NCBI GenBank assembly: GCA_011391075.1
Contig: JAABRF010000006.1
Span: 1 to 64,000, forward strand
DNA: 64,000 nucleotides
Reading direction: 5' to 3'
Origin: Flavobacteriia bacterium
Lineage (GTDB): Bacteria; Bacteroidota; Bacteroidia; Flavobacteriales; Flavobacteriaceae
Part shown: positions 1 to 64,000 of the stretch, in pieces
Position numbering within the stretch: the stretch's first letter is position 1
Layout: every line of letters starts with the position of its first letter
Notes under the pieces: generated by a model
Seen by the model: only the letters and a program-made list of their open reading frames with translations
The model's database searches: none
Told to the model about the DNA's origin: nothing
Made by a program: the position numbers and the translations under genes

Positions 1-1628
1 TGAGAGATTCAAAATGTTTGGTATTCATCGGTTCGCACATTGGTGAAAACATGCATAATTCTCAAGTACAAGAAGTTTCTGAAGCTATTGATAAAGGCGT
101 TAGCATCATTACGGTTGACCCACGTCTTTCAACAGTAGCCAGCAAATCTAAGTTCTGGTTGCCTATTCGTCCTGCGACAGATATGGCTTTGTTGTTAGCT
201 TGGATGAATGTCATCATTTTCGAAGAATTATACGATAAAGAATACGTTGCCAAATACACTACCGGATTTGATCAACTCAAAGAACACGTCCGTCCTTTCA
301 CTCCTGAATGGGCCTACAGCATAACCGATTTGACTCCCAAAATGATTCGGGATTCTGCTATAGAAATGGCTCATGCTGCACCAGCAGTTATGATTCACCC
401 AGGAAGACATGTAACTTGGTATGGTGATGATACCCAACGTTCCAGAGCTATTGGTATTCTCAATGCTTTGTTGGGCTCTTGGGGTCGTCGCGGCGGATTT
501 TATTTCAATGAAAAAGCCAAAGTGCCAAAATTCCCTGCACCTGGATATCCCGAACCAGCTTGGGCTGCTAAAGATTTAAATGTCAATTTACCCTTAGCTA
601 AGGAAGGTGTTACCAATAATGTAATCAAAGCTTCACTTCCCAAAACCGATTTACCACATCAAGTAAAAGCATGGTTTGTAGCTGCAACCAACTTGACTTA
701 TTCAGTTCCCGAAGATCGTGAAGTATTCAAAAAAGCATTGGAAGCTCTAGAATTTTTAGTAGTTATAGATTTATACAATGTGGAAATTGCCGGTTATGCC
801 GATGTAGTTTTGCCTGAATGTTCTTATTTGGAAAGACACGATATCGTTAGAACATCCGAATTTAGAGAACCTTCTATTGCCTTGAGAGTTCCGGCAGCCC
901 AACCTCGTTGGGAATCCAAACCGGGATGGGAAATTGCCAAATTGATAGGTGATAAACTAGGATTAAACGAATATTTCAACTATAAAAACTTTGAAGAAGT
1001 ATTGAGATGGCAATTGGAGAAAATGGGAACTTCTTATGATGAAATGTTGAAAATTGGAGTCAAAAATCTACCACGCACCAGTGGTCCCTTATACATTGAA
1101 GATGGTGCTGATTATGCCTTTAAAACGCCATCAGGTAAAATTGAATTGTATTCAAAAGAATTGGAAGAATTCGGATTTGATCCCATGCCGGTCTTCACAG
1201 CACACGAACAACCACCCATGAACTATTTCCGTTTAATTTATGGTAGAGCTCCTATGCATACCTTTAGTAAAACGGTCAATAGTCCTCATTTGAATGATTT
1301 GAGAAGTGAAAACAATTTGTGGATTAATCCAAGAGTAGCCAAAATCTGGAATTTGAAACCCGGACAAGAAGTTTGGTTGCAAAATCAAGATGAAGTTACT
1401 TCCAGTTTCCCAATTAAAGTGAGATTAACTGAAAGAATTCGTTGGGATTCCGTATACATGGTACATGGTTTTGGTCATAAAGATAAAAATATGACCCGAG
1501 CCTATGGTAAAGGAATCAATGATACCGAAATGATTACTAAAGTGATGGTAGATCCTTTAATGGGAGGTACTGGAATGAGAGGTAATTTTGTAACAATTTT
1601 AACCGAAAACCCTAAAGAAACTGTATAA
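1..1628 (+). CDS. psrA: Molybdopterin oxidoreductase, PsrA/PhsA-like catalytic subunit (5' partial)
   Basis: This is the C-terminal ~540 residues of a DMSO-reductase-family molybdenum enzyme. The frame is open from base 3 with no start codon, so the gene begins upstream and the Tat signal and N-terminal [4Fe-4S] region lie outside the window. Visible are the Mo-bisPGD fold with ADVVLPEC followed by YLERHD, and a C-terminal dinucleotide-binding domain with HTFSKTVNSP and ENNLWINP, the pattern of polysulfide and thiosulfate reductases. It stops one base before psrB. The family reduces polysulfide or thiosulfate, or oxidises sulfite, at the outer face of the inner membrane and exchanges electrons through PsrB and PsrC with quinone. 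The neighbouring sulfur-transport and rhodanese genes support a sulfur substrate. Tetrathionate, arsenate or sulfite (SoeA) enzymes remain possible because the specificity-determining N-terminus is missing. Confidence 0.85.
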   Translation, partial: RDSKCLVFIGSHIGENMHNSQVQEVSEAIDKGVSIITVDPRLSTVASKSKFWLPIRPATDMALLLAWMNVIIFEELYDKEYVAKYTTGFDQLKEHVRPFTPEWAYSITDLTPKMIRDSAIEMAHAAPAVMIHPGRHVTWYGDDTQRSRAIGILNALLGSWGRRGGFYFNEKAKVPKFPAPGYPEPAWAAKDLNVNLPLAKEGVTNNVIKASLPKTDLPHQVKAWFVAATNLTYSVPEDREVFKKALEALEFLVVIDLYNVEIAGYADVVLPECSYLERHDIVRTSEFREPSIALRVPAAQPRWESKPGWEIAKLIGDKLGLNEYFNYKNFEEVLRWQLEKMGTSYDEMLKIGVKNLPRTSGPLYIEDGADYAFKTPSGKIELYSKELEEFGFDPMPVFTAHEQPPMNYFRLIYGRAPMHTFSKTVNSPHLNDLRSENNLWINPRVAKIWNLKPGQEVWLQNQDEVTSSFPIKVRLTERIRWDSVYMVHGFGHKDKNMTRAYGKGINDTEMITKVMVDPLMGGTGMRGNFVTILTENPKETV

Positions 1629-1629
1629 A

Positions 1630-2166
1630 ATGAGATATGTAATGGTCATAGACACGCTGAAATGCGTGGGATGTAGCGACTGTGTAGTAGCTTGTCAAAC
1701 CGAAAACGATGTTCCGCATGGATACTGTAGAGATTGGGTTACCGAATCTGTAACAGGAACTTATCCGGAAGTTGAGATAGAATTGAGATCTGAAAGATGT
1801 AATCAATGTGACAACTCGCCTTGCGTTAGAACTTGTCCGACAGCTGCCAGTCATATTATTGAAGGTGGTATTGTATTGGTCGATCGAGATTTGTGTATAG
1901 GATGTGGTGCTTGTGTGGAATCTTGTCCTTATGACGCTCGTTATCGTCATCCGGATTGGGGAACAATTGATAAATGTACTTTCTGTGTACACAGAGTGCA
2001 AAAAGGTCAAAATCCCGCTTGTGTATCTGTATGTCCAACCAACTGTATGTATTTTGGAGACTTAGATGACTCCAACAGTGAAGTAGCCAAACTTTTAGCA
2101 GTGAGAAAACACAAAGTTTTGGCTGAAGCAGCCGGAACATCACCCAATGTTTATTATCTAATTTAA
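1630..2166 (+). CDS. psrB: Four-cluster ferredoxin subunit PsrB/PhsB
   Basis: This 178-residue electron-transfer subunit carries 16 cysteines in the four-group arrangement of DMSO-reductase-family B subunits: C12/15/18/22, C57/60/65/69, C89/92/95/99 and C116/119/131/135. That predicts four [4Fe-4S] clusters wiring the molybdenum subunit to the membrane quinol site. Length matches PsrB/PhsB proteins. It has no signal peptide, as expected if it is exported bound to a Tat-targeted PsrA partner. Its ATG lies one base after the psrA stop, so translation is probably coupled. The next gene (NrfD type) is 94 bases downstream in the same operon. Confidence 0.92.
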   Translation: MRYVMVIDTLKCVGCSDCVVACQTENDVPHGYCRDWVTESVTGTYPEVEIELRSERCNQCDNSPCVRTCPTAASHIIEGGIVLVDRDLCIGCGACVESCPYDARYRHPDWGTIDKCTFCVHRVQKGQNPACVSVCPTNCMYFGDLDDSNSEVAKLLAVRKHKVLAEAAGTSPNVYYLI

Positions 2167-2176
2167 TCATTATAAG

Positions 2177-2236
2177 GTTGTTGAGCTATATGTTTTAAGT
2201 CTTCATTTAGTCCAAAAAAATCCATAACTCAACAAC
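2177..2236 (+). repeat. Inverted repeat in the psrB-psrC gap
   Basis: GTTGTTGAG at 2177-2185 is matched by its exact reverse complement CTCAACAAC at 2228-2236. In the mRNA this would form a 9-bp stem enclosing 42 nt just upstream of the psrC start. No U-run follows, so it is not a terminator. It could be a degraded dispersed repeat or an mRNA-stability element. Confidence 0.45.
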
Positions 2237-2260
2237 TTAATAACCAATAACTTTTATCAA

Positions 2261-3211
2261 ATGAACGAAGAAGTTTTTATCAGCGGCAGAAATATTCCAC
2301 ATATAGACCCACATTTAACTTTGTGGGAATTCCCTATTTCTCTGTATTTATTCTTAGGTGGTTTAGCAGCGGGAATATTGTTGTTTTCAGCTATTTTACA
2401 CCTTATCAATAAAGAAGACGAATTTAAAGGTGCTTCCAAATGGGCACCCATGATTGTACCCTTTGCATTAGCTATTGGGCTTTTGGCCCTTATTTACGAT
2501 TTAGGGAATCCTTTGTACTCTTGGAGATTGTACACTACCATCCGCATAGAATCTCCAATGTCTTGGGGCGCTTGGGTTCTTTTAATCGTTACTCCAATGT
2601 CAATGTTATGGGTAATGACTTACGTCAGAGAATTATTCCCAAAATTGAAATATGAGACTTTCAAAATGCCTTTTTTATATAAAATAGAAGCATTTGCCAT
2701 CAAATATAAAAAATATATGGCGTTAGCTTTTTTACCTTTGACTGTGATTTTAGGTATTTACACCGGGATTTTGTTGTCGGCTTTTAATGCCCGACCTCTA
2801 TGGAATAATGCCATTTTAGGACCTTTATTCTTTGTTTCCGGATTGTCAACAGCAGCAGCTACAGTTATTTTATTTGCAAAATCAGCTCATGAAAGACATT
2901 GGTTTAGTAAAATAGATATTCTGTTAATCGTCATAGAAATTGGTTTGATTATCCATTTAATCATGGGATATTATGCCGGTAATGAAATGCAAATAGAAGC
3001 TGTTAAAATTTTAGTTGGTGGCGATTTTACAACCATGTTTTTTGGCTTTTTGGTGGTATTAGGTTTATTAGTACCCTTAATTTTAGAGATTTTTGAACTA
3101 GCAGGATTCAAAGTTCCGGTTATCATTCCTGCCATTTTAATTTTAATTGGTGGATTGGTTTTCAGAGTTCTGATGGTAGAAGCCGGTCAAATCACGCGCG
3201 TTCTTTATTAA
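2261..3211 (+). CDS. psrC: NrfD-family membrane subunit, PsrC-like quinol site
   Basis: This 316-residue integral membrane protein has about eight hydrophobic segments and belongs to the NrfD/PsrC family. A short hydrophilic N-terminus (ISGRNIPHIDPHL) precedes the first helix, LYLFLGGLAAGILLF. PsrC anchors PsrAB to the inner membrane and holds the quinone/quinol site. Length and position directly after the ferredoxin gene match PsrABC. The ATG at 2261 follows an AT-rich leader without a Shine-Dalgarno sequence, which is normal in this phylum. The nearest alternatives are the membrane subunits of sulfite dehydrogenase (SoeC) and tetrathionate reductase (TtrC), which are of the same superfamily. 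Confidence 0.88.
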   Translation: MNEEVFISGRNIPHIDPHLTLWEFPISLYLFLGGLAAGILLFSAILHLINKEDEFKGASKWAPMIVPFALAIGLLALIYDLGNPLYSWRLYTTIRIESPMSWGAWVLLIVTPMSMLWVMTYVRELFPKLKYETFKMPFLYKIEAFAIKYKKYMALAFLPLTVILGIYTGILLSAFNARPLWNNAILGPLFFVSGLSTAAATVILFAKSAHERHWFSKIDILLIVIEIGLIIHLIMGYYAGNEMQIEAVKILVGGDFTTMFFGFLVVLGLLVPLILEIFELAGFKVPVIIPAILILIGGLVFRVLMVEAGQITRVLY

Positions 3212-3288
3212 ACTTTTCATAATCAGCATTCATATCAATAAAATGGTTATTAAAAGTATATATTCAAAAAATAAATAAATTTAAACAG

Positions 3289-3816
3289 ATGAAAATTAAT
3301 CCAGATAAACAACATGTATATTGGAATCCTTATTTTGCAGGTTTCCTAATGGGAATTATCTTATTACTCACTTTTTACCTTACCGGTAGAGGTTTGGGTG
3401 CATCGGGTGCTGCAAAGGCTATTGTTACACAAACTGTTCATACGGTTGCACCAACCCATACTGAAAACAACACCTATTACGCCGAGCAGTTTAAAGGCGG
3501 CAAAACCCCTATCAGCAATTGGTTGGTGTTTGAAGTAATTGGAATTGTAATTGGAGCTTTTATTTCTGGATCATTATCGGGAAGAGCCTTTTTCAGGGTA
3601 CAACATTCCCCTAAAATTACCAGCAGACGCCGACTTTGGTTTGCCCTTCTCGGTGGAGCTTTATTCGGATTTGGCGCTCAATTTGCCAAAGGTTGTACCA
3701 GTGGCGCAGCATTGAGTGGAATGGCAGTATTGTCATTAGGTGGATTCATAGCCATGTTATCTATTTTCGGTGGAGCTTATTTATTTGCTTACTTCTTTAG
3801 AAAACTTTGGATTTAA
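3289..3816 (+). CDS. YeeE/YedE-family sulfur transport protein, first half
   Basis: This 175-residue membrane protein has about four hydrophobic segments and the family signature FAKGCTSG, whose cysteine (C136) is the only one in the chain. YeeE/YedE proteins move thiosulfate or sulfane sulfur across the inner membrane; in the characterised transporter YeeE/TsuA, conserved cysteines line the path. Full-length YeeE is about 350 residues. Here the fold is split over two adjacent genes, a known arrangement (PmpAB-like), so this protein and the next probably act together. A hydrophilic stretch around residues 45-75 probably lies outside the membrane. It is co-oriented with psrABC, with a 77-base gap. 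Confidence 0.85.
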   Translation: MKINPDKQHVYWNPYFAGFLMGIILLLTFYLTGRGLGASGAAKAIVTQTVHTVAPTHTENNTYYAEQFKGGKTPISNWLVFEVIGIVIGAFISGSLSGRAFFRVQHSPKITSRRRLWFALLGGALFGFGAQFAKGCTSGAALSGMAVLSLGGFIAMLSIFGGAYLFAYFFRKLWI

Positions 3817-3846
3817 TCCACTTAAATTTATTTAATTATTAAATCA

Positions 3847-3868
3847 GGTTGCTGAGCTTGTCGAAGCA
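3847..3868 (+). repeat. Dispersed intergenic motif (GAGCTTGTCGAAG type)
   Basis: The gap between the two YeeE/YedE genes carries TGCTGAGCTTGTCGAAGCA, close to the short palindromic motif CTTCGACAAGCTCAG scattered through intergenic DNA of many bacteria, including Bacteroidota. It is followed by the direct repeat TAATTTCTAACTTC. It probably carries no gene-specific function. Confidence 0.45.
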
Positions 3869-3900
3869 CTAATTTCTAACTTCTAATTTCTAACTTCAAC

Positions 3901-4488
3901 ATGGGACCATTAATACCAGAAATCATTTCACCCGAATGGAATAACATCATCGCTATCGTTTTAGGGATAGCTTTTGGATATGTACTTGAATCAGCTGGAT
4001 TTTCTTCTTCAAGAAAATTAGTAGGCGTATTTTACGGCTATGATTTCGCTGTTTTAAGAGTGTTTTTTACTGCAGCTATAACCGCCTCTATAGGTCTATT
4101 GTTTATGGACTATTTTGGATGGGTAAATATGGCTGCATTGGACGGACTTCCCGCTAGAGTTTATCCTATTATCGTAGGAGGAATCATCATGGGATTGGGA
4201 TTTGTAACCGGTGGTTTTTGCCCCGGAACATGCATAACAGCTATAGGTATCGGCAAATTGGACGGTTATGTCTTCTTTGGCGGTATTATATTAGGTGTAT
4301 TTGTGTTTTCGGAAATGTTTCCTCTTTTTGAAAACTTTTACAATTCAAGCAATTTAGGCGATGTATCGGTACCTCAGTACTTCAACATAAGTCCTTATTG
4401 GTTCATGGTAGGGGTTTCCGTCATCGCAATTGTAGCTTTCTATGTTACACTTCAAATCCGCAAACGCATTAAAAAAGTTGAATATTAG
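3901..4488 (+). CDS. YeeE/YedE-family sulfur transport protein, second half
   Basis: This 195-residue membrane protein with about five hydrophobic segments carries the family motif GGFCPGTC (C107 and C111) followed by ITAIGIGKLDG. It is the partner of the preceding 175-residue half. Together they supply the KGCTSG and GFCPGTC cysteine motifs that full-length YeeE/YedE has in one chain. It probably passes thiosulfate or persulfide sulfur between periplasm and cytoplasm by thiol exchange. The direction of transport cannot be told from sequence. The stop lies about 50 bases before the first rhodanese gene of the same operon. Confidence 0.85.
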   Translation: MGPLIPEIISPEWNNIIAIVLGIAFGYVLESAGFSSSRKLVGVFYGYDFAVLRVFFTAAITASIGLLFMDYFGWVNMAALDGLPARVYPIIVGGIIMGLGFVTGGFCPGTCITAIGIGKLDGYVFFGGIILGVFVFSEMFPLFENFYNSSNLGDVSVPQYFNISPYWFMVGVSVIAIVAFYVTLQIRKRIKKVEY

Positions 4489-4541
4489 TTGAAAGTTGTA
4501 ATTAATATAACTTGAATATCAAACCTATATCTAAACCAAAA

Positions 4542-5258
4542 ATGAAAAAACGATATATTTTTCTCGCATTAGTCCCGATAGTTTTATCTATTTTATTGGC
4601 TCTTTTACCTGATAAAAGTAATTCGATTGATGCCAAAAGAATCGCTAAAAATCTCAAATCGGCTAAATACACAGGAGTTTCCCCCGATAAATTGTTGTTG
4701 GAAGCTGTAAATAATGACCGCTTTATACAACCTGATGAATTGGCAACAGTCATCATGGGACAAGATCCATCTTATATGTTAATCGATTTAAGAGATGCCG
4801 GTCAATTTGAAAAATTCACATTGCCTGGAGCTATCAATATTCCTTCTGATCAAATAATGACTGAAGAAAATAGAGCTACTTTTGAATCGGATGCCTATAA
4901 ATATGTTTTAATTTCAAATGGCACCATCCTTTCCGATCAAGTTTGGATGATTCTCCGCAGAGCAGGTTATGATAATCTAAAAGTCCTCAACGGCGGTTTG
5001 AATCAATTTTATCAATTGTATCTCAATCCACCCAAACCAGGTGATTTGGATCCTAGTGAAGCATTTGACAACTATCGATTCCGCAAAGCAGTAGGCGCAC
5101 ATTTGGGTTTGCCAAATCCCGATGAATTTATTCCGGGTGGAAGTGCTGCGGTTGTTGCACCTAGTGTCACAACAGAAACGGCAAAATCTGCAACTAAAAC
5201 GCCTGCCAAAAAAGTCGTGCCTGTAAAAGCAGCCGGTGGTGGCGATGAAGGTTGTTAA
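4542..5258 (+). CDS. Membrane-anchored rhodanese-fold protein with C-terminal GGGDEGC tail (I)
   Basis: This 238-residue protein has one N-terminal membrane anchor (residues 1-22, MKKR start, so the rest is predicted periplasmic), then a rhodanese-like domain (about 62-160; MLIDLRDAGQF and KVLNGGL are recognisable), a Thr/Ala/Lys/Pro-rich linker (about 203-230) and the tail AGGGDEGC. The catalytic-loop cysteine of active rhodaneses (xCxxG) is replaced by Ser125 (ISNGT). The only cysteine in the mature chain is the last residue, C238. I prefer the ATG at 4542 over an in-frame TTG at 4512 because it gives a compact signal anchor. It is probably a non-classical sulfur carrier or partner of the adjacent Psr and YeeE/YedE proteins. 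The function is inference; the missing cysteine and the tail are seen directly. Confidence 0.88.
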   Translation: MKKRYIFLALVPIVLSILLALLPDKSNSIDAKRIAKNLKSAKYTGVSPDKLLLEAVNNDRFIQPDELATVIMGQDPSYMLIDLRDAGQFEKFTLPGAINIPSDQIMTEENRATFESDAYKYVLISNGTILSDQVWMILRRAGYDNLKVLNGGLNQFYQLYLNPPKPGDLDPSEAFDNYRFRKAVGAHLGLPNPDEFIPGGSAAVVAPSVTTETAKSATKTPAKKVVPVKAAGGGDEGC

Positions 5259-5259
5259 T
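5229..5259 (+). repeat. 31-bp block identical to 6020-6050
   Basis: The last codons, stop codon and two following bases of the first rhodanese gene are identical, base for base, to 6020-6050 at the end of the second. The encoded residues are AAGGGDEGC. Identity includes all synonymous positions, while the rest of the two genes has diverged strongly. Confidence 0.9.
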
Positions 5260-5356
5260 AATGCAAGGTATTACAAATACATTTTAAAGTTTAGTTTTAA
5301 ATATTCAAACTTAAAGAAGTAATATCCATTCAATCAATAAAATAAAATAACAAATT

Positions 5357-6049
5357 ATGAGCGATAATAAAACCGTTAATCACATGATAGAATTAACTAA
5401 AACCAATAGAATCACTTTTGGAGTGATTATCGTTTTAGTGATTTTATTATTAGGTTTTCTATTTTTAAAACCTGTAAAATATGCTTTCAATACAACTCTT
5501 GATAAAGAAATAGCTGATTTAAAAGTAGCCGATTATCAAATTTCTCCACAAGTATTGGCTCAAGCTTTATTGAAAAAAGACGCTTCTATGGTGTGTGTTG
5601 ATGTACGCAGTCCTTTTGAATTTGCCAAAGGACATTTACCCGAAGCACAAAACATCTATAAAGTCAATCTTTTCTCTGATGATCAAATTGAATTCTTCAA
5701 AGACTTAAAAAAAGGGAATAAAACAGCTGTTTTGTATGGCGGTTCGGCTTCTGAAGCCAATGTTCCTTTTATGATTTTGAAACAAATGGGCATTGATAAT
5801 GTAAAGTACTTGACAGTAGGTTATGAAGTGATGAAAAGTGGTAATTGGGCAGAAATAGCAGCCAATACAACTCAATATAACGATGAAACACCCATAGTTG
5901 ATTTTGCTAAGTTCATTTCTGATGCTCAAATACAAAACCAACCTACTGGAACAGCTACTGATAATGCTCCCAAACCTGAAATTTCCAAACCTAAAACCGT
6001 TGTCAAACCAGCCGCTCCGGCAGCCGGTGGTGGCGATGAAGGTTGTTAA
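5357..6049 (+). CDS. Membrane-anchored rhodanese-fold protein with C-terminal GGGDEGC tail (II)
   Basis: This 230-residue protein has the same architecture as the preceding gene: a basic N-terminus, one membrane helix (about 20-38), a rhodanese-like domain (about 63-160; VDVRSPFEFAKGHLPEAQN is well conserved), a Lys/Pro/Ala linker (about 200-222) and the tail AAGGGDEGC ending in C230. In the catalytic loop the sequence is VLYGGSAS, so Gly128 stands where the nucleophilic cysteine should be. C80 lies in the strand before the VDVRSP motif, not in the active loop. It is last in the operon and followed by a strong terminator. The shared tail suggests that it and the first rhodanese serve the same partner. 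It could be a sulfur-relay protein, or a structural protein that kept only the fold. Confidence 0.88.
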   Translation: MSDNKTVNHMIELTKTNRITFGVIIVLVILLLGFLFLKPVKYAFNTTLDKEIADLKVADYQISPQVLAQALLKKDASMVCVDVRSPFEFAKGHLPEAQNIYKVNLFSDDQIEFFKDLKKGNKTAVLYGGSASEANVPFMILKQMGIDNVKYLTVGYEVMKSGNWAEIAANTTQYNDETPIVDFAKFISDAQIQNQPTGTATDNAPKPEISKPKTVVKPAAPAAGGGDEGC

Positions 6050-6066
6050 TTTTCGGAATTTTATAT

Positions 6067-6100
6067 AAAAAAACGCATCTTATAGGGATGCGTTTTTTTT
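6067..6100 (+). terminator. Terminator of the sulfur operon
   Basis: CGCATC (6074-6079) pairs with GATGCG (6087-6092), extended by A-run/T-run pairing on both sides, and ends in eight T's. It lies 18 bases after the second rhodanese stop. The flanking A-run makes it plausible on both strands. Confidence 0.85.
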
Positions 6101-6141
6101 ATGCTTTTATGTGTTGTTAAAAAACTATTGTGCTTATCCAG

Positions 6142-6372
6142 CCTATAAAAAAGGTAGATGAACCTATAAAACCGGTAGGTGAACCTATCAAAAAGGTAGG
6201 TGAACCTATCAAAAAGGTAGGTGAACCTATCAAAAAGGTAGGCGAACCTATCAAAAAGGTAGGTGAACCTATCAAAAAGGTAGGCGAACCTATGAAAAAG
6301 GTAGGTGAACCTATCAAAAAGGTAGGTGAACCTATAAAACTGGTAGGTGAGCCTATCAAAAAGGTAGGTAAA
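6142..6372. repeat. 21-bp tandem repeat, 11 units
   Basis: Eleven head-to-tail 21-bp units lie between the sulfur-operon terminator and the convergent helicase gene. Consensus unit parts are CCTATCAAAAA then GGTAGGTGAA. Units at 6184, 6205, 6247 and 6310 are identical; those at 6226 and 6268 differ only by T to C at position 18. The edge units are more diverged, as in expanding arrays. Because 21 is a multiple of three, the array is open in frames on both strands (heptads KKVGEPI on plus, FLIGSPT on minus). Each unit also has self-complementary arms, CCTATC and GGTAGG, around an A5 loop. The array starts right after the operon terminator. I treat it as a non-coding array. Confidence 0.95.
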
Positions 6373-6488
6373 CCCAGATAAATGGAAGCCTAGCCTTGAT
6401 ACATTAATACATTACCTAGATATCATCAAGTTGAAAAAGCCATTTCTTATAGAAGTCAAGTGCATCACACAGCTATTTTCCCGCCACA

Positions 6489-9398
6489 TCAAGCCAATAT
6501 AAATTCCAAATTTTCCAAAACCTCATTGGGTACTGTTTGCAATTCTATCACTGCATCAGCGATACCTTTTTTTCTGTTTTGTAACTGTAAAATCTTTTCT
6601 TCAATGGTATCTTTGGCAATGAATCGCACTACGTGAACCGGTTTTTCTTGTCCGATGCGGTGTGCTCTTCCTGTGGCTTGCAGTTCTTTGAACGGATTCC
6701 ACCAAGGATCCAAAATCAATACAAAATTGGCTTCAGTAAGGGTCAAGCCCACGCCACCACTTTGTGTGGTCATAAAAAACAACTGAATCGCATCATTGTG
6801 ACGAAATTTTTCTATTTCAGCGTTTCTGTCTTCCACTTTGGTTTGACCGGTAAACGCTGCATAAGGAATTTCTTGCTCGTCACACCAGTGTGTATACAAT
6901 TTTAAATGTTCTACAAAAAAACTGTATATCAATACTTTGTGTCCCGATTTTAGGAGTGTTTCAATATATTGAGTAACATCCGAAAACTTGCCACTATCTA
7001 TGATCTGTGCTTCTCCAACCAACTTGGGATGATTGCTGAGTTGGCGCAATTTCATCAAAGTTTGAAACACTTGGAAGTTCTGTTTTTGGAGGGTTGGTTG
7101 AATGCCCAAAAGAATATTCCGAGCTTTGGACTTTTCGGCTTCATAAAGCGACTTTTGATGTTCTTCCAATTCTGAAAAAAAAACTTGTTCGGTCAATTCC
7201 GGTAAATCAGGTAAAACTTCTTCTTTGGTACGTCTCAAGATGTAGGGTTTTACCAAATTCTTGAGTTGAATCAAAGCTTCTTCAGATTGGTTTTTTTCAA
7301 TAGGTTTTTTGAATATTTTTTCGAATTTGGCATATTCACCCAACAAATTGGGATTGATAAACTGCATTTGCGACCACAAATCACTCAGTGAATTTTCGAT
7401 AGGTGTACCACTTAGGGATATTTTGTGTTCGGCAGAAATCTGACTGATTTTATTAAAGATTTTACTTTCTCTATTTTTGATTTGCTGGCTTTCATCGACG
7501 ATGAGATACAAAAAGTTTTGAGTACTAAACCAATCATAATCTCTCAATAATATTCCATAAGATGTTATGGTAATATCATGGTCTTGAATCGATTTTTGGA
7601 GTTTCTTGCGGTCTTTTCCTAAATATAAAACGACTTTTAAATGAGGCGCAAACTTATCCAATTCATTGGCCCAATTAAATACCAATGAAGTGGGACATAC
7701 AATAAGCGATTGTAAAGAGGCTTTTTGAGTTTCAACTACAGAAAACAAATCTGTTGGGGTATTATCTTCTTGGGAGGCATTGGGTAAAGTAGTTTTTACA
7801 AAATCCAACAAGGTGATGCATTGCAACGATTTTCCAAGTCCCATGTCATCGGCTAAACAAGCCCCCAATTGATTTTGATGGTGTTCCCAAAGCCATTGAA
7901 CACCTAGCTCTTGATAAGGTCTCAAAGTGGCTTGTATGGTCTTGGGAAGTATAAATTCTTGAACTTTTTGAGTGGATAACTTTGGCTTTGGTGCATCTAC
8001 CTGAAGCAAATCCAATAAAGTATATTGATTTTTCCTGATTTTTATTTTTTCTTGATGGATTTCAGCCAGGTCAATAATAGGTTTGTAGTGAGAAAACCAT
8101 TCTTGCGGGATGATAAAAAAAGTGCCATTGGGTAATTCGTAAAATCTTTGCTCCGACTTTAAATGCGGAATCATTTTGAGGAAAGGAAATGTAAAGGCAC
8201 CACAAGTAACCGTCATTTCAATATCAAACCAATCCATTTTATCGGAGATTTGATGTTGGATGATTCCACCATTGGCATATACTACATTGCGGTCAATTTC
8301 AAAATCTGAAACTTGGAAACCGGCTTCTTCCAATTGAGATTTTAAAGCTAGTAAATGGTACACTTGTTCATACTTTTCAGTCTGATGCAAATTACTGTTA
8401 TTTGAAAAGAAACCTTCTTCTAAATAAACTAAGTTTAATGCTTTTAATTTTTCATAATAAAGATTTTCTTGTTCAAAATCCCTTTTGGTTTCCAGAATTG
8501 AAATGGATTCGGCGTCATTCCACAATAAACTGACGTGTTTTTTACGAAAATCGGTAGAAATAAATTCAATATCGCCATATATAAATCGCAATTGCCAAAC
8601 GTATTTTCCAGAAAATAGATGATATACAGGTTCGATGATACAAGTTTGCAAGACATTTTGGGTAATCATTTGGAAACCTTCGGCTACGATATCTACCTTT
8701 TTAACAACGTCTTTGATAAACGATTCAAAATAAGCTTTGGCTGTTTTCTGAGGAATAATCAACGTTTTTTTGGTTAAAAAAGGAGATAGTTTTTTAGCAT
8801 TGATATGTTCCAAGGCGTATAAAACACCATCGACGACAATCCATCCCGGAGTGTTTAGAAGAAGCGTAATTTTGGACTCGGAAGGATCGATAATTTTGGA
8901 AGCAATGTCCAACTGAAGCGAATAAGTCAATCCCTGTTCATCCTTAGAAAAAAATAATTTAGGTTTGGCAGTTTCCTTTGCAATTTGGATTTGATGTTGG
9001 TTAAAATATCCCGCTCTACCCATTTCAATACTGATAGGTAGCGGGTTTTCTATGATTTTGTCATAAAACTTAGCCAATTGTCGTTCCACAAAGGGAAGAA
9101 TAATCCTTTTGTGATCTTCTGTTTTCAAAAGATCCTCTAAAGTCTTTTTACTTTTTTTGGTGGCATTAAAACGGTGTACAATATTTTCAATTTGTACCGT
9201 TTGAATTAAATCAAAAATGGCTCTTTCATTTTCAGTCAGTACAATATGGTAACCGGGAAGTGTTTCAAGTGTGGCTTTTTTTTGAATATACCCTAAGCGA
9301 GAATTTTTATTTTCAACGATATATGCTGTGGGTAAATAGTTTTGTAAAGTGGCGTCAAAAGCTAAATCAATACCTAGAGTAAAATGATTATACTCCAT
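6489..9398 (-). CDS. SNF2-family DNA-dependent ATPase/helicase
   Basis: This 969-residue protein has a C-terminal SNF2 core: Walker A DDMGLGKS near residue 520, a DEAH-like box DESQ near 634, SGTPIENS, and the helicase-C block with GGVGLTLTEAN and GRAHRIGQE near 915. The N-terminal ~480 residues are less conserved, as in bacterial HepA/RapA-like proteins. SNF2 ATPases translocate on double-stranded DNA and remodel bound proteins; the target here is unknown. It starts 2 bases after the stop of the upstream DUF4296 gene, so the two are probably co-transcribed. No restriction or defence genes sit next to it, which argues for a housekeeping role over a defence module. Confidence 0.93.
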   Translation of the reverse strand: MEYNHFTLGIDLAFDATLQNYLPTAYIVENKNSRLGYIQKKATLETLPGYHIVLTENERAIFDLIQTVQIENIVHRFNATKKSKKTLEDLLKTEDHKRIILPFVERQLAKFYDKIIENPLPISIEMGRAGYFNQHQIQIAKETAKPKLFFSKDEQGLTYSLQLDIASKIIDPSESKITLLLNTPGWIVVDGVLYALEHINAKKLSPFLTKKTLIIPQKTAKAYFESFIKDVVKKVDIVAEGFQMITQNVLQTCIIEPVYHLFSGKYVWQLRFIYGDIEFISTDFRKKHVSLLWNDAESISILETKRDFEQENLYYEKLKALNLVYLEEGFFSNNSNLHQTEKYEQVYHLLALKSQLEEAGFQVSDFEIDRNVVYANGGIIQHQISDKMDWFDIEMTVTCGAFTFPFLKMIPHLKSEQRFYELPNGTFFIIPQEWFSHYKPIIDLAEIHQEKIKIRKNQYTLLDLLQVDAPKPKLSTQKVQEFILPKTIQATLRPYQELGVQWLWEHHQNQLGACLADDMGLGKSLQCITLLDFVKTTLPNASQEDNTPTDLFSVVETQKASLQSLIVCPTSLVFNWANELDKFAPHLKVVLYLGKDRKKLQKSIQDHDITITSYGILLRDYDWFSTQNFLYLIVDESQQIKNRESKIFNKISQISAEHKISLSGTPIENSLSDLWSQMQFINPNLLGEYAKFEKIFKKPIEKNQSEEALIQLKNLVKPYILRRTKEEVLPDLPELTEQVFFSELEEHQKSLYEAEKSKARNILLGIQPTLQKQNFQVFQTLMKLRQLSNHPKLVGEAQIIDSGKFSDVTQYIETLLKSGHKVLIYSFFVEHLKLYTHWCDEQEIPYAAFTGQTKVEDRNAEIEKFRHNDAIQLFFMTTQSGGVGLTLTEANFVLILDPWWNPFKELQATGRAHRIGQEKPVHVVRFIAKDTIEEKILQLQNRKKGIADAVIELQTVPNEVLENLEFILA

Positions 9399-9400
9399 GA

Positions 9401-9802
9401 TTATTGTTTCTTGGCGCGTTTAATACTATCATAAACCCTGAATTCAGCATCCTTTTCTGTTTTCATTTTTTTAATTTTTTCCGACACTTTTACATGCATT
9501 TTTTCATATTCATCTATACGCGACATATAGTAGAGATTGCTTCTGTTGTAACGGGCACTATCTACTCCGTACTTTTCAAACACAAGACTCATATAGTTTC
9601 TTTGTCTTTCCTGATATTTATTGCGTACGTTGTAAGATGCATTTGCCAAATAAACTTCGGTCATAATTTCTATCATTTCATTTTTAGGAATCAAATCGTC
9701 CGGTTTATTCATAATGGTATTACTGGTACAACTTGAAAGCAAAATGGCAAAAACAATGAAAAAAGAGTAGATTCTCAAGGGAATACGATTTAATGTAAAC
9801 AT
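9401..9802 (-). CDS. DUF4296 family lipoprotein
   Basis: This 133-residue protein has a lipoprotein signal (hydrophobic stretch then LLSSC, Cys at about 25) and then the DUF4296 pattern PDDLIPKNEMIEIMTEVYLANA. The C-terminus is highly charged (KKMKTEKDAE), probably helical. The family is Bacteroidota-specific and has no assigned function. The protein is probably anchored in the inner or outer membrane facing the periplasm. It is the first gene of a two-gene unit with the SNF2 ATPase, although a functional link is not obvious. The start codon sits only 4 bases after a consensus -7 box, so the mRNA may be leaderless. Confidence 0.85.
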   Translation of the reverse strand: MFTLNRIPLRIYSFFIVFAILLSSCTSNTIMNKPDDLIPKNEMIEIMTEVYLANASYNVRNKYQERQRNYMSLVFEKYGVDSARYNRSNLYYMSRIDEYEKMHVKVSEKIKKMKTEKDAEFRVYDSIKRAKKQ

Positions 9803-9806
9803 GGTG

Positions 9807-9814
9807 CAAATATA
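9807..9814 (-). promoter_or_regulatory. -7 box (TATATTTG) directly before the DUF4296 start
   Basis: Read on the minus strand, TATATTTG matches the Bacteroidota TAnnTTTG element exactly, and four bases separate it from the ATG at 9802. With the -7 box centred at -7, transcription would begin at or next to the A of the start codon. Confidence 0.6.
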
Positions 9815-10110
9815 GCCTGAAATCTATTAAAATTTTAATAAATCTTTATTCTTCTAATTATGAATTGAAATCATAATGTCAAACTTCATAAATCTTGATA
9901 ATAAATAGGAAATGAAGTTCGAAATTTGGGTTAAAAATCGTAAAAACCACATATGTCGCATATCTGACAGATAGAGAAGGCAATGAAAAAGATTTATATT
10001 AAAAATTTTGGAAATATCATTCCTTTCCTAGAAAATTGGTCAAGTTTTAAATGAAAAATTGTAAATTCCTAAATATTACACTATTTTTACGAAACAAACG
10101 TTTCTATTGA
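9815..10110. other. Divergent intergenic region with a perfect palindrome
   Basis: About 300 bases separate the divergent DUF4296 and 1138-residue genes. Apart from the -7 box at 9807-9814 I see one clear structure, the perfect odd palindrome TATCTGACAGATA at 9961-9973 (6-bp arms around one base), a candidate operator. A 23-codon open frame from 9983 has no support. The rest is AT-rich and featureless to me. Confidence 0.45.
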
Positions 10111-13100
10111 GTGCGAAATTTAATCCCAATCATATTGCTATTTTCCTTTTGGAATGCATTGTCACAGAATGATTCTATTTCAATGTATGGAAATATTCGC
10201 TCTTTAAAAATAGCCGTTTCAGACACTATCTATTTTCAAGATGTCAGCACCAATTCCGATTATATTGCGCTATATCCTATCTCAAATAATGATTCCATTC
10301 AATTAGAAACCGAATTGGATGATTCGCTTTTTGAAATAGATTTTTCCCGGTCAAAAATTGTTTTACTTCCTGATTTTTACCGACAATATCCCCAAACTTA
10401 TTTTTTGGAAATCCAATTCAAACCTTATCCAAAATTCTTAACTCAAGACTACAACGGATATGATGCATCCAAAATTTATCCCAATTTCAATTCGCGTGAA
10501 ATATTGTCTTTTGAAAATGATAAAGCTCCTTTAAAAGGAAATCCTTTCGATGGTTTAGATACGCAAGGCAGCTTGATTCGTGGTATAACGGTAGGGAATA
10601 ATCAGGATGCGGTATTAAACTCGTCACTTGATTTAAAAATCGAAGGTAAATTATCTTCCAAAATACAACTTAATGCCCGAATAAACGATACCAGTTTACC
10701 CATTCAAGAAAACGGATATTCCCAGGAACTCAAAGACATCGATCGCATATACATGGAACTCTTAGGTCCCAAATGGGAAATCAAAGCAGGAGATATCATC
10801 CTACAAGATTCAACACATTACTTTATGGCTTTTACTAAAAAAGTTCAAGGGGTTTCGTTGGATGTGCATACCGAACAATTGGATGTTTTCAGTTCGGGTG
10901 CATTGGTTAAAGGGCGCTATGTTTTTTATCAATTTCAAGGTCAGGAAGCCAATCAGGGACCATACAAACTACAAGGTGACAATGGAGAGTTGTATATTTT
11001 TATCATTCAGGATAGTGAACGGGTTTATATTGATGGTGTTATGCAAACGCGTGGTGAAAACAAGGATTACATCATGGATTACAATACCGGCGAAATAACC
11101 TTTACACCACAAAATCCCATTACTTCCGATATGCGTATTACCTTGGAATATCAATACTCCGACAGAAATTATTCCCGATTTGTTACGCAAAATGCGGCTT
11201 CGTTCCACACCGATACATTTAGCATCGGAACGGCCTTTTTTAAAGAAAGTGATATGAAAAATCAAACTGTTGAATTGGATTTGTCAGCTGAACAAATCGA
11301 ACTTCTGGCAAATGCTGATAGTGATTCAAGCATGGTTTATACCGTCCATGCCTTAGAAACCGAGTATGATGACGATAAAATTCTGTATAGAAAGTTGGTC
11401 GTAGGCAGCACCGAAATTTATGAATACAGTCAAGACACCAATGAAACGCTGTATCAAGTAGGTTTTACCTATTTTGGTGAAGGATTGGGTGATTATGTCG
11501 TGCAAGAGTATCTTGCCATTGGTAAAAAAATGCAATATGTAGGGGAAAATTCCGGAGATTATAAAGCAGTTATTCCTTTAATGGCCCCCAATTCTGTGCA
11601 ATTGATGGTACTGCAATCCAATTATGAACCCAATGACAAAACCTTTGTTGATTTGGAATGTGCTTACAGCATCAATGATGTCAACCTTTTTTCCAATTCA
11701 AATGCATCTGAAGTTAAAGCACCAGCTGTGAAAGCCATGTGGGAACAAACGCTTTGGGAACAAAAATGGAAAACTACTTCTTTGATTCAATTTGACTTTG
11801 TTCATCAAAATTTCAACAATCTAGAAGGCACCTATGATGTGGAATTTGATAGAGATTGGAATCTCAATGAAACGGTAGGCAATCAATCTTTATTAAATGG
11901 AACCATCACTTTTGAAAATGAAGAAAATGGTAGCTTTTATTACCAATTTGAAAATCTCAAACTTTCTGATTTATACAACGGAACGAGACATAATCTAGGG
12001 GCTACATTGGCTTTTGGCAAATGGGAATGGAATCAATGGTCGAGTATGTTGAACAGTAAAGACGAACTTTTTCAAACCCATTTTATTAGAAATGAATCTC
12101 AAATAAAGTTTACAAACCAAAAATGGTGGTCACAAGCTGAACTCAAAATTGAAAGCAACAAACTCAAAACTTCTGATAACAATACCTTTTACGAAAATTC
12201 ATTTCAAAATTTTCATGAAAAATGGAGTTTTGGAATAGGTGATTCCACTCAAGTTTACGTTAAAACCGGCTTACATCTCACTCAAAATGACAGTGTGAGA
12301 AGTAATGCATTTCGGCAAGTCAATCAATCCCAAACATGGTTTTTACAATCCCAATTGATAGAAAATAAAAACACAAACCTTCAGTTTTTTTCAAGTTATC
12401 GAAAAGTTCAATATGAAAACGGCTCTAAAATCAACGCTTTGAATACAAGAGCTTCCTTTCGGCATCAAGTGTGGGATGGCTTAGTTTCTTGGCAAACAAA
12501 CTATCAAAACACTTCGGGTCAATTAGCCCAACAGGATTATACCTATATTGAAACAGAACCCGGACAAGGTTTTTACACTTGGATTGATTACAATGCGAAT
12601 GGATTGAAAGAGTTGGACGAATTTGAAATCGCACAATTTGCCGACCAAGCTCAATACCTGCGCATTACTTTACCACATATCAATTACCTTCCTACACAAG
12701 AATCCAAACTTACCCAAAATTTAGTTTGGAATGCTTCGAAATGGGGTCAGGAAGATGGATTTAAAAAGTTTTTGTCGCATTGGCACAACCAATTGAATAT
12801 TATAGCTCAAAACAACAAACAACGAATTGACACCAAACTCCATTTAAACCCATTTGATTTTGATGATCCGTCCGTTTTAAGTCATCAGCTAGGTGTTCAA
12901 AATCAACTGTATTTCAACAGAGGAAAATCGCATTATACTACCGGATATCATTGGAGCGATTCCAATCAAAAATTATGGCAAAGTTTTGGAACAATTCAAC
13001 AACATCTCACGGTACATCAATTGAATTTTCAACATTTGATAGAAGGTCAATGGCAAATAAATTTAACTGCCGAAAAAGTTAGAAATCAAAATATTAATGA

Positions 13101-13527
13101 AATTTTTTTAAACAGAAACTTCAAGTTAATTGAGTTGAATGTAAAACCTGGTCTAACCTATTATTTTTCAAAAAAACATTGGATAAAAAGTAGTTATGAA
13201 TACACCGAAAAGAACAATAAAATCAGTGATCTAGAACATTTAACACAACAAAAATTGCAATTTAATTATCAATTTACTTCCGAAAAAGACACCCGTTTTT
13301 CAGTTGATTTTAATTTGCTGAAAAATACATTTGAGGGCAATGCCAATTCGGCTGTAGGGTACCAAATGTTGGAAGGTTTACAACCGGGTAATAATATGAC
13401 TTGGATGCTATTGTGGAATAAAAAACTCAATTCGTTCCTCTACCTCAACATCAACTACAACGGCAGGGCGCATGAAAATTCGAGAACGATTCACAATGGG
13501 AATGTACAATTGCGGGCACAGTTTTAA
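10111..13527 (+). CDS. Large secreted/outer-membrane protein of unknown function
   Basis: This 1138-residue protein starts at GTG 10111, with a clear signal peptide ending near ALSQ. It is rich in Asn, Gln, Ser, Thr and aromatic residues with alternating hydrophobic patterning, as in outer-membrane beta-barrels. The last residues (GNVQLRAQF) end in Phe, the usual terminal residue of outer-membrane barrels. A segment around residues 150-240 (SLIRGITVGNNQDAV, then KLSSKIQLNARINDTSLP) looks like the beginning of a barrel or plug-like region. I do not recognise a named family. The gene is monocistronic, with about 90 bases to the next gene. A role in the cell envelope is inferred only from the signal peptide and composition. 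Confidence 0.75.
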   Translation: MRNLIPIILLFSFWNALSQNDSISMYGNIRSLKIAVSDTIYFQDVSTNSDYIALYPISNNDSIQLETELDDSLFEIDFSRSKIVLLPDFYRQYPQTYFLEIQFKPYPKFLTQDYNGYDASKIYPNFNSREILSFENDKAPLKGNPFDGLDTQGSLIRGITVGNNQDAVLNSSLDLKIEGKLSSKIQLNARINDTSLPIQENGYSQELKDIDRIYMELLGPKWEIKAGDIILQDSTHYFMAFTKKVQGVSLDVHTEQLDVFSSGALVKGRYVFYQFQGQEANQGPYKLQGDNGELYIFIIQDSERVYIDGVMQTRGENKDYIMDYNTGEITFTPQNPITSDMRITLEYQYSDRNYSRFVTQNAASFHTDTFSIGTAFFKESDMKNQTVELDLSAEQIELLANADSDSSMVYTVHALETEYDDDKILYRKLVVGSTEIYEYSQDTNETLYQVGFTYFGEGLGDYVVQEYLAIGKKMQYVGENSGDYKAVIPLMAPNSVQLMVLQSNYEPNDKTFVDLECAYSINDVNLFSNSNASEVKAPAVKAMWEQTLWEQKWKTTSLIQFDFVHQNFNNLEGTYDVEFDRDWNLNETVGNQSLLNGTITFENEENGSFYYQFENLKLSDLYNGTRHNLGATLAFGKWEWNQWSSMLNSKDELFQTHFIRNESQIKFTNQKWWSQAELKIESNKLKTSDNNTFYENSFQNFHEKWSFGIGDSTQVYVKTGLHLTQNDSVRSNAFRQVNQSQTWFLQSQLIENKNTNLQFFSSYRKVQYENGSKINALNTRASFRHQVWDGLVSWQTNYQNTSGQLAQQDYTYIETEPGQGFYTWIDYNANGLKELDEFEIAQFADQAQYLRITLPHINYLPTQESKLTQNLVWNASKWGQEDGFKKFLSHWHNQLNIIAQNNKQRIDTKLHLNPFDFDDPSVLSHQLGVQNQLYFNRGKSHYTTGYHWSDSNQKLWQSFGTIQQHLTVHQLNFQHLIEGQWQINLTAEKVRNQNINEIFLNRNFKLIELNVKPGLTYYFSKKHWIKSSYEYTEKNNKISDLEHLTQQKLQFNYQFTSEKDTRFSVDFNLLKNTFEGNANSAVGYQMLEGLQPGNNMTWMLLWNKKLNSFLYLNINYNGRAHENSRTIHNGNVQLRAQF

Positions 13528-13621
13528 AAATTGTATAAAAAAATTGACTACTATAATATAATTGGTTAATACAGACTTTTTGACTGGATTTTTTTATGTT
13601 TGCAGTCTAACCAAAAAGCAC

Positions 13622-14263
13622 ATGCAACTCAAAAACACACTTTTACCTTTGTACGGTATCTTGATTTTCTTTGTATTATATATCCTTTCCGCCTCTTTTT
13701 ATCCGGGTGGTAACGTAGCCGATAAAATGCAAGCCGGATTTGATTGGTTTCACAATTATTGGTGTGACCTCTTGGAAACAAAAGCGATGAACGGACAAAA
13801 CAATGCCGCAAAACCTTTGGCGGTTGTTGCCCTAATTTTATTGTTGGTGAGTTTGGGGTATTTGTTTTTCCTCTTTCCGAAACACTTTCCTATCGATTCC
13901 AATAAAGCCAAAATTTGGAATAAAATTATCACTTATGCCGGAGCAAGCAGTGTTTTTCTAACCTATTTCATCACGACTTCCTTTCACCATTATACCATTG
14001 GAATTTCAAGTTTTTTGGGGCTTCTAGCCATGTTGGGGATATTTATTTCCTTAAAGTATCACTCCAAGAGATTATATCTCATTGCAGGTTGGATGGCTCT
14101 TGGATTGTTATTGTTAAACAATCTGATGTATTACACACGAATGGGTGAGTTTTACTTGCCCTTGATGCAGAAAGTTGGCTTTGCAGCAGTATTGACTTGG
14201 TTTGCTTCTTTATCGGTTATCATGCACCGCAAGAAAAAATCCCTTTCATCGAAAGGTGTTTAG
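13622..14263 (+). CDS. Polytopic membrane protein (DUF998-like)
   Basis: This 213-residue protein has about six hydrophobic segments and the sequence SASFYPGGNVADKMQAGFDW early on, resembling DUF998-like membrane proteins. The ATG at 13622 is preferred over an in-frame TTG at 13562 because the first helix then starts right after MQLKN. The C-terminus is short and basic (RKKKS), probably cytoplasmic. It overlaps the convergent DUF1684 gene by 4 bases at the 3' end. No function can be assigned; family assignment is tentative. Confidence 0.7.
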   Translation: MQLKNTLLPLYGILIFFVLYILSASFYPGGNVADKMQAGFDWFHNYWCDLLETKAMNGQNNAAKPLAVVALILLLVSLGYLFFLFPKHFPIDSNKAKIWNKIITYAGASSVFLTYFITTSFHHYTIGISSFLGLLAMLGIFISLKYHSKRLYLIAGWMALGLLLLNNLMYYTRMGEFYLPLMQKVGFAAVLTWFASLSVIMHRKKKSLSSKGV

Positions 14264-14901
14264 TGAAACCTTTTTACACCTGCTTTGATGAAGACATTCA
14301 GATCATTCTCCATAGGTGGAATGGGACAAGAGTATTTATAGTTATAGGCACAGTAAGGATTGTAGGCTTTGTTAAAATCTAACAACACCTCTTCATTTAA
14401 TGGCAATTCCAAATCCAAATACCTTCCGCCACCATAGGTTTCAGTGCTGTTGGTCAAATCGGTGAAAGGAATGAACAAGTAGTTTTTGTATTCTTCCTTC
14501 TTCATCAAGTCTAGGTTTTGGTATACTGTCAACCTACAGGCTATTCCATCCACCTCAAAAATCAGAGTGCCATAGGTTCGGTACATCGGTTTTCTATCGG
14601 TAGTAGTGGTCATTTCAAATGGAAGGGCATTTTCGATAGGGATGAATTTTGCCATTATTCGATATTTCAAATCAATTGGGAAAAATTGTAAGGTTTTAAA
14701 ATCTTCAAAATCTTTTTCAGTCAAGGGTGATTCTTCCCTATCAGCAAATTCACTGTTGATTTTAGCTTGAAAGGCTAGAACATCCGCAAAACCTAAACTA
14801 TCAATTTGGGTTTGTTGCGCTTTGCATCCTACACCTATTAAAAGAATTATAAAAAAGCTTGAGATTAAGTTTTTTAGGGTGGTATGGAATATCATATTCA
14901 T
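14260..14901 (-). CDS. DUF1684 family lipoprotein-like protein
   Basis: This 213-residue protein has an N-terminal signal ending near IGVGC, possibly a lipobox, and the DUF1684 C-terminal hallmark NPYCAYN followed by YSCPIPPMEND. The family is widespread in Bacteroidota and Actinobacteria and has no established biochemical role. An alternative ATG lies two codons downstream at 14895. The gene is monocistronic and its 3' end overlaps the convergent membrane-protein gene by 4 bases. Confidence 0.85.
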   Translation of the reverse strand: MNMIFHTTLKNLISSFFIILLIGVGCKAQQTQIDSLGFADVLAFQAKINSEFADREESPLTEKDFEDFKTLQFFPIDLKYRIMAKFIPIENALPFEMTTTTDRKPMYRTYGTLIFEVDGIACRLTVYQNLDLMKKEEYKNYLFIPFTDLTNSTETYGGGRYLDLELPLNEEVLLDFNKAYNPYCAYNYKYSCPIPPMENDLNVFIKAGVKRFH

Positions 14902-14924
14902 TCGTTTTTAATGGTTTTGGATAT

Positions 14925-15000
14925 ATAGATTTCTAACCGCTAAGGTCGGAAAGTTTTTCGCAAAGCGTTGCACAGAGTTAACCAATTTGCAATGCATTGA
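14925..15000. repeat. Degenerate dispersed repeat (CGCAAAG type)
   Basis: The gap between the DUF1684 and ABC ATPase genes contains AACCGCTAAGGTCGGAAAG and TTTTTCGCAAAGCGTTGCAC. It resembles a decayed copy of the CGCAAAG-rich intergenic repeats common in Flavobacteriia. This assignment rests on memory of similar genomes. Confidence 0.3.
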
Positions 15001-15051
15001 GTTTAGGAACTTGTCCTTTGGAAAAGAATTTGAATCAATTTATTCAAAAAA

Positions 15052-15747
15052 TCAAACATTAAAATAATCCTCCAACTCTTTAAGCGTCTCTTCTGAAGTT
15101 TCTAAATCTTTGACAATATTGCCTTTTTCTAAAACTAAAATTCGGTTACATACTTCGGTTACATGACCTAAATAATGACTGGAAATCAAGAAAGTAGTTT
15201 GAGTAGTTTCTACCAATTGTTGAATAATCTTTTTCAATCTGATTTGAGTGGTTGGGTCGAGATTGGCAAATGGTTCGTCCAAAATTACAACTTCCGGATT
15301 ACCCATTAAAGCGGCGACAATTCCTACTTTTTTTTGATTTCCTTTGGATAAATCTCTTAGATATTTCTTTTTCCCGATGATTTCGTCATTGAACAGTTCC
15401 GCAAACTGTGACATAAAGATTTTCAAGTCCTCCTTGTTAATACCTCTCAAGTCGGCGATAAATGTAAAGTACTCTTCGGCGGTAAGATAGCCTATTAAAA
15501 AACTTTCATCTATAAATGCTGAAGTAAAGTATTTCCAGTCTTCACTTTTGTTAACTTGAATCTCTTTATTGGTTATAAAACCAGTTGTAGGTTCGATTAA
15601 ATCCAATAGCAAATTGAAAAAAGTGGTTTTTCCTGCTCCATTATTGCCCACCAATCCGAAAGATTGACCTTTGGGAATTTGAAGTGATTCGAGGTTTAGA
15701 ACAACTGTATCGGTGTATTTTTTACTTAATTGGTTTACTTGTATCAT
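15052..15747 (-). CDS. ABC transporter ATP-binding protein
   Basis: This 231-residue nucleotide-binding domain has Walker A GNNGAGKT (34-41), signature LSKGNQKK, Walker B VVILDEPFANLDP and the H-loop SSHYLGHV. The LSKGNQ-type signature and short length are those of drug/lantibiotic or ABC-2-type exporters. It lies downstream of the DUF5687 membrane protein on the same strand, 90 bases away, and is almost certainly its ATPase partner. The substrate is unknown. Confidence 0.92.
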   Translation of the reverse strand: MIQVNQLSKKYTDTVVLNLESLQIPKGQSFGLVGNNGAGKTTFFNLLLDLIEPTTGFITNKEIQVNKSEDWKYFTSAFIDESFLIGYLTAEEYFTFIADLRGINKEDLKIFMSQFAELFNDEIIGKKKYLRDLSKGNQKKVGIVAALMGNPEVVILDEPFANLDPTTQIRLKKIIQQLVETTQTTFLISSHYLGHVTEVCNRILVLEKGNIVKDLETSEETLKELEDYFNV

Positions 15748-15787
15748 GGTTGAGTTGAAAATTTAAGTTATTGTTCCCAAATCCCAA

Positions 15788-15810
15788 TTTCCGATAGCTA
15801 TCGAGACGGG
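15788..15810. repeat. Dispersed palindromic motif (GATAGCTATC)
   Basis: TTCCGATAGCTATCGAGACGG, with the palindrome CGATAGCTATCG, lies in the gap between the DUF5687 permease and its ATPase gene. A related copy (AGCTATCGGGATTTCGG) occurs at 48659-48676. This type of CGATAGCTATCGGGA element recurs in Bacteroidota intergenic DNA. Confidence 0.5.
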
Positions 15811-15837
15811 ACGGGTTGGTTATTGCGTTTTTTTGGT

Positions 15838-17316
15838 TTATGTTGCTTGGTCAAAAGCGGCTATCATTTTGTGTTTGGATTTGAGATACATTCCGGTGAT
15901 GTATTGCATGAGTTTTTGGTGCAAAACTATTCCTATCAAACCTAAAACAATGAGTGTAGCGACTCCAGCTTCAAAATTAATGAACTTGTATGGTATGTAA
16001 AAAAACAAAATTGGCACTACTAAAATAGGAAATCCAACCAACCATTGTACGGCACCTGTTCCTTGATAATTGAAGGCTGCTCGCTGGCTAAGGTCGATTT
16101 TTTTACGATTAAATGAACCGGCGAACAACAGGACATATGTATTGACTCCGACATTGTACATCATGGCGGCAAAATGCAACAGCAGAATATCCCAACCAAA
16201 GTAAACATAAGGAATACTCAGTACAAAAAGAATGATGGCACTCCATTGCATCAAAGTAAACTTGGCCTTTAAATAATCTTTGTATTTGACATTTTGACTC
16301 ATCAACATTTTGTAGTAGGCACTATCCCATGCCGGAATAAATTGACCAAAGCTGATGAGGAATACGCCGGTGATGAATATGGCCACAAAAACCATAAATG
16401 GGGTCATATTCAAATACATGGGATTGGTGTAGAAAATCAATCCGTAAAACAAACCCATCACGATGATAAATACAGAAGATCGAGGTCTTTTGTTGCGCCA
16501 CAGGAGCTTTAAATCCAATTGTAAAAACGGAGCTACACTACCAAATCGGTTTAACCAAGTCATTTCAGTAGTTTGCACTTCTTCCGATTTTACTTTTAAG
16601 GAAGCATCTATATAAAGTTTTTTCTTAAGTAATTTGAAATTGATTAGATACAAACTTGCCCATATCAATATTGGAATGATGATTAAAACTGGTTGAATAA
16701 GTATGCCACTCAATCCTTTTGAAAAAACACTGTATAAGGGAATTATTTCATAATGATTTAAGGTAAACAATCCTGAAACAATGACAATGATGGGTAAAAA
16801 AGCCCAATCGCTATCTGAAGTAGTACTTTCAATAATGAAATTTAAAAAGTTGACAATCAATGTAATAATTAACATGAGGAACATCCATATCAATACTTGT
16901 AAAACGTTTTCGTTTTCAATGATGGCAAATACCCCAAATGGGATGATGGCAAATAAGGGTAAAAAATTGAAAAAGGACAACATAGATTTTCCCAAAACGT
17001 AATTTACTATTTTGGACTTGTGTACCGGTAAAGTCAGGAAGGGTTTTACTGACATCACGGGAAGTTTTTGCATGAAAAAGCGCAAAAATAAATCGGCTAG
17101 TATCCAATAGAAAAGGAAATCATTTACTTTAATTAAGGGACTTTCTGTGGGAAATTGTTCTTTGAGAATAGGATAAAGTGCGATTCCTAAGGTCAAAAAG
17201 CTCAAGAGCATGTATATTGCAAAAAGAGCTAGTATGATGTTGAGTGCTATACTTTTTTGCCAATAAGATGAGCGGAAGAATTGTTTCCATTCAAAGTCTA
17301 AAAAATATTTGATCAT
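15838..17316 (-). CDS. DUF5687 family ABC exporter membrane protein
   Basis: This 492-residue polytopic protein has about twelve hydrophobic segments in two groups separated by a hydrophilic stretch near residues 225-255. The N-terminus FEWKQFFRSSYWQKSIALN and the segment FFMQKLPVMSVKPFLTLPV are typical of DUF5687, a Bacteroidota family of ABC-2-like permeases. It is first in a two-gene operon with the ATP-binding protein. Together they should form an exporter or membrane-remodelling ABC system of unknown cargo. Confidence 0.88.
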   Translation of the reverse strand: MIKYFLDFEWKQFFRSSYWQKSIALNIILALFAIYMLLSFLTLGIALYPILKEQFPTESPLIKVNDFLFYWILADLFLRFFMQKLPVMSVKPFLTLPVHKSKIVNYVLGKSMLSFFNFLPLFAIIPFGVFAIIENENVLQVLIWMFLMLIITLIVNFLNFIIESTTSDSDWAFLPIIVIVSGLFTLNHYEIIPLYSVFSKGLSGILIQPVLIIIPILIWASLYLINFKLLKKKLYIDASLKVKSEEVQTTEMTWLNRFGSVAPFLQLDLKLLWRNKRPRSSVFIIVMGLFYGLIFYTNPMYLNMTPFMVFVAIFITGVFLISFGQFIPAWDSAYYKMLMSQNVKYKDYLKAKFTLMQWSAIILFVLSIPYVYFGWDILLLHFAAMMYNVGVNTYVLLFAGSFNRKKIDLSQRAAFNYQGTGAVQWLVGFPILVVPILFFYIPYKFINFEAGVATLIVLGLIGIVLHQKLMQYITGMYLKSKHKMIAAFDQAT

Positions 17317-17410
17317 GGTTATTTAGTTGTAATAGATTGCTTGAAGAATAATAAATTGGTTTATAGATTTTATTGGTAGCCATTCAAGCCCATCCGTTAC
17401 AGTTTTCAAT

Positions 17411-17418
17411 TATCTTTG
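17411..17418 (+). promoter_or_regulatory. -7 box of the MFS gene
   Basis: TATCTTTG matches TAnnTTTG, 19 bases before the ATG at 17438, giving a leader of about 15 nt. No convincing TTG lies at the expected upstream spacing. Confidence 0.5.
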
Positions 17419-17437
17419 CGACTACAAAAAAAAACTT

Positions 17438-18643
17438 ATGCTCAACAGATTATCCAATCCCTACAGAGGTCTTTCCCGTGAGATCTGGTATTTATCGGCT
17501 ATCACGTTGGTGAATAGAGCCGGTGCCATGGTGATTCCTTTTCTCTCATTGTATCTCAACAAACATCTACATTATAGCCTAGAAGACATCGGTTGGATTA
17601 TGACCGCTTTTGGACTTGGTTCGGCATTAGGTACTTTTGTAGGGGGAAAACTCACCAACCGTTATGGTTATCTCAAAGTTATGGTAAGCAGTCTCGTCAT
17701 GACAGGTTTTGTGTTTTTTGGAATTCAATTTTTAGAAAACTATTGGTATTTGATGGGTGGTATCTTTCTACTCACTTTTGTAGCCGACACCTATAGACCT
17801 GCCATTTGGGTGGCTATGGATGCTTATAGTGATGAAAGTAATAAAACCCGTTCGGTTACCTTGATTCGCTTGGCAATCAACTTGGGATTTGCTGTTGGAC
17901 CGGCAGTAGGTGGATTGATTATTGCTGTTTTGAGTTATAATTATCTGTTTTGGATTGACGGCAGCACCAGTATTATAGCCGGATTTCTATTGTGGAAACT
18001 CATTGTACAGAAAAAATCTAAATCCAAAGCTGTTGAAGAGTCTACAGAACCCATAGCCAATCAATCTCCTTATACAGATGTGCCTTATCTTTTGTTTTTT
18101 GCCTCCATTACATTGATGGGTACGGCATTTATGCAATTTAACTCCACCATGCCCATTTACTTCAGTAAAGAAGTTCAGATGAGTGAGCAGCAAATCGGAT
18201 TGTTGTTGGCACTCAATGGGTTTATGATTTTTTTACTGGAAATGCCCCTTGTACATCATCTGGAAAAATTGAAAAAGCATCCGTTGCAAATTACCCTTTA
18301 CGGAAGTGTTCTGTTTGTTTTGACCTTTTTAGTGTTGAATATTGCGCCCATTATGCTCATACCTGTTATTTCGATGGTTTTGCTTACTTTGGGTGAAATG
18401 ATCAGCTTTCCTTATTCCAATTCTTTTGCGATGACGCGATCCAACAGGGGTAAAAAAGGAGATTATATGGCGCTTTATACATTGACCTTTTCATTGGGTA
18501 GTTTGATAGGTCCCAATTTGGGCATGCATTTATCACAATCATATGGATTCCAAGTCACGTGGTATGTCATGGCAGGAATCATGAGTATTTCCATTGGGTT
18601 GATGTATGGGTTGTGGGTCATGATTCGTAGAGACAGGTCGTGA
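17438..18643 (+). CDS. MFS transporter
   Basis: This 401-residue protein has about twelve transmembrane segments in two halves with a charged central loop (KKSKSKAVEES, near residue 190). The loop between helices 2 and 3 has the MFS pattern GKLTNRYGYLKV. It resembles the drug/sugar-type MFS-1 exporters, but the substrate cannot be read from sequence. The gene stands alone, divergent from the DUF5687 operon. Its stop codon lies inside a perfect inverted repeat. Confidence 0.88.
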   Translation: MLNRLSNPYRGLSREIWYLSAITLVNRAGAMVIPFLSLYLNKHLHYSLEDIGWIMTAFGLGSALGTFVGGKLTNRYGYLKVMVSSLVMTGFVFFGIQFLENYWYLMGGIFLLTFVADTYRPAIWVAMDAYSDESNKTRSVTLIRLAINLGFAVGPAVGGLIIAVLSYNYLFWIDGSTSIIAGFLLWKLIVQKKSKSKAVEESTEPIANQSPYTDVPYLLFFASITLMGTAFMQFNSTMPIYFSKEVQMSEQQIGLLLALNGFMIFLLEMPLVHHLEKLKKHPLQITLYGSVLFVLTFLVLNIAPIMLIPVISMVLLTLGEMISFPYSNSFAMTRSNRGKKGDYMALYTLTFSLGSLIGPNLGMHLSQSYGFQVTWYVMAGIMSISIGLMYGLWVMIRRDRS

Positions 18644-18649
18644 CCTGTC
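18632..18649. repeat. Perfect inverted repeat spanning the MFS stop codon
   Basis: GACAGGTC (18632-18639) and GACCTGTC (18642-18649) are exact reverse complements separated by GT. The TGA stop of the MFS gene lies inside. There is no following T-run, so it is not a classical terminator. It looks like a short REP-type palindrome. Confidence 0.6.
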
Positions 18650-18764
18650 CATTGAATATGAGGACAAATTGCAATCTGTTCGTGCGGGAGTTTGATTATT
18701 TCAAATATTCAATCTATACAATATTATACCATATAAATTATCTTTCGAAAAAAAGGTCCATTTC

Positions 18765-21700
18765 CTACATATTTCGCCTATACTGTCCTCCTACTTCAAA
18801 TAATGCTTGGGTGATTTGACCGATGGTACATACTTTGGCTGCTTCTATCAATTGTCCAAAAATATTCTCATTGATAAGGGCTTTTTGTCTTATCAAATGT
18901 AATTGCGTTTGAGCTTCTGCTTGAAACATTTTATGCATATTTTCTACAATGGCAATTTGGTATTGCTTTTCTTCCTCGGTAGCTCGGATGACTTCGCGTG
19001 GTAAAACCGTGGGTGAACCTTTACTACTCAAAAACGTGTTGACTCCAATGATAGGGAATTCGCCTGTGTGTTTTAAGGTTTCGTAATACAAACTCTCCTC
19101 TTGTATTTTACTGCGTTGGTACATGGTTTCCATAGCGCCCAATACACCACCGCGTTCTGTAATGCGATCAAATTCGGCATAGACCGCTTCTTCTACTAGG
19201 TCGGTGAGTTCCTCAATGATAAAAGAACCTTGTATAGGATTTTCGTTTTTGGACAAACCCAATTCTTTGTTGATGATCAACTGAATCGCCATGGCTCGAC
19301 GTACACTTTCTTCGGTAGGTGTGGTGATGGCTTCGTCGTAGGCATTGGTGTGCAAAGAATTACAATTGTCATAGATGGCGTACAATGCTTGCAAAGTGGT
19401 GCGAATGTCATTGAAGTCTATTTCTTGTGCGTGCAGAGACCTTCCTGAGGTTTGAATGTGGTATTTCAACATTTGAGAACGCTCATTGGCATGGTATTTA
19501 TCTCTCAGAGCTTTGGCCCATATTTTACGTGCCACTCGCCCAATAACCGCATACTCCGGATCGATACCATTGGAGAAGAAAAAGGACAAATTGGGAGCAA
19601 AATCGTTGATGTTCATTCCTCTAGACAAGTAGTACTCAACATAGGTAAAACCATTGGCCAAGGTAAAAGCCAATTGGCTGATGGGATTGGCTCCAGCTTC
19701 GGCAATGTGATATCCAGAGATGGATACGGAATAGAAGTTTCTAATTTTGTTTTCGATGAAATATTCCTGAACATCACCCATCAATCTCAAGGCAAATTCG
19801 GTTGAAAAAATACAGGTGTTTTGAGCCTGATCTTCTTTTAAAATATCCGATTGAATGGTGCCGCGTACCTGGGTCAACGCCTCGGTTTTGATTTTTTGAT
19901 ACACCTCTTGAGGCAATACTTGGTCACCGGTGACGCCTAGTAAAAACAAACCTAAACCGTTGTTGCCTTCGGGTAAATCTCCTTGATAGGCAGGTCGAGA
20001 AATACCTTTTTGAAGGTAGAGGTTCTTGATTTTGGATTCAATTTCCTTTTCCAAGCTGTGTGCATGTATGTATTTTTCACATTCTTGGTCGATTACGGCA
20101 TTCATAAAATAACCCAACATCATGGGTGCCGGACCATTGATGGTCATGGAAACCGATGTTTTGGGATTGGTCAAATCAAAACCCGAATAGAGTTTTTTAG
20201 CATCGTCCAGGCAACAAATGGACACGCCCGAATTGCCTATCTTACCATAAATATCAGGACGTTTATCAGGGTCATTGCCATATAATGTGACACTATCAAA
20301 AGCTGTGGAAAGTCTTTTGGCGGGCATTCCCAAACTGACGTAATGAAAACGGCGGTTGGTTCTTTCGGGGCCACCTTCACCGGCAAACATACGGGTAGGA
20401 TCTTCTTCGGTGCGTTTTAAAGGATATATACCTGCTGTAAAAGGAAATGAGCCGGGTACGTTTTCCTGAAGCATCCAGAAGAGCAAATCACCCCAAGCGC
20501 TGTATTTGGGTAAAGCAATTTTGGGAATAGCTGTGTGCGATAAGGATTCTGTATAATTGGGAATTTCGATGATTTTATCTCTTACCTTAAACTGATAAAT
20601 GGGATCTTTATAGGATTGCTTTTGCGCTTCCCATTGGACGATTTTTTCCCAATTTTTGGTATGTAAATCGGGTTTCATTGCGTTGAATTTTTGCAGTAAG
20701 ATTTTGATTAATTCAGCATCGGATGGATGGGTTTGAGAGAGAATTTGGGTTTCATTTAGTCCGTTTTCCAACAACAAATGTGGTTGTTTTTGACCCGTAA
20801 GTGCGATGATGGTTTGATATATTCCAAATAGATTTTGAGCTGCATTTTTTTGTTGTAAACTCACTTCGTCGTAATGTCTGTTGTTTTCTACTATTTCAGA
20901 GAGATAGCGTACTCTTTTGGGTGGAATGACAAAGTTTTTGTCGGTGAATATATGTCCGTGATCGATTTTGGATTGAAAATCGGTGCCTAATTTGGTATTG
21001 AAAATATGCAATAAAGCTTTATACAATTCATTGGTGCCATGGTCATTGAATTGAGATGCCATGGTTCCATATACTGGCATGGTATTGAAATCACGATCAA
21101 ATAATTTATGATTGCGTTGGTATTGCTTTTTCACATCGCGTAAAGCGTCTTCTGCGCCTCGTTTGTCAAATTTGTTGATGGCGATGAGATCGGCAAAATC
21201 CAACATGTCGATTTTTTCCAATTGGGTTGGTGCCCCAAATTCGGGTGTCATGACATAAAGTGCTACATCTGAATGATCTAAAATTTCAGTATCGGATTGA
21301 CCGATGCCGGAAGTTTCCAAAATAATCAAGTCGTATCGAGCTGCTTTGAGGATTTGCAAGGCATCACTAACGTGTTTAGATAAAGCCAAATTGCTTTGGC
21401 GTGTGGCCAAACTACGCATATACACCTTGGGATGGTTGATGGCGTTCATACGAATTCGGTCACCGAGCAATGCACCACCTGTTTTACGTTTGGAAGGATC
21501 TACTGAGATGATGGCTAAATTTTTATCAGGAAAATCGGTCAAAAATCTACGCACCAATTCATCTACTAGAGAAGATTTGCCTGCGCCACCGGTTCCGGTA
21601 ATTCCCAACACAAAAACTTGATTGGTTTCCAATAAGGGAGAAGTAAAAACTTGGTGAAAGGTTTCGGTATTGTTTTCTGCCAAAGTGATTAGTCGGGCGA

Positions 21701-22202
21701 TGGTATTAACATCTTTCTTTTGAAGCAGTGAAGTCAAATCTTTAGCATTGGAAAAAGTAGGAGTAAGTATATCCGATCTTTGCACCATATCGTTGATCAT
21801 GCCTTGCAAACCCATTTCGCGACCGTCGTCGGGAGAATAAATGCGGGTAATGCCGTAGTCCATCAATTCCTTGATTTCCTCGGGGAGAATGACACCGCCA
21901 CCACCTCCGAAAATTTGGATGTGTCCAGCACCTTTTTCCTTCAATAAATCGTGCATATATTTGAAATATTCCACATGTCCACCTTGGTAGGAAGTCATGG
22001 CTATGGCTTGCGCATCCTCTTGAATAGCAGTTTGTACCACTTCATCCACACTGCGGTCGTGTCCTAGATGAATCACTTCAACGCCAGTGGCCTGAATGAT
22101 GCGACGCATGATATTGATGGCAGCATCGTGACCGTCGAACAGCGAAGCAGCAGTAACAATTCGGATTTTATTTTGGGGAAGGTAGGTTGGTATTTCGTTC
22201 AT
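18765..22202 (-). CDS. icmF: Fused B12-dependent acyl-CoA mutase/G-protein chaperone IcmF
   Basis: This 1145-residue protein has all the IcmF modules in one chain: an N-terminal cobalamin-binding domain (about 12-145; [10 protein letters not shown] with ligand His25), a MeaB-like GTPase (about 195-430; Walker [10 protein letters not shown] at 203-211) and the large acyl-CoA-binding mutase barrel to the end. IcmF interconverts isobutyryl-CoA and n-butyryl-CoA, and some members act on isovaleryl/pivalyl-CoA. The GTPase domain gates B12 loading and rescue. Classic methylmalonyl-CoA mutase has two subunits without an internal G domain, so the fusion is diagnostic. The gene is separated from the upstream tolC-like gene by a terminator. 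Exact substrate preference is not decided here. Confidence 0.93.
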
Positions 22203-22290
22203 GTTGATGTAATGAGATTAAATACTTTAAGAGTATCGTTTAGGGCATGTTAGAAAACAAAAATACGTTTTTTATTGAGATTAAAACGAA

Positions 22291-22328
22291 CAAAACCCCC
22301 AAAGGTTTTAACACGCTTTGGGGGTTTT
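22291..22328 (-). terminator. Terminator between the TolC-like gene and icmF
   Basis: CAAAACCCCCAAAG (22291-22304) pairs with CTTTGGGGGTTTT (22316-22328) around an 11-base loop. On the minus strand the stem follows the TolC-like stop at 22354 and ends in a T-rich arm. Confidence 0.85.
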
Positions 22329-22353
22329 GGTAAGCTATAATATTAAATGCTAT

Positions 22354-23661
22354 TTATAAAGTAATCGGAACTCCGTAATATATTTCTAGGAATTTGGATT
22401 TGAATAAGAAATTGTATTTGGCTCTGATAAATGAAGATTGCGCTTGAACCAATTGATTTCTCACTTGTTCGAAATCGTAAGAAGTCAGGATTCCCAAATT
22501 GTAACGTTCTTGAGCAGTTCTAAAAGCTTCTTCTTGAGCTTCAACCGATTTTTTGGCAGCATCAAAAGTTTTGAGTGACGTTTTAGCATCAATATAGGCC
22601 CGCTCTACTTCGGCTTGCAAATTTACTTTTTTGGTTTCCAATGAATTTTCTAAAATCAGTTTTTGAACTTGCGCTCTTTGTGTATTGAGTTTGGTGTTGA
22701 ATTTATCAAAAATAGGGATGCTAGCTGAAACACCCAATGAATGGCCGCGATTATCACCCAATTGCTTGAAATAACCCGATTGAGATGCTAAATCTGCAAT
22801 GTTTAGATAATTTGTACCAAAACTATATGATGCAGTAACTGTAGGTAAATAACCTGCTTTAGCATTGGCAATTTCCAAATCTGAATTCTCCACTTGTTTG
22901 TTAGCTGAAATAATTTCGGGTCTCCATTCTAAAGCTTTATTGTAAATCATTTCACTGTTACTGTATTTCAATTTAGCTTCATCAACGGTGATAGGCATAT
23001 CGGCAATGTCAAATCCGGCAAAAGGGACTTGAAGTAACTGACTCAATTCTAATAATGCTAATTCCAAGTTGTTTTGAGCTGTCACTAAACTTTCTTCATT
23101 GGCTGCCAAAGTCGCTTGAACTTGAAACAAATCGTTTTGCGCTTTTACACCTGCTTTTACTAATTCATCCATGCGTGCTAAAAGTTTTTGACCTACACCC
23201 AATTGATCTTGTGCAATGATGACGCCTTCTCTATTGAAAAGCACATTCATATAGGCACTTACTACTTGTACGGCTAAATCACTTTTCAATTCTTCCACTG
23301 CCAATTCGCTTATTTCTACGTCTTTTTGAGCTAAAGTGACCGCATTTTTAGTACGATTTCCATTGTAAAGGGTTGCATTTGTATAAATACCCATGCTATT
23401 ACTAAACGAACTATTTTTTTCAGGTGCTCCAAATGCATAATCAGCCCCAAAAGAACCTGATACGCCTGGTAAAAAACTGCTTTTGGCTCTATCAACTTCT
23501 ACTTCTTGCAATTGAGTAGACAACTCGTTTTGTTTGACACTCAAATTATTTTGAACTGCATGTTCAACACATTCTTGCAAAGTCCATTTTTTGGGAGTTT
23601 GTTGGGCAATAGCAACTGTCATTCCTAAAAACAAAAAAGCCAGTCGAAATATGGTTTTCAT
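22354..23661 (-). CDS. TolC-family outer-membrane channel
   Basis: This 435-residue protein has a signal peptide (cleavage near AIAQ) and two long coiled-coil repeats typical of the outer-membrane efflux protein (OEP) family. The start of the mature chain, KKWTLQECVEHAVQNN, and the late NLGILTSYDFEQVRNQLVQAQ are characteristic. Such channels form trimers that connect inner-membrane efflux pumps or type I secretion systems to the outside. No membrane-fusion or pump gene is adjacent, so the partner is encoded elsewhere. The gene is transcribed alone between a tRNA locus and a terminator. Confidence 0.92.
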   Translation of the reverse strand: MKTIFRLAFLFLGMTVAIAQQTPKKWTLQECVEHAVQNNLSVKQNELSTQLQEVEVDRAKSSFLPGVSGSFGADYAFGAPEKNSSFSNSMGIYTNATLYNGNRTKNAVTLAQKDVEISELAVEELKSDLAVQVVSAYMNVLFNREGVIIAQDQLGVGQKLLARMDELVKAGVKAQNDLFQVQATLAANEESLVTAQNNLELALLELSQLLQVPFAGFDIADMPITVDEAKLKYSNSEMIYNKALEWRPEIISANKQVENSDLEIANAKAGYLPTVTASYSFGTNYLNIADLASQSGYFKQLGDNRGHSLGVSASIPIFDKFNTKLNTQRAQVQKLILENSLETKKVNLQAEVERAYIDAKTSLKTFDAAKKSVEAQEEAFRTAQERYNLGILTSYDFEQVRNQLVQAQSSFIRAKYNFLFKSKFLEIYYGVPITL

Positions 23662-23767
23662 AAGGTAAAGTTTTTCAAATTATACGAGAAATAGGACGTT
23701 GAAACGAAAGGAATGTTACAAAAATATTCAAATTCAAAAAAAGGAAAGAAAAAATATGTAAAAATAA

Positions 23768-23797
23768 TTGACAATTTATATAAAAGTATTAAATTTG
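23768..23797 (+). promoter_or_regulatory. Promoter of the tRNA-Gly/tRNA-Leu unit
   Basis: TTG at 23768-23770 and TAAATTTG at 23790-23797, 19 bases apart, match the Bacteroidota -33/-7 promoter. The tRNA-Gly starts 40 bases further on. Confidence 0.7.
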
Positions 23798-23837
23798 CCG
23801 ACCGTTCCAGTAATGAAATATAGGAACGATAATGCAT

Positions 23838-23909
23838 GCGAAAGTAGCTCAGGGGTAGAGCATCACCTTGCCAAGGTGAGGGTCGCGGGTTCGAATCCCG
23901 TTTTTCGCT
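23838..23909 (+). tRNA. tRNA-Gly (GCC)
   Basis: A full cloverleaf can be drawn. The acceptor GCGAAAG pairs with TTTTCGC, the D-arm is AGCTCAGGGGTAGAGC, the anticodon loop carries GCC, and the T-arm is GCGGGTTCGAATCCCGT. CCA is not encoded. It decodes GGC/GGU glycine codons and is followed 76 bases later by tRNA-Leu. Confidence 0.95.
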
Positions 23910-23985
23910 CAAGTCTAAAAAAGCATCCTTCAATACCAAAGCGAGTAAAAACGCTCAACCTGAAGTTGTTTTTTCACCTCACAAT

Positions 23986-24070
23986 GCTCGAGTGGTGGAA
24001 TGGTAGACACGAAGGACTTAAAATCCTTTGGGCAGTAATGCCTGTGCGGGTTCAAGTCCCGCCTCGAGTA
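23986..24070 (+). tRNA. tRNA-Leu (TAA)
   Basis: This 85-nt class II tRNA has acceptor GCTCGAG/CTCGAGT, a D-loop with GGTAGAC, anticodon TAA in the loop CTTAAAA, a long variable arm (GGGCAGTAATGCCTGT) and T-arm GCGGGTTCAAGTCCCGC. It reads UUA. It shares the promoter of the tRNA-Gly gene. Confidence 0.95.
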
Positions 24071-24074
24071 CATC

Positions 24075-24109
24075 AAACCCTATTAATCTGTTGATTGATA
24101 GGGTTTTTT
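24075..24109 (+). terminator. Terminator of the tRNA unit
   Basis: AAACCCTAT (24075-24083) pairs with ATAGGGTTT (24098-24106), with inner AATC/GATT pairing, followed by T's. The T-rich arms make it usable from both sides. Confidence 0.8.
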
Positions 24110-24118
24110 GTTGTTGTG

Positions 24119-26446
24119 CTATAAAGGAATCTTCAATACAACTGCATCGTTAATGACAAAGGATTTTGGCATCATAAAGTTTTTCCTTGGTTCAATCTTA
24201 AAAGCGGGATTTTCTAAAAGATCAAATGTGATGTCATACAAATCTAAATCTGTTTTTTGACCTTTGGGAACAACTAATTGAAGGTGCATTTGATCAACTC
24301 CATCTGCCAGATAATAGGAACAAATCTTTTTGTTTTGACTTGAAAGATGGTGCATTTTATCAGAATCTATTATAGGTTTATCATATTCAGCACCATTTAC
24401 TCTCATTTCATAAAAAGAAATGCTATCTTTTGCATGGACAAGAAACAAGTTGGATTTACGGGTGCTCAGAATCGTATAATCAATTACTGTTTTGTTGGAA
24501 TAAGTAGAATCATTGATGGTTTTAAAAATTACTGGTTTGGATATATTTCTTATATCTGTTGATGTGTATTGGTAAATACGTGTATTATATTTACTGCTAA
24601 AAGGTAAAGTCAAATCACCCTTGATGGGTTGTGTTGCTAGAAACTGTTTGGTAAAATCATCTGTATTAAAATCATATGTTGCCCAATAGGCTTTTCCTCG
24701 TGCTACATCCTGATAATAAATTATACTATTTGGTTTGCGTTGTTCTGTTGTAAAACTTCCTCTAAAAAATGCTGAACCAAACATTAAAACAGAAATAACT
24801 AAAAACATTCTAATCATGGGTTTATGATTTATATAAAAATCAAATGTACTGATAAGTGTCGTCATGAGTAAAACACTCAAAACGGTACTTATTACCAACA
24901 TTTTTAAGCCTAGTCCTACAGGGAACATGGCAATCTGAGGGGCAAAAATCATCAAACCGGGTATGGCAATGAAAGTAAAAATTAAAAGTGATTTATCACT
25001 GATTTTTGGAGACAGAATTAAAATGGCGTAGGCTATTAGCATACCCATAGTTGGAATGATAAAAAAACCTGCTCCTTTGAGTTTCAGGGCGATAAAGACA
25101 TTGATAACCAACCACAATAAAATGGGTGCAAACAGTAAATTGGGTAACGTTCGCTTATCGAAAAAAGGTTTATAAATCATCCAAAACACCGCAATACTCA
25201 AAGAGATAAATCCCATGATAAACCATTTTCCATTATAGGTAAAACCGTGTAATATCTCTTTGAATTCGGGTGTAATTAATAAGATTAGTTTCCAACCAAA
25301 CCATCCCAAAATAAAAGATGCCAACAATGAACTCAGCAGCGGAATAAAACCTCTTAAACTTTCCTTAAAAGTCACTCTATTTCTTCTGATTCCAATTAGA
25401 AAAAAGGAGAAAAACAGAAAACAGGCTACCACAACAAGAGGTAACACCCATGCAAAAGGGTAAGATATATTTCCTAAATATGGAAAATTAAAAAAGACCA
25501 AATCCTGTTTGCTGTTGAGTTGGCTCAAATCAACATCAGCAAAATAATTTAGCAGTGTGGATGTATAAGCGCCTTGATGCATCAAAGTATTGCGATCCAA
25601 TCGATCGTAACTGTCTTGTTCGGAATGATAATCAAAATGATCGTCAATAAAGGCAAAGTTAAATCCATCAATATGGGCATTTTCTCTAAAAATAGTTAAG
25701 TCTGTATCATTTGGTAACATCTTGTAAATACTATACATCAAAGAGTTGCCTACTGAATGTGAAAGTTTTGCTTTATTATAACTTTGAATGAGTTTCGCAT
25801 TACCCGAATTGGTTTCCAATAACATATAACTAGGGCCGCCGCTACCTCTGGCTTCCAAATTGAGCACCAATCCTACCTCTTTAGCCCAAGGATGGTGTTG
25901 AACAAATGCTTTAGCTCCCAATAATCCTATTTCCTCAGCATCTGAAAATACAATTATGATATTATTTTTAGGCTTTTTTCCAGATGCTAAAAAAGCTCGG
26001 ACACTTTCTAAAATGGAAACAACACCACTACCGGCATCACTTGCCCCTGGGGATTTAGAATGTGGTGCTGAATCGTAATGCGTTAAAAGTAATAGCGCTT
26101 TTCCTTCTGGTTGGCTACCTTCAATTCGGGTTAACACATTGAATACTTTACAGGCTCCATTCCATTTGGGATTAATAGCTTCTTGCTCTTGAATTTCAAC
26201 TTTCAAACCCATTTTACGAAGTTCATCGATAAGATAATTCCGCACTTTGGTGTGTTCTAAAGTCCCAACATAATGTGGCTTTTGGGAAATTTCCTTCAAA
26301 TGCACTAAAGCACGATCGGTTGAAAACACTTCTGGTGAAGCATTAATATCCGTGTGATAATGGGGTAATTGTCTATCGAAAGCCAGATAAATAGCGCCAA
26401 CAATCAAGGCAAATGAGAGAAGTGGAAAATAAACTCTTTTAAACAT
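24119..26446 (-). CDS. M28-family zinc metallopeptidase with C-terminal membrane domain
   Basis: This 775-residue protein has an N-terminal membrane helix or signal and a peptidase M28 domain with zinc ligands and catalytic acids visible in HYDSAPHS (about 124), PGASDAGSGV, SDAEEIGLLG (about 167) and NLEARGSGG. About eight hydrophobic segments follow (roughly residues 330-560), and then a soluble C-terminal domain. This layout resembles Fxna/ERMP1-like M28 proteins. The peptidase domain probably faces the periplasm. It is monocistronic, between the tRNA unit and a small zinc-finger gene. The peptide substrate is unknown. Confidence 0.9.
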   Translation of the reverse strand: MFKRVYFPLLSFALIVGAIYLAFDRQLPHYHTDINASPEVFSTDRALVHLKEISQKPHYVGTLEHTKVRNYLIDELRKMGLKVEIQEQEAINPKWNGACKVFNVLTRIEGSQPEGKALLLLTHYDSAPHSKSPGASDAGSGVVSILESVRAFLASGKKPKNNIIIVFSDAEEIGLLGAKAFVQHHPWAKEVGLVLNLEARGSGGPSYMLLETNSGNAKLIQSYNKAKLSHSVGNSLMYSIYKMLPNDTDLTIFRENAHIDGFNFAFIDDHFDYHSEQDSYDRLDRNTLMHQGAYTSTLLNYFADVDLSQLNSKQDLVFFNFPYLGNISYPFAWVLPLVVVACFLFFSFFLIGIRRNRVTFKESLRGFIPLLSSLLASFILGWFGWKLILLITPEFKEILHGFTYNGKWFIMGFISLSIAVFWMIYKPFFDKRTLPNLLFAPILLWLVINVFIALKLKGAGFFIIPTMGMLIAYAILILSPKISDKSLLIFTFIAIPGLMIFAPQIAMFPVGLGLKMLVISTVLSVLLMTTLISTFDFYINHKPMIRMFLVISVLMFGSAFFRGSFTTEQRKPNSIIYYQDVARGKAYWATYDFNTDDFTKQFLATQPIKGDLTLPFSSKYNTRIYQYTSTDIRNISKPVIFKTINDSTYSNKTVIDYTILSTRKSNLFLVHAKDSISFYEMRVNGAEYDKPIIDSDKMHHLSSQNKKICSYYLADGVDQMHLQLVVPKGQKTDLDLYDITFDLLENPAFKIEPRKNFMMPKSFVINDAVVLKIPL

Positions 26447-26544
26447 GAGAAGTTTAGTTTAGGATAATAATAGGTGTATTCCCAATATTGTGAAGATTGG
26501 TAATTCTTTGTGAATATAATTATTTTAGGTATGTTTAAAATAAT

Positions 26545-26901
26545 TTAATCAATATTCTTTCTGATTAATAAATAATAATCATTTTCTAATTCCAAATAAC
26601 CTTGGTCATACACATAATAATAGATACTACCTGTTTTTGTGGTATAGGTTGAGGTGAAGAAATGGAAATCGAAGTTCTTATCAAATAATTTAAGTCGCGT
26701 TACTTTCGTTTTACCTGTTAAATTGAGTTCTGTGAGAATTTTGTAGTTTTTTTTCAATCGATTATTGGTGTTGCGAATCAAGTTTTTACTTTCAACACCA
26801 ACTTTATTATTGTGTACATTTCTACAATGATCACTGCAAAACTTCTTATCACTTCGCCCATAAAAGGGTTCACCACATTCCAAACATTTTCTTTGTGCCA
26901 T
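26545..26901 (-). CDS. Small zinc-finger protein
   Basis: This 118-residue protein starts with a treble-clef-like zinc site, KCLECGEPFYGR then KKFCSDHCRN, giving the ligand pattern CxxC...CxxxC. A basic helical stretch (NNRLKKNYKILTEL) and a C-terminal beta-rich part follow (FDFHFFTSTYTTKTGSIYYY). The ATG at 26901 is chosen over an in-frame TTG at 26913. The finger resembles DUF2116-type zinc ribbons found in bacterial DNA-associated proteins, but no specific role can be given. Confidence 0.7.
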   Translation of the reverse strand: MAQRKCLECGEPFYGRSDKKFCSDHCRNVHNNKVGVESKNLIRNTNNRLKKNYKILTELNLTGKTKVTRLKLFDKNFDFHFFTSTYTTKTGSIYYYVYDQGYLELENDYYLLIRKNID

Positions 26902-27003
26902 AACTTTAAACAAATTTTATTATTGAAAATAGAATTATAAAGTATTAACTATAAGCAAAGTTAATAAACTTTTATTAGCAATCACAAAACACCCGAATGG
27001 TAT

Positions 27004-27037
27004 AAAAAGAAAAACGTTCCGATTAAAAATCAGAACG
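27004..27037 (-). terminator. Terminator of the candidate small RNA
   Basis: On the minus strand a 9-bp stem (27037-27029 with 27023-27015, loop TTTTA) is followed by TTTTCTTTTTA. It would also end read-through from aspS. Confidence 0.75.
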
Positions 27038-27090
27038 CCTTCTTATTTACCCCCTTAGGATAAGCTAGCACTTACCCTTCTTCATAGACT
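27004..27090 (-). ncRNA. Candidate small RNA downstream of aspS
   Basis: An ~85-nt transcript is predicted on the minus strand. It begins just after a TATATTTG box and contains stem-loop GGGTAAG/CTTATCC (27071-27077 with 27058-27064, loop TGCTAG). It ends in the stem CGTTCTGAT/ATCGGAACG (27015-27037) followed by T5. Each stem contains one G-U pair on the minus strand that would be an A-C mismatch on the plus strand, which fixes the orientation. No open reading frame of note lies inside. The RNA could be an independent small RNA or, less likely, part of the aspS 3' region. Confidence 0.55.
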
Positions 27091-27093
27091 ATG

Positions 27094-27125
27094 CAAATAT
27101 AATTAAAAAAATAGTTTTACTACAA
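27094..27125 (-). promoter_or_regulatory. Promoter of the candidate small RNA
   Basis: Minus strand: TTG at 27125-27123 and TATATTTG at 27101-27094, 21 bases apart, match the Bacteroidota promoter. There is no start codon for a gene close downstream. Confidence 0.6.
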
Positions 27126-27272
27126 TTACACTTCAGTTTTTTAATTGAATTTTACATATAATAAATGTATTATAAAATCAATAAAACCATAACTGACTGT
27201 TTTTTCGTTTGTTAAATGTTTATTAGATTAATTATTAAAAAGTAAGCGTAGAAAATATTCTACAATATAACA

Positions 27273-29027
27273 TTAGGATATGGGTTTAATATCCAAGAAA
27301 AGTTCATTTAACTGTGAGGTATCAATAGCAGAAGGCGCATCAATCATCACATCTCTTCCTGAATTATTTTTAGGAAATGCGATAAAATCACGGATGGTTT
27401 CTTGTCCTCCTAATATAGCTACCAATCTATCCAATCCGAAAGCTAATCCTCCGTGTGGAGGTGCACCAAATTGGAATGCATTCATTAAAAAACCAAATTG
27501 ATTTTGGGCTTCTTCTTTGGTAAACCCTAATAAATCAAACATCTGAGATTGGGTTTCTTTATCGTGAATACGAATAGAACCACCACCTATTTCATTACCA
27601 TTCAACACCATATCATAAGCATTAGCTCTTACTTTTCCGGGATCTGTACTCAATAAATGCAAATCTTCAGGTTTGGGTGAAGTGAAAGGATGATGCATAG
27701 CATGGTATCTCCCCGATTCTTCATCCCATTCCAATAATGGAAAATCAACTACCCATAAAGGTGCAAATTCATTCGGCTTTCTCAAGCCAAGTGAAGTTGC
27801 CATATGCATGCGTAAAATACTCAATTGAGTACGGGTTTTTGCTTCATTTCCAGCCAATATTAGAAATAAATCTCCTTTTTCGGCGCCCAATTTTTCTGCC
27901 CATAATTTTAATTGATCTTCAGTAAAAAACTTATCTACAGATGATTTTAGGGTTCCATCCATATTGTATCTCACATAAATCAACCCTGAAGCTCCTACTT
28001 GCGGACGTTTTACAAATTCGGTCAGTTCATCTATTTGTTTACGAGTATATTCACTACAACCAGGTGCAGCGATTCCCACTACCAATTCGGCATTATCAAA
28101 AACACTGAATCCTTTATTTTGAGTGAGGTCAGTCAGTTCACCAAACTTCATCCCAAATCGAATGTCGGGTTTGTCGTTTCCATAAGTTTTCATGGCTTCT
28201 TCATAGGTCATTCTTGGAAATTGAGCTACCTCGACACCTTTGATTTCTTTCAATAAATGTCGGGTTAAACCTTCAAAAGTATTCAGGATATCTTCTTGCC
28301 TTACAAAGGCCATTTCACAATCTATCTGCGTAAATTCGGGTTGACGGTCGGCTCGTAAATCTTCATCTCGGAAACATTTTACAATTTGATAATACTTATC
28401 CATACCGGCTACCATAAGCAATTGCTTGAAAGTTTGAGGTGATTGTGGTAAAGCATAAAATTGTCCGGGATTCATACGAGAAGGCACGACGAAATCGCGT
28501 GCTCCTTCGGGTGTTGATTTTATCAAATAAGGTGTTTCAACATCTATAAATCCATGTTCTGATAAGTATTTTCGAACTTCCAAGGATACTTTATGTCTGA
28601 AAATCAGGTTTTCTCTAACCGGATTTCTACGAATATCGAGATAACGGTATTGCATGCGTAATTCATCACCACCATCGGTTTCATCTTCAATAGTAAAAGG
28701 TGGTGTTAAAGCTGCATTGAGAATTTTAAGTTCTGTGACCAGTATTTCAATGTCTCCGGTAGGAATATTTTTATTTTTGGCTTCTCTTTCAATGACAGTG
28801 CCGGTGATTTGAACGACAAATTCACGGCCCAATTGACGTGCTTTTTCCATCAATTCTTTGCTGCTGCGATTTTCGTCAAGCAACAATTGGGTAATTCCAT
28901 ATCTGTCTCGAACATCAATCCACATCATAAATCCTTTATCCCTAACTTTTTGTACCCATCCTGAAAGAGTAACTGTTTGATTGACATGTGTTAATCTCAA
29001 TTCACCATTGGTGTGCGTTCTGTACAT
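27273..29027 (-). CDS. aspS: Aspartyl-tRNA synthetase
   Basis: This 584-residue class IIb synthetase has the N-terminal OB-fold anticodon-binding domain ([10 protein letters not shown] through about 135), the catalytic core with motif 2 [18 protein letters not shown], a GAD-type insertion (about 285-410) and motif 3 [10 protein letters not shown] near the C-terminus. Length and the insertion are those of bacterial AspRS. The ATG at 29027 is preferred over an upstream in-frame TTG at 29051: a consensus -7 box sits at 29049-29056, so transcription would begin after the TTG. The gene is monocistronic. Confidence 0.96.
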
Positions 29028-29048
29028 TTTAAATAATTTTATAAGTTG

Positions 29049-29079
29049 CAAACTTAAGACAATTTTAGTTTTGTAGCAA
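29049..29079 (-). promoter_or_regulatory. Promoter of aspS
   Basis: Minus strand: TTG (29079-29077), 20 bases, then TAAGTTTG (29056-29049). The predicted leader is about 17 nt to the ATG at 29027, which rules out the upstream TTG as start. Confidence 0.65.
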
Positions 29080-29168
29080 TTTTTATAGTTAGCAGAATAA
29101 AGCTGTCTTTATATTTAATTTCAAAGATTCATTTAAGGTGTTAAAATGTAAATATGAAAGTAGCTAGG

Positions 29169-29684
29169 CTAGGTCTTAATAATTTTTGGAATTTGGGTTT
29201 TTTCTGTGTCCTTTTTGGCTTCAATTACTGATTTGATATCTTCATTGGGAACTGTTACCGATAAAACATAATGCTTGATTTTCCATCCATTTTCAGTGAG
29301 AACCAATACACCGCTTCCTCGACTTAATCCCATCCAGGTATCCAAAACCTCATCAAACCAAGCCATTTTACCCGATGCATCAAAATATATATTTCTTTGC
29401 AAGGTTTTGAAATCCCAAGTTTGCTTTTTATCAAAATAAGGCTTGCTAAATGCCATAAATTGTTGCTTGTTCCATACTTCTAAAGCATCTGTTCCTACAA
29501 AAACAGCGTCATCTGTCATCTTTTCAAAATAAGCATCATATTTAAAATTAGCTACATCTTGATGCCATGTGTCTAGTAAATTGTTTACGCTTTGTTTATC
29601 CGTTTGTAGTACTTTAACAGGAGTTACACAACTCATTGTTAAAGAAATTAATAGAAAAAAATACATATTGTTTTTTAAACCCAT
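29169..29684 (-). CDS. SnoaL/NTF2-like lipoprotein
   Basis: This 171-residue protein has a lipoprotein signal (LLISLTMSC, Cys at about 19) followed by an NTF2-like fold of the SnoaL/DUF4440 type: a helical start with LLDTWHQDVANFKYDAYFEKMTDDAVFVGTD, then beta strands with TENGWKIKHYVLS. Such domains bind small ligands or act as simple enzymes; the partner is unknown. It lies downstream of the Porin_10 gene on the same strand (61 bases) and could be co-transcribed with it. Confidence 0.8.
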   Translation of the reverse strand: MGLKNNMYFFLLISLTMSCVTPVKVLQTDKQSVNNLLDTWHQDVANFKYDAYFEKMTDDAVFVGTDALEVWNKQQFMAFSKPYFDKKQTWDFKTLQRNIYFDASGKMAWFDEVLDTWMGLSRGSGVLVLTENGWKIKHYVLSVTVPNEDIKSVIEAKKDTEKTQIPKIIKT

Positions 29685-29745
29685 TATAATAGAATTACTT
29701 TAAGCTACTTTAAACTTTAAAAAATAAAAAAAAACTTGGTAAAGG

Positions 29746-31713
29746 TTATATAAAGAAATTCCAAACCATTCCAAATCTAATGGTAAAATCTCTATAAGGC
29801 TGAGTTGGTGTTACTAAATATTTACCAGGGTCCCAAAGTGAATTTAGATTTTCTAACTTGAAAAATAATCTAGCTCTTTGGACTCTGGCATTGGCAAAAA
29901 ATTCCAACAATGGATAATTTCCTATTTGGGTTTGATTTTGAAGGACAAACTCATTTATTAAAGGATTAAACTCGTCGGCATAATACTCAGTAAAATACTT
30001 CAGCGTAATTCCAGTTTGTAAATACAATGGTTTACGCTTGAAAACATCGCTACTGAAATACAAGGTGTGTTCCGTTACAAATTCAGGAACGTGAAACACA
30101 TCGTCTCCTTGTGTCACTTTTTGATACATTGCAGTATTATCCAAAGCCCATTTTCTCCATTTCAATTCCTTGTGTGCTTTTACTTTGAGATAGGTTAAAA
30201 TATTACCGTATTGTTGAGGATAAGAACTTTCATCAAAATAAGTATAAAAATCTTTTTGAATGAGGTTTACTTCAGCATCAAGTAATTTGTCAGAAATTAA
30301 TTCAAACCCAAGAAATCGAGTGTGTTCATTTTCCAATTGTGGAGCCCAGTTGTAATTCACGTATGCGCTTTGATAGAGTTGAGACGTGAAATTGGGCGCC
30401 TGAGATTTAATTAAGAGTGTAGCTTTCAAAGTAAATAAACTATCTTTACTAAAAATAGCGGTGCTTTTAAGGTAATGTCCTTTTAAATCACCTTCCAATA
30501 CCTGACCAGCCTCCGATTGCAAACTAAAAGTCTTAAAACTAGCATCCCAACGAGTATGAAATGTAATGTTATGTCCATTGAGTCTTGCGGGAATAGTCTG
30601 ATTATCTAAAAAAAGAACAGAATTATACCCATAATCAAACGTAGAATATTGGGCTTTAGCCCTTAATTTTCCCAACACCCAAGGTGTTTTCAATTCCACA
30701 AAAGCACCATGATCAGTTCTAAAAAAGGCTGTGCTGTCTGATACAGCCGTTTGATAGGATGTGCCAAATAAGGCATTGGCTCTACCTTGTGAAAAGGTGT
30801 AAAACTCTCTTTTATGAACGAACTCTTGTCCTATTTGTAAATATGATTCTTGTTTTTGAACGGAATCTTTCGGGTGATACCACAAATTATAGCCGTGTTC
30901 TAGATAATAGCGTCGGGTTTTAAGTCTGCTTTCAGCATCAATAAATTGCGTTTCCAATCTTTCTCTATCTTGAAACTCCTCATCATCAATCGCATAATAC
31001 GCTAGTGACTCAATTGTCAAACCACCATTCTCTTGATTCAATAAATTTTGACCGGCATAATGTGTCCTCATCACATACCGATTTGATTTCCCTGTATAAG
31101 ATGCCGTCAATCTAAAATTTTGGTGACTTGATAAAGCGTTCCGATAATTACCTAAAGACCTTAAACCTTTGTAAGCAACAGATATATTGAGTTGTGGATT
31201 TACATTGGCTGTTAGAAGAGAATTCAAAACGTGACCTTGTTGAATCGCTGTGTGGAAAAACAACTCGGTTGTAGGAGTTGGAACTCGATAATAGTCTATA
31301 TCTTCTGTTTTAAAAAAATTGAATTGTTTGGCTTTAACTCCGATTTCAGGAAAAATATCTGAAGAAGAAAAGTCATATGCCAAACGATTAAAGGTTTGTC
31401 CGACATTATGTAAAGGTAATAATTCAAAGTTGTTTTTACGAATGTAGTTGTATACTCTTTCCTTTTGTATGGAAAGGGTTGTGTCTACAATTGTAGTATC
31501 CTTTAAGAATGAAATAATTCTATAATCGGTATAATGGGTTTTTCCATCCAATTCAATAGTAACTTCATCCATTGTTCCATTATTTATGGAATCATTCAAC
31601 ATTCTTCCGCTCGTCAAAGCATCGGTTCTTACAGCCTTTTCGCCTAATTTGACCTGAGCCAAAACCGGAAAACTCAACATTAACAGAAATAATAAGATAC
31701 TGTAATTACGCAT
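29746..31713 (-). CDS. Porin_10-like outer-membrane protein
   Basis: This 655-residue protein has a signal peptide ending near VLAQ and a long beta-rich chain of alternating polar and aromatic residues (LYFSSDVFKRKPLYLQTGI, YRDFTIRFGMVWNFFI), ending in a hydrophobic C-terminal strand typical of barrels. It matches the Bacteroidota putative-porin family (Porin_10), whose N-terminal region contains the DYYRVPTPTTELFF element seen here near residue 140. It is probably a porin-like channel of unknown substrate. Confidence 0.82.
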   Translation of the reverse strand: MRNYSILLFLLMLSFPVLAQVKLGEKAVRTDALTSGRMLNDSINNGTMDEVTIELDGKTHYTDYRIISFLKDTTIVDTTLSIQKERVYNYIRKNNFELLPLHNVGQTFNRLAYDFSSSDIFPEIGVKAKQFNFFKTEDIDYYRVPTPTTELFFHTAIQQGHVLNSLLTANVNPQLNISVAYKGLRSLGNYRNALSSHQNFRLTASYTGKSNRYVMRTHYAGQNLLNQENGGLTIESLAYYAIDDEEFQDRERLETQFIDAESRLKTRRYYLEHGYNLWYHPKDSVQKQESYLQIGQEFVHKREFYTFSQGRANALFGTSYQTAVSDSTAFFRTDHGAFVELKTPWVLGKLRAKAQYSTFDYGYNSVLFLDNQTIPARLNGHNITFHTRWDASFKTFSLQSEAGQVLEGDLKGHYLKSTAIFSKDSLFTLKATLLIKSQAPNFTSQLYQSAYVNYNWAPQLENEHTRFLGFELISDKLLDAEVNLIQKDFYTYFDESSYPQQYGNILTYLKVKAHKELKWRKWALDNTAMYQKVTQGDDVFHVPEFVTEHTLYFSSDVFKRKPLYLQTGITLKYFTEYYADEFNPLINEFVLQNQTQIGNYPLLEFFANARVQRARLFFKLENLNSLWDPGKYLVTPTQPYRDFTIRFGMVWNFFI

Positions 31714-31866
31714 AAGAAATTAATGAAAAATGGTTTAAACCCATATTAATAATCCGCAAAAGTAAACAGATTAAGTATGAAAACAGAATTTAAAGATTTG
31801 AAATTGACTAAATTTAACTTAAAATTGCTTTATATTTCAGTAATTTGTCATTTGACTCACTAAAAC

Positions 31867-32466
31867 ATGTTGCAACTACAATTAAATACAGGTTTATTGG
31901 AAGCTGGCACTGATGAAGCCGGTAGAGGTTGTTTGGCCGGACCAGTTGTAGCAGCTGCTGTAATTTTACCTTCCAACTTTTCCAATACACTTTTAACCGA
32001 TTCAAAACAACTTTCAGAAAAACATCGCAATGAGTTGAGAATCATCATAGAAAAAGAGGCTATTGCTTATGCAGTTTCATTCGTATATCAAGGCGAAATA
32101 GATCGCATCAACATCCTGAGAGCTTCGATTACAGCCATGCACAGAGCTTTAGGATTGTTAAAGGTCATGCCCGAATTTATAGTCGTAGATGGCAATAAGT
32201 TTGTCCCTTATCAAAATATTCCCCATCAAACTGTGGTTAAAGGTGATGGAAAATATCTCAACATTGCTGCAGCATCGGTTTTAGCAAAGACCTATCGTGA
32301 TGCGTATATGTTGGACATTCACAATCAATTTCCTCAATACAATTGGCAACAAAACAAGGGTTATCCTACCAGTGAACACAGAAGAGCTATTCATTTAAAT
32401 GGGGCTTGCGAACATCATCGTCATACCTTCAAACTCTTGCCAGAACAACTCAAATTAGACCTATAA
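31867..32466 (+). CDS. rnhB: Ribonuclease HII
   Basis: This 199-residue type 2 RNase H has the family start GTDEAGRGCLAGPVVAAAV, with catalytic D16 and E17. VVDGNKF and the HNQFPQYNWQQNKGYPT segment supply the remaining acidic and substrate-binding residues. It removes ribonucleotides and RNA-DNA junctions from the genome. Length is normal. It is monocistronic, divergent from the Porin_10 gene and convergent with rseP, sharing a bidirectional terminator. Confidence 0.96.
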   Translation: MLQLQLNTGLLEAGTDEAGRGCLAGPVVAAAVILPSNFSNTLLTDSKQLSEKHRNELRIIIEKEAIAYAVSFVYQGEIDRINILRASITAMHRALGLLKVMPEFIVVDGNKFVPYQNIPHQTVVKGDGKYLNIAAASVLAKTYRDAYMLDIHNQFPQYNWQQNKGYPTSEHRRAIHLNGACEHHRHTFKLLPEQLKLDL

Positions 32467-32496
32467 AAAAACCCCGAAAAAATATTTCGGGGTTTT
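32465..32496. terminator. Bidirectional terminator between rnhB and rseP
   Basis: CCCCGAAA pairs with TTTCGGGG around ~6 bases, flanked by an A-run and T-run. It is usable for both convergent genes. Confidence 0.88.
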
Positions 32497-32518
32497 CAAT
32501 ACGGTGTGAAATTTATTT

Positions 32519-33856
32519 TTAAAACAAATCCTTAATCAGTTTATAAACGTCATTTCCATTGGCGTACAATATTAAGGTCATCAAAATAGCAAAACCTACT
32601 ATCTGCGCATATTCCAAAAACTTGTCACTTGGTTTCTTTCCGGTAAGCATTTCAAATACTACAAATAGTGCGTGTCCTCCATCCAATGCGGGAATAGGTA
32701 ATAAATTCATAAAGCCCAACATGATGGATAAAAATGCCGTTATAGCCCAAAAAGCCTGCCAACTCCAAGTAGATGGAAATATTTTCCCTATAGCTATAAA
32801 ACCACCCAATTCACCAGCTCCTTTTTTGGTAAACAAGTACTTAAATTGACCTAAAAAATCCTTGAATTTATCAATTGCAATTTGGTTTCCCCTAGAGATA
32901 CTTGCTCCAAAACTATACGCTTTATGTTCTTCAACGACGACACCAATGCTAAAGGCATTAACTCCTAATTGTGGTTTTTTTGCTTTTTTATCGAGTTTTT
33001 TAGGTTGAGCATTAATTGCTAAAGTATCTATTCCTCTTAATAAAGTAATGCGGGCTGGAGTAGAATCTATCAATTTTGTAAATTCGTGCCAATAGACAAC
33101 TTTTTTACCATTAACACTGAGCACTTTGTCTCCTACTTTAAGACCTGATTTTAATGCTGGTGAATTCGGTATAATGGTATCAATAACGGCATAATCTCTT
33201 ATTTCAAATGGATACATAACCCCATTTTTCCACATAATTTTTCCGATGTCTTCAGGTAATTGTACCGTTTCAATTTTCCCGTCTTCGTGCTTTACTGTAA
33301 TGCTATTTACTGTCCGTAAAAATAAAGATTTATTGATATCCAACACGTTGAATGGTTCAACTCCGTTGACTTTTAATATTTTGTCGCCATCTTTAAAGCC
33401 ATATTCTTTAAATGTATCTGAAACAGAAAAGCCCATACTTACTCCTTCAGGTTTTACATATTTTTCACCCCAGACGTATACTATCATGATGTAAATCAAA
33501 ATTCCTAAGATAAAATTGACTGTAACACCACCCAACATGATTATCAAGCGTTGCCAAGCCGGTTTTGATCTAAACTCATAGGGTTGAGGCTCTTGTTTCA
33601 TTTGCTCCTTATCCATACTTTCATCGATCATTCCCGAAATCTTGACATATCCACCTAAAGGTAGCCATCCTATTCCATATTCAGTATCTCCTTTTTTGAA
33701 AGAAAAAAGTTTTTTACCCCAAGCATCAAAAAACAAATAAAATTTTTCAACTCTTGTTTTAAAAATTCGGGCTGCTATATAATGTCCCATTTCATGCAAT
33801 ACTATTAAAAGAGATAAGCTTAGAAGAAATTGGGCAACTTTGATTAATATTTCCAT
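32519..33856 (-). CDS. rseP: Site-2 intramembrane metalloprotease
   Basis: This 445-residue M50 protease has zinc motif HEMGH at residues 21-25 in the first helix and the second metal-ligand motif NLLPIPALDGGH in the third conserved helix. Two PDZ-like regions lie between (around 130-200 and 205-280). RseP-type enzymes cleave single-pass membrane proteins, for example anti-sigma factors and signal-peptide remnants. Size and domain order match RseP. In many bacteria it is next to dxr; here it stands alone between rnhB and the M1 peptidase gene. Confidence 0.94.
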   Translation of the reverse strand: MEILIKVAQFLLSLSLLIVLHEMGHYIAARIFKTRVEKFYLFFDAWGKKLFSFKKGDTEYGIGWLPLGGYVKISGMIDESMDKEQMKQEPQPYEFRSKPAWQRLIIMLGGVTVNFILGILIYIMIVYVWGEKYVKPEGVSMGFSVSDTFKEYGFKDGDKILKVNGVEPFNVLDINKSLFLRTVNSITVKHEDGKIETVQLPEDIGKIMWKNGVMYPFEIRDYAVIDTIIPNSPALKSGLKVGDKVLSVNGKKVVYWHEFTKLIDSTPARITLLRGIDTLAINAQPKKLDKKAKKPQLGVNAFSIGVVVEEHKAYSFGASISRGNQIAIDKFKDFLGQFKYLFTKKGAGELGGFIAIGKIFPSTWSWQAFWAITAFLSIMLGFMNLLPIPALDGGHALFVVFEMLTGKKPSDKFLEYAQIVGFAILMTLILYANGNDVYKLIKDLF

Positions 33857-33996
33857 TTTTTATAAGGTATAATAATGACAGTTTTGACTGAACATTGAAG
33901 ATGTCGTACTAATTTATTTTAATTAAAGAGCGCAAACCTAAGGAAATTCGAGCGAACTCACAACTAACTTGATTTTACTTTAACATTCTCTTATAA

Positions 33997-35925
33997 TTAC
34001 TCTTTCAGAATGGTTTTATATAATATTCCTTTCTCAGTTTTTACTTGGAGCATAAAAGTTCCAGTGGGAAATGAACTCATTTCAATGAATAGATTTTGAG
34101 CATTTTGATGCAATAACAATTGTCCATTGGAATTAAAAAGTGAAATTTCTTTCAATTCGATTCCATTCGCGGTTTGGATCTGAATGAAACCGGATGTGGG
34201 GTTTGGAAACACAACCAAATCATTGTCTTCTTCATCCAATACATCTAAAACAACGGTATTATTTTTGGATATTAATTCTAAATCAGGGTCTATTTCAATT
34301 TGTGAAATGGTAAAACTCACGGGTTGTGTAAACAATTGTCCGTTTGAAGTATGTTCAAGTCGTAACCACTGAATTTCTCCACCTGTACCGGTAATTTTAA
34401 TAGGTAAAGGCATTTCATAAAATGACACCGATGGATTTGATTGTGTTTGATTAACAACAATAAATACTTGTCCTGCAGATTGACTCCATTGCAATTGATA
34501 ACTAGGATAGCCTTGTCCCATAAACCAATCGGCAAAAAATTCATCCAAGTCCATACCACTTTGGGCTTCAAAATGGTTTTGAAGATCAATTGTTCTAGCG
34601 TAACCATAAGCTAAATTTGGATCCGATAAATAATTTTTTATAGATTGGAAAAATTGTGTATTTCCTAGTTTATATCGCAACATATTCAACACCATTGAAC
34701 CTTTATTATAACTCAACCTTCCATCAAAAATACGGTTCACACTTGTTGTATCGGTACAAAAAACCGATCCACCTGTTGATCCAGTAATATTTGAAATCTT
34801 ACCACTTCGCCAGCTTTTAAAAGCATTACTTCCATCCAACGCTTCAATAGTCAAACCTTCACAATAGGTAGCAAATCCTTCATTGAGCCAAATATCTTCC
34901 CAAGAACCACAAGTAATTTTATCCCCAAACCATTGGTGTGCTAATTCATGAGCGATTAGAGATCTTCCAAAATTAACCATAAAGCTCATCGTAGTGTGCT
35001 CCATGCCGCCGCCCCAAGGAAACTGTGCGTGTCCGTATTTTTCATCAGCATATGGATACACTTCAAATAAATCACCATATAATTCGATTAAATCTGCTGT
35101 AATAGGAGTGTTACTTTGGGCTGTTGTTAAACCCTCAGGATAAACGTAATTTAATATTGGAATAGCCTGTGGAGTACCTTCATAAGCCCAATTTGTATAA
35201 GCTACATAGTTAGTAATCGAAAAAGCAATCAAATAGGCAGGAATAGGATAGTTATGTCTCCAATGTGTAATTTTATTTGCTCCTGAAATAGTTTCTGAAA
35301 TTAAAACCCCATTGGATGCTGTTTTGTATTCTGTGGAACCCGAATAATATCGTGGATGTGTAACAATAATATCTACTGAATCAGCTTTGTCATTTAAATC
35401 TTGTTTACAAGGCCACCAATACATGGCGCCATAGGGTTCGCTTAAACTCCAAACAATAGGAACTGAATTGTGAGTAGATTGATTGAAATAACCAAATCCA
35501 CCAGATGCAGGTATTCCGGAGTAAGTAATTGATAAAGAGTCTAATACGCCTATAGACTGAGTTGATGGTAAAGTAATGACCAGTTCGTCATTACTATGGG
35601 TAAAACTCAGGTTCGTTGTTCTCTGTCTAACTTGAGATACTGACATATTATCCTTTAAATCGAAAGTTACGGTATTCATCGGTGATTTTGCTTTCCAATA
35701 AGTCGTAACGACTCCAGCGATAGAGGTAGTGGTGACATTGGGATTTATGGTCCATTCCAATCTATGGTAAGTGATGTCATAATTGGAGGTATTGGGATTT
35801 ATAATTAGACTTTGGTTCCAATTGGTCGTTTTGTTAGCCGCACAAATAGGCCCTGCAGAATCAATATCTTGAGCCAAAACCTGTTGAAAAACAAATATTA
35901 GAATGAAAACAAAAACTGATTTCAT
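33997..35925 (-). CDS. M1-family aminopeptidase with T9SS sorting domain
   Basis: This 642-residue secreted metallopeptidase has a signal peptide ending near VLAQ and an M1 N-terminal beta domain. The zinc site is HELAHQWFG (near 325) with the third ligand in WLNEGFATYCE, and a C-terminal ~75-residue type A sorting domain starts at VFPNPTSGFIQIQ and ends KTILKE. The GAMEN-like exopeptidase motif is present as WGGGMEHTTM. The sorting domain directs export through the type IX secretion system to the cell surface. The ATG at 35925 is chosen because the upstream in-frame TTG at 35955 would break the signal peptide. Confidence 0.94.
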   Translation of the reverse strand: MKSVFVFILIFVFQQVLAQDIDSAGPICAANKTTNWNQSLIINPNTSNYDITYHRLEWTINPNVTTTSIAGVVTTYWKAKSPMNTVTFDLKDNMSVSQVRQRTTNLSFTHSNDELVITLPSTQSIGVLDSLSITYSGIPASGGFGYFNQSTHNSVPIVWSLSEPYGAMYWWPCKQDLNDKADSVDIIVTHPRYYSGSTEYKTASNGVLISETISGANKITHWRHNYPIPAYLIAFSITNYVAYTNWAYEGTPQAIPILNYVYPEGLTTAQSNTPITADLIELYGDLFEVYPYADEKYGHAQFPWGGGMEHTTMSFMVNFGRSLIAHELAHQWFGDKITCGSWEDIWLNEGFATYCEGLTIEALDGSNAFKSWRSGKISNITGSTGGSVFCTDTTSVNRIFDGRLSYNKGSMVLNMLRYKLGNTQFFQSIKNYLSDPNLAYGYARTIDLQNHFEAQSGMDLDEFFADWFMGQGYPSYQLQWSQSAGQVFIVVNQTQSNPSVSFYEMPLPIKITGTGGEIQWLRLEHTSNGQLFTQPVSFTISQIEIDPDLELISKNNTVVLDVLDEEDNDLVVFPNPTSGFIQIQTANGIELKEISLFNSNGQLLLHQNAQNLFIEMSSFPTGTFMLQVKTEKGILYKTILKE

Positions 35926-36064
35926 ATTCTTAAATTTAAAGTTATAATTATTCAAAAAAAATACTCATATTAACTTCTAATACTACTATTTGGTAAAAAA
36001 GAATTAATTTTACCTCGTATTAGAGTTGGTAAATATCGGATAATAATTCTCAAAAGTATTAAAA

Positions 36065-36733
36065 ATGAATAAGTCAGAAAAAAAAACCTCAATTTTTTCA
36101 TTAATAATTTTACTAATTTTAGCTTTAGCATTAGTTTTCTTTGTCTATAAATTTCTCACGCCTCAAAAAAAATTACCCGTGTACAATCCACAGGATATGA
36201 ATCCCGACTTGGTCGACAGTACGCTTCAGAATAAAGGTAAAGGACATAAAATTGCTGATTTCAAACTAATCAATCAAAATGGAGAAATAATTACACAAGA
36301 AAACTACAAGGGTAAAATCTATGTAGCCGACTTCTTTTTTACCCGTTGTACCACGATTTGCCCGGTCATGACGTCCAACATGAAAGATGTGCAAGATGCT
36401 TTCATCGACAATGACAAAGTTCTTTTTTTATCCCACTCTGTAACACCTGAAATGGATAGTGTATCTGTCTTAAGGGCTTATGCAGATGTCAAAGGGGTAA
36501 TAGATGGTAAATGGAACATAACTACCGGCGATAAAAAACATATTTATGCCTTAGCTCGAAAATCTTATTTTGCCGTTTTGGATGAAGGAGATGGTGGTTT
36601 GCAGGATTTTGTTCATACAGAAAATTTCACTTTAATTGACCCAAAAGGACGAATCAGAGGAACGTATGACGGTACTGATAAGGCTGAGATACAAAGATTA
36701 ATAGCTGACATCAGAATATTACTAAAAGAATAG
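36065..36733 (+). CDS. SCO1/SenC family copper-thioredoxin-like protein
   Basis: This 222-residue protein has an N-terminal membrane anchor (about 10-30) and a thioredoxin-fold SCO domain. The copper-binding cysteines are C95 and C99 in TRCTTICP, with the partner histidine H184 in DFVHTENF. SCO proteins deliver copper to, or reduce thiols of, the CuA site of cytochrome c oxidase on the outer face of the inner membrane. It is convergent with plsC, with only 4 bases between stops. Confidence 0.92.
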   Translation: MNKSEKKTSIFSLIILLILALALVFFVYKFLTPQKKLPVYNPQDMNPDLVDSTLQNKGKGHKIADFKLINQNGEIITQENYKGKIYVADFFFTRCTTICPVMTSNMKDVQDAFIDNDKVLFLSHSVTPEMDSVSVLRAYADVKGVIDGKWNITTGDKKHIYALARKSYFAVLDEGDGGLQDFVHTENFTLIDPKGRIRGTYDGTDKAEIQRLIADIRILLKE

Positions 36734-36737
36734 TTTT

Positions 36738-37475
36738 TTATTCATCAATTAAATCATTGTAAATAATATCATAAACTTGTTTTTTTAAACTCTCTTTGTG
36801 GTCTTTGATATTCATGTCAATAGTGGAAATCGGAGGATGAAACTTAACTCTTAAAACGCCTGGTTTACCACTAAAAAAGGTATAAGAAAACCTCTTTTTA
36901 CAATCTAAAAAACTAATGGGCACGATGGGAATTTGATGTTCAATAGCCAAGTTGAATGCTCCATTCTTGAATTCGCTCAGTATCACTTCTTCATCCGGAA
37001 CCAATCCTTCAGGAAAGATACATACACTCAATCCTCTATCTAGTTTTGCTTGCGCCTGATTATAGACTTCTTTCCTGCTAATTGCGCTCGCTCTATCTAC
37101 CAAAATACTAGTTCTTCTGTAAAAAAACCCAAAAATTGGAATACGAGCCAATTCAACTTTTCCGACAAATACAAAAGGATTATCGGGAATTACGCTCAAC
37201 ATCAACATGATGTCAATCATCGAAGTGTGATTGGCAGAAAACATATAACTATGTCGGGGTTTTAATGAAGTAGCTTGTACTATATTAGATTTAAAACCCA
37301 TCAAAAAAAGAATTAACCTAGACCAGTAATGCGCTATTTTAAAAAAAACTGGATAGGTTTTAACATTGCTTGTTACGACTAATAAAATAGGTGACAACAC
37401 TAATGTGATAACAAACATAAGGAGATAAAACCACAATCTCCAAAATAAAAAAAAGATTCCCTTTATAAACTTCAT
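36738..37475 (-). CDS. plsC: 1-acyl-sn-glycerol-3-phosphate acyltransferase
   Basis: This 245-residue membrane-bound acyltransferase has the catalytic NHTSMID motif (H83, D88) and the FPEG motif for glycerol-3-phosphate binding. An N-terminal membrane region occupies about residues 1-60. It transfers a second acyl chain to lysophosphatidic acid in phospholipid synthesis, or acts on related lysolipids. The ATG at 37475 lies four bases downstream of a perfect TAnnTTTG box, so the longer in-frame upstream start is unlikely and the mRNA may be leaderless. Confidence 0.9.
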   Translation of the reverse strand: MKFIKGIFFLFWRLWFYLLMFVITLVLSPILLVVTSNVKTYPVFFKIAHYWSRLILFLMGFKSNIVQATSLKPRHSYMFSANHTSMIDIMLMLSVIPDNPFVFVGKVELARIPIFGFFYRRTSILVDRASAISRKEVYNQAQAKLDRGLSVCIFPEGLVPDEEVILSEFKNGAFNLAIEHQIPIVPISFLDCKKRFSYTFFSGKPGVLRVKFHPPISTIDMNIKDHKESLKKQVYDIIYNDLIDE

Positions 37476-37479
37476 TGAA

Positions 37480-37487
37480 CAAAGATA
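37480..37487 (-). promoter_or_regulatory. -7 box directly before the plsC start
   Basis: Minus strand TATCTTTG, four bases before the ATG at 37475: the same spacing as at the DUF4296 gene. Transcription should start at or next to the A of the start codon. Confidence 0.55.
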
Positions 37488-37819
37488 AAAACATTGAGGT
37501 ATTTCGGCACATCTCAAACTAAAAAACAATAAAATTACCTTTGGTCAATAGATGCCAAACCAACGGTAATGATATTATAATTATTGGAATGAGGTTTAAA
37601 TTTTTAGATTTAACATATCTTTGGTTAATCTTAAAAAAACAAATAATTTATTTCAATGATAATTTTATAGCCCAAATTTTATTTTTAAACACAATAAATG
37701 CCTTATATTTACATTTATCTTAAATACGAATCAATTATTCGATAATTTTTAAAATTTCATTTGGATAATTTGTATTTTTTTATGTAGGTTTGAAAATTCT
37801 TTTTAAAAGTTTCTCAATA
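37488..37819. other. AT-rich intergenic region
   Basis: This lies between the divergent plsC and lytic-transglycosylase genes. Apart from the plsC -7 box I see no clear element. A 60-codon open frame at 37541-37723 is AT-biased, starts from a TTG, and looks fortuitous. Confidence 0.5.
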
Positions 37820-39460
37820 ATGCGATATTTTTTTCCCTTTTTCTTATTCTTCTTCCAATTGTTGGCAATTGCCCAAACAGACTTTCATGAGTCGCAAAAT
37901 GACACTATAAATTCAAACACAGAAGTAAATTCAATTGAAAATGAGTTTCTTTTATCAAATGTAAACCCAAATGAAGGTGTTAATTTATTGACCTCTGAAA
38001 CATCTCAAAATGACCAATCAAAAATAGTTGAAATCCCGGTTTTTAATTTACAGGATGATCCAAAGTTATCCGCTTTAGATGCAAAATGGATGGATTTGGT
38101 TCGATTTTATGACCAATTTGACGCCTCAGCTTTGTTTGTTGAAAATTTACCATCCGAACAGATTGTAGTTGAAGAGCTTTCTACTGAATTACTTAAAAAA
38201 CGTTTAGCTGTCTTAGATGCTAAAACGCCTTTTAACATGGTATACAATCAAGAATTAGAAAATCTTATCAAATCTTACATTAAAAATAGACCCAAAGCCA
38301 TTTCCAATTTAATGGCTAAATCCAAGTATTATTTTCCTCTTTTTGAAGAAAAACTTGATTTGTACGATGTTCCAATGGAAGTTAAATATTTAGCCATCAT
38401 TGAATCGGCACTACAGCCCAAAGCTCGTTCAAAAGTTGGAGCCACTGGTCTTTGGCAATTTATGTTAGCAACGGGAAAACAATATGGATTGGATGTCACA
38501 TCTTATATTGATGAACGTCAAGATCCGATACTATCATCGGAAGCTGCAGCAAAACATTTATCAGATTTGTACGATATTTTTGAAGATTGGGATTTAGCTC
38601 TTGCTGCATACAACTCAGGAGCTGGCAACGTAAATAAAGCCATTCGAAGAGCCGGAGGAAAGAAAAATTATTGGAATATTAGACCCTATTTACCACGTGA
38701 AACAGCTAATTATGTTCCTATTTTTTACGCTACCATGTATATGTTTGAGTACGGAGAAAGTCATAACATCATTCCAGACAAGAATTTCAAATTACAATAT
38801 TATGAAGTAGATACCATACAGGTAAAAAGAAACATTACATTTGAACAAATCAAAACGACAACCGGAATTGATATCTCGTTATTGGAATTTTTAAATCCAA
38901 TTTATAAATTAAATATTATTCCTTATGAAGAGGGTAAAAATTATTACCTTACACTTCCAAAAGAATATGTGGGTTTGTTTGTGCAAAATGAAAATTTGAT
39001 ATATGCATACGTGGATGCCGAAGCTGCAAAAAGAGAAAAACCTGTGGTTGAAAATGTTGTAGTGACAACTTCTAATACAGAAGCCAAATCGATTACTTAT
39101 CGGGTTAAAAGTGGTGATTACTTGGGTAAAATTGCGGATAAACACAACGTCACTGTGAAAAATATAATGAAGTGGAACCACCTCAAAAGCACTAAAGTTC
39201 ACGTAGGACAAAAACTAAAAATTTATAAAAAAGGGTCAGAACCTACTACAGAAAAGAGTGCTGTAGTTAATAATACAAAAAGTACAACTGAATCGAGTAG
39301 TAAAAAAACAACTATTACATACACGGTTAAGTCTGGTGATAATTTATTGAAAATATCCAAAAAATATACAAATGTAACCGTTGAAGATATTAAAAAATGG
39401 AACAATTTAAAAAGTGACAAAATCAATGTAGGAGCCAAATTAAAAATTTATAAAAGCTAG
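37820..39460 (+). CDS. MltD-like lytic transglycosylase with two LysM domains
   Basis: This 546-residue protein has a signal peptide (cleavage near AIAQ), an SLT domain with catalytic Glu in AIIESALQPKARSKVGATGL (about 194) and AAYNSGAGNV, and two C-terminal LysM domains (about 424-468 and 499-545; YRVKSGDYLGKIADKH and YTVKSGDNLLKISKKY). It cleaves the glycan strands of peptidoglycan and binds the wall through LysM. The ATG at 37820 is preferred over the TTG at 37790. It is followed by a terminator and then the DUF4837 gene on the same strand. Confidence 0.93.
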   Translation: MRYFFPFFLFFFQLLAIAQTDFHESQNDTINSNTEVNSIENEFLLSNVNPNEGVNLLTSETSQNDQSKIVEIPVFNLQDDPKLSALDAKWMDLVRFYDQFDASALFVENLPSEQIVVEELSTELLKKRLAVLDAKTPFNMVYNQELENLIKSYIKNRPKAISNLMAKSKYYFPLFEEKLDLYDVPMEVKYLAIIESALQPKARSKVGATGLWQFMLATGKQYGLDVTSYIDERQDPILSSEAAAKHLSDLYDIFEDWDLALAAYNSGAGNVNKAIRRAGGKKNYWNIRPYLPRETANYVPIFYATMYMFEYGESHNIIPDKNFKLQYYEVDTIQVKRNITFEQIKTTTGIDISLLEFLNPIYKLNIIPYEEGKNYYLTLPKEYVGLFVQNENLIYAYVDAEAAKREKPVVENVVVTTSNTEAKSITYRVKSGDYLGKIADKHNVTVKNIMKWNHLKSTKVHVGQKLKIYKKGSEPTTEKSAVVNNTKSTTESSSKKTTITYTVKSGDNLLKISKKYTNVTVEDIKKWNNLKSDKINVGAKLKIYKS

Positions 39461-39491
39461 TCTTTAACCATATTTCTCGTTAATACCATTT

Positions 39492-39522
39492 CAAAAGCAA
39501 TTTATTTAAAATTGCTTTTTTT
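39492..39522 (+). terminator. Terminator after the lytic transglycosylase
   Basis: AAAAGCAAT pairs with ATTGCTTTT around ~10 bases and is followed by a T-run. The stem is mostly A-T, so it may be leaky into the DUF4837 gene. Confidence 0.6.
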
Positions 39523-39583
39523 ATACCAAAAGGTATGATTTTTGATTATAGCACTCCAGTTTCAAATTTTTTAAAATTTCAAA

Positions 39584-40582
39584 ATGATGTATAAAATATT
39601 TACCATAATTTTATTTGTTTTTATAATCAATGTTTCTTGTAAAGAAAATTCAAATGAACGATTGCGTGCAAATTCAACCGGACGTTTTAATGAATTGATA
39701 GTTGTAATACCACAAAAAGATTGGGATGGAGATGTGGGTATGGCTTTGAAAGAAGTCGTGAGTAAAGAAGTTTTGGGTTTACCTCAACCTGAACCTCAAT
39801 TTTCAGTCATTCAAATTGAACCAAAAGCCTATGAAGGGTTAATTAAAAGAACTAGAAATATATTGATTATAAAATTGGGTGAAACAAACACCTTTCAAAT
39901 TGATAAAGACGTAGAATCTTCTCCCCAAATCATCATTACTATAACGGGTACCGACACTAAAAATCTCATCAATTTGATAGAAAAAAATGCAGAAAATTTG
40001 ATTGATTCCTATAAGAAATCTGACTTAGCAACTTTGAGAAATGACCCTGCACATGCCACAATTAATTATGAAAGAATAAATTTTTTTCAAAAACAAAAAA
40101 TTCAATTTAACATTCCCGATAATTTTAAATTAGTTGATGATTCTGATCAATTTTTATGGTATCGAAATGAAACATACAACCCAGGAATTGATATTAATGG
40201 AAGTATGAATGTTATTGCCTATACGCTGCCTTTGGATTATTCATTTGAAAAAGTCAAAGATAGTATTGCTTCGATTCGTGATAAAGTTGGCAAACAAAAT
40301 ATTCCAGGTCCCCACGACGGGATGTATATGATTACAGAAGCGGCCTATACTCCTCATGTATTTGATTCAAATATAAGTGGGCTTAAAGCTTATAAAACGC
40401 TCGGTAAATGGGAAATTAAAGATGCCTTTATGGCTGGTCCTTTTATCAGCTATACCGTTCAAGATCTTCCCAATAAAAGATTGGTTGTAGTAGAAGGATT
40501 TGTCTATGCTCCTAGTGTAAACAAACGCGATTATATGTTTGAATTGGAAGCTATTATTGGAACATTAAAAGTTAACCCATAA
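39584..40582 (+). CDS. DUF4837 family lipoprotein
   Basis: This 332-residue protein has a lipoprotein signal (IINVSC, Cys at about 20) and the DUF4837 pattern, starting with STGRFNELIVVIPQKDW. The family is restricted to Bacteroidota and has no known activity. It lies 123 bases downstream of the LysM transglycosylase, so a shared cell-wall context is possible. A second ATG lies one codon downstream. Confidence 0.85.
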   Translation: MMYKIFTIILFVFIINVSCKENSNERLRANSTGRFNELIVVIPQKDWDGDVGMALKEVVSKEVLGLPQPEPQFSVIQIEPKAYEGLIKRTRNILIIKLGETNTFQIDKDVESSPQIIITITGTDTKNLINLIEKNAENLIDSYKKSDLATLRNDPAHATINYERINFFQKQKIQFNIPDNFKLVDDSDQFLWYRNETYNPGIDINGSMNVIAYTLPLDYSFEKVKDSIASIRDKVGKQNIPGPHDGMYMITEAAYTPHVFDSNISGLKAYKTLGKWEIKDAFMAGPFISYTVQDLPNKRLVVVEGFVYAPSVNKRDYMFELEAIIGTLKVNP

Positions 40583-40589
40583 AACAATA

Positions 40590-40624
40590 AAAAAGCCCTA
40601 TCTGTTGGATAGGGCCTTTTTTTC
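40590..40624 (+). terminator. Terminator after DUF4837
   Basis: GCCCTATC pairs with GATAGGGC around TGTTG, preceded by A6 and followed by T-rich sequence. It lies between convergent genes and can work for both. Confidence 0.88.
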
Positions 40625-40633
40625 ATTTGAATA

Positions 40634-41347
40634 TTATTTGCCAAAAACTTTTTTTAACAAACTCTTCTTTTTCTTAGGTTTTTCAACTTGTTGTTGAGGA
40701 AATGCATTGTTGAAATTAGGAACAGCCCTTGATGGAGCTGGCATTTCAGGAGCTGGTTTTGCAATCGGTTGAGGTCTACCAGCCATAAAATCATTGCTTG
40801 GGAAAGTATCTTCAAATTCAGGTCTACTCAAACTCAAATCTTCAATAAACTGATTATAGGTCATATTTCTTTCTTCTAAAAACCCGACTAAATAACGTTT
40901 GGAAGTTTCTGTATTATGACTTTTTTGTTCAATATTATACAAAATTTTATATAATGCTTCCACTTTGTGAATAGCAAATGAAGGTGCTGCAAAACAATGT
41001 CCGTAATGAGCTACCACATCTGTTGTTTCACTTACTTTTGATTCATAATCGGAAATTAACCAAAAAAAACGACCATCTTTTGCCAAAACTTTATTGATAA
41101 GGCGTATCGGCTCTAAGTTTTCGAATCTTTCCTTTAATAATTCATAAATTACCTTAGGCATATCTGGATGACGCAACTTATCCATAGATTCACCAATAAT
41201 TTCAAATTCTTCATAGCCACTCACTTCACTAAAAGAATGATTGATGTACTCAATAACACTATCTTTGTTTATTTTACACATCAAAACTGCAGATGAGCTT
41301 ACCTTTATCTCTCTGTCAATAGGGGCGGGACTGTAAAAGTTATCCAT
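40634..41347 (-). CDS. Solo Aer-type PAS protein
   Basis: This 237-residue protein has one PAS domain (about 15-115) with the signature of the FAD-binding PAS of aerotaxis receptor Aer: YINHSFSEVSGY then RHPDMP (59-64), followed by KDGRFFWL. A short helical region (about 120-165) comes next, then a Pro-rich linker and a strongly basic tail (KPKKKKSLLKKVFGK). There is no membrane helix, HAMP or chemoreceptor signalling domain, and no kinase nearby. It is probably a cytoplasmic redox or ligand sensor; the tail could bind membrane or nucleic acid. The output is unknown. Confidence 0.82.
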   Translation of the reverse strand: MDNFYSPAPIDREIKVSSSAVLMCKINKDSVIEYINHSFSEVSGYEEFEIIGESMDKLRHPDMPKVIYELLKERFENLEPIRLINKVLAKDGRFFWLISDYESKVSETTDVVAHYGHCFAAPSFAIHKVEALYKILYNIEQKSHNTETSKRYLVGFLEERNMTYNQFIEDLSLSRPEFEDTFPSNDFMAGRPQPIAKPAPEMPAPSRAVPNFNNAFPQQQVEKPKKKKSLLKKVFGK

Positions 41348-41418
41348 AATAAAATAGCTTTAAGAGTTAGTAATAAGAGTGTAAAGTTATGAACATTTTA
41401 TTAACAATCCAAATTTTT

Positions 41419-43776
41419 TTACAAAATATTAAATTTAATTACTTTTTCGTTGGAAAATTCATCAACTATGTACAAAATATGTTCGCCTTTTTGAGGTAAA
41501 ATTGCCCATTCATGAATATGGTTGGTAGTGCCTAGATATACTTCATCCAAATACCAATACACTTTTACATTAGGTTGAGCATGTTTTACTTTTAAAATTA
41601 AACTATTCTTCTTTTCATTAAAGTCCTTTGGTAAAAATATTTTTTCATTTTCAAATGGCGTTAAAATTTCAATAACATTTCCTGCTGATGAAATACAATC
41701 AGCCCTGAAAGGTGGTAAAGGTTTATAAAATGGGTTTTTCAATTGAAAATAAAAGGCTTGTGCAGGTGGTAAAACAAACCAGCTTTTATGAATCATTTGT
41801 GTTTCAGACACACAAGATCTGTTGACTTGAAAAGACTCTGATAAATCAAGGTGTACTAGGATGTGATAGGGGCACAAGTCTGTTTTCAATCCAGATCTAG
41901 GAATCCACAAACTATCTTGTGTTTCACAAAGTTCTGAAGCTCTATGTCCACTTTTGATACAAATAGGAACTTGTTCCATCTCGTCAAAGGGTTGCGTAAA
42001 CCATCTTGTGAGAGGTAATAGTTTAAATACATCAAAAAGTAAGGGAGCTGCGGTTTGTAAACCGGTTAATTCGGGTCTACCTTCACCATCGGCATTGCCA
42101 ACCCATACACCTACAACATAATCGGGAGTTATTCCAATAGCCCAAGCATCCCTAAAACCAAAACTAGTACCAGTCTTCCAAGCTATGGATCGGGAATTTT
42201 CATAAAACTCCCAATTTTCATCACCTTCAGGTCTATTGGCTTCCAATAAAGCTTGAAAAGTAGCGTAAATACTTCCTGCATCATAAAAAACATAATCTCT
42301 TTTGATTTTGCCAAAATTAGGTTTGTAAAAGTTTGATACTGATAAATCTATCATTTCATGAGTATAATATTTGCCTTGCGTTTCATCATAATGATTTACA
42401 GTTGAAGCCATAGCTGTATAGGCTTTACATAAATCCCAAAGATTACTCTCGGCACCACCTAAAATTAAAGATAAACCATAGTGATCACTTCCCTTATTAA
42501 CATTTGAAAGTTGAAGGTTTTGTAAATCATTATAGAACCGATCCAAACCGTAATCTTGTAACATTCTTACGGCAGGAATATTCAAGGACTTTGCGAGTGC
42601 TTTACTTGCCGGAACTGCTCCTGAATACTGCAAGCTAAAGTTTTCAGGTCTATAACCGGCAATATGTGTTGGAATATCAACTAATAAAGTATTGGGTAAG
42701 ATCTCACCGGCATTCAACATTGATGTAAAGAGAAAGGGTTTTAGAATACTTCCTGTGCTACGAGGTTTATCAATAATATCCACATCTTTTTGGTGGGTTT
42801 TATCAGTTGGAGCATTACCCACATATGCTAAAACTTTACGTGAACGTACATCTACAACCATTACCGCTGCATTGTATACGTGATTTTGCTTTAAATTTTG
42901 GTAATGTTGATTTACCAAAGAATTAACGTGATTTTGTAAATCCCATTTGATAGATGTATGAAACCTTTCTCCATTGTGAGACTTTATTAATTTGGAAAGT
43001 AAATGTGGCGCTACTTGTGGTAATGGATAGGTTTCATCAGGTAATGGTTCTTGTATGGAAAGTAAATAAGTTGTTTCGTCAATTATTTTCTTATTCTTTA
43101 GTTTTAGTAGTAAAGCATTTCTTTTAGATTGTAATTTTCCTCTGTTTTTATTGACGTGTATCAATCCAGGTGCATTGGGTAAAACGGCTAAAGTCGCACT
43201 TTCAGCCCATGATAAATCCTCGGCTTTTTGCCCAAAAAAACGCCAGGCCGCTGCGTCTATTCCAACAGTATTGCCACCAAAAGGTGCATGTGATGCATAC
43301 AAAGCCAGAATTTTCTCTTTCGAATGACGAAATTCCAAACGTGTAGCTAAAACCAACTCGATTAATTTTTCGGTGTAATTCCGAGACTTGTTTTTTCTAT
43401 GCAATCGAATGACTTGTTGGGTAATGGTACTTCCACCTCTTACAATTCTGCCTGCTTCCTTATTTTGACGATAGGCATGTAGCATTGATATTGGGTTAAA
43501 ACCCCAATGTTTATAAAAATGCGCATCTTCAAATAAAACAATACATTGTTTGAATTTATAAGGAACCGTATCTTTTCCCGGAAAACGCCATTGCATATCA
43601 GTTGCAATTTTAGCCCCTAATAATAACCCTTCTTCGCTTTCAATTACTGTAGAATTAGCATCCTCAAACAATACTCTTGGTAGAGAAAAATAATACCAAA
43701 CAAGCAGCACAAAAAGAAAAAAAAATTTGATTTTGTGTTTTTTAATACCCTTTAAAAAGCGACTTTTATAATCCAT
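41419..43776 (-). CDS. pbpC: Penicillin-binding protein 1C
   Basis: This 785-residue bifunctional class A PBP has an N-terminal membrane anchor and a glycosyltransferase domain (EDAHFYKHWGFNP, RGGSTITQQVIR). The transpeptidase domain carries SILK (near 342), SLN and KTGTS (near 534). A PBP1C-type C-terminal domain with conserved cysteines follows (about 610-785). It synthesises and crosslinks peptidoglycan. The partner often found beside pbpC, an alpha-2-macroglobulin-like protein, is not adjacent here. Confidence 0.93.
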   Translation of the reverse strand: MDYKSRFLKGIKKHKIKFFFLFVLLVWYYFSLPRVLFEDANSTVIESEEGLLLGAKIATDMQWRFPGKDTVPYKFKQCIVLFEDAHFYKHWGFNPISMLHAYRQNKEAGRIVRGGSTITQQVIRLHRKNKSRNYTEKLIELVLATRLEFRHSKEKILALYASHAPFGGNTVGIDAAAWRFFGQKAEDLSWAESATLAVLPNAPGLIHVNKNRGKLQSKRNALLLKLKNKKIIDETTYLLSIQEPLPDETYPLPQVAPHLLSKLIKSHNGERFHTSIKWDLQNHVNSLVNQHYQNLKQNHVYNAAVMVVDVRSRKVLAYVGNAPTDKTHQKDVDIIDKPRSTGSILKPFLFTSMLNAGEILPNTLLVDIPTHIAGYRPENFSLQYSGAVPASKALAKSLNIPAVRMLQDYGLDRFYNDLQNLQLSNVNKGSDHYGLSLILGGAESNLWDLCKAYTAMASTVNHYDETQGKYYTHEMIDLSVSNFYKPNFGKIKRDYVFYDAGSIYATFQALLEANRPEGDENWEFYENSRSIAWKTGTSFGFRDAWAIGITPDYVVGVWVGNADGEGRPELTGLQTAAPLLFDVFKLLPLTRWFTQPFDEMEQVPICIKSGHRASELCETQDSLWIPRSGLKTDLCPYHILVHLDLSESFQVNRSCVSETQMIHKSWFVLPPAQAFYFQLKNPFYKPLPPFRADCISSAGNVIEILTPFENEKIFLPKDFNEKKNSLILKVKHAQPNVKVYWYLDEVYLGTTNHIHEWAILPQKGEHILYIVDEFSNEKVIKFNIL

Positions 43777-43833
43777 TTTTTTTTAAGTATAAAATTACAA
43801 TAAAAAACAGATGCCATTTAAAATATGATAAAT

Positions 43834-43875
43834 AAAAAAACCACTCAAACTCTTTTAAAAAAATTTGAGTGGTTC
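43834..43875 (-). terminator. Terminator of the PLP lyase gene
   Basis: On the minus strand AACCACTCAAA pairs with TTTGAGTGGTT and ends in a T-run (43840-43834). It lies 15 bases after the lyase stop. Confidence 0.85.
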
Positions 43876-43889
43876 AAAAATTATAAAAT

Positions 43890-45095
43890 CTAAATTATTC
43901 CCGTTTCAATCATGCATTGTTTAATTCCTTGATAAGTTCTTTCAATATTGTTATCCAATCCCATAGAAAATCTAACTAGGCCTTGGGTTAAACCCATTTC
44001 TTTTTGCTCATCTAGAGGAACTTCACTAGATGTTCCGGTTCCTGGTGCATTAAACAAAGTTTTGTAGAAACCAAGACTTACCGCCAAATAACCCAATTTG
44101 CGATCCTGCATCATTTCCATAAAAGCATCAGCCGTTTCTAAAGTACCGGCATCTATAGTAATCATACCTCCAAATCCATATTCTTCATTGTACATAGATT
44201 TAAATAACTCGTGATCTTTGTGACTTTTCAAACCTGGATATACTATGCGAGCACCGTCTTTTTCCAATCTTTCAGAAATATACATCGCATTTTCGCTGTG
44301 TTTTTTCATTCTTACTGGTAAAGTATGCGTGTTTTTTAACACACTAGAACTTCTGAAACTATCCATCGTTGGACCTAATAGCATCGCAGCTCCATTGTTT
44401 ACATTTTTTGTGGCGCTTATAAAATCTTTTGATGCGCAAACAACACCACCAACAGTGTCATTCATTCCATTGATAAACTTGGTCAAGCTGTGAATTACAA
44501 TATCTGCACCCATTTGAAATGGAGACATGATTAATGGTGAAAATGTATTGTCAACAACCAACGGAATGTTGTGTTTTCGAGCAATTTTGGCTAACTCCGA
44601 AATATTGGCAATTTCCAATAAAGGATTACTCATCACTTCACAATAGAGCATTTTAGTATTGGATTGTATGGAAGCTTCGACTTTGGCTAAAGAGGTTATA
44701 TCAACAAAAGTGGTTTTAATATTCAGTTTGGGAAGAAAGTTTTTTAAAAAGGCATAAGTACCTCCATAAATAGTGCGTGCAGAAACAATGTGATCATCAG
44801 CTCCACAAATCTGCAAAATGGTAGTTGTTATGGCTCCCATACCCGAACCGGTAACATTGGCATCTTCAGTTCCTTCCATGGCAGCCATAGCTTCGCATAA
44901 ATACAAATTACTAGGGCTTGAATGACGGGAATATAAATAGCATCCGCCTTGTTTACCCTCAAAAGTATCCATCATGGTTTGTGCATGAAGAAAAGTATAG
45001 GTTGCCGAATCAGAAATGGAAGGATTAACGCCTCCAAATTCTCCAAAATGTTGATTATCCTGCATCAAATCAGCAGGCTTAAAAGTTGTATTCAT
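43890..45095 (-). CDS. Cys/Met-metabolism PLP-dependent lyase (methionine gamma-lyase-like)
   Basis: This 401-residue fold-type I PLP enzyme has PLP lysine K206 in HSLTKFING, D182 in VVDNTFSP, a phosphate/stacking loop GSGMGAIT and the substrate-dimer motif YSRHSSPS. The overall pattern is nearest to methionine gamma-lyase. At the position of the MGL-specific active cysteine (YGCT in MGL) this protein has G112 (IYGGT). It may therefore be a cystathionine gamma-lyase/synthase-type enzyme or an MGL variant. It is divergent from an Lrp-family regulator, a common pairing for amino-acid catabolic genes. Confidence 0.85.
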   Translation of the reverse strand: MNTTFKPADLMQDNQHFGEFGGVNPSISDSATYTFLHAQTMMDTFEGKQGGCYLYSRHSSPSNLYLCEAMAAMEGTEDANVTGSGMGAITTTILQICGADDHIVSARTIYGGTYAFLKNFLPKLNIKTTFVDITSLAKVEASIQSNTKMLYCEVMSNPLLEIANISELAKIARKHNIPLVVDNTFSPLIMSPFQMGADIVIHSLTKFINGMNDTVGGVVCASKDFISATKNVNNGAAMLLGPTMDSFRSSSVLKNTHTLPVRMKKHSENAMYISERLEKDGARIVYPGLKSHKDHELFKSMYNEEYGFGGMITIDAGTLETADAFMEMMQDRKLGYLAVSLGFYKTLFNAPGTGTSSEVPLDEQKEMGLTQGLVRFSMGLDNNIERTYQGIKQCMIETGII

Positions 45096-45190
45096 GGTGT
45101 GAAAAAATTAAACTTCAAATATGTATAAACAAATAATTGTTCTGTAAAATTAAACTTTTACAATATATCTTTCTATATTATAAATTAATA

Positions 45191-45207
45191 TTAGATATTT
45201 AATCTAA
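45191..45207. promoter_or_regulatory. Palindrome in the lyase/Lrp divergent region (candidate Lrp operator)
   Basis: TTAGAT (45191-45196), 5 bases, ATCTAA (45202-45207): a perfect inverted repeat just upstream of the -7 box of the Lrp gene. Lrp/AsnC proteins bind AT-rich palindromes of about this size, so it may serve both divergent genes. Confidence 0.5.
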
Positions 45208-45214
45208 ATTATTT

Positions 45215-45222
45215 TACTTTTG
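45215..45222 (+). promoter_or_regulatory. -7 box of the Lrp-family gene
   Basis: TACTTTTG matches TAnnTTTG. The leader to the ATG at 45282 would be about 55 nt. No TTG is found at the expected upstream spacing; the palindrome occupies that region, as for an activator- or repressor-controlled promoter. Confidence 0.5.
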
Positions 45223-45281
45223 TAAATTAAATTACCGATAAGAATTAAATATTTTTTTAAATCCTATAAAGTTTTCTAATT

Positions 45282-45746
45282 ATGTATAAAATTGATCAAA
45301 TAGACGGCAAACTATTAGAATTATTGCAAATTAATGCCAATAAAGGAATTAAGGAATTGGCTCTTGAAGTGGGATTAACAGCAACTCCAGTTTATGAACG
45401 GGTTAAAAGATTGGAAAAATTGGGTTTCATCAAAAAATATGGAATAGAAATCAACAAAGAAAAAGTAGGTTTGGGTTTGACTGTTTTTTGTCAAGTTTCC
45501 TTACAAACGCATAGTAAAACCTTGATAGAAAGGTTTGAAACTTCCGTAAAGCAAATGAATGAAGTGATTGAGGCATATCACATTTCAGGGGAATTTGATT
45601 ATCTGTTAAAAGTTGTTTGCCATGATAATAAACAATACCATGATTTTTTAGTATTGAAACTTTCCAAGTTGGAAATGGTAGCCAAAGTTCAGAGCAATTT
45701 TGTAATGGCCGAAATTAAGGAATATGGGTATTATCATATTGTTTAA
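45282..45746 (+). CDS. Lrp/AsnC family transcriptional regulator
   Basis: This 154-residue protein has the N-terminal winged helix-turn-helix of the family (IDGKLLELLQINANKGIKEL, LTATPVYERVKRLEKLGFI) and a C-terminal ligand-binding RAM domain (YHISGEFDYLLKVVC). It likely senses an amino acid and regulates the divergent PLP lyase, and perhaps itself, through the palindrome at 45191-45207. Length is typical. It is monocistronic, with a bidirectional terminator just downstream. Confidence 0.93.
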   Translation: MYKIDQIDGKLLELLQINANKGIKELALEVGLTATPVYERVKRLEKLGFIKKYGIEINKEKVGLGLTVFCQVSLQTHSKTLIERFETSVKQMNEVIEAYHISGEFDYLLKVVCHDNKQYHDFLVLKLSKLEMVAKVQSNFVMAEIKEYGYYHIV

Positions 45747-45750
45747 AACA

Positions 45751-45779
45751 AAAAAAACCACACTTTCGTGTGGTTTTTA
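45751..45779. terminator. Bidirectional terminator between the Lrp and YceI genes
   Basis: AACCACAC pairs with GTGTGGTT around TTTC, flanked by A8 on the left and T5 on the right. It serves the convergent Lrp and YceI genes. Confidence 0.85.
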
Positions 45780-45800
45780 TCTTAAGGTGGGTTCAAAAAA

Positions 45801-46448
45801 TTATTTTTTAAGTTTTACTTCAAATCCAATTTCAAATTGGTCGTTGATGAATTTATCTTTTAAATTATCAAAGAATTTTTTAGATCCATATTTAACATCA
45901 AATTCAGTTCTGTCAACTTTGAAAGGCGCAGCTTTTAGTGTAGTAACACCCTCTTTTTCAGAAACTGATACTGGAATTGAAATAGGTTTGGTGATACCTT
46001 TAATCGTTAAATCTCCTTTTAAGCTTTTTCCGTCAAATGCTGAAAACTTAAAAGTCGCTGTAGGATTGTTAGCCACGTCAAAGAAATCGGGGCTAGTTAA
46101 ATGTCCAGCTAATTTTCCATTGTCTTCATTATCAGCAGGAATGTCCAAAACTTTTAAAGTAGCCATGTCAATTACAAATACACCTTGTTTGATACCGGTA
46201 CTATCAGCAATAACAGCACCTTCTTTCAATTGTAATGAACCATTATGGGTTCCGGTAGGCTTAAATCCTTTCCAAGTTAACGTTGAATTGGCTACATCGG
46301 CAGTATGAGTAGCGCCTTCTAAAAGAACTGGAGCTACCACTTCTACTATAGGAGCAGTTTCTTCAACAATAGGCTCTGTCTTTTTTTCTGATTTACAAGA
46401 ACTTACAAATAATGCAACGATGGTTGCGGGAATTAAAAAATTTTTCAT
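45801..46448 (-). CDS. YceI-family lipoprotein
   Basis: This 215-residue protein has a lipobox (LFVSSC, Cys at about 18), a Glu/Val/Pro-rich linker (EKKTEPIVEETAPIVEVV) and a YceI lipocalin-like domain. Recognisable pieces are NSTLTWKGFKPTGTHNG at its start and KGDLTIKGITKPI. YceI proteins bind polyisoprenoids or other lipids in the periplasm; the ligand here is unknown. A -7 box at 46480-46487 gives a leader of about 28 nt. Confidence 0.88.
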   Translation of the reverse strand: MKNFLIPATIVALFVSSCKSEKKTEPIVEETAPIVEVVAPVLLEGATHTADVANSTLTWKGFKPTGTHNGSLQLKEGAVIADSTGIKQGVFVIDMATLKVLDIPADNEDNGKLAGHLTSPDFFDVANNPTATFKFSAFDGKSLKGDLTIKGITKPISIPVSVSEKEGVTTLKAAPFKVDRTEFDVKYGSKKFFDNLKDKFINDQFEIGFEVKLKK

Positions 46449-46479
46449 GTGTTTAATCTAGTTTTAGTTATTAGATGTG

Positions 46480-46487
46480 CAAACATA
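46480..46487 (-). promoter_or_regulatory. -7 box of the YceI gene
   Basis: Minus strand TATGTTTG, matching TAnnTTTG, 31 bases before the ATG at 46448. Confidence 0.5.
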
Positions 46488-46568
46488 AATATTTAATTGT
46501 TAACTAAATTCTAAAACTGTATCGATTTTTTTGATACATAAATTACTTAATTGTATTGTTTAAACTAT

Positions 46569-48575
46569 TTATTTTTTAACTAAGACGATTTTTTCAGCTT
46601 GTTTTTTTATAATATCTCTGTAAAAATCTTTGATAATGGTATATTGTCCAGCTTGAATAACCGGTTCATTGATAACAATACTTGATTCTATCAAAATGAT
46701 TTGTTCGTTTTGAACGAATTTATACACAAATGCACCCAAATTTTGAGGTAATAATATTTCTGTTGATTCCGGCATTGATTCAATGGTGTAATTTTCAGGA
46801 ATAGTCAAATTGATGGTAACGGCATTTACAAATGGTTTGTTAAAAAAAATGGGATAATCTCTTTGCTCCAAGGTAAATGGATTTTTAGTTCTTTGATAAA
46901 AAAACATCGGACTTATATATGTTTTTCCGGATATTTCTTCAAAATAGGATTCTGTTTCAAATTTGATAGATTCATTGATGTCTTTCTCCAAATCTTCAAG
47001 ATTATTAATTCTAGCATCTAAAACATCAATATTTTCATATTCTTCATTGAGTTCTTCAATAATTTTCTCTTTTGTTTTGCCAATCATATTATTACGATAA
47101 TTCATTGCAAAACTCAAATTCAAAATTTTTCGGACATTTCCTTCAAAACCACTTTCAGTAAATTTCAAATTGGTAACTATTTTTGAAATGGAATGTTTTT
47201 GGGCATACAATTTAATCCAATCCGATTTCCCGTCGGGTTTTATTTCTCTTCCATTAAAGTTTAATGCTGATTCAGGTAAAACATTAGGAACCGTAAATAT
47301 TTTAGAGGCATCCAATAAAATTGTACCATCGACAGTTTTAACGGATGCAACTACATAATTGAAAGCTTGTCTTGAAGGAAAATAAGGAATTCCATTGGAA
47401 ACTGTACTTATTAAAACAGGATTGGCATCAAAACCGGCTTCTCTTAACATACTTATCAAATTCAAATTAATATCAGCCACATTACCTAAACCTTCTTTAT
47501 ATGCTTTTTTCACCCCTAAATCGGTATAAAAACTATTAAATTCATTCCATCTAATTTTGGTTTTAATATGTTTAAAAATAGCATTTATTTTATCCATTTC
47601 TGTAATTTTACCTTCCAAAATGCCAGGTAAATCAGCAATAAAATGTGACTTTTCTTTGAGTTCTTTTCCAAAATCTTCGCTTTCGTTGATTTTCTTCGCA
47701 ACAGCTTCCCAATCGTTGGATAAGGTTTCAATATTGGAACCCGGAAATTTGGTTACAGATAATTCAAACAATATTCCTGCAGCATAATTATCAATGTTTC
47801 CGGCATAAGGTTCTTCCTTTAATGAAGGCACATTTAACATGTCAATTTTATAAACAGCTTCATTAAAAGTTACTGAACTTTGTACTCTTTCTGTTTTGTA
47901 TCCAAGACGACCATTATCATATCTTTGGTTATAAGATAAATCGAGGGTTCTATTCTTTTTGGATTGTTGAAGTGGTACATTTAAATAACCTTTTGTGTTG
48001 GTATTAAAAATTAGATATTCAGGTATAGTGATGTTTACAGCGTTTTTATAAATTGGAATCTCTGTTTGTAAAACAACTTCATCCAATTTTGAATAAAAAG
48101 GACATTTAACAGAATATTCCCATTCTAAAACAGCCCCTTCTTTTAAATTGGGCATGGTGAATTTTTTTTGACTCCAATATTTATTGGTTTTTTCCAAAAA
48201 AACCGCATCATTTTCAAGTTTGGTTTTAACAATATTACCATTTTCTAAATTATAAGTTGCCCCTTTTAATGACATAACTTCCTCGTTTTCAGAGTTAGCT
48301 TGGTACAAAGGAATAATATGAGATGCATAATCATATCCTTCTTTGTTGTAAATTTTAATTCTTGTAAAATATTCATTTACAATATAAAAACCTTTTGATT
48401 CTTCATATTCAAAATGAGTAAATCTCTCTTTGTACAAAATGGCTGCTGAAGCAGTAGAATCAATCGCACAAGTTGTTTCTTTTAATTCATCGATACTAAC
48501 TTTTCCAAACTTGTAGGTTTGTGCATTCGCAAAAGTAATGTTCAGTAAAAAAAAGGTGATTAATAATTTTTTCAT
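46569..48575 (-). CDS. DUF3857/transglutaminase-like secreted protein (copy 1)
   Basis: This 668-residue protein has a signal peptide (ANAQ), a DUF3857 beta-domain (about 55-230) and a transglutaminase-core region (about 270-420, INAIFKHIKTKIRWNE through NYVVASVKTVDGTILLDAS). A C-terminal DUF3858-like beta domain follows. The usual catalytic Cys region reads LGNVADINLNLISMLREAG, with Asn/Ala where YGxCxD is normal, so it may be inactive. It is paralogous to the next upstream gene on the same strand. Function in this phylum is unknown. Confidence 0.82.
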   Translation of the reverse strand: MKKLLITFFLLNITFANAQTYKFGKVSIDELKETTCAIDSTASAAILYKERFTHFEYEESKGFYIVNEYFTRIKIYNKEGYDYASHIIPLYQANSENEEVMSLKGATYNLENGNIVKTKLENDAVFLEKTNKYWSQKKFTMPNLKEGAVLEWEYSVKCPFYSKLDEVVLQTEIPIYKNAVNITIPEYLIFNTNTKGYLNVPLQQSKKNRTLDLSYNQRYDNGRLGYKTERVQSSVTFNEAVYKIDMLNVPSLKEEPYAGNIDNYAAGILFELSVTKFPGSNIETLSNDWEAVAKKINESEDFGKELKEKSHFIADLPGILEGKITEMDKINAIFKHIKTKIRWNEFNSFYTDLGVKKAYKEGLGNVADINLNLISMLREAGFDANPVLISTVSNGIPYFPSRQAFNYVVASVKTVDGTILLDASKIFTVPNVLPESALNFNGREIKPDGKSDWIKLYAQKHSISKIVTNLKFTESGFEGNVRKILNLSFAMNYRNNMIGKTKEKIIEELNEEYENIDVLDARINNLEDLEKDINESIKFETESYFEEISGKTYISPMFFYQRTKNPFTLEQRDYPIFFNKPFVNAVTINLTIPENYTIESMPESTEILLPQNLGAFVYKFVQNEQIILIESSIVINEPVIQAGQYTIIKDFYRDIIKKQAEKIVLVKK

Positions 48576-48654
48576 GTGTTTATAATTTTTTTAAAGTTTT
48601 GATAATTTGTTAAATAAGAAAAATAAGTTATTAGGTTATTGAGTTATTAGTCCC

Positions 48655-48678
48655 AAAAGCTATCGGGATTTCGGTAAG
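48655..48678. repeat. Dispersed palindromic motif, degraded copy
   Basis: AAAAGCTATCGGGATTTCGG between the two DUF3857 genes resembles the CGATAGCTATCGGGA element also seen near 15790. The rest of this 258-base gap is AT-rich without clear structure. Confidence 0.4.
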
Positions 48679-48833
48679 GTGAGATTATAAATTTTTTTTA
48701 GTTATAATAATATTGTAATTAATAGATAATCTATTGGCTATTTTACATCAAGTTTCACAGCCCTATACCTCGCCCATTTCGTGGTATCGGCACATTCATA
48801 TATGGTAAAATTTTCTATATTAATTATGTCAAT

Positions 48834-50738
48834 CTATTTTTTATTTACTAAAATTTTCATTTCATCATATTTCTTTAAATCTTTCCTAAATTTTCTATAT
48901 TCCTCATATTTTTCCTTTGGATAAATGCCATTGTAAACAATAATACTTCGTTTATATACAAGAATCTGCTCTGTTTCTTTTTCAATGGAAAAAGAATAGA
49001 TTCCAAAATCAGTTTCAATAGAAACGGAAGTGGGCAAATCTGAGACTACATAATTTTCTGGTAGTTGAATTTTATATTGATCAACATCTTTAAAACTATT
49101 TTTAATTTCAAACGGCATTTTTCTATTATTTACTTTTGGGGGTACATAATCTAATCTGTTAAAGGCATTGGGAGAAAATAAAATACTAGCATCGGGATTG
49201 ATTACGGCATAATTGGTTGCAGACAAGAGTATATTCTCTTCATATCTCTTCAACTCACGATTGTTGTACACTTTTATTGATTCGATCGTAATGTTGTTGA
49301 TATGATCATAATGATTTTTAATTAGTTCATCTAGTTCATTAGGTTGTTTTCCGTCAAAATCTTGGAGATGATTTGAATACTGATTACCAAAGGATTTAAT
49401 TTCAATTTTAGCGTTTAAAGTTCCTTTATCATCTAAACTATAATGAACAATTTGATCTTGTCTGTTTTCTTCGGGTAAATAAGCAGGAGTATGAATGATT
49501 TTTCCCCCTTGTGGAGTTAGACTTAGTACATCTCTATCTTCAGTAAAATCGTTTTTTATCCCAAATGGGATTTTTTGACTGGTGCATTCCAAATATATGC
49601 TGTCTTTTTCCATTGGCAGAATTAAAAAAACGTGATTACCTTGAACGGAAACCAAATCCTTTTCAATATTTCTTTTTGGATTTCCGGCGTGAACAGCTGT
49701 ATAATATGCCGGAACATCAGCAACTTCCAAAAGGGATTTAGTATAATAAGTCAAGGCTTTACAATCACCATATGACAATCTATCCACGTCATCTGTATAC
49801 ATAGGCATCCATCCACCTACGCCAATTTGAACACTGATGTATCGGGTTTTATTTTGAACATATTCGTATACTATTTTGGCTCTTTCTTTAGGGTCAGCGA
49901 CCCCTTCAACCATGTTCTTAATTTGAGTTTTGGTTTCTTCTGAGAGGTTGTTGCGAGATGCTAACAATTTGTCTTGCATCCATATTCCGAATTCTTCCCA
50001 AGATTCCGCTTGACCATCTACCCCTGCTAAATTAAATTTATTTATGGCAAAATTCACATGAGGAACTATTTCCCTAAAAGAGGGGCTCATTTCTTCGTAT
50101 TTAAGCGGTGGAGTGTTTGATAAGGTATAGTTCAATCTTTGAGGCAAAACTTGAGATTTGATATTGAAACCCAAAATATTATTCTCTAACTGTTGAACTT
50201 TAAATTCTTTCGGGAATATTAATGAGTATGAGCTACTTAAAACACCGGTATCATATCCCCTCATTGGAAACCAAGAATTAATAAATGCTGTATTGGAAGT
50301 GCTAAGCTCATACTCATACACCATTGTAAAAGGGTAAGTTACAGGAGTGTAGTCAAAGTGTATGAGTCTGTTGTCTGAATATATAGAGAAACCATCAACA
50401 GCTGCATAATCCATGAACTCGCTTCTTTTTACTTTCTTCAATACATTCCCTAAGGCATCGTAATAAATCAATGTTACATTGTTGATTTTTTGATGTTTAT
50501 CATAATCAATGCTAGGGCTTGCCCATTCTTGAGCATTTTTATTAAAAATAGTAACAGCTGTTTTTTGTGAAATATTCATACTGCGTTGATTGAGTATTTC
50601 AATAGTAGTATTATCATAAATCACTACGGCATCAGCATTTGTCTTAATGCTATCAGGGATAAAAGATACACTATAATTTTGGGCAGAAATAATCCATTGG
50701 GATACAACAAGCAAAGCAAGAGCAATTGTTTTTTTCAT
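48834..50738 (-). CDS. DUF3857/transglutaminase-like secreted protein (copy 2)
   Basis: This 634-residue protein has a signal peptide (MKKTIALALLV... ISAQ), DUF3857, a transglutaminase core and a C-terminal beta domain, in the same order as the neighbouring copy. Here the catalytic motif is present: LSYGDCKALTYYTKSLLEVA contains the YGDC cysteine, with a later His in VQGNHVFLIL and an acidic residue following. It should be a functional transglutaminase/protease-like enzyme in the periplasm or on the surface. The start at 50738 is chosen over ATG 50747 and GTG 50753 because a -7 box ends at 50761, which would leave almost no leader for the longer forms. Confidence 0.82.
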   Translation of the reverse strand: MKKTIALALLVVSQWIISAQNYSVSFIPDSIKTNADAVVIYDNTTIEILNQRSMNISQKTAVTIFNKNAQEWASPSIDYDKHQKINNVTLIYYDALGNVLKKVKRSEFMDYAAVDGFSIYSDNRLIHFDYTPVTYPFTMVYEYELSTSNTAFINSWFPMRGYDTGVLSSSYSLIFPKEFKVQQLENNILGFNIKSQVLPQRLNYTLSNTPPLKYEEMSPSFREIVPHVNFAINKFNLAGVDGQAESWEEFGIWMQDKLLASRNNLSEETKTQIKNMVEGVADPKERAKIVYEYVQNKTRYISVQIGVGGWMPMYTDDVDRLSYGDCKALTYYTKSLLEVADVPAYYTAVHAGNPKRNIEKDLVSVQGNHVFLILPMEKDSIYLECTSQKIPFGIKNDFTEDRDVLSLTPQGGKIIHTPAYLPEENRQDQIVHYSLDDKGTLNAKIEIKSFGNQYSNHLQDFDGKQPNELDELIKNHYDHINNITIESIKVYNNRELKRYEENILLSATNYAVINPDASILFSPNAFNRLDYVPPKVNNRKMPFEIKNSFKDVDQYKIQLPENYVVSDLPTSVSIETDFGIYSFSIEKETEQILVYKRSIIVYNGIYPKEKYEEYRKFRKDLKKYDEMKILVNKK

Positions 50739-50760
50739 ATTATTCATTTTCACCTTTTGG

Positions 50761-50768
50761 CAAAATTA
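50761..50768 (-). promoter_or_regulatory. -7 box of the DUF3857 gene
   Basis: Minus strand TAATTTTG, a TAnnTTTG match. Transcription would start near 50756. Confidence 0.5.
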
Positions 50769-50834
50769 TTATTTGGGTAAACTATTCTTCAAAACTTCCG
50801 TAAAAATAAAAAATATTTTTTATTTAAAACATGA

Positions 50835-51287
50835 TTATTCTCTATTTTTAGAATCAATACAGATTGTAACGGGTCCATCATTAACAAAATCTAGCATCAT
50901 ATGTGCTCCAAAAACACCTGTTTGAATCTTCTTTCCTAATTTTAGTTCCAAATTCATAATAAATTGTTCGTAAAGTGGTAAGGCTATTTCTGGCCGAGCC
51001 GCTCTAATATATGAAGGCCTATTTCCTTTTTTGGTGCTTGCATGAAGGGTAAATTGACTTACTAATAGTATTTCTCCTTTAATATCCATAATTGAAAAAT
51101 TCATGATGTCATTTTCATCATTAAAAATTCTTAAATTGGATATTTTGGCACAAAGCCATTCAATATCTTCATGCGTATCTTCATTTTCAATACCTAATAA
51201 AATCAACAATCCGCAATCTATCTTAGCAAATTGGTTTTGGTCCACAATAACAGATGCTTTCGAAACTCTTTGAATAACCGTTCTCAT
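50835..51287 (-). CDS. dtd: D-aminoacyl-tRNA deacylase
   Basis: This 150-residue protein has the two conserved DTD motifs: SQFTLHASTKKGNRPSY and NDGPVTI (the GP cis-proline element). It hydrolyses D-amino acids from mischarged tRNA. Length is exactly typical. It is 27 bases downstream of rsgA on the same strand and is probably co-transcribed with it. Confidence 0.95.
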   Translation of the reverse strand: MRTVIQRVSKASVIVDQNQFAKIDCGLLILLGIENEDTHEDIEWLCAKISNLRIFNDENDIMNFSIMDIKGEILLVSQFTLHASTKKGNRPSYIRAARPEIALPLYEQFIMNLELKLGKKIQTGVFGAHMMLDFVNDGPVTICIDSKNRE

Positions 51288-51313
51288 GGTAATTATTGTT
51301 TTCTCTCACTTTT

Positions 51314-52234
51314 TTATCTATACGTTTCGTCTTCTTCCAACATCTGCAGATAGCTTGTATATCTTGAATAGGCAATATCTCCATTTTCAACTGCCTCTAT
51401 CACAGCACATTTGGGTTCGTTTTCATGTATACAATTGTAGTATTTACACTTCCCTTGTAAGGCAAAAATCTCTGGAAAAAAATGACTCACTTCCTCTTTT
51501 GAAAAATCGACCAAACCATATCCTTTAATTCCCGGAGTATCTATAATATAACCACCGAAACTTAAAGCAAACATTTCAGCAAAAGTTGTGGTGTGTTGAC
51601 CTTGATTGTGTGCGTCAGAAATGGGTTTTGTTTTTAAATTTAACCCTGGTTCTACCGCATTGATTAAGGTAGATTTCCCAACACCCGAATGTCCCATAAA
51701 AAGCGTGGTTTTATCCATCATCAGCTCCTGAACTTGTTTGATATTGATCCCTTTTTCAGCTGAAATATCCAAACATAAATACCCTATTTTTTCATACAAT
51801 AATTTGAGTTCTTCCTTTTCTTGTAACTGATAGTCATCGTAGATATCAATCTTATTAAACAGAAGAATCGCCGGAATTCTATACGCTTGGGCGGTAGCCA
51901 AAAAACGATCGATAAATGCAGGGAAAGTTTGAGGATTTTGCAGCGTTATCAAAATAAAGGCAAGATCAATATTGGCAGCAATAATATGCGTTTGCTTGGA
52001 TAAATTAACCGACTTGCGAATGAGGTAGTTTTTGCGAGGATTTATTTTACGAATGATGCCTGTTTCACTTTCCGGTTCCATGTCATAATGAACCACGTCG
52101 CCTACCGCCACCGGATTGGTGCTTTTTATTCCATCCAAGCGAAATTTACCCACAATACGACAATCGATTATCTTTCCTTCTTCTGAACGAACTTTATACC
52201 AGCTTCCCGTAGATTTAATCACAATTCCTTGCAT
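51314..52234 (-). CDS. rsgA: Ribosome small-subunit GTPase
   Basis: This 306-residue protein has an N-terminal OB fold, a circularly permuted GTPase with G4 LLFNKIDIYD before G1 GHSGVGKST (near 180) and G3 DTPGIKGYG, and a C-terminal zinc site with three Cys and one His (CKYYNCIHENEPKC). RsgA matures and checks the 30S subunit. It is first of a two-gene unit with dtd. The sequence before the ATG (TACTTTTA, then four bases) is a near match to a -7 box at the leaderless position. Confidence 0.96.
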   Translation of the reverse strand: MQGIVIKSTGSWYKVRSEEGKIIDCRIVGKFRLDGIKSTNPVAVGDVVHYDMEPESETGIIRKINPRKNYLIRKSVNLSKQTHIIAANIDLAFILITLQNPQTFPAFIDRFLATAQAYRIPAILLFNKIDIYDDYQLQEKEELKLLYEKIGYLCLDISAEKGINIKQVQELMMDKTTLFMGHSGVGKSTLINAVEPGLNLKTKPISDAHNQGQHTTTFAEMFALSFGGYIIDTPGIKGYGLVDFSKEEVSHFFPEIFALQGKCKYYNCIHENEPKCAVIEAVENGDIAYSRYTSYLQMLEEDETYR

Positions 52235-52347
52235 GAGGTAAAAGTATGAAATTCCAAAAAACTAATCGCTTATTCTCAACAAAAAACCGAATATTTAGGG
52301 GTAAACATTCCATATTCGGTATTCTTTTATAAGGTAAAAAGGAAAAA

Positions 52348-53460
52348 CTATGCTTTGGCTAGTTTTTTATCATAAGCTCCAGTACCCAATTGGTTTAACA
52401 AAACAAAATGACTTCTCAGTGCTCCAAAAAATGTTTTGTGTTGTCTGTATGCTACACCGTATTCGGCAGCTGTTTCTCTTACAATTTTCGAAATTTTATT
52501 ATAATGAATGTGGCAAACATTGGGAAATAAATGGTGTTCGATTTGATAATTCAAACCACCTATAAACCAAGAAAATAATTTACTTCCATGTGCGTAATTG
52601 GAAGTGGTTTGCATTTGATGTATCGCCCAATTATTATCAATTCGCATATCATCATCGGGAGCAAAGAAACTAGAGTCTTCTACTACGTGAGCCGGCTGAA
52701 AAATCAGGGCCAACGCCAATCCGGTTATAAAATGCATAATCATAAAACCGATCAAAATGTGAAACCAAGCAACTGGAATCAAAATTAAGGGTAAAACGAT
52801 AAACAAACCTATGTACCAAAGTTTGTTTATAATTACTTCCACAATTGCTTTTTTCAAAGTAATATCTTGGGTAGAAAGTAATTTCTTCTTGTTGTATCGA
52901 GCCAATTGTTCGAAATCCTTACTGATTAACCAATAAATACTCATCAGTGAATAGAAAAATGGTGCATAAAATGCTTGAAATCTATGCATCCATTTCCTCT
53001 TTTGAAGTGGTGAAAAACGCATCAATTTGGTTTGAATGTCTTCATCAAAACCATCGATGTTGGTATAAGAATGGTGCAATACATTGTGTTGAATACGCCA
53101 ATTCAAATGGTAACCTCCTAAAAAATTGAGCATAAACCCAAGTGATTTATTGACCCACTTCTTTTTAGAATAGGCTCCATGATTGGCATCGTGCATGATA
53201 GACAATCCTATTCCCGACATACCCAACCCCATCAAAACCCACATCAAGTATACCATAGGAACAGTTTGAATCAATCCTGTTAACATCAGGATCCAAGGAA
53301 TAAAATACAAAGACAGCATAAAAACTGTTTTGAATTTCATTTTGGCATTTGCAAATCTAGTAATCTGATTTTCATCAAAATAGTTATTTACTCTATCTCT
53401 TAAAACTTTAAAAAAATCAGGTTGAATTTGGGTGTTGAATTTGACTTTTGAGACTCTCAT
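52348..53460 (-). CDS. Membrane fatty-acid desaturase
   Basis: This 370-residue acyl-lipid/acyl-CoA desaturase has the three histidine boxes HDANH (near 88), HNVLHH (near 125) and QIEHHLFP (near 308), which hold the di-iron centre, and about four membrane helices. The QIEHH form of the third box is that of front-end/linoleoyl-type desaturases. The ATG at 53460 is chosen because related proteins begin shortly before the FFKVLRDRVN segment; an ATG at 53502 would add 14 residues. It is monocistronic and probably adjusts membrane fluidity. Confidence 0.92.
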   Translation of the reverse strand: MRVSKVKFNTQIQPDFFKVLRDRVNNYFDENQITRFANAKMKFKTVFMLSLYFIPWILMLTGLIQTVPMVYLMWVLMGLGMSGIGLSIMHDANHGAYSKKKWVNKSLGFMLNFLGGYHLNWRIQHNVLHHSYTNIDGFDEDIQTKLMRFSPLQKRKWMHRFQAFYAPFFYSLMSIYWLISKDFEQLARYNKKKLLSTQDITLKKAIVEVIINKLWYIGLFIVLPLILIPVAWFHILIGFMIMHFITGLALALIFQPAHVVEDSSFFAPDDDMRIDNNWAIHQMQTTSNYAHGSKLFSWFIGGLNYQIEHHLFPNVCHIHYNKISKIVRETAAEYGVAYRQHKTFFGALRSHFVLLNQLGTGAYDKKLAKA

Positions 53461-53780
53461 CAAATAGTGTGAATTAAAATTAATAGCTACAAATGAAGTC
53501 ATTTAATATGGATAAATCACTAAAATATTGTTAAAGAATCAATTATAGTTAGATTCATGGAATTAATTTAAGTGTTAATGAATTTTTTTAAGCTTTTCAC
53601 TTTATCCATATAGCAATCGAAATTAGCAATATTTAAATCAAACCAGTTGAATACAGATCGCTTAGGTGTATAAAAAAGTTTTCCCTTTATTTTGAGTCAT
53701 CTTTTAATTATTTCATGCATAAAATGAAATATTGTTTTGTATTATTAAAAAAAATTCTATATTTGCAACCGCTTAAAGCA
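53461..53780. other. Intergenic region before tRNA-Asp
   Basis: This is AT-rich DNA between the desaturase start and tRNA-Asp. The only clear element is the tRNA promoter at 53737-53765. No other structure was recognised. Confidence 0.5.
53737..53765 (+). promoter_or_regulatory. Promoter of tRNA-Asp
   Basis: TTG at 53737-53739 and TATATTTG at 53758-53765, 18 bases apart, 15 bases before the mature tRNA. It matches the Bacteroidota consensus. Confidence 0.75.
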
Positions 53781-53854
53781 GGTTTGGTAGTTCAGTTGGT
53801 TAGAATACGTGCCTGTCACGCACGGGGTCGCGGGTTCGAGTCCCGTCCAGACCG
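53781..53854 (+). tRNA. tRNA-Asp (GTC)
   Basis: Acceptor GGTTTGG/CCAGACC, D-arm AGTTCAGTTGGTTAGAAT, anticodon GTC in GCCTGTCACGC, T-arm GCGGGTTCGAGTCCCGT, discriminator G73. CCA is not encoded. It is a single-gene unit with its own promoter and terminator. Confidence 0.96.
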
Positions 53855-53856
53855 CA

Positions 53857-53885
53857 AAGCTCTTCAGAAATGAGGAGCTTTTTTG
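53857..53885 (+). terminator. Terminator of tRNA-Asp
   Basis: AAGCTC pairs with GAGCTT (bulged inner stem CTTC/GAGG) followed by T6, starting three bases after the mature tRNA end. Confidence 0.75.
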
Positions 53886-54011
53886 TTTTAATATATTTGT
53901 CTAGATGTATTGTACCTTTATTATTAAAGTAAAAATTAATAAAAACAAAAAAGTACATTACAAGTGATATATCCAAAGCAATGATCTCTAATTATTTGAG
54001 ACATATACAAA

Positions 54012-55709
54012 TTACTTCACTTCAATATTCTTAATTAATTTAATTTGTTGTCCGTTTTTTAAAAACCCTTTAACTGTAATCTCATATAATCCGGCTACAT
54101 CCGAAGTATAAAAATTGAAACTTTTTTTATCTTCATTTATTACCGTGTTGGCTAGCCAAAATAATTGAGTTCTCAAATCTGGAATTCTCTCGTGTTTTTC
54201 CTCGGTATAATCTGGCCCAGAAAACAATAAAGAATTCTTGGATTCAATTATATTCTCTTTATATTGTGGTTCGTTATTGGGTAAAATAAAATCGTTCTTT
54301 TTTGTGTTGACTAGAAAAATTTTATCAAAGGTTACGTGTCCATAAAAAAACAAATCTGTGTAAATGCTAATGGTGTTAATTTTTTCTGGTTGAAGTTGAA
54401 AAAGGTTTTCATGGTTTAAAATTGGGATACCATCGATAACAACAAGGTTTTCTATGTCGGAAGTGTAAATTACATTTAGATCAATAGGATTAATGTTTAT
54501 TCTCCGCTCACCTTGAGACTTTTTAACTCCAACATTTTCCAAAACCTCAATGAGTATTTTATCCATTGAAGAAAAACTTGTGTATTCATCAAGCACATAG
54601 TGACTATTGGGATTTCCAAACAGCATATATGGAGTCAATTTATCTTCAATTGAATCCTTGGAAAATTGAAAATAGGCGTTTTCAATTTGACTTTGAATAC
54701 TTCTATTTAATAACCAATCTTTTATTTCAGAATTAAATTGTACCTCGTTGAATTCTAATGTATTGAGAAAAGGAAATTCAAAGTTATTTTTAATTATATC
54801 AAAATTCTGAAGTATAGGATCTATAACTTGAATTATTAATTCACCTGACTGATATGATTCGTGTAAATTAAAATAAAATTCACCAAGTGTATTGGTTTTA
54901 ACAATTTTGAAAATTTGATGATTTCCGGTAATTGAAAGACTAACTGCTTTGTTGGGTATTCCCATTTTTAACGTCTTGTCTATCACTTTACCAGAAATTA
55001 TTTCTCCCCTTAATTCGGGCACATAAAAATGGGAAAATTGTAAGTTTTTTTCTTCTGTTTCTGGTGTTTTGTCTTCTACAAAAACATCCTCAATTTTTCT
55101 AACAGAAATTGACAAATAGGCTGGTTCTTGATTCAAATTTTCTAATTCGAATGTGGCTAAACTTCTGGTTTTATAAGGAATAGAAGAACTAAAAATTTGA
55201 ATCCCATTATTGGTTATTTGTTCTTCCGGTTCAATTTGTTGTTTGGAAATAATTACTTCATTATCTTTATTAATAATTTGTTGTTTGGAACTCAAATAGG
55301 GGCTTACAATATAAATGTTTTGGATATTAAATGGATTATCGACATTGTTTAACATCCATTTAGTATAGTATATTAATTTATATTGACCTGTTTTTAAATT
55401 GGAAGGCAGATAGATAGTTCCACTTCCTAATCCATTTTCCAATCTTATTTTTTGATTTATAATTATTTCTCTTTCCGAGTTTATCAACATTACGTATGCC
55501 ATTTTACTAATAAAACTCAATTCGGAAGTAGTTTTATTCAAACACCACAAGTTAAAATACAGATTTTCTCCCGAAATTAATAGGTTTGTATTGGTATTTA
55601 TCTTAATATCTTCCGCTGGAAATGTATTAAAACTTTGAGATTGGCCAAATGAATTTAAGGCAAATGTCAATAAAAGAAAATAGGCAATATATTGAATTAA
55701 TCTTCCCAA
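54012..55709 (-). CDS. Secreted protein with MG2-like, carboxypeptidase-regulatory and TonB-plug-like segments
   Basis: This protein of ~565 residues has a signal peptide ending near SFGQ. The first ~110 residues (ISGENLYFNLWCLN, LPSNLKTGQYKLIYYTKW) resemble macroglobulin MG2 domains. A carboxypeptidase-regulatory-like segment lies near 235-295 (ISGKVIDKTLKMGIPNKAVS), and a plug-like segment near 415-460 (LVVIDGIPIL, then PEKINTISIYTDLFFYG). There is no beta-barrel. No ATG is available; TTG 55709 gives the best signal peptide, and TTG 55745 would lengthen the overlap with the upstream gene from 13 to 49 bases. It is last gene of the TonB operon and probably works with the receptor. The function is unknown. 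Confidence 0.7.
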   Translation of the reverse strand: MGRLIQYIAYFLLLTFALNSFGQSQSFNTFPAEDIKINTNTNLLISGENLYFNLWCLNKTTSELSFISKMAYVMLINSEREIIINQKIRLENGLGSGTIYLPSNLKTGQYKLIYYTKWMLNNVDNPFNIQNIYIVSPYLSSKQQIINKDNEVIISKQQIEPEEQITNNGIQIFSSSIPYKTRSLATFELENLNQEPAYLSISVRKIEDVFVEDKTPETEEKNLQFSHFYVPELRGEIISGKVIDKTLKMGIPNKAVSLSITGNHQIFKIVKTNTLGEFYFNLHESYQSGELIIQVIDPILQNFDIIKNNFEFPFLNTLEFNEVQFNSEIKDWLLNRSIQSQIENAYFQFSKDSIEDKLTPYMLFGNPNSHYVLDEYTSFSSMDKILIEVLENVGVKKSQGERRININPIDLNVIYTSDIENLVVIDGIPILNHENLFQLQPEKINTISIYTDLFFYGHVTFDKIFLVNTKKNDFILPNNEPQYKENIIESKNSLLFSGPDYTEEKHERIPDLRTQLFWLANTVINEDKKSFNFYTSDVAGLYEITVKGFLKNGQQIKLIKNIEVK

Positions 55710-56968
55710 AATACAGGTTTTATGTTGGATGAAAAAGTCGTACAATCACATGTGTAATCAAAAGTGTAATAGTAAAATGGAATATCATTTGTAAATACTA
55801 TTTTATAAATGGTATATTCTGAATTTACATTATTTATATATTCGTAAATCAATTCTCTATCGTCTTGGTCTCTGTCTTTCCAAGTTGCATCTCTATAGTC
55901 TAATTGTCCGTTTAGAACATAAAAAGGATATAGTGGTTTTTCAAATCCAAAATCCGAATAATTGAAATAGATTCTCTTTGAAGTCATTTGTGATACAGAA
56001 AAATATCCGGCGACTTTTTCATTCTCATCTTGTTTAGAATATATATTAGACTTTACATATCCTGGTTGGTTTTCAATAAAGACGTTTCCATTAATTTGCA
56101 TTTTCTTTAAAGCAGAAAAATAAAAAAAGGCATCTTCTGACAAGACTAATTGTTTAACTAAAATACTGTACCTTTCTCGTAAAAGGTAACTGTTGTATGG
56201 AATAAATCTTATTGGAAATTTTATTATTTTAGTGTTCAAATTATTGGTGTTAGCTAGTAAAATTTCCTTTTGATAATCTACTTTATAGCAAACAGAAGTT
56301 TGAGTTGTATGTGGTGAGGATAGAATGTCAAAAGATTTAGCCCATTGACCCCAAGCGATGAGATATTCTTGCCCTTCATTGGCTGTTTCAAAATCCAATT
56401 CAATATCTATTGGGGTAATAATCTTATATGTTTCCTCAAATTCATACATATAAAAATTATCTTCATTGAGTTGATTATCATTATCAATAAATACTTGTAC
56501 ACCTGTTTCATTATTACCAGTCGCCAATTCTGCATATAAATTACCAATAGGAGAGGCGGAAATAATTGTTTCATCTTTTGATTGATATTCTTTTCCGTCT
56601 TCAGTTGTGATATGAAGCGTATAGGACACATTGGGAAGTGCCATAAACGGTTGATTAGAAATATAAATACCCTCACTAGTTTCTGAAAAATGAAAGCTAT
56701 TATTCTGTGAATCTTCAATCCAAACCAAAGCATTGGTTTCATATTGAGGAGTTTCTTCTTCAAATTTATAACTTCTTGTTAAAGTAACTTTATGATTTTT
56801 AAACTCGTCGGTCAATATTGTTTCAACGACTAATATATCTTCAAAAACAGATGTTTGTGGAACATATTCTTCTACACAAGCAAATAACAAAAGTAATGGA
56901 ATAAGCATTACATACTTCTTAAATAGAATTGTTTTAAAATTAATTTTCAATTTAATAAACCTGTGCAT
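55697..56968 (-). CDS. DUF4249 family lipoprotein
   Basis: This 423-residue protein has a lipobox (LLLFAC, Cys at about 31) followed directly by the DUF4249 N-terminal pattern EEYVPQTSVFEDILVVETILTDE. An internal ATG 20 codons in (56908) would give a more typical lipoprotein leader. DUF4249 proteins in Bacteroidota are encoded next to TonB-dependent receptors and are assumed to be surface or periplasmic partners. It starts 4 bases after the receptor stop and overlaps the following gene. Confidence 0.85.
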   Translation of the reverse strand: MHRFIKLKINFKTILFKKYVMLIPLLLLFACVEEYVPQTSVFEDILVVETILTDEFKNHKVTLTRSYKFEEETPQYETNALVWIEDSQNNSFHFSETSEGIYISNQPFMALPNVSYTLHITTEDGKEYQSKDETIISASPIGNLYAELATGNNETGVQVFIDNDNQLNEDNFYMYEFEETYKIITPIDIELDFETANEGQEYLIAWGQWAKSFDILSSPHTTQTSVCYKVDYQKEILLANTNNLNTKIIKFPIRFIPYNSYLLRERYSILVKQLVLSEDAFFYFSALKKMQINGNVFIENQPGYVKSNIYSKQDENEKVAGYFSVSQMTSKRIYFNYSDFGFEKPLYPFYVLNGQLDYRDATWKDRDQDDRELIYEYINNVNSEYTIYKIVFTNDIPFYYYTFDYTCDCTTFSSNIKPVFWED

Positions 56969-56972
56969 ATTA

Positions 56973-59732
56973 CTAAAATTTAAAGTTATAAGAAATGGTT
57001 GGAACAGGTACTGAAAAAATTGAAGATTGATATGCCTTGATCATTCCATCTTCATTTACAAAAAATATAGAATACGGATTATTTCTTCCCAATACATTGT
57101 ATACAGAAATATTCCAAAAACTGTGTGCTAGTTTTTTAATTTTATGATTGCCCTCAATATTAATTCCTAAATCTAACCGATAGTAATCGGGTATTCGCAA
57201 TTGGTTTCTTTCGCTATACAAAACATGTTCTATGCCATTTAAATAATATTGCCCTACTGGAAATGTTATGGGTCTCCCTGTTTGATATAAATAATTCAGC
57301 GAAAAACTATATCGTTCTGTTAATTTATAATTAGCCACAAGACTTACGTCGTGAGGTTTATCAAAATTGGCAGGAAAATAATTTCCATTATTTATTTGAT
57401 TCATCAAATATTCACTTTTAAATCTCAAAAAGGCTCGTGAATAAGTATATCCAATCCACCCATTGAATTTACCACTTTTTTTAAACAAAAATTCAATTCC
57501 ATATGCTTTGCCATCACCCACCAATAATTCGGATTCAATATTTTCATTTAAAAACAAATCTGCTCCTACCCTAAAATCTATCGTATTATTCATTTTTTTA
57601 AAGTAGGATTCTGCACTTATCTCGTATTGATTTTGATTAAAATTTTTATATAAACCTACAGATAATTGATGTGAAATTTGCGGTTTTATATTCAAATTGG
57701 ATAATTTCCAAACATCAATTGGTGATGCACTAGTGGTGCTTGACAGCATGTGTATAAATTGAATAGATTTATTATATCCACCTTTTATGGAAAAACTTGG
57801 GCTAAAAGTATATCTTGCAGATGCTCTATACTCTGGATAAAAATAGGTTTTTATAACATCATTATTTGCGTAACTTACTGTTTCTATGATGTTTGATTCG
57901 CTCATGGGCATCCCATCTTCATAAATGTTTTGTTCACCATGTCCTAATGCCGCATATAAGGAAAATCTTAAACCAAAATCTACTGATAGTTTATCATTAA
58001 TGTCATATTTGTCGGAAATAAATAGTGCGTTTTCTAATCCTTTTTCCTTTTCAAGTTTATTATAACCGATTGTGGAATTTTGATTTAATGGACTGATTTC
58101 TCCTGGATTAATATTATAAAACTTGGTGTTTAGTCCATAATTAAATTTATGTTTACTGTTCAATTTGTAATTAAACTTGAGTTTAATTTCTGCATCTCTT
58201 ACTGAATAATTAAGATCAAAATCATTGTTAAAACCACCTTCATAAAGCAGTCCAAAAGAATAATTACTATCGCTTAATTGAAGATTTAAATCGTGATTAT
58301 CATTTAACTGGTGTTTCCATTCAACTGAAAATAATTTGTTGCCATATTTGTATATTGAATCACTTGATATACTAAAGCGATCATTACTATAATAACCAGT
58401 TGCTTTGAGTTGATTTTTACTATTTAAATCGGAATCAAGTCTTATAATACCATCATAAAATGATACTTGGCTATTTTTTAAGTCTTCTTTCTTTAGTTGT
58501 TTTAATATCCAATCTGAATAAGTAGATCTAAAACTTAGTAAAACACCTGTTTTATCTTTAATAATTGGCACTTCCAATGCTATATTTGTAGTTACAGGGC
58601 CAATGTTTCCTTGACCTGAAAATTTTTCTTTATTTACAGATTTTGTGTTAATGTCAATAACTGATGATAGTCTGCTTCCGTATTCGGCTGGAATAGTTCC
58701 CTTGTAAATATCCACACTACCGGTTGAAAAAGGATTTACTGATGAAAAGATACCAAAAAAATGAGATGGATTATACAATACTGCATTATCCAACAGTATT
58801 AAATTTTGATCTGGCTTTCCTCCTCTCACATTATATCCCAATGCTCCTTCTCCAACTGTTTTTACACCAGGCATTGTTGTGGCGATTTTTAAAATATCCA
58901 TTTCGCCCAAAATAGTTGGAATAATTTTAATTTCTTTAACACTAATTGTGACCACTCCGGGTAATACTTTTTTAATATTTTGATTAGCATCAGATTTAAT
59001 TATGACTTCATCCAACTGGGTAATATTACTTGCTAATTCAATTGTCAACATTCCATTTCCATAAATCAAAACATCAATATCGGATGTTTGAAAACCCTCA
59101 ATTTCAGCAAATATCGTATTAAAACCAGGAATTATATTTAAAGAAAAATATCCATTCTTATCTGTATAGGTCTCAACAGTAGCTTTTTTTGTAAAAACTC
59201 TAACCCCTTTTAACATTTCATTGGTAGTCGCGCTTTTCACATATCCTGTTACTACATATTTGCTTTTAACTCCTGAGCGGTTTTCTTTTCCAATAGTAAT
59301 AATCTCATCTGTATCTTGAACATAGTCTTTAAGAGCGATTGTTTCATTTATAGATTCAGATTTGTTAAAATTGGTAAAAAAATCTAAAGGAAGTTCATCT
59401 TTTATAATGGTGTTTTCTACTAAAAAAACTTTGTTATCGATAATATAATAATTAATTTTTGTGTCTAGAAAAAGTTTATCAAGGACTTCGTTAAGTGCTA
59501 CATTCTCAAAAGTAATATTGTATTTATAATTTCCAAACCAATGATCTCTATAATAGAACTGATAATTTGTATTGTTTTCAATTATTTCAATTGACTCTTC
59601 TAAAGTGTTGTTTTTCAATGTTATACTTAACATTGGGTAATTAACTTGATCATGCTGAGCATACATCAGTTGAAAATAAACTAAATGCAAAATAAAAACA
59701 TGCCATTTTAAAATTTTTGAAAATTTTTTCAT
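56973..59732 (-). CDS. TonB-dependent receptor with STN domain
   Basis: This 919-residue outer-membrane receptor has a signal peptide (MYAQ), an STN (secretin/TonB short N-terminal) domain (about 33-115, TLEESIEIIENNTNYQFYYR), a carboxypeptidase-regulatory-like domain (about 155-240), a plug (about 265-375, LGYNVRGGKPDQNLILLDNA) and a 22-strand-type barrel ending in YNFKF. STN domains usually signal to an anti-sigma/ECF pair, but none is encoded nearby. The ATG overlaps the stop of the upstream gene (ATGA). The substrate is unknown; the DUF4249 partner suggests a Bacteroidota uptake system distinct from SusCD. Confidence 0.93.
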   Translation of the reverse strand: MKKFSKILKWHVFILHLVYFQLMYAQHDQVNYPMLSITLKNNTLEESIEIIENNTNYQFYYRDHWFGNYKYNITFENVALNEVLDKLFLDTKINYYIIDNKVFLVENTIIKDELPLDFFTNFNKSESINETIALKDYVQDTDEIITIGKENRSGVKSKYVVTGYVKSATTNEMLKGVRVFTKKATVETYTDKNGYFSLNIIPGFNTIFAEIEGFQTSDIDVLIYGNGMLTIELASNITQLDEVIIKSDANQNIKKVLPGVVTISVKEIKIIPTILGEMDILKIATTMPGVKTVGEGALGYNVRGGKPDQNLILLDNAVLYNPSHFFGIFSSVNPFSTGSVDIYKGTIPAEYGSRLSSVIDINTKSVNKEKFSGQGNIGPVTTNIALEVPIIKDKTGVLLSFRSTYSDWILKQLKKEDLKNSQVSFYDGIIRLDSDLNSKNQLKATGYYSNDRFSISSDSIYKYGNKLFSVEWKHQLNDNHDLNLQLSDSNYSFGLLYEGGFNNDFDLNYSVRDAEIKLKFNYKLNSKHKFNYGLNTKFYNINPGEISPLNQNSTIGYNKLEKEKGLENALFISDKYDINDKLSVDFGLRFSLYAALGHGEQNIYEDGMPMSESNIIETVSYANNDVIKTYFYPEYRASARYTFSPSFSIKGGYNKSIQFIHMLSSTTSASPIDVWKLSNLNIKPQISHQLSVGLYKNFNQNQYEISAESYFKKMNNTIDFRVGADLFLNENIESELLVGDGKAYGIEFLFKKSGKFNGWIGYTYSRAFLRFKSEYLMNQINNGNYFPANFDKPHDVSLVANYKLTERYSFSLNYLYQTGRPITFPVGQYYLNGIEHVLYSERNQLRIPDYYRLDLGINIEGNHKIKKLAHSFWNISVYNVLGRNNPYSIFFVNEDGMIKAYQSSIFSVPVPTISYNFKF

Positions 59733-60460
59733 CTGGCTTCGGGTTTATCTATTTTTAAAATAAAATGATAAAGTGATTCTTTTGTTAGGTCATTATCACG
59801 CACAAAAAAAGAATCAATTTCTTCTTTTCTATCGGGTAATAGATTTAATAAATCCTTTTTTTTGCTTATTTCATAATATCTTTCGTTGAATTTTATCAAA
59901 TAAATATTTTGATCCACAAATTGATTTCTTTCTAAATTAAAAATTATTTTGTTTTGATATATTTTAATATACTTAATGTAAAATTGATATAACTCACCCG
60001 TATAAACACTTTCAAAAAAACCATTCCTATATATCCCTTTTAAATCTTTATGATAATCCAATCGCATAAAAATATCTTTTCCTAAAGTAAAGTTTTTAAT
60101 TCTTTCTGAAATAAGACAGAGATTGGAAGCAGTTTCGCTTTCAATATATTGTACAACTAACAAATCATTGAAAACATCATATTTGAATTGGTTTTGATAA
60201 AACTGATTATTGTATAAAATTGTGCCCTCTATGTAATCATAAGTAGTATAAAAAGGATGTGATTTATCAAAAGTTCTATATTTTTTATTGTAAATGCTGC
60301 CAAAATTCAATTCAGAATTTTCAATTCCCATATATTGATCAAATTCAGAGTAATAATTAGCTAAACCATCGTTGTTTTGAGCATTTAAACATAGATGAGA
60401 AAAAATAAATAGATTAAAAAATGTAACTAACTTAAAAAAAGTTGTGTTTTTTAAAAACAT
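59729..60460 (-). CDS. Secreted protein of unknown function, first in the TonB operon
   Basis: This 243-residue protein has a signal peptide ending near LNAQ and no other membrane segment. Mature sequence is rich in Tyr, Phe, Asn and Lys with no motif I recognise. It overlaps the receptor start by 4 bases, so it is translationally coupled to it and probably functions in the same uptake system. It could be a GLPGLI-like or other small periplasmic beta protein; no family is assigned. Confidence 0.72.
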   Translation of the reverse strand: MFLKNTTFFKLVTFFNLFIFSHLCLNAQNNDGLANYYSEFDQYMGIENSELNFGSIYNKKYRTFDKSHPFYTTYDYIEGTILYNNQFYQNQFKYDVFNDLLVVQYIESETASNLCLISERIKNFTLGKDIFMRLDYHKDLKGIYRNGFFESVYTGELYQFYIKYIKIYQNKIIFNLERNQFVDQNIYLIKFNERYYEISKKKDLLNLLPDRKEEIDSFFVRDNDLTKESLYHFILKIDKPEAR

Positions 60461-60489
60461 ATTTGATAATATTTAATTCAAGTCATCAA

Positions 60490-60518
60490 CAAAAGTACTA
60501 TAAATTACTAATTTTCAA
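60490..60518 (-). promoter_or_regulatory. Promoter of the TonB operon
   Basis: Minus strand TTG (60518-60516), 18 bases, TACTTTTG (60497-60490). The leader to the ATG at 60460 is about 25 nt. Confidence 0.6.
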
Positions 60519-60762
60519 TCAATAATTATTTTCAAAGTTGATGATATAAATTAGAATAGATCATTTTTATACTTTTATATTATGAAAATACCATAAATCA
60601 TTAGACTTTGGTTGAGGTGTTTTAAACATCCAAAAAAGATATTCATCAGATTTCTAACAAATAAATTTTTGGTAGTATATTCAAATATTACTTTCTAAAT
60701 GAGTTTCAAAAAATTAGTTATTAAGTTTTAGTACCTATCTAAAATTAAATAGTAAAATATTT

Positions 60763-60823
60763 TTTATTAGCCAGACCTAATTTGGGCGTTTTTAAAACGA
60801 TTTGTCCTTCTTTATTAGCCAGA
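60763..60823. repeat. 13-bp direct repeat upstream of gcdH
   Basis: TTTATTAGCCAGA occurs exactly at 60763-60775 and 60811-60823, 48 bases apart start to start. The second copy ends 15 bases before the gcdH -7 box. It could be paired regulator sites. Confidence 0.55.
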
Positions 60824-60838
60824 GCAAAAATTACTTTG

Positions 60839-60846
60839 TAAATTTG
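60839..60846 (+). promoter_or_regulatory. -7 box of gcdH
   Basis: TAAATTTG, a TAnnTTTG match, 34 bases before the ATG at 60881. No clear TTG at the usual distance; a direct repeat lies there instead. Confidence 0.5.
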
Positions 60847-60880
60847 TCCTCATTATTCAAATTAAACAAAACGCATTAAT

Positions 60881-62065
60881 ATGAAACCCGATTTATATCA
60901 AGCTCCCGATTATTTTTTATTAGATGATCTTTTAACAGACGAATACAAACTCATCCGTGATGCTGCCCGTGAATGGGTCAAGCGAGAAGTTTCACCTATC
61001 ATTGAGGATTATGCTCAAAGAGCAGAATTTCCTACTCAAATCATCAAAGGTTTGGCAGAAATAGGGGCCTTTGGTCCATTTATTCCGGAGCAATATGGTG
61101 GTACCGGTATGGATTATATGAGTTATGGACTGATCATGCAAGAAATAGAACGAGGTGATAGTGGCGTGCGTTCTACAGCTTCGGTACAAACCTCATTGGT
61201 CATGTATCCCATTTATCAATTTGGAACGGAAGCACAAAAACAAAAATATTTACCTCGATTGGCTTCGGGTGAAATCATGGGTTGTTTTGGATTGACCGAA
61301 CCCAACCATGGTTCTAATCCCGGCGGTATGGAAACCCGTATTAAAGATATGGGAGATCATTACTTACTCAATGGAGCCAAAATGTGGATTTCCAATTCGC
61401 CCTTTGCAGATATCGCTATTGTTTGGGCAAAAGATGAAAGTGATGGTGGTAGAATCAAAGGTTTGATTGTAGAAAAAGAATATGCCGGTTATTCAGCCCC
61501 GGAAACCCATAACAAATGGTCTTTGAGAACATCGGCTACAGGCGAATTGATTTTTGACAATGTCAAAGTTCCCAAAGAAAACCTACTTCCCAATAAAACA
61601 GGACTTGGAGCACCTTTGATGTGTCTGGATTCTGCTCGATATGGTATCGCTTGGGGTGCCATAGGTGCAGCTATGGATTGTTATGATACGGCTTTGAGAT
61701 ATTCATTGGAACGCAACCAATTTGGAAGACCAATTGCTTCTTTTCAATTGCAACAAAAGAAATTAGCCGAAATGCTTACCGAAATCACCAAAGCGCAATT
61801 CCTAACTTGGAGATTGGGTGCTTTGAAAGATGCCGGAAAAGCCACTTCTGCGCACATTTCAATGGCTAAGCGCAATAATGTCAACATGGCTTTGGAAATA
61901 GCCCGTAATGCACGACAAATGCTTGGCGCTATGGGTATCACCGGAGATTACCCGATCATGAGACACATGATGAACTTGGAAAGTGTGGTGACCTATGAAG
62001 GAACACATGATATACATCTATTGATTACCGGAATGGATATTACGGGTATTCAGGCATTTAAATGA
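60881..62065 (+). CDS. gcdH: Glutaryl-CoA dehydrogenase-like acyl-CoA dehydrogenase
   Basis: This 394-residue FAD-dependent acyl-CoA dehydrogenase has the family motifs GCFGLTEPNHGSNPGGMET and a catalytic Glu in VVTYEGTHDIH (E373), the position and sequence seen in glutaryl-CoA dehydrogenases. These oxidise and decarboxylate glutaryl-CoA to crotonyl-CoA in lysine, hydroxylysine and tryptophan breakdown. The RSTASVQTSLVMYPIY segment is also GCDH-like. Neighbours do not add pathway evidence; another short-chain acyl-CoA dehydrogenase is the alternative. Confidence 0.88.
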   Translation: MKPDLYQAPDYFLLDDLLTDEYKLIRDAAREWVKREVSPIIEDYAQRAEFPTQIIKGLAEIGAFGPFIPEQYGGTGMDYMSYGLIMQEIERGDSGVRSTASVQTSLVMYPIYQFGTEAQKQKYLPRLASGEIMGCFGLTEPNHGSNPGGMETRIKDMGDHYLLNGAKMWISNSPFADIAIVWAKDESDGGRIKGLIVEKEYAGYSAPETHNKWSLRTSATGELIFDNVKVPKENLLPNKTGLGAPLMCLDSARYGIAWGAIGAAMDCYDTALRYSLERNQFGRPIASFQLQQKKLAEMLTEITKAQFLTWRLGALKDAGKATSAHISMAKRNNVNMALEIARNARQMLGAMGITGDYPIMRHMMNLESVVTYEGTHDIHLLITGMDITGIQAFK

Positions 62066-62165
62066 TGTAGTTGGCAGTGTGCAGTGTGCATTGAGTTTTA
62101 AGTAGATATTGGAATTTTTGGAATTTAAGTATTGATATACAGTTGTTTAAGTTGTTTTTTTGAGT

Positions 62166-62182
62166 TTGGCACGCATTTTGAT
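62166..62182 (+). promoter_or_regulatory. Sigma-54-like promoter
   Basis: TTGGCACG, CATT, TTGAT: the -24 GG (62168-62169) and -12 G (62180) have the exact sigma-54 spacing (10 bases between dinucleotides). The only departure is GA in place of GC at -12. The predicted start is ~22 bases before the ATG of the 47-residue gene. Confidence 0.5.
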
Positions 62183-62214
62183 TTAAGCTTGACATAACCA
62201 TAAATATTTTAGTC

Positions 62215-62358
62215 ATGAACAAGCTTACACAACAATACGAAAACGCAAAAAATCAAGCGATGAAATTTATGCAAATGGGTGAAATTGGGGCTTATCTTCA
62301 AGCTTTGGCTGAAATGAATAAGTACAAGAGAATGATGACGGTTTTGGCTTACAATTAG
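62215..62358 (+). CDS. 47-residue small protein
   Basis: The open frame begins at ATG 62215 with MNKLTQQYENAKNQAMKFMQ and ends MMTVLAYN before TAG. It is predicted to be all helical, with amphipathic spacing of Leu, Met, Ala and Tyr and no membrane segment. Codon use resembles the neighbouring genes. It has its own promoter candidate (sigma-54-like, 62166-62182) and a terminator 70 bases downstream. It reminds me of a family of ~45-residue small proteins in Flavobacteriia that share the QQYENAK and EMNKYKR pattern, but I cannot name a function. Confidence 0.72.
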   Translation: MNKLTQQYENAKNQAMKFMQMGEIGAYLQALAEMNKYKRMMTVLAYN

Positions 62359-62427
62359 GTTTTTGATTAAAAGAATTCAGAACTTTATATCGTTTTAATA
62401 TCTCACATGATTCCATTAAATATTTGT

Positions 62428-62465
62428 AAAAAATCCCGTTAGTTACACACTAACGGGATTTTTTT
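62428..62465. terminator. Bidirectional terminator between the small protein and serS
   Basis: AATCCCGTTAG pairs with CTAACGGGATT around a 7-base loop, with A-run upstream and T-run downstream. It serves both convergent genes. Confidence 0.9.
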
Positions 62466-62484
62466 ATGCATCAATTTTCAATAT

Positions 62485-63759
62485 TTAATCGATTATATCA
62501 AATCCAGTGTATTTCACCAAAACATTGGGGATTTTAATTCCCTCAGGGGTTTGATAATTTTCCAATAATCCTGCCATAATACGTGGCAATGCCAATGAAC
62601 TTCCATTGAGCGTATGTGCCAATTGAGAATTGCCATTGGCATCTTTGTATCTCAATTTCAACCTATTAGCTTGGAAGGTTTCAAAATTTGAAACGGAACT
62701 TACTTCCAACCACTTTTCTTGAGCTGTAGAATACACTTCAAAATCATACGTCAGTGATGAAGTAAAACCCATATCACCTCCACAAAGGCGGAGAATTCTA
62801 AAAGGTAATTTGAGCTCTCTCAACAATTCTTTCACGTGATCTACCATTGTTTCTAAAGCTTGGTAGGAACGATCAGGATGTTCAATGCGTACGATTTCCA
62901 CTTTATCAAATTGATGCAAGCGATTCAAACCTCTCACATGAGCACCATACGAACCTGCTTCTCTTCTAAAACAAGGTGTATAGGCTGTATTCATAATTGG
63001 AAAATCCGTTTCTTTCAAAATCACATCTCTGTAGAAATTGGTCACAGGTACTTCGGCTGTTGGAATTAAATATAAATTATCTAAGGTACAATGATACATT
63101 TGCCCTTCTTTATCGGGTAATTGACCTGTTCCATAACCGGAAGCTTCATTAACCACATAAGGCGGTTGCACTTCTTCATATCCGGCTGCCGAGTTTTTAT
63201 CTAAAAAATAAGCGATTAAAGCTCTTTGTAATTTAGCTCCTTTACCTCTATAAACCGGAAAACCGGCTCCTGTAATTTTATTCCCCAATTCAAAATCAAT
63301 AATGTTGTATTTTTGAGCTAAATCCCAATGAGGTACAGCACCATCGTGTAATACAGGTATATCAATTTCGCGGAAAACTTGTTCATTATCTTCCGGCATT
63401 TTACCTTCAGGAACAGATTGATGTGGAATATTGGGGATTTTATACAAAGCATCTTGTAATAATTTTGCCCATTCATCCGACTTGTCTCCAAATAATTTGA
63501 TTTGGTCTTTTAATTCGACTGTTTTGGGTTTCATTTCATTGGCTTCTGCCGTTTTTCCTTGTTGGAATAAGGAGCCTATTTCCTTGGAAATGCGGTTGAG
63601 TTCAGCTTGAGCCATCTCAAAAGCAGTAAGTGCTTCGCGACGTTCCGCGTCTAAATTAAGGACAGAATCTACTAATTCCAAACCGTTTTTCAAATTTCTC
63701 TTGGCTAAACCTGCCAGGACTTTTTCTTTGTTTTCTTTGATGAAGTTGATGGTTAACAT
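62485..63759 (-). CDS. serS: Seryl-tRNA synthetase
   Basis: This 424-residue class IIa synthetase has the N-terminal coiled-coil arm (about 25-105), the TAEVPVTNFYRD motif, motif 2 FRREAGSYGAHVRGLNRLHQF and motif 3 ending NGSSLALPRIMAGLLENYQ. Length is standard. It charges tRNA-Ser and tRNA-Sec. It is monocistronic; a bidirectional terminator separates it from the small-protein gene. Confidence 0.97.
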   Translation of the reverse strand: MLTINFIKENKEKVLAGLAKRNLKNGLELVDSVLNLDAERREALTAFEMAQAELNRISKEIGSLFQQGKTAEANEMKPKTVELKDQIKLFGDKSDEWAKLLQDALYKIPNIPHQSVPEGKMPEDNEQVFREIDIPVLHDGAVPHWDLAQKYNIIDFELGNKITGAGFPVYRGKGAKLQRALIAYFLDKNSAAGYEEVQPPYVVNEASGYGTGQLPDKEGQMYHCTLDNLYLIPTAEVPVTNFYRDVILKETDFPIMNTAYTPCFRREAGSYGAHVRGLNRLHQFDKVEIVRIEHPDRSYQALETMVDHVKELLRELKLPFRILRLCGGDMGFTSSLTYDFEVYSTAQEKWLEVSSVSNFETFQANRLKLRYKDANGNSQLAHTLNGSSLALPRIMAGLLENYQTPEGIKIPNVLVKYTGFDIID

Positions 63760-64000
63760 ACCTATGGATTTAAAATTGTAGGTTTAAAGAATAATGCTTG
63801 GAACTATTTAAAAATAAACCTATTTAAGATACATTTCTTAAAAACACAAATTAAGGGATTAAACTGCGGATAGGCAAGTTTGTAGAAAAAAAAATGAAAA
63901 AATGACATTATCTCTCTCTAAGTAAATGACTTAATGTCTGATAATAGTTAAAATATTCTAAAAAATATGACAGAAATTCATGGTATTAGGATTGGTATAA

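Follow-up and report, generated by a model that had tools for sequence, protein, structure and literature searches.

Membrane-anchored pseudo-rhodaneses with a conserved C-terminal Gly-Cys arm: probable sulfur carriers beside sulfur oxidoreductases and YeeE/YedE-type transporters

What can a rhodanese do once its catalytic cysteine is gone, and why should two such proteins, encoded side by side, end in the same glycine-rich peptide with cysteine as the very last residue? These questions are raised by a locus in the window, the whole stretch of 64,000 nucleotides of Flavobacteriia DNA that we analysed. The window begins at base 1 of its contig (C71), and the source assembly (G000) amounts to 2.25 Mb and is about 68% complete by estimate. 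Its plus strand carries psrA-psrB-psrC-pmpA-pmpB-rhd1-rhd2 in this order, followed by a terminator-like hairpin (Table 1); the scanned stretch has three such terminator-like sites, compared with a mean of 1.0 in shuffles. A first-pass annotation, made from the sequence alone, had proposed that the two rhodanese-fold proteins carry persulfide on their terminal cysteines and relay sulfur between the YeeE/YedE pair and the Psr enzyme.

Table 1. Positions of the cluster genes, the tail codons and the closing hairpin within the window.
Feature	Position	Strand	Basis
PsrA/PhsA-type molybdopterin oxidoreductase, 5' end lost at contig edge	18..1628	+	PF00384, PF01568
PsrB-type 4Fe-4S subunit	1630..2166	+	PF13247 and Fer4 families
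PsrC/NrfD-type membrane subunit	2261..3211	+	PF03916
PmpA-type half of YeeE/YedE sulfur transporter, sole Cys at 136	3289..3816	+	PF04143, C-terminal half of profile
PmpB-type half of YeeE/YedE sulfur transporter, Cys107 in GGFCPGT	3901..4488	+	PF04143, N-terminal half
Rhd1, TM-anchored pseudo-rhodanese, loop Ser125, C-terminal arm, 238 aa	4542..5258	+	ORF, Pfam, AlphaFold2
GGGDEGC codons of Rhd1, terminal Cys238	5235..5255	+	Motif position; within 31-bp exact match with Rhd2
Rhd2, TM-anchored pseudo-rhodanese, loop Gly128, C-terminal arm, 230 aa	5357..6049	+	ORF, Pfam
GGGDEGC codons of Rhd2, terminal Cys230	6026..6046	+	Motif position
Terminator-like hairpin, 15 pairs, closing the cluster 3' of rhd2	6067..6099	+	Hairpin scan

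The surroundings of the two proteins are those of sulfur metabolism. The subunits that define PsrABC or PhsABC, that is, a molybdenum enzyme, an Fe-S protein and an NrfD-type membrane protein, lie together in the cluster; for the fragmentary psrA product, the top NCBIfam model is thiosulfate reductase PhsA, at 351.6 bits and below the cut-off of 694. PmpA and PmpB belong to the YeeE/YedE family (PF04143 scores of 98 and 61.1 bits against a cut-off of 27). Cys136 of PmpA aligns opposite a TsuA cysteine in the GGCNIG segment (alignment to 8j4c/6leo), and the counterpart of PmpB Cys107 is invariant in 63 relatives fused to a rhodanese. No solved structure was found by sequence search with PmpB or a PmpB profile, so the assignment of its channel cysteine rests on this conservation and on the relevant passages of PMC11582611. 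These match PmpA and PmpB to the two halves of YeeE and equate their cysteines with Cys293 and Cys91 of TsuA, both of which are needed for TsuA function.

Rhd1 and Rhd2 both match the rhodanese family in Pfam (PF00581; 48.2 and 51.3 bits against a cut-off of 22.2), and neither has the active-loop cysteine (CxxGxR type) of a catalytic rhodanese or thiosulfate sulfurtransferase. As the first-pass annotation had noticed, the loop position is taken by Ser125 in Rhd1 (VLISNGT) and by Gly128 in Rhd2 (VLYGGSA), and both proteins end in GGGDEGC with a terminal cysteine that is the only one in Rhd1 (Cys238); Rhd2 has Cys80 and Cys230. The shared C-terminus extends to AAGGGDEGC. Full-length identity between the two proteins is about 23–31%, and the 3' ends of their genes are an exact DNA match over 31 bp across the tail codons. 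In the whole assembly, the DNA motif encoding GGGDEGC occurs at two sites only, namely these two gene ends.

Each protein has one N-terminal hydrophobic segment (a TM helix). In the AlphaFold2 model of Rhd1, the rhodanese domain (residues ~61–190) has a pLDDT above 90 and the arm (residues 191–238) one of about 47–60. The models show a long C-terminal helix on the rhodanese domain, and the arm is of low confidence in both, as expected of the flexible tail that it is predicted to be. Foldseek matched solved rhodaneses (e.g. 3nhv and 3o3w, with TM-scores by target of about 0.7–0.8). For relatives in which PmpB and the rhodanese are fused, the PmpB part of the model was of low to moderate confidence and was left uninterpreted. 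Between PmpB and rhodanese, the fusions contain a Lys/Arg-rich loop and one more TM helix, and Rhd2 and Rhd3 of two other genomes (G001 and G017) have lipoprotein-type N-termini (a cysteine after a hydrophobic stretch). These features favour a periplasmic location and point to a rhodanese domain that faces the periplasm. Membrane tethering, a flexible arm and a SoxY-like Gly-Cys end, all part of the original proposal, hold.

Is the arm a peculiarity of this genome? A survey of 396 genomes of the order gave five with an adjoining pair of clear relatives (G196, G276, G109, G001 and G017), and in all five Gly-Cys lies at or beside the C-terminal end of both paired proteins. The tails are VEVEEGGC twice in G196, RAAEGGC and KGAEGGC in G276, RKPEGGC and KKPEGGC in G109, and AVSGGCG three times each in G001 and G017, where the third copy belongs to a two-domain rhodanese downstream. 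This third rhodanese (Rhd3) keeps canonical loops (CKTGQT and CYTGQN), and its tail matches those of its degenerate neighbours. It is the Gly-Cys end that is shared; the exact heptapeptide GGGDEGC is local to the source genome. Elsewhere in the source assembly (G000:C65; L001, L002 and L008), more two-domain rhodanese genes lie side by side, and the ORFs read there lack a Gly-Cys tail.

A wider survey of the phylum used a profile of Rhd1 relatives (A1) on 395 genomes, taking matches down to about E 7e-14; weaker matches, mostly other rhodaneses, were left out of the counts. Cysteine is last or second-last in 70 of the 71 aligned members, and three further members, overlooked by ORF calling, end in EGC or GGC. 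The lone exception (L165) is a frameshifted gene with the arm SKPKKKKREGC in the next frame, and it was rejected as a true tail-less member. The loop residue is serine in 26 of the 71, alanine in 21, glycine in 19, cysteine in 4 and aspartate in 1, so that the loop cysteine is missing in 67. The four that have it, two of which are canonical Rhd3 domains, count against the carrier reading.

Profile A1 contained the tail, and a second set was therefore picked by PmpB alignment alone, without any rhodanese sequence. The best 80 of 521 relatives in a scan of named genomes were kept, all nearest the fused type; more distant PmpB proteins may be without the arm. Its members are fusions of PmpB to a rhodanese and come from Ignavibacteria, from Bacteroidales (Draconibacterium orientale NZ_CP007451 and Carboxylicivirga linearis) and from bins labelled KSB1, LCP-89, Acidobacteriota, Chthonomonadia and Fibrobacteria (bin labels as deposited). 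All 77 intact members among the best 80 of 521 have a Gly-Cys end (GGC 59, GGCS 11, GGCG 4, GGCA 2 and VGC 1), and none of these 77 has a loop cysteine. No second cysteine occurs within the last 190 residues in 47 of the 78 aligned sequences from the same best 80. The phylum and PmpB sets overlap, and their counts are not additive. By comparison, cysteine is found in the last three residues of 2 of the 43 other rhodanese-type ORFs of the phylum survey, neither of which ends in Gly-Gly-Cys. Since every intact relative read keeps it, the terminal cysteine is not there by chance, and the proposed arm comes through this comparison: the relatives retain the terminal thiol and have mostly lost that of the loop.

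Column by column, the tail is also among the most constant parts of these proteins. Only four positions of the rhodanese half never vary among the 63 fusions, namely Asp250, Pro280, Gly397 and Cys398, and the terminal Gly-Cys outranks almost all of that half in conservation; in 54 Rhd parts, only Pro95, Gly233 and Cys238 are invariant. Judged from these sequences, the family is widespread, and what it conserves is a Gly-Cys at the C-terminus (GGC, EGC, GGCG, GGCS etc.) on a flexible, mostly Lys-rich linker. A Lys-rich tail as an essential feature was rejected, given EVEEGGC in G196 and AAGGGDEGC in the window. Four loci (L134, L142, L145 and L164) have separate PmpA, PmpB and Rhd genes with no adjoining Psr, and their tails read (V/M)RMGC instead of GGC or EGC.

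We put at roughly 0.7 the probability that Rhd1 and Rhd2 are membrane-anchored periplasmic carriers of sulfane sulfur that act in the manner of SoxY, with a rhodanese fold devoid of its catalytic cysteine; the pseudo-rhodanese family as a whole probably carries sulfur on a swinging arm. We infer the cargo and chemistry as follows. The terminal thiol would hold sulfane sulfur as a persulfide or S-sulfonate, and the degenerate rhodanese domain would dock or orient the protein. At one end of its swing, the arm would meet the active site of PsrA or of an octaheme cytochrome, as the periplasmic sulfur oxidoreductase, and at the other, where present, the cysteine-lined PmpA/PmpB channel (PmpA Cys136 and PmpB Cys107 in the window). 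Where two or three carriers of a cluster have matched tails, they would share their docking sites, and in G001 and G017 one of the three proteins, the one with a catalytic rhodanese loop, could load the other two. This third gene in two genomes, for a two-domain rhodanese with canonical loop cysteines (L074:7025-8146 and L075:9030-10148), encodes a KRKKKAVSGGCG tail that is the same as in its two degenerate neighbours or one residue off, and its product is a candidate loader of these carriers.

The model for this reading is SoxY, whose C-terminal GGCGG cysteine is an established binding site for the sulfur substrate (passages on SoxY in PMC6067878). Transfer from that cysteine to the channel cysteines of the YeeE-like SoxT is proposed as conceivable in the SoxT passages of PMC11582611. 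The pseudo-rhodaneses resemble SoxY in their likely periplasmic location, in a cysteine that lies at most two residues from a C-terminus rich in glycine (GGCG in G001 and G017; GGCS, GGCG or GGCA in many fusions) and in having sulfur redox enzymes as partners, and the proposed recipient of SoxY is likewise of the YeeE family (same passages of PMC6067878 and PMC11582611). Their ends (GGC, GGCG, GGCS and EGC) are related but not identical to GGCGG. Unlike SoxY, they have a rhodanese fold, a long Lys/Ala/Pro linker, and a TM anchor, a lipoprotein-like N-terminus or a fused transporter. Neither the SoxY family nor its fold was found in the Rhd proteins (Pfam gives Rhodanese, plus Sulf_transp in the fusions, and the fold matches are rhodaneses), and the clusters that we read have no recognisable Sox partner genes. 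The use of a terminal Gly-Cys arm by a fold unrelated to that of SoxY looks like convergence. The anatomy would be that of a peptide-arm sulfur carrier, a kind already known, in a rhodanese-based variant that appears new.

The terminal cysteine could instead serve in disulfide formation, metal binding or covalent attachment. In particular, it might be structural, forming a disulfide between Rhd1 and Rhd2 or within a homodimer, or a covalent tether to PsrA, PmpA or PmpB. Such a role would suit paired proteins with matched tails in one cluster, a periplasm that allows disulfides, and the fact that the terminal cysteine is the only one in most Rhd1-type proteins. We consider it improbable, however: most fusion loci among the best 80 of 521 PmpB relatives have a single arm, and hence no partner arm to match, and glycine spacing with a last or second-last position is more like a mobile carrier thiol than a structural disulfide. 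Moreover, the counterparts of the PmpA and PmpB cysteines in TsuA lie in the channel and are required there (TsuA passages of PMC11582611).

If the arm carries sulfur, the company it keeps should tell for whom. The family occurs in three settings. The first is that of the window, with PsrABC, PmpA, PmpB and Rhd. The second, found in 68 of the 77 loci from the best 80 of 521 PmpB relatives, has a cytochrome with at least four CxxCH motifs (eight in two representatives) and a b-type cytochrome upstream of PmpA and the PmpB-Rhd fusion. In D. orientale, the former scores 586 bits with TIGR04315, the octaheme tetrathionate reductase family (cut-off 375), and the cytochrome b beside it is thiosulfate-reductase-like; an enzyme of this family neighbours the fusion form, where the window cluster has PsrABC instead. 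The third is PsrABC with two Rhd in G196, a 99% complete genome in which no Sulf_transp match was found. These arms without a Sulf_transp gene mean that feeding PmpAB cannot be the sole role. An arm serving PmpAB only was rejected on this ground, and one serving Psr only because nearly all fusion loci (best 80 of 521 PmpB relatives) have no adjoining Psr. As the arm is constant while redox enzyme and transporter are exchangeable, the carrier would be a general one and not a special case of Psr and YeeE. The linkage to Psr and YeeE/YedE genes that the first-pass annotation drew does hold, but the arm is not specific to that combination, and the relay from Psr to YeeE is one setting among several.

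That these proteins form a new class of membrane-tethered carriers is, in our estimate, a better-than-even proposition: their thiol would have moved to a SoxY-like arm, often fused to a channel, and they would be a periplasmic hub between PsrABC or octaheme cytochromes and YeeE/YedE-type transport in Bacteroidota, Ignavibacteria and several other phyla.

The same partners bear on the nature of the cargo. A module for selenium or tellurium, or for sulfur and selenium together, is an unlikely alternative to one specific for sulfur. PmpA and the fusion protein do have weak scores with selenium-linked YedE models, and the cytochrome upstream of PsrA in G109 (L073) is nearest to ExtM, which belongs to a selenite/tellurite reduction operon, with a score of 257.5 bits that falls far short of the cut-off of 800. 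However, every such match falls under the curated cut-offs, PmpA matches TsuA thiosulfate transporter models too, and the partner enzymes are either PsrABC or cytochromes of the Otr family accompanied by a thiosulfate-reductase-like cytochrome b. A divergent multihaem cytochrome of ~630 aa lies upstream of psrA at L071:5367-7265 and L073:12954-14858, with a similar gene in L072; its counterpart position in the window falls past the contig end.

Could the pseudo-rhodanese be a regulatory or gating subunit of PmpAB, with an arm that plugs or senses the channel and bears no cargo? Fusion to PmpB in a large clade would agree with this, and a mostly Lys-rich tail could occupy an anion-conducting vestibule. 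The genome G196 makes such a role quite unlikely: both of its arms persist in the transporter's absence, and its tail is acidic with Gly-Cys still kept. A comparable arrangement is TsuA-TsuB (YeeE-YeeD) of E. coli and Spirochaeta thermophila, in which a YeeE/YedE-family transporter likewise has a Cys-bearing sulfur protein of its own; the two can form one polypeptide, as in the TsuA-TsuB chain of 8j4c. TsuB is a cytosolic protein of TusA type, whereas the transporter described here comes in two halves, PmpA and PmpB, and its partner would be a pseudo-rhodanese on the periplasmic side. TusA/YeeD, the known cytosolic partner of YeeE, was not found in G276 and G109 (99–100% complete), in G196 or in the incomplete G000; G001 and G017 have one TusA-family match each. 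That it was not found in four of the six genomes counts against a simple import and hand-over route as in E. coli or Spirochaeta.

Returning to sulfur carriage, the tails within a cluster change in concert. Aligned from the cysteine, they are 90% identical between neighbours of the same genome, compared with 40% between orthologues of different genomes. Rhd1 and Rhd2 of G001 have their last 22 residues in common, and their last 18 codons have seven synonymous and no non-synonymous differences; for the pairs in the window and in G196, the identity of the ends extends to the DNA. This pattern suggests repeated homogenisation of the tails, perhaps by gene conversion, together with selection on the protein, and it fits tails that are required to match common docking sites. 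The tail as a mere DNA-level repeat of two adjacent genes was rejected, in view of synonymous codon differences elsewhere and of single-copy members that keep Gly-Cys. It is very improbable that the matched tails are a functionless by-product of gene conversion after tandem duplication, as the 31-bp match in the window and a near-identical 3' end in the paired genes of G196 might suggest, since the tails of G001, G017 and G109 are alike in protein with codons that differ almost only synonymously, and single-copy members across several phyla keep Gly-Cys. A reading by conversion only is contradicted for the Gly-Cys end; conversion is likely as a route that homogenises the rest of the linker.

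A rhodanese-like partner of a Psr enzyme has a precedent. Sud of Wolinella succinogenes is a rhodanese-like periplasmic polysulfide-sulfur transferase that feeds PsrA of PsrABC, and it uses a catalytic cysteine of the rhodanese type. Rhd1 and Rhd2 are likewise rhodanese-like and stand with PsrABC, but have lost the loop cysteine and bear a terminal one instead, in a comparison of described properties. DsrC and LbpA are other carriers with a functional cysteine close to the C-terminus, which is, or has been proposed to be, their sulfur site (for LbpA, the passages on it in PMC6067878); unlike the pseudo-rhodaneses, both are cytoplasmic, and their folds are unrelated. Open-access passages on YeeE, SoxT, cable bacteria, octaheme reductases and rhodaneses do not describe such a Gly-Cys arm, which may be reported elsewhere, and the family is apparently undescribed so far. 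If our reading is true, an enzyme fold was turned into the body of a carrier through relocation of its thiol. It would also supply the link that the field calls missing, namely how YeeE/YedE-type channels are presented with sulfane sulfur by enzymes of the periplasm; in the transport passages of the SoxT paper, the import of sulfur into the cytoplasm is described as poorly understood (PMC11582611). As D. orientale and C. linearis are cultured carriers of the arm, the idea is directly testable.

Two further observations concern the end of the cluster. In G109, the next gene after rhd2 encodes a regulator of Crp/Fnr type (L073:5956-6603), and G276 has a similar one (L013), which suggests dedicated regulation of the cluster; it is absent from the corresponding place in the window. 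Directly 3' of the hairpin, the window has a 21-bp tandem repeat (6142-6374; 11.1 copies, 90% match) with the consensus CCTATCAAAAAGGTAGGTGAA, which reads GEPIKKV.
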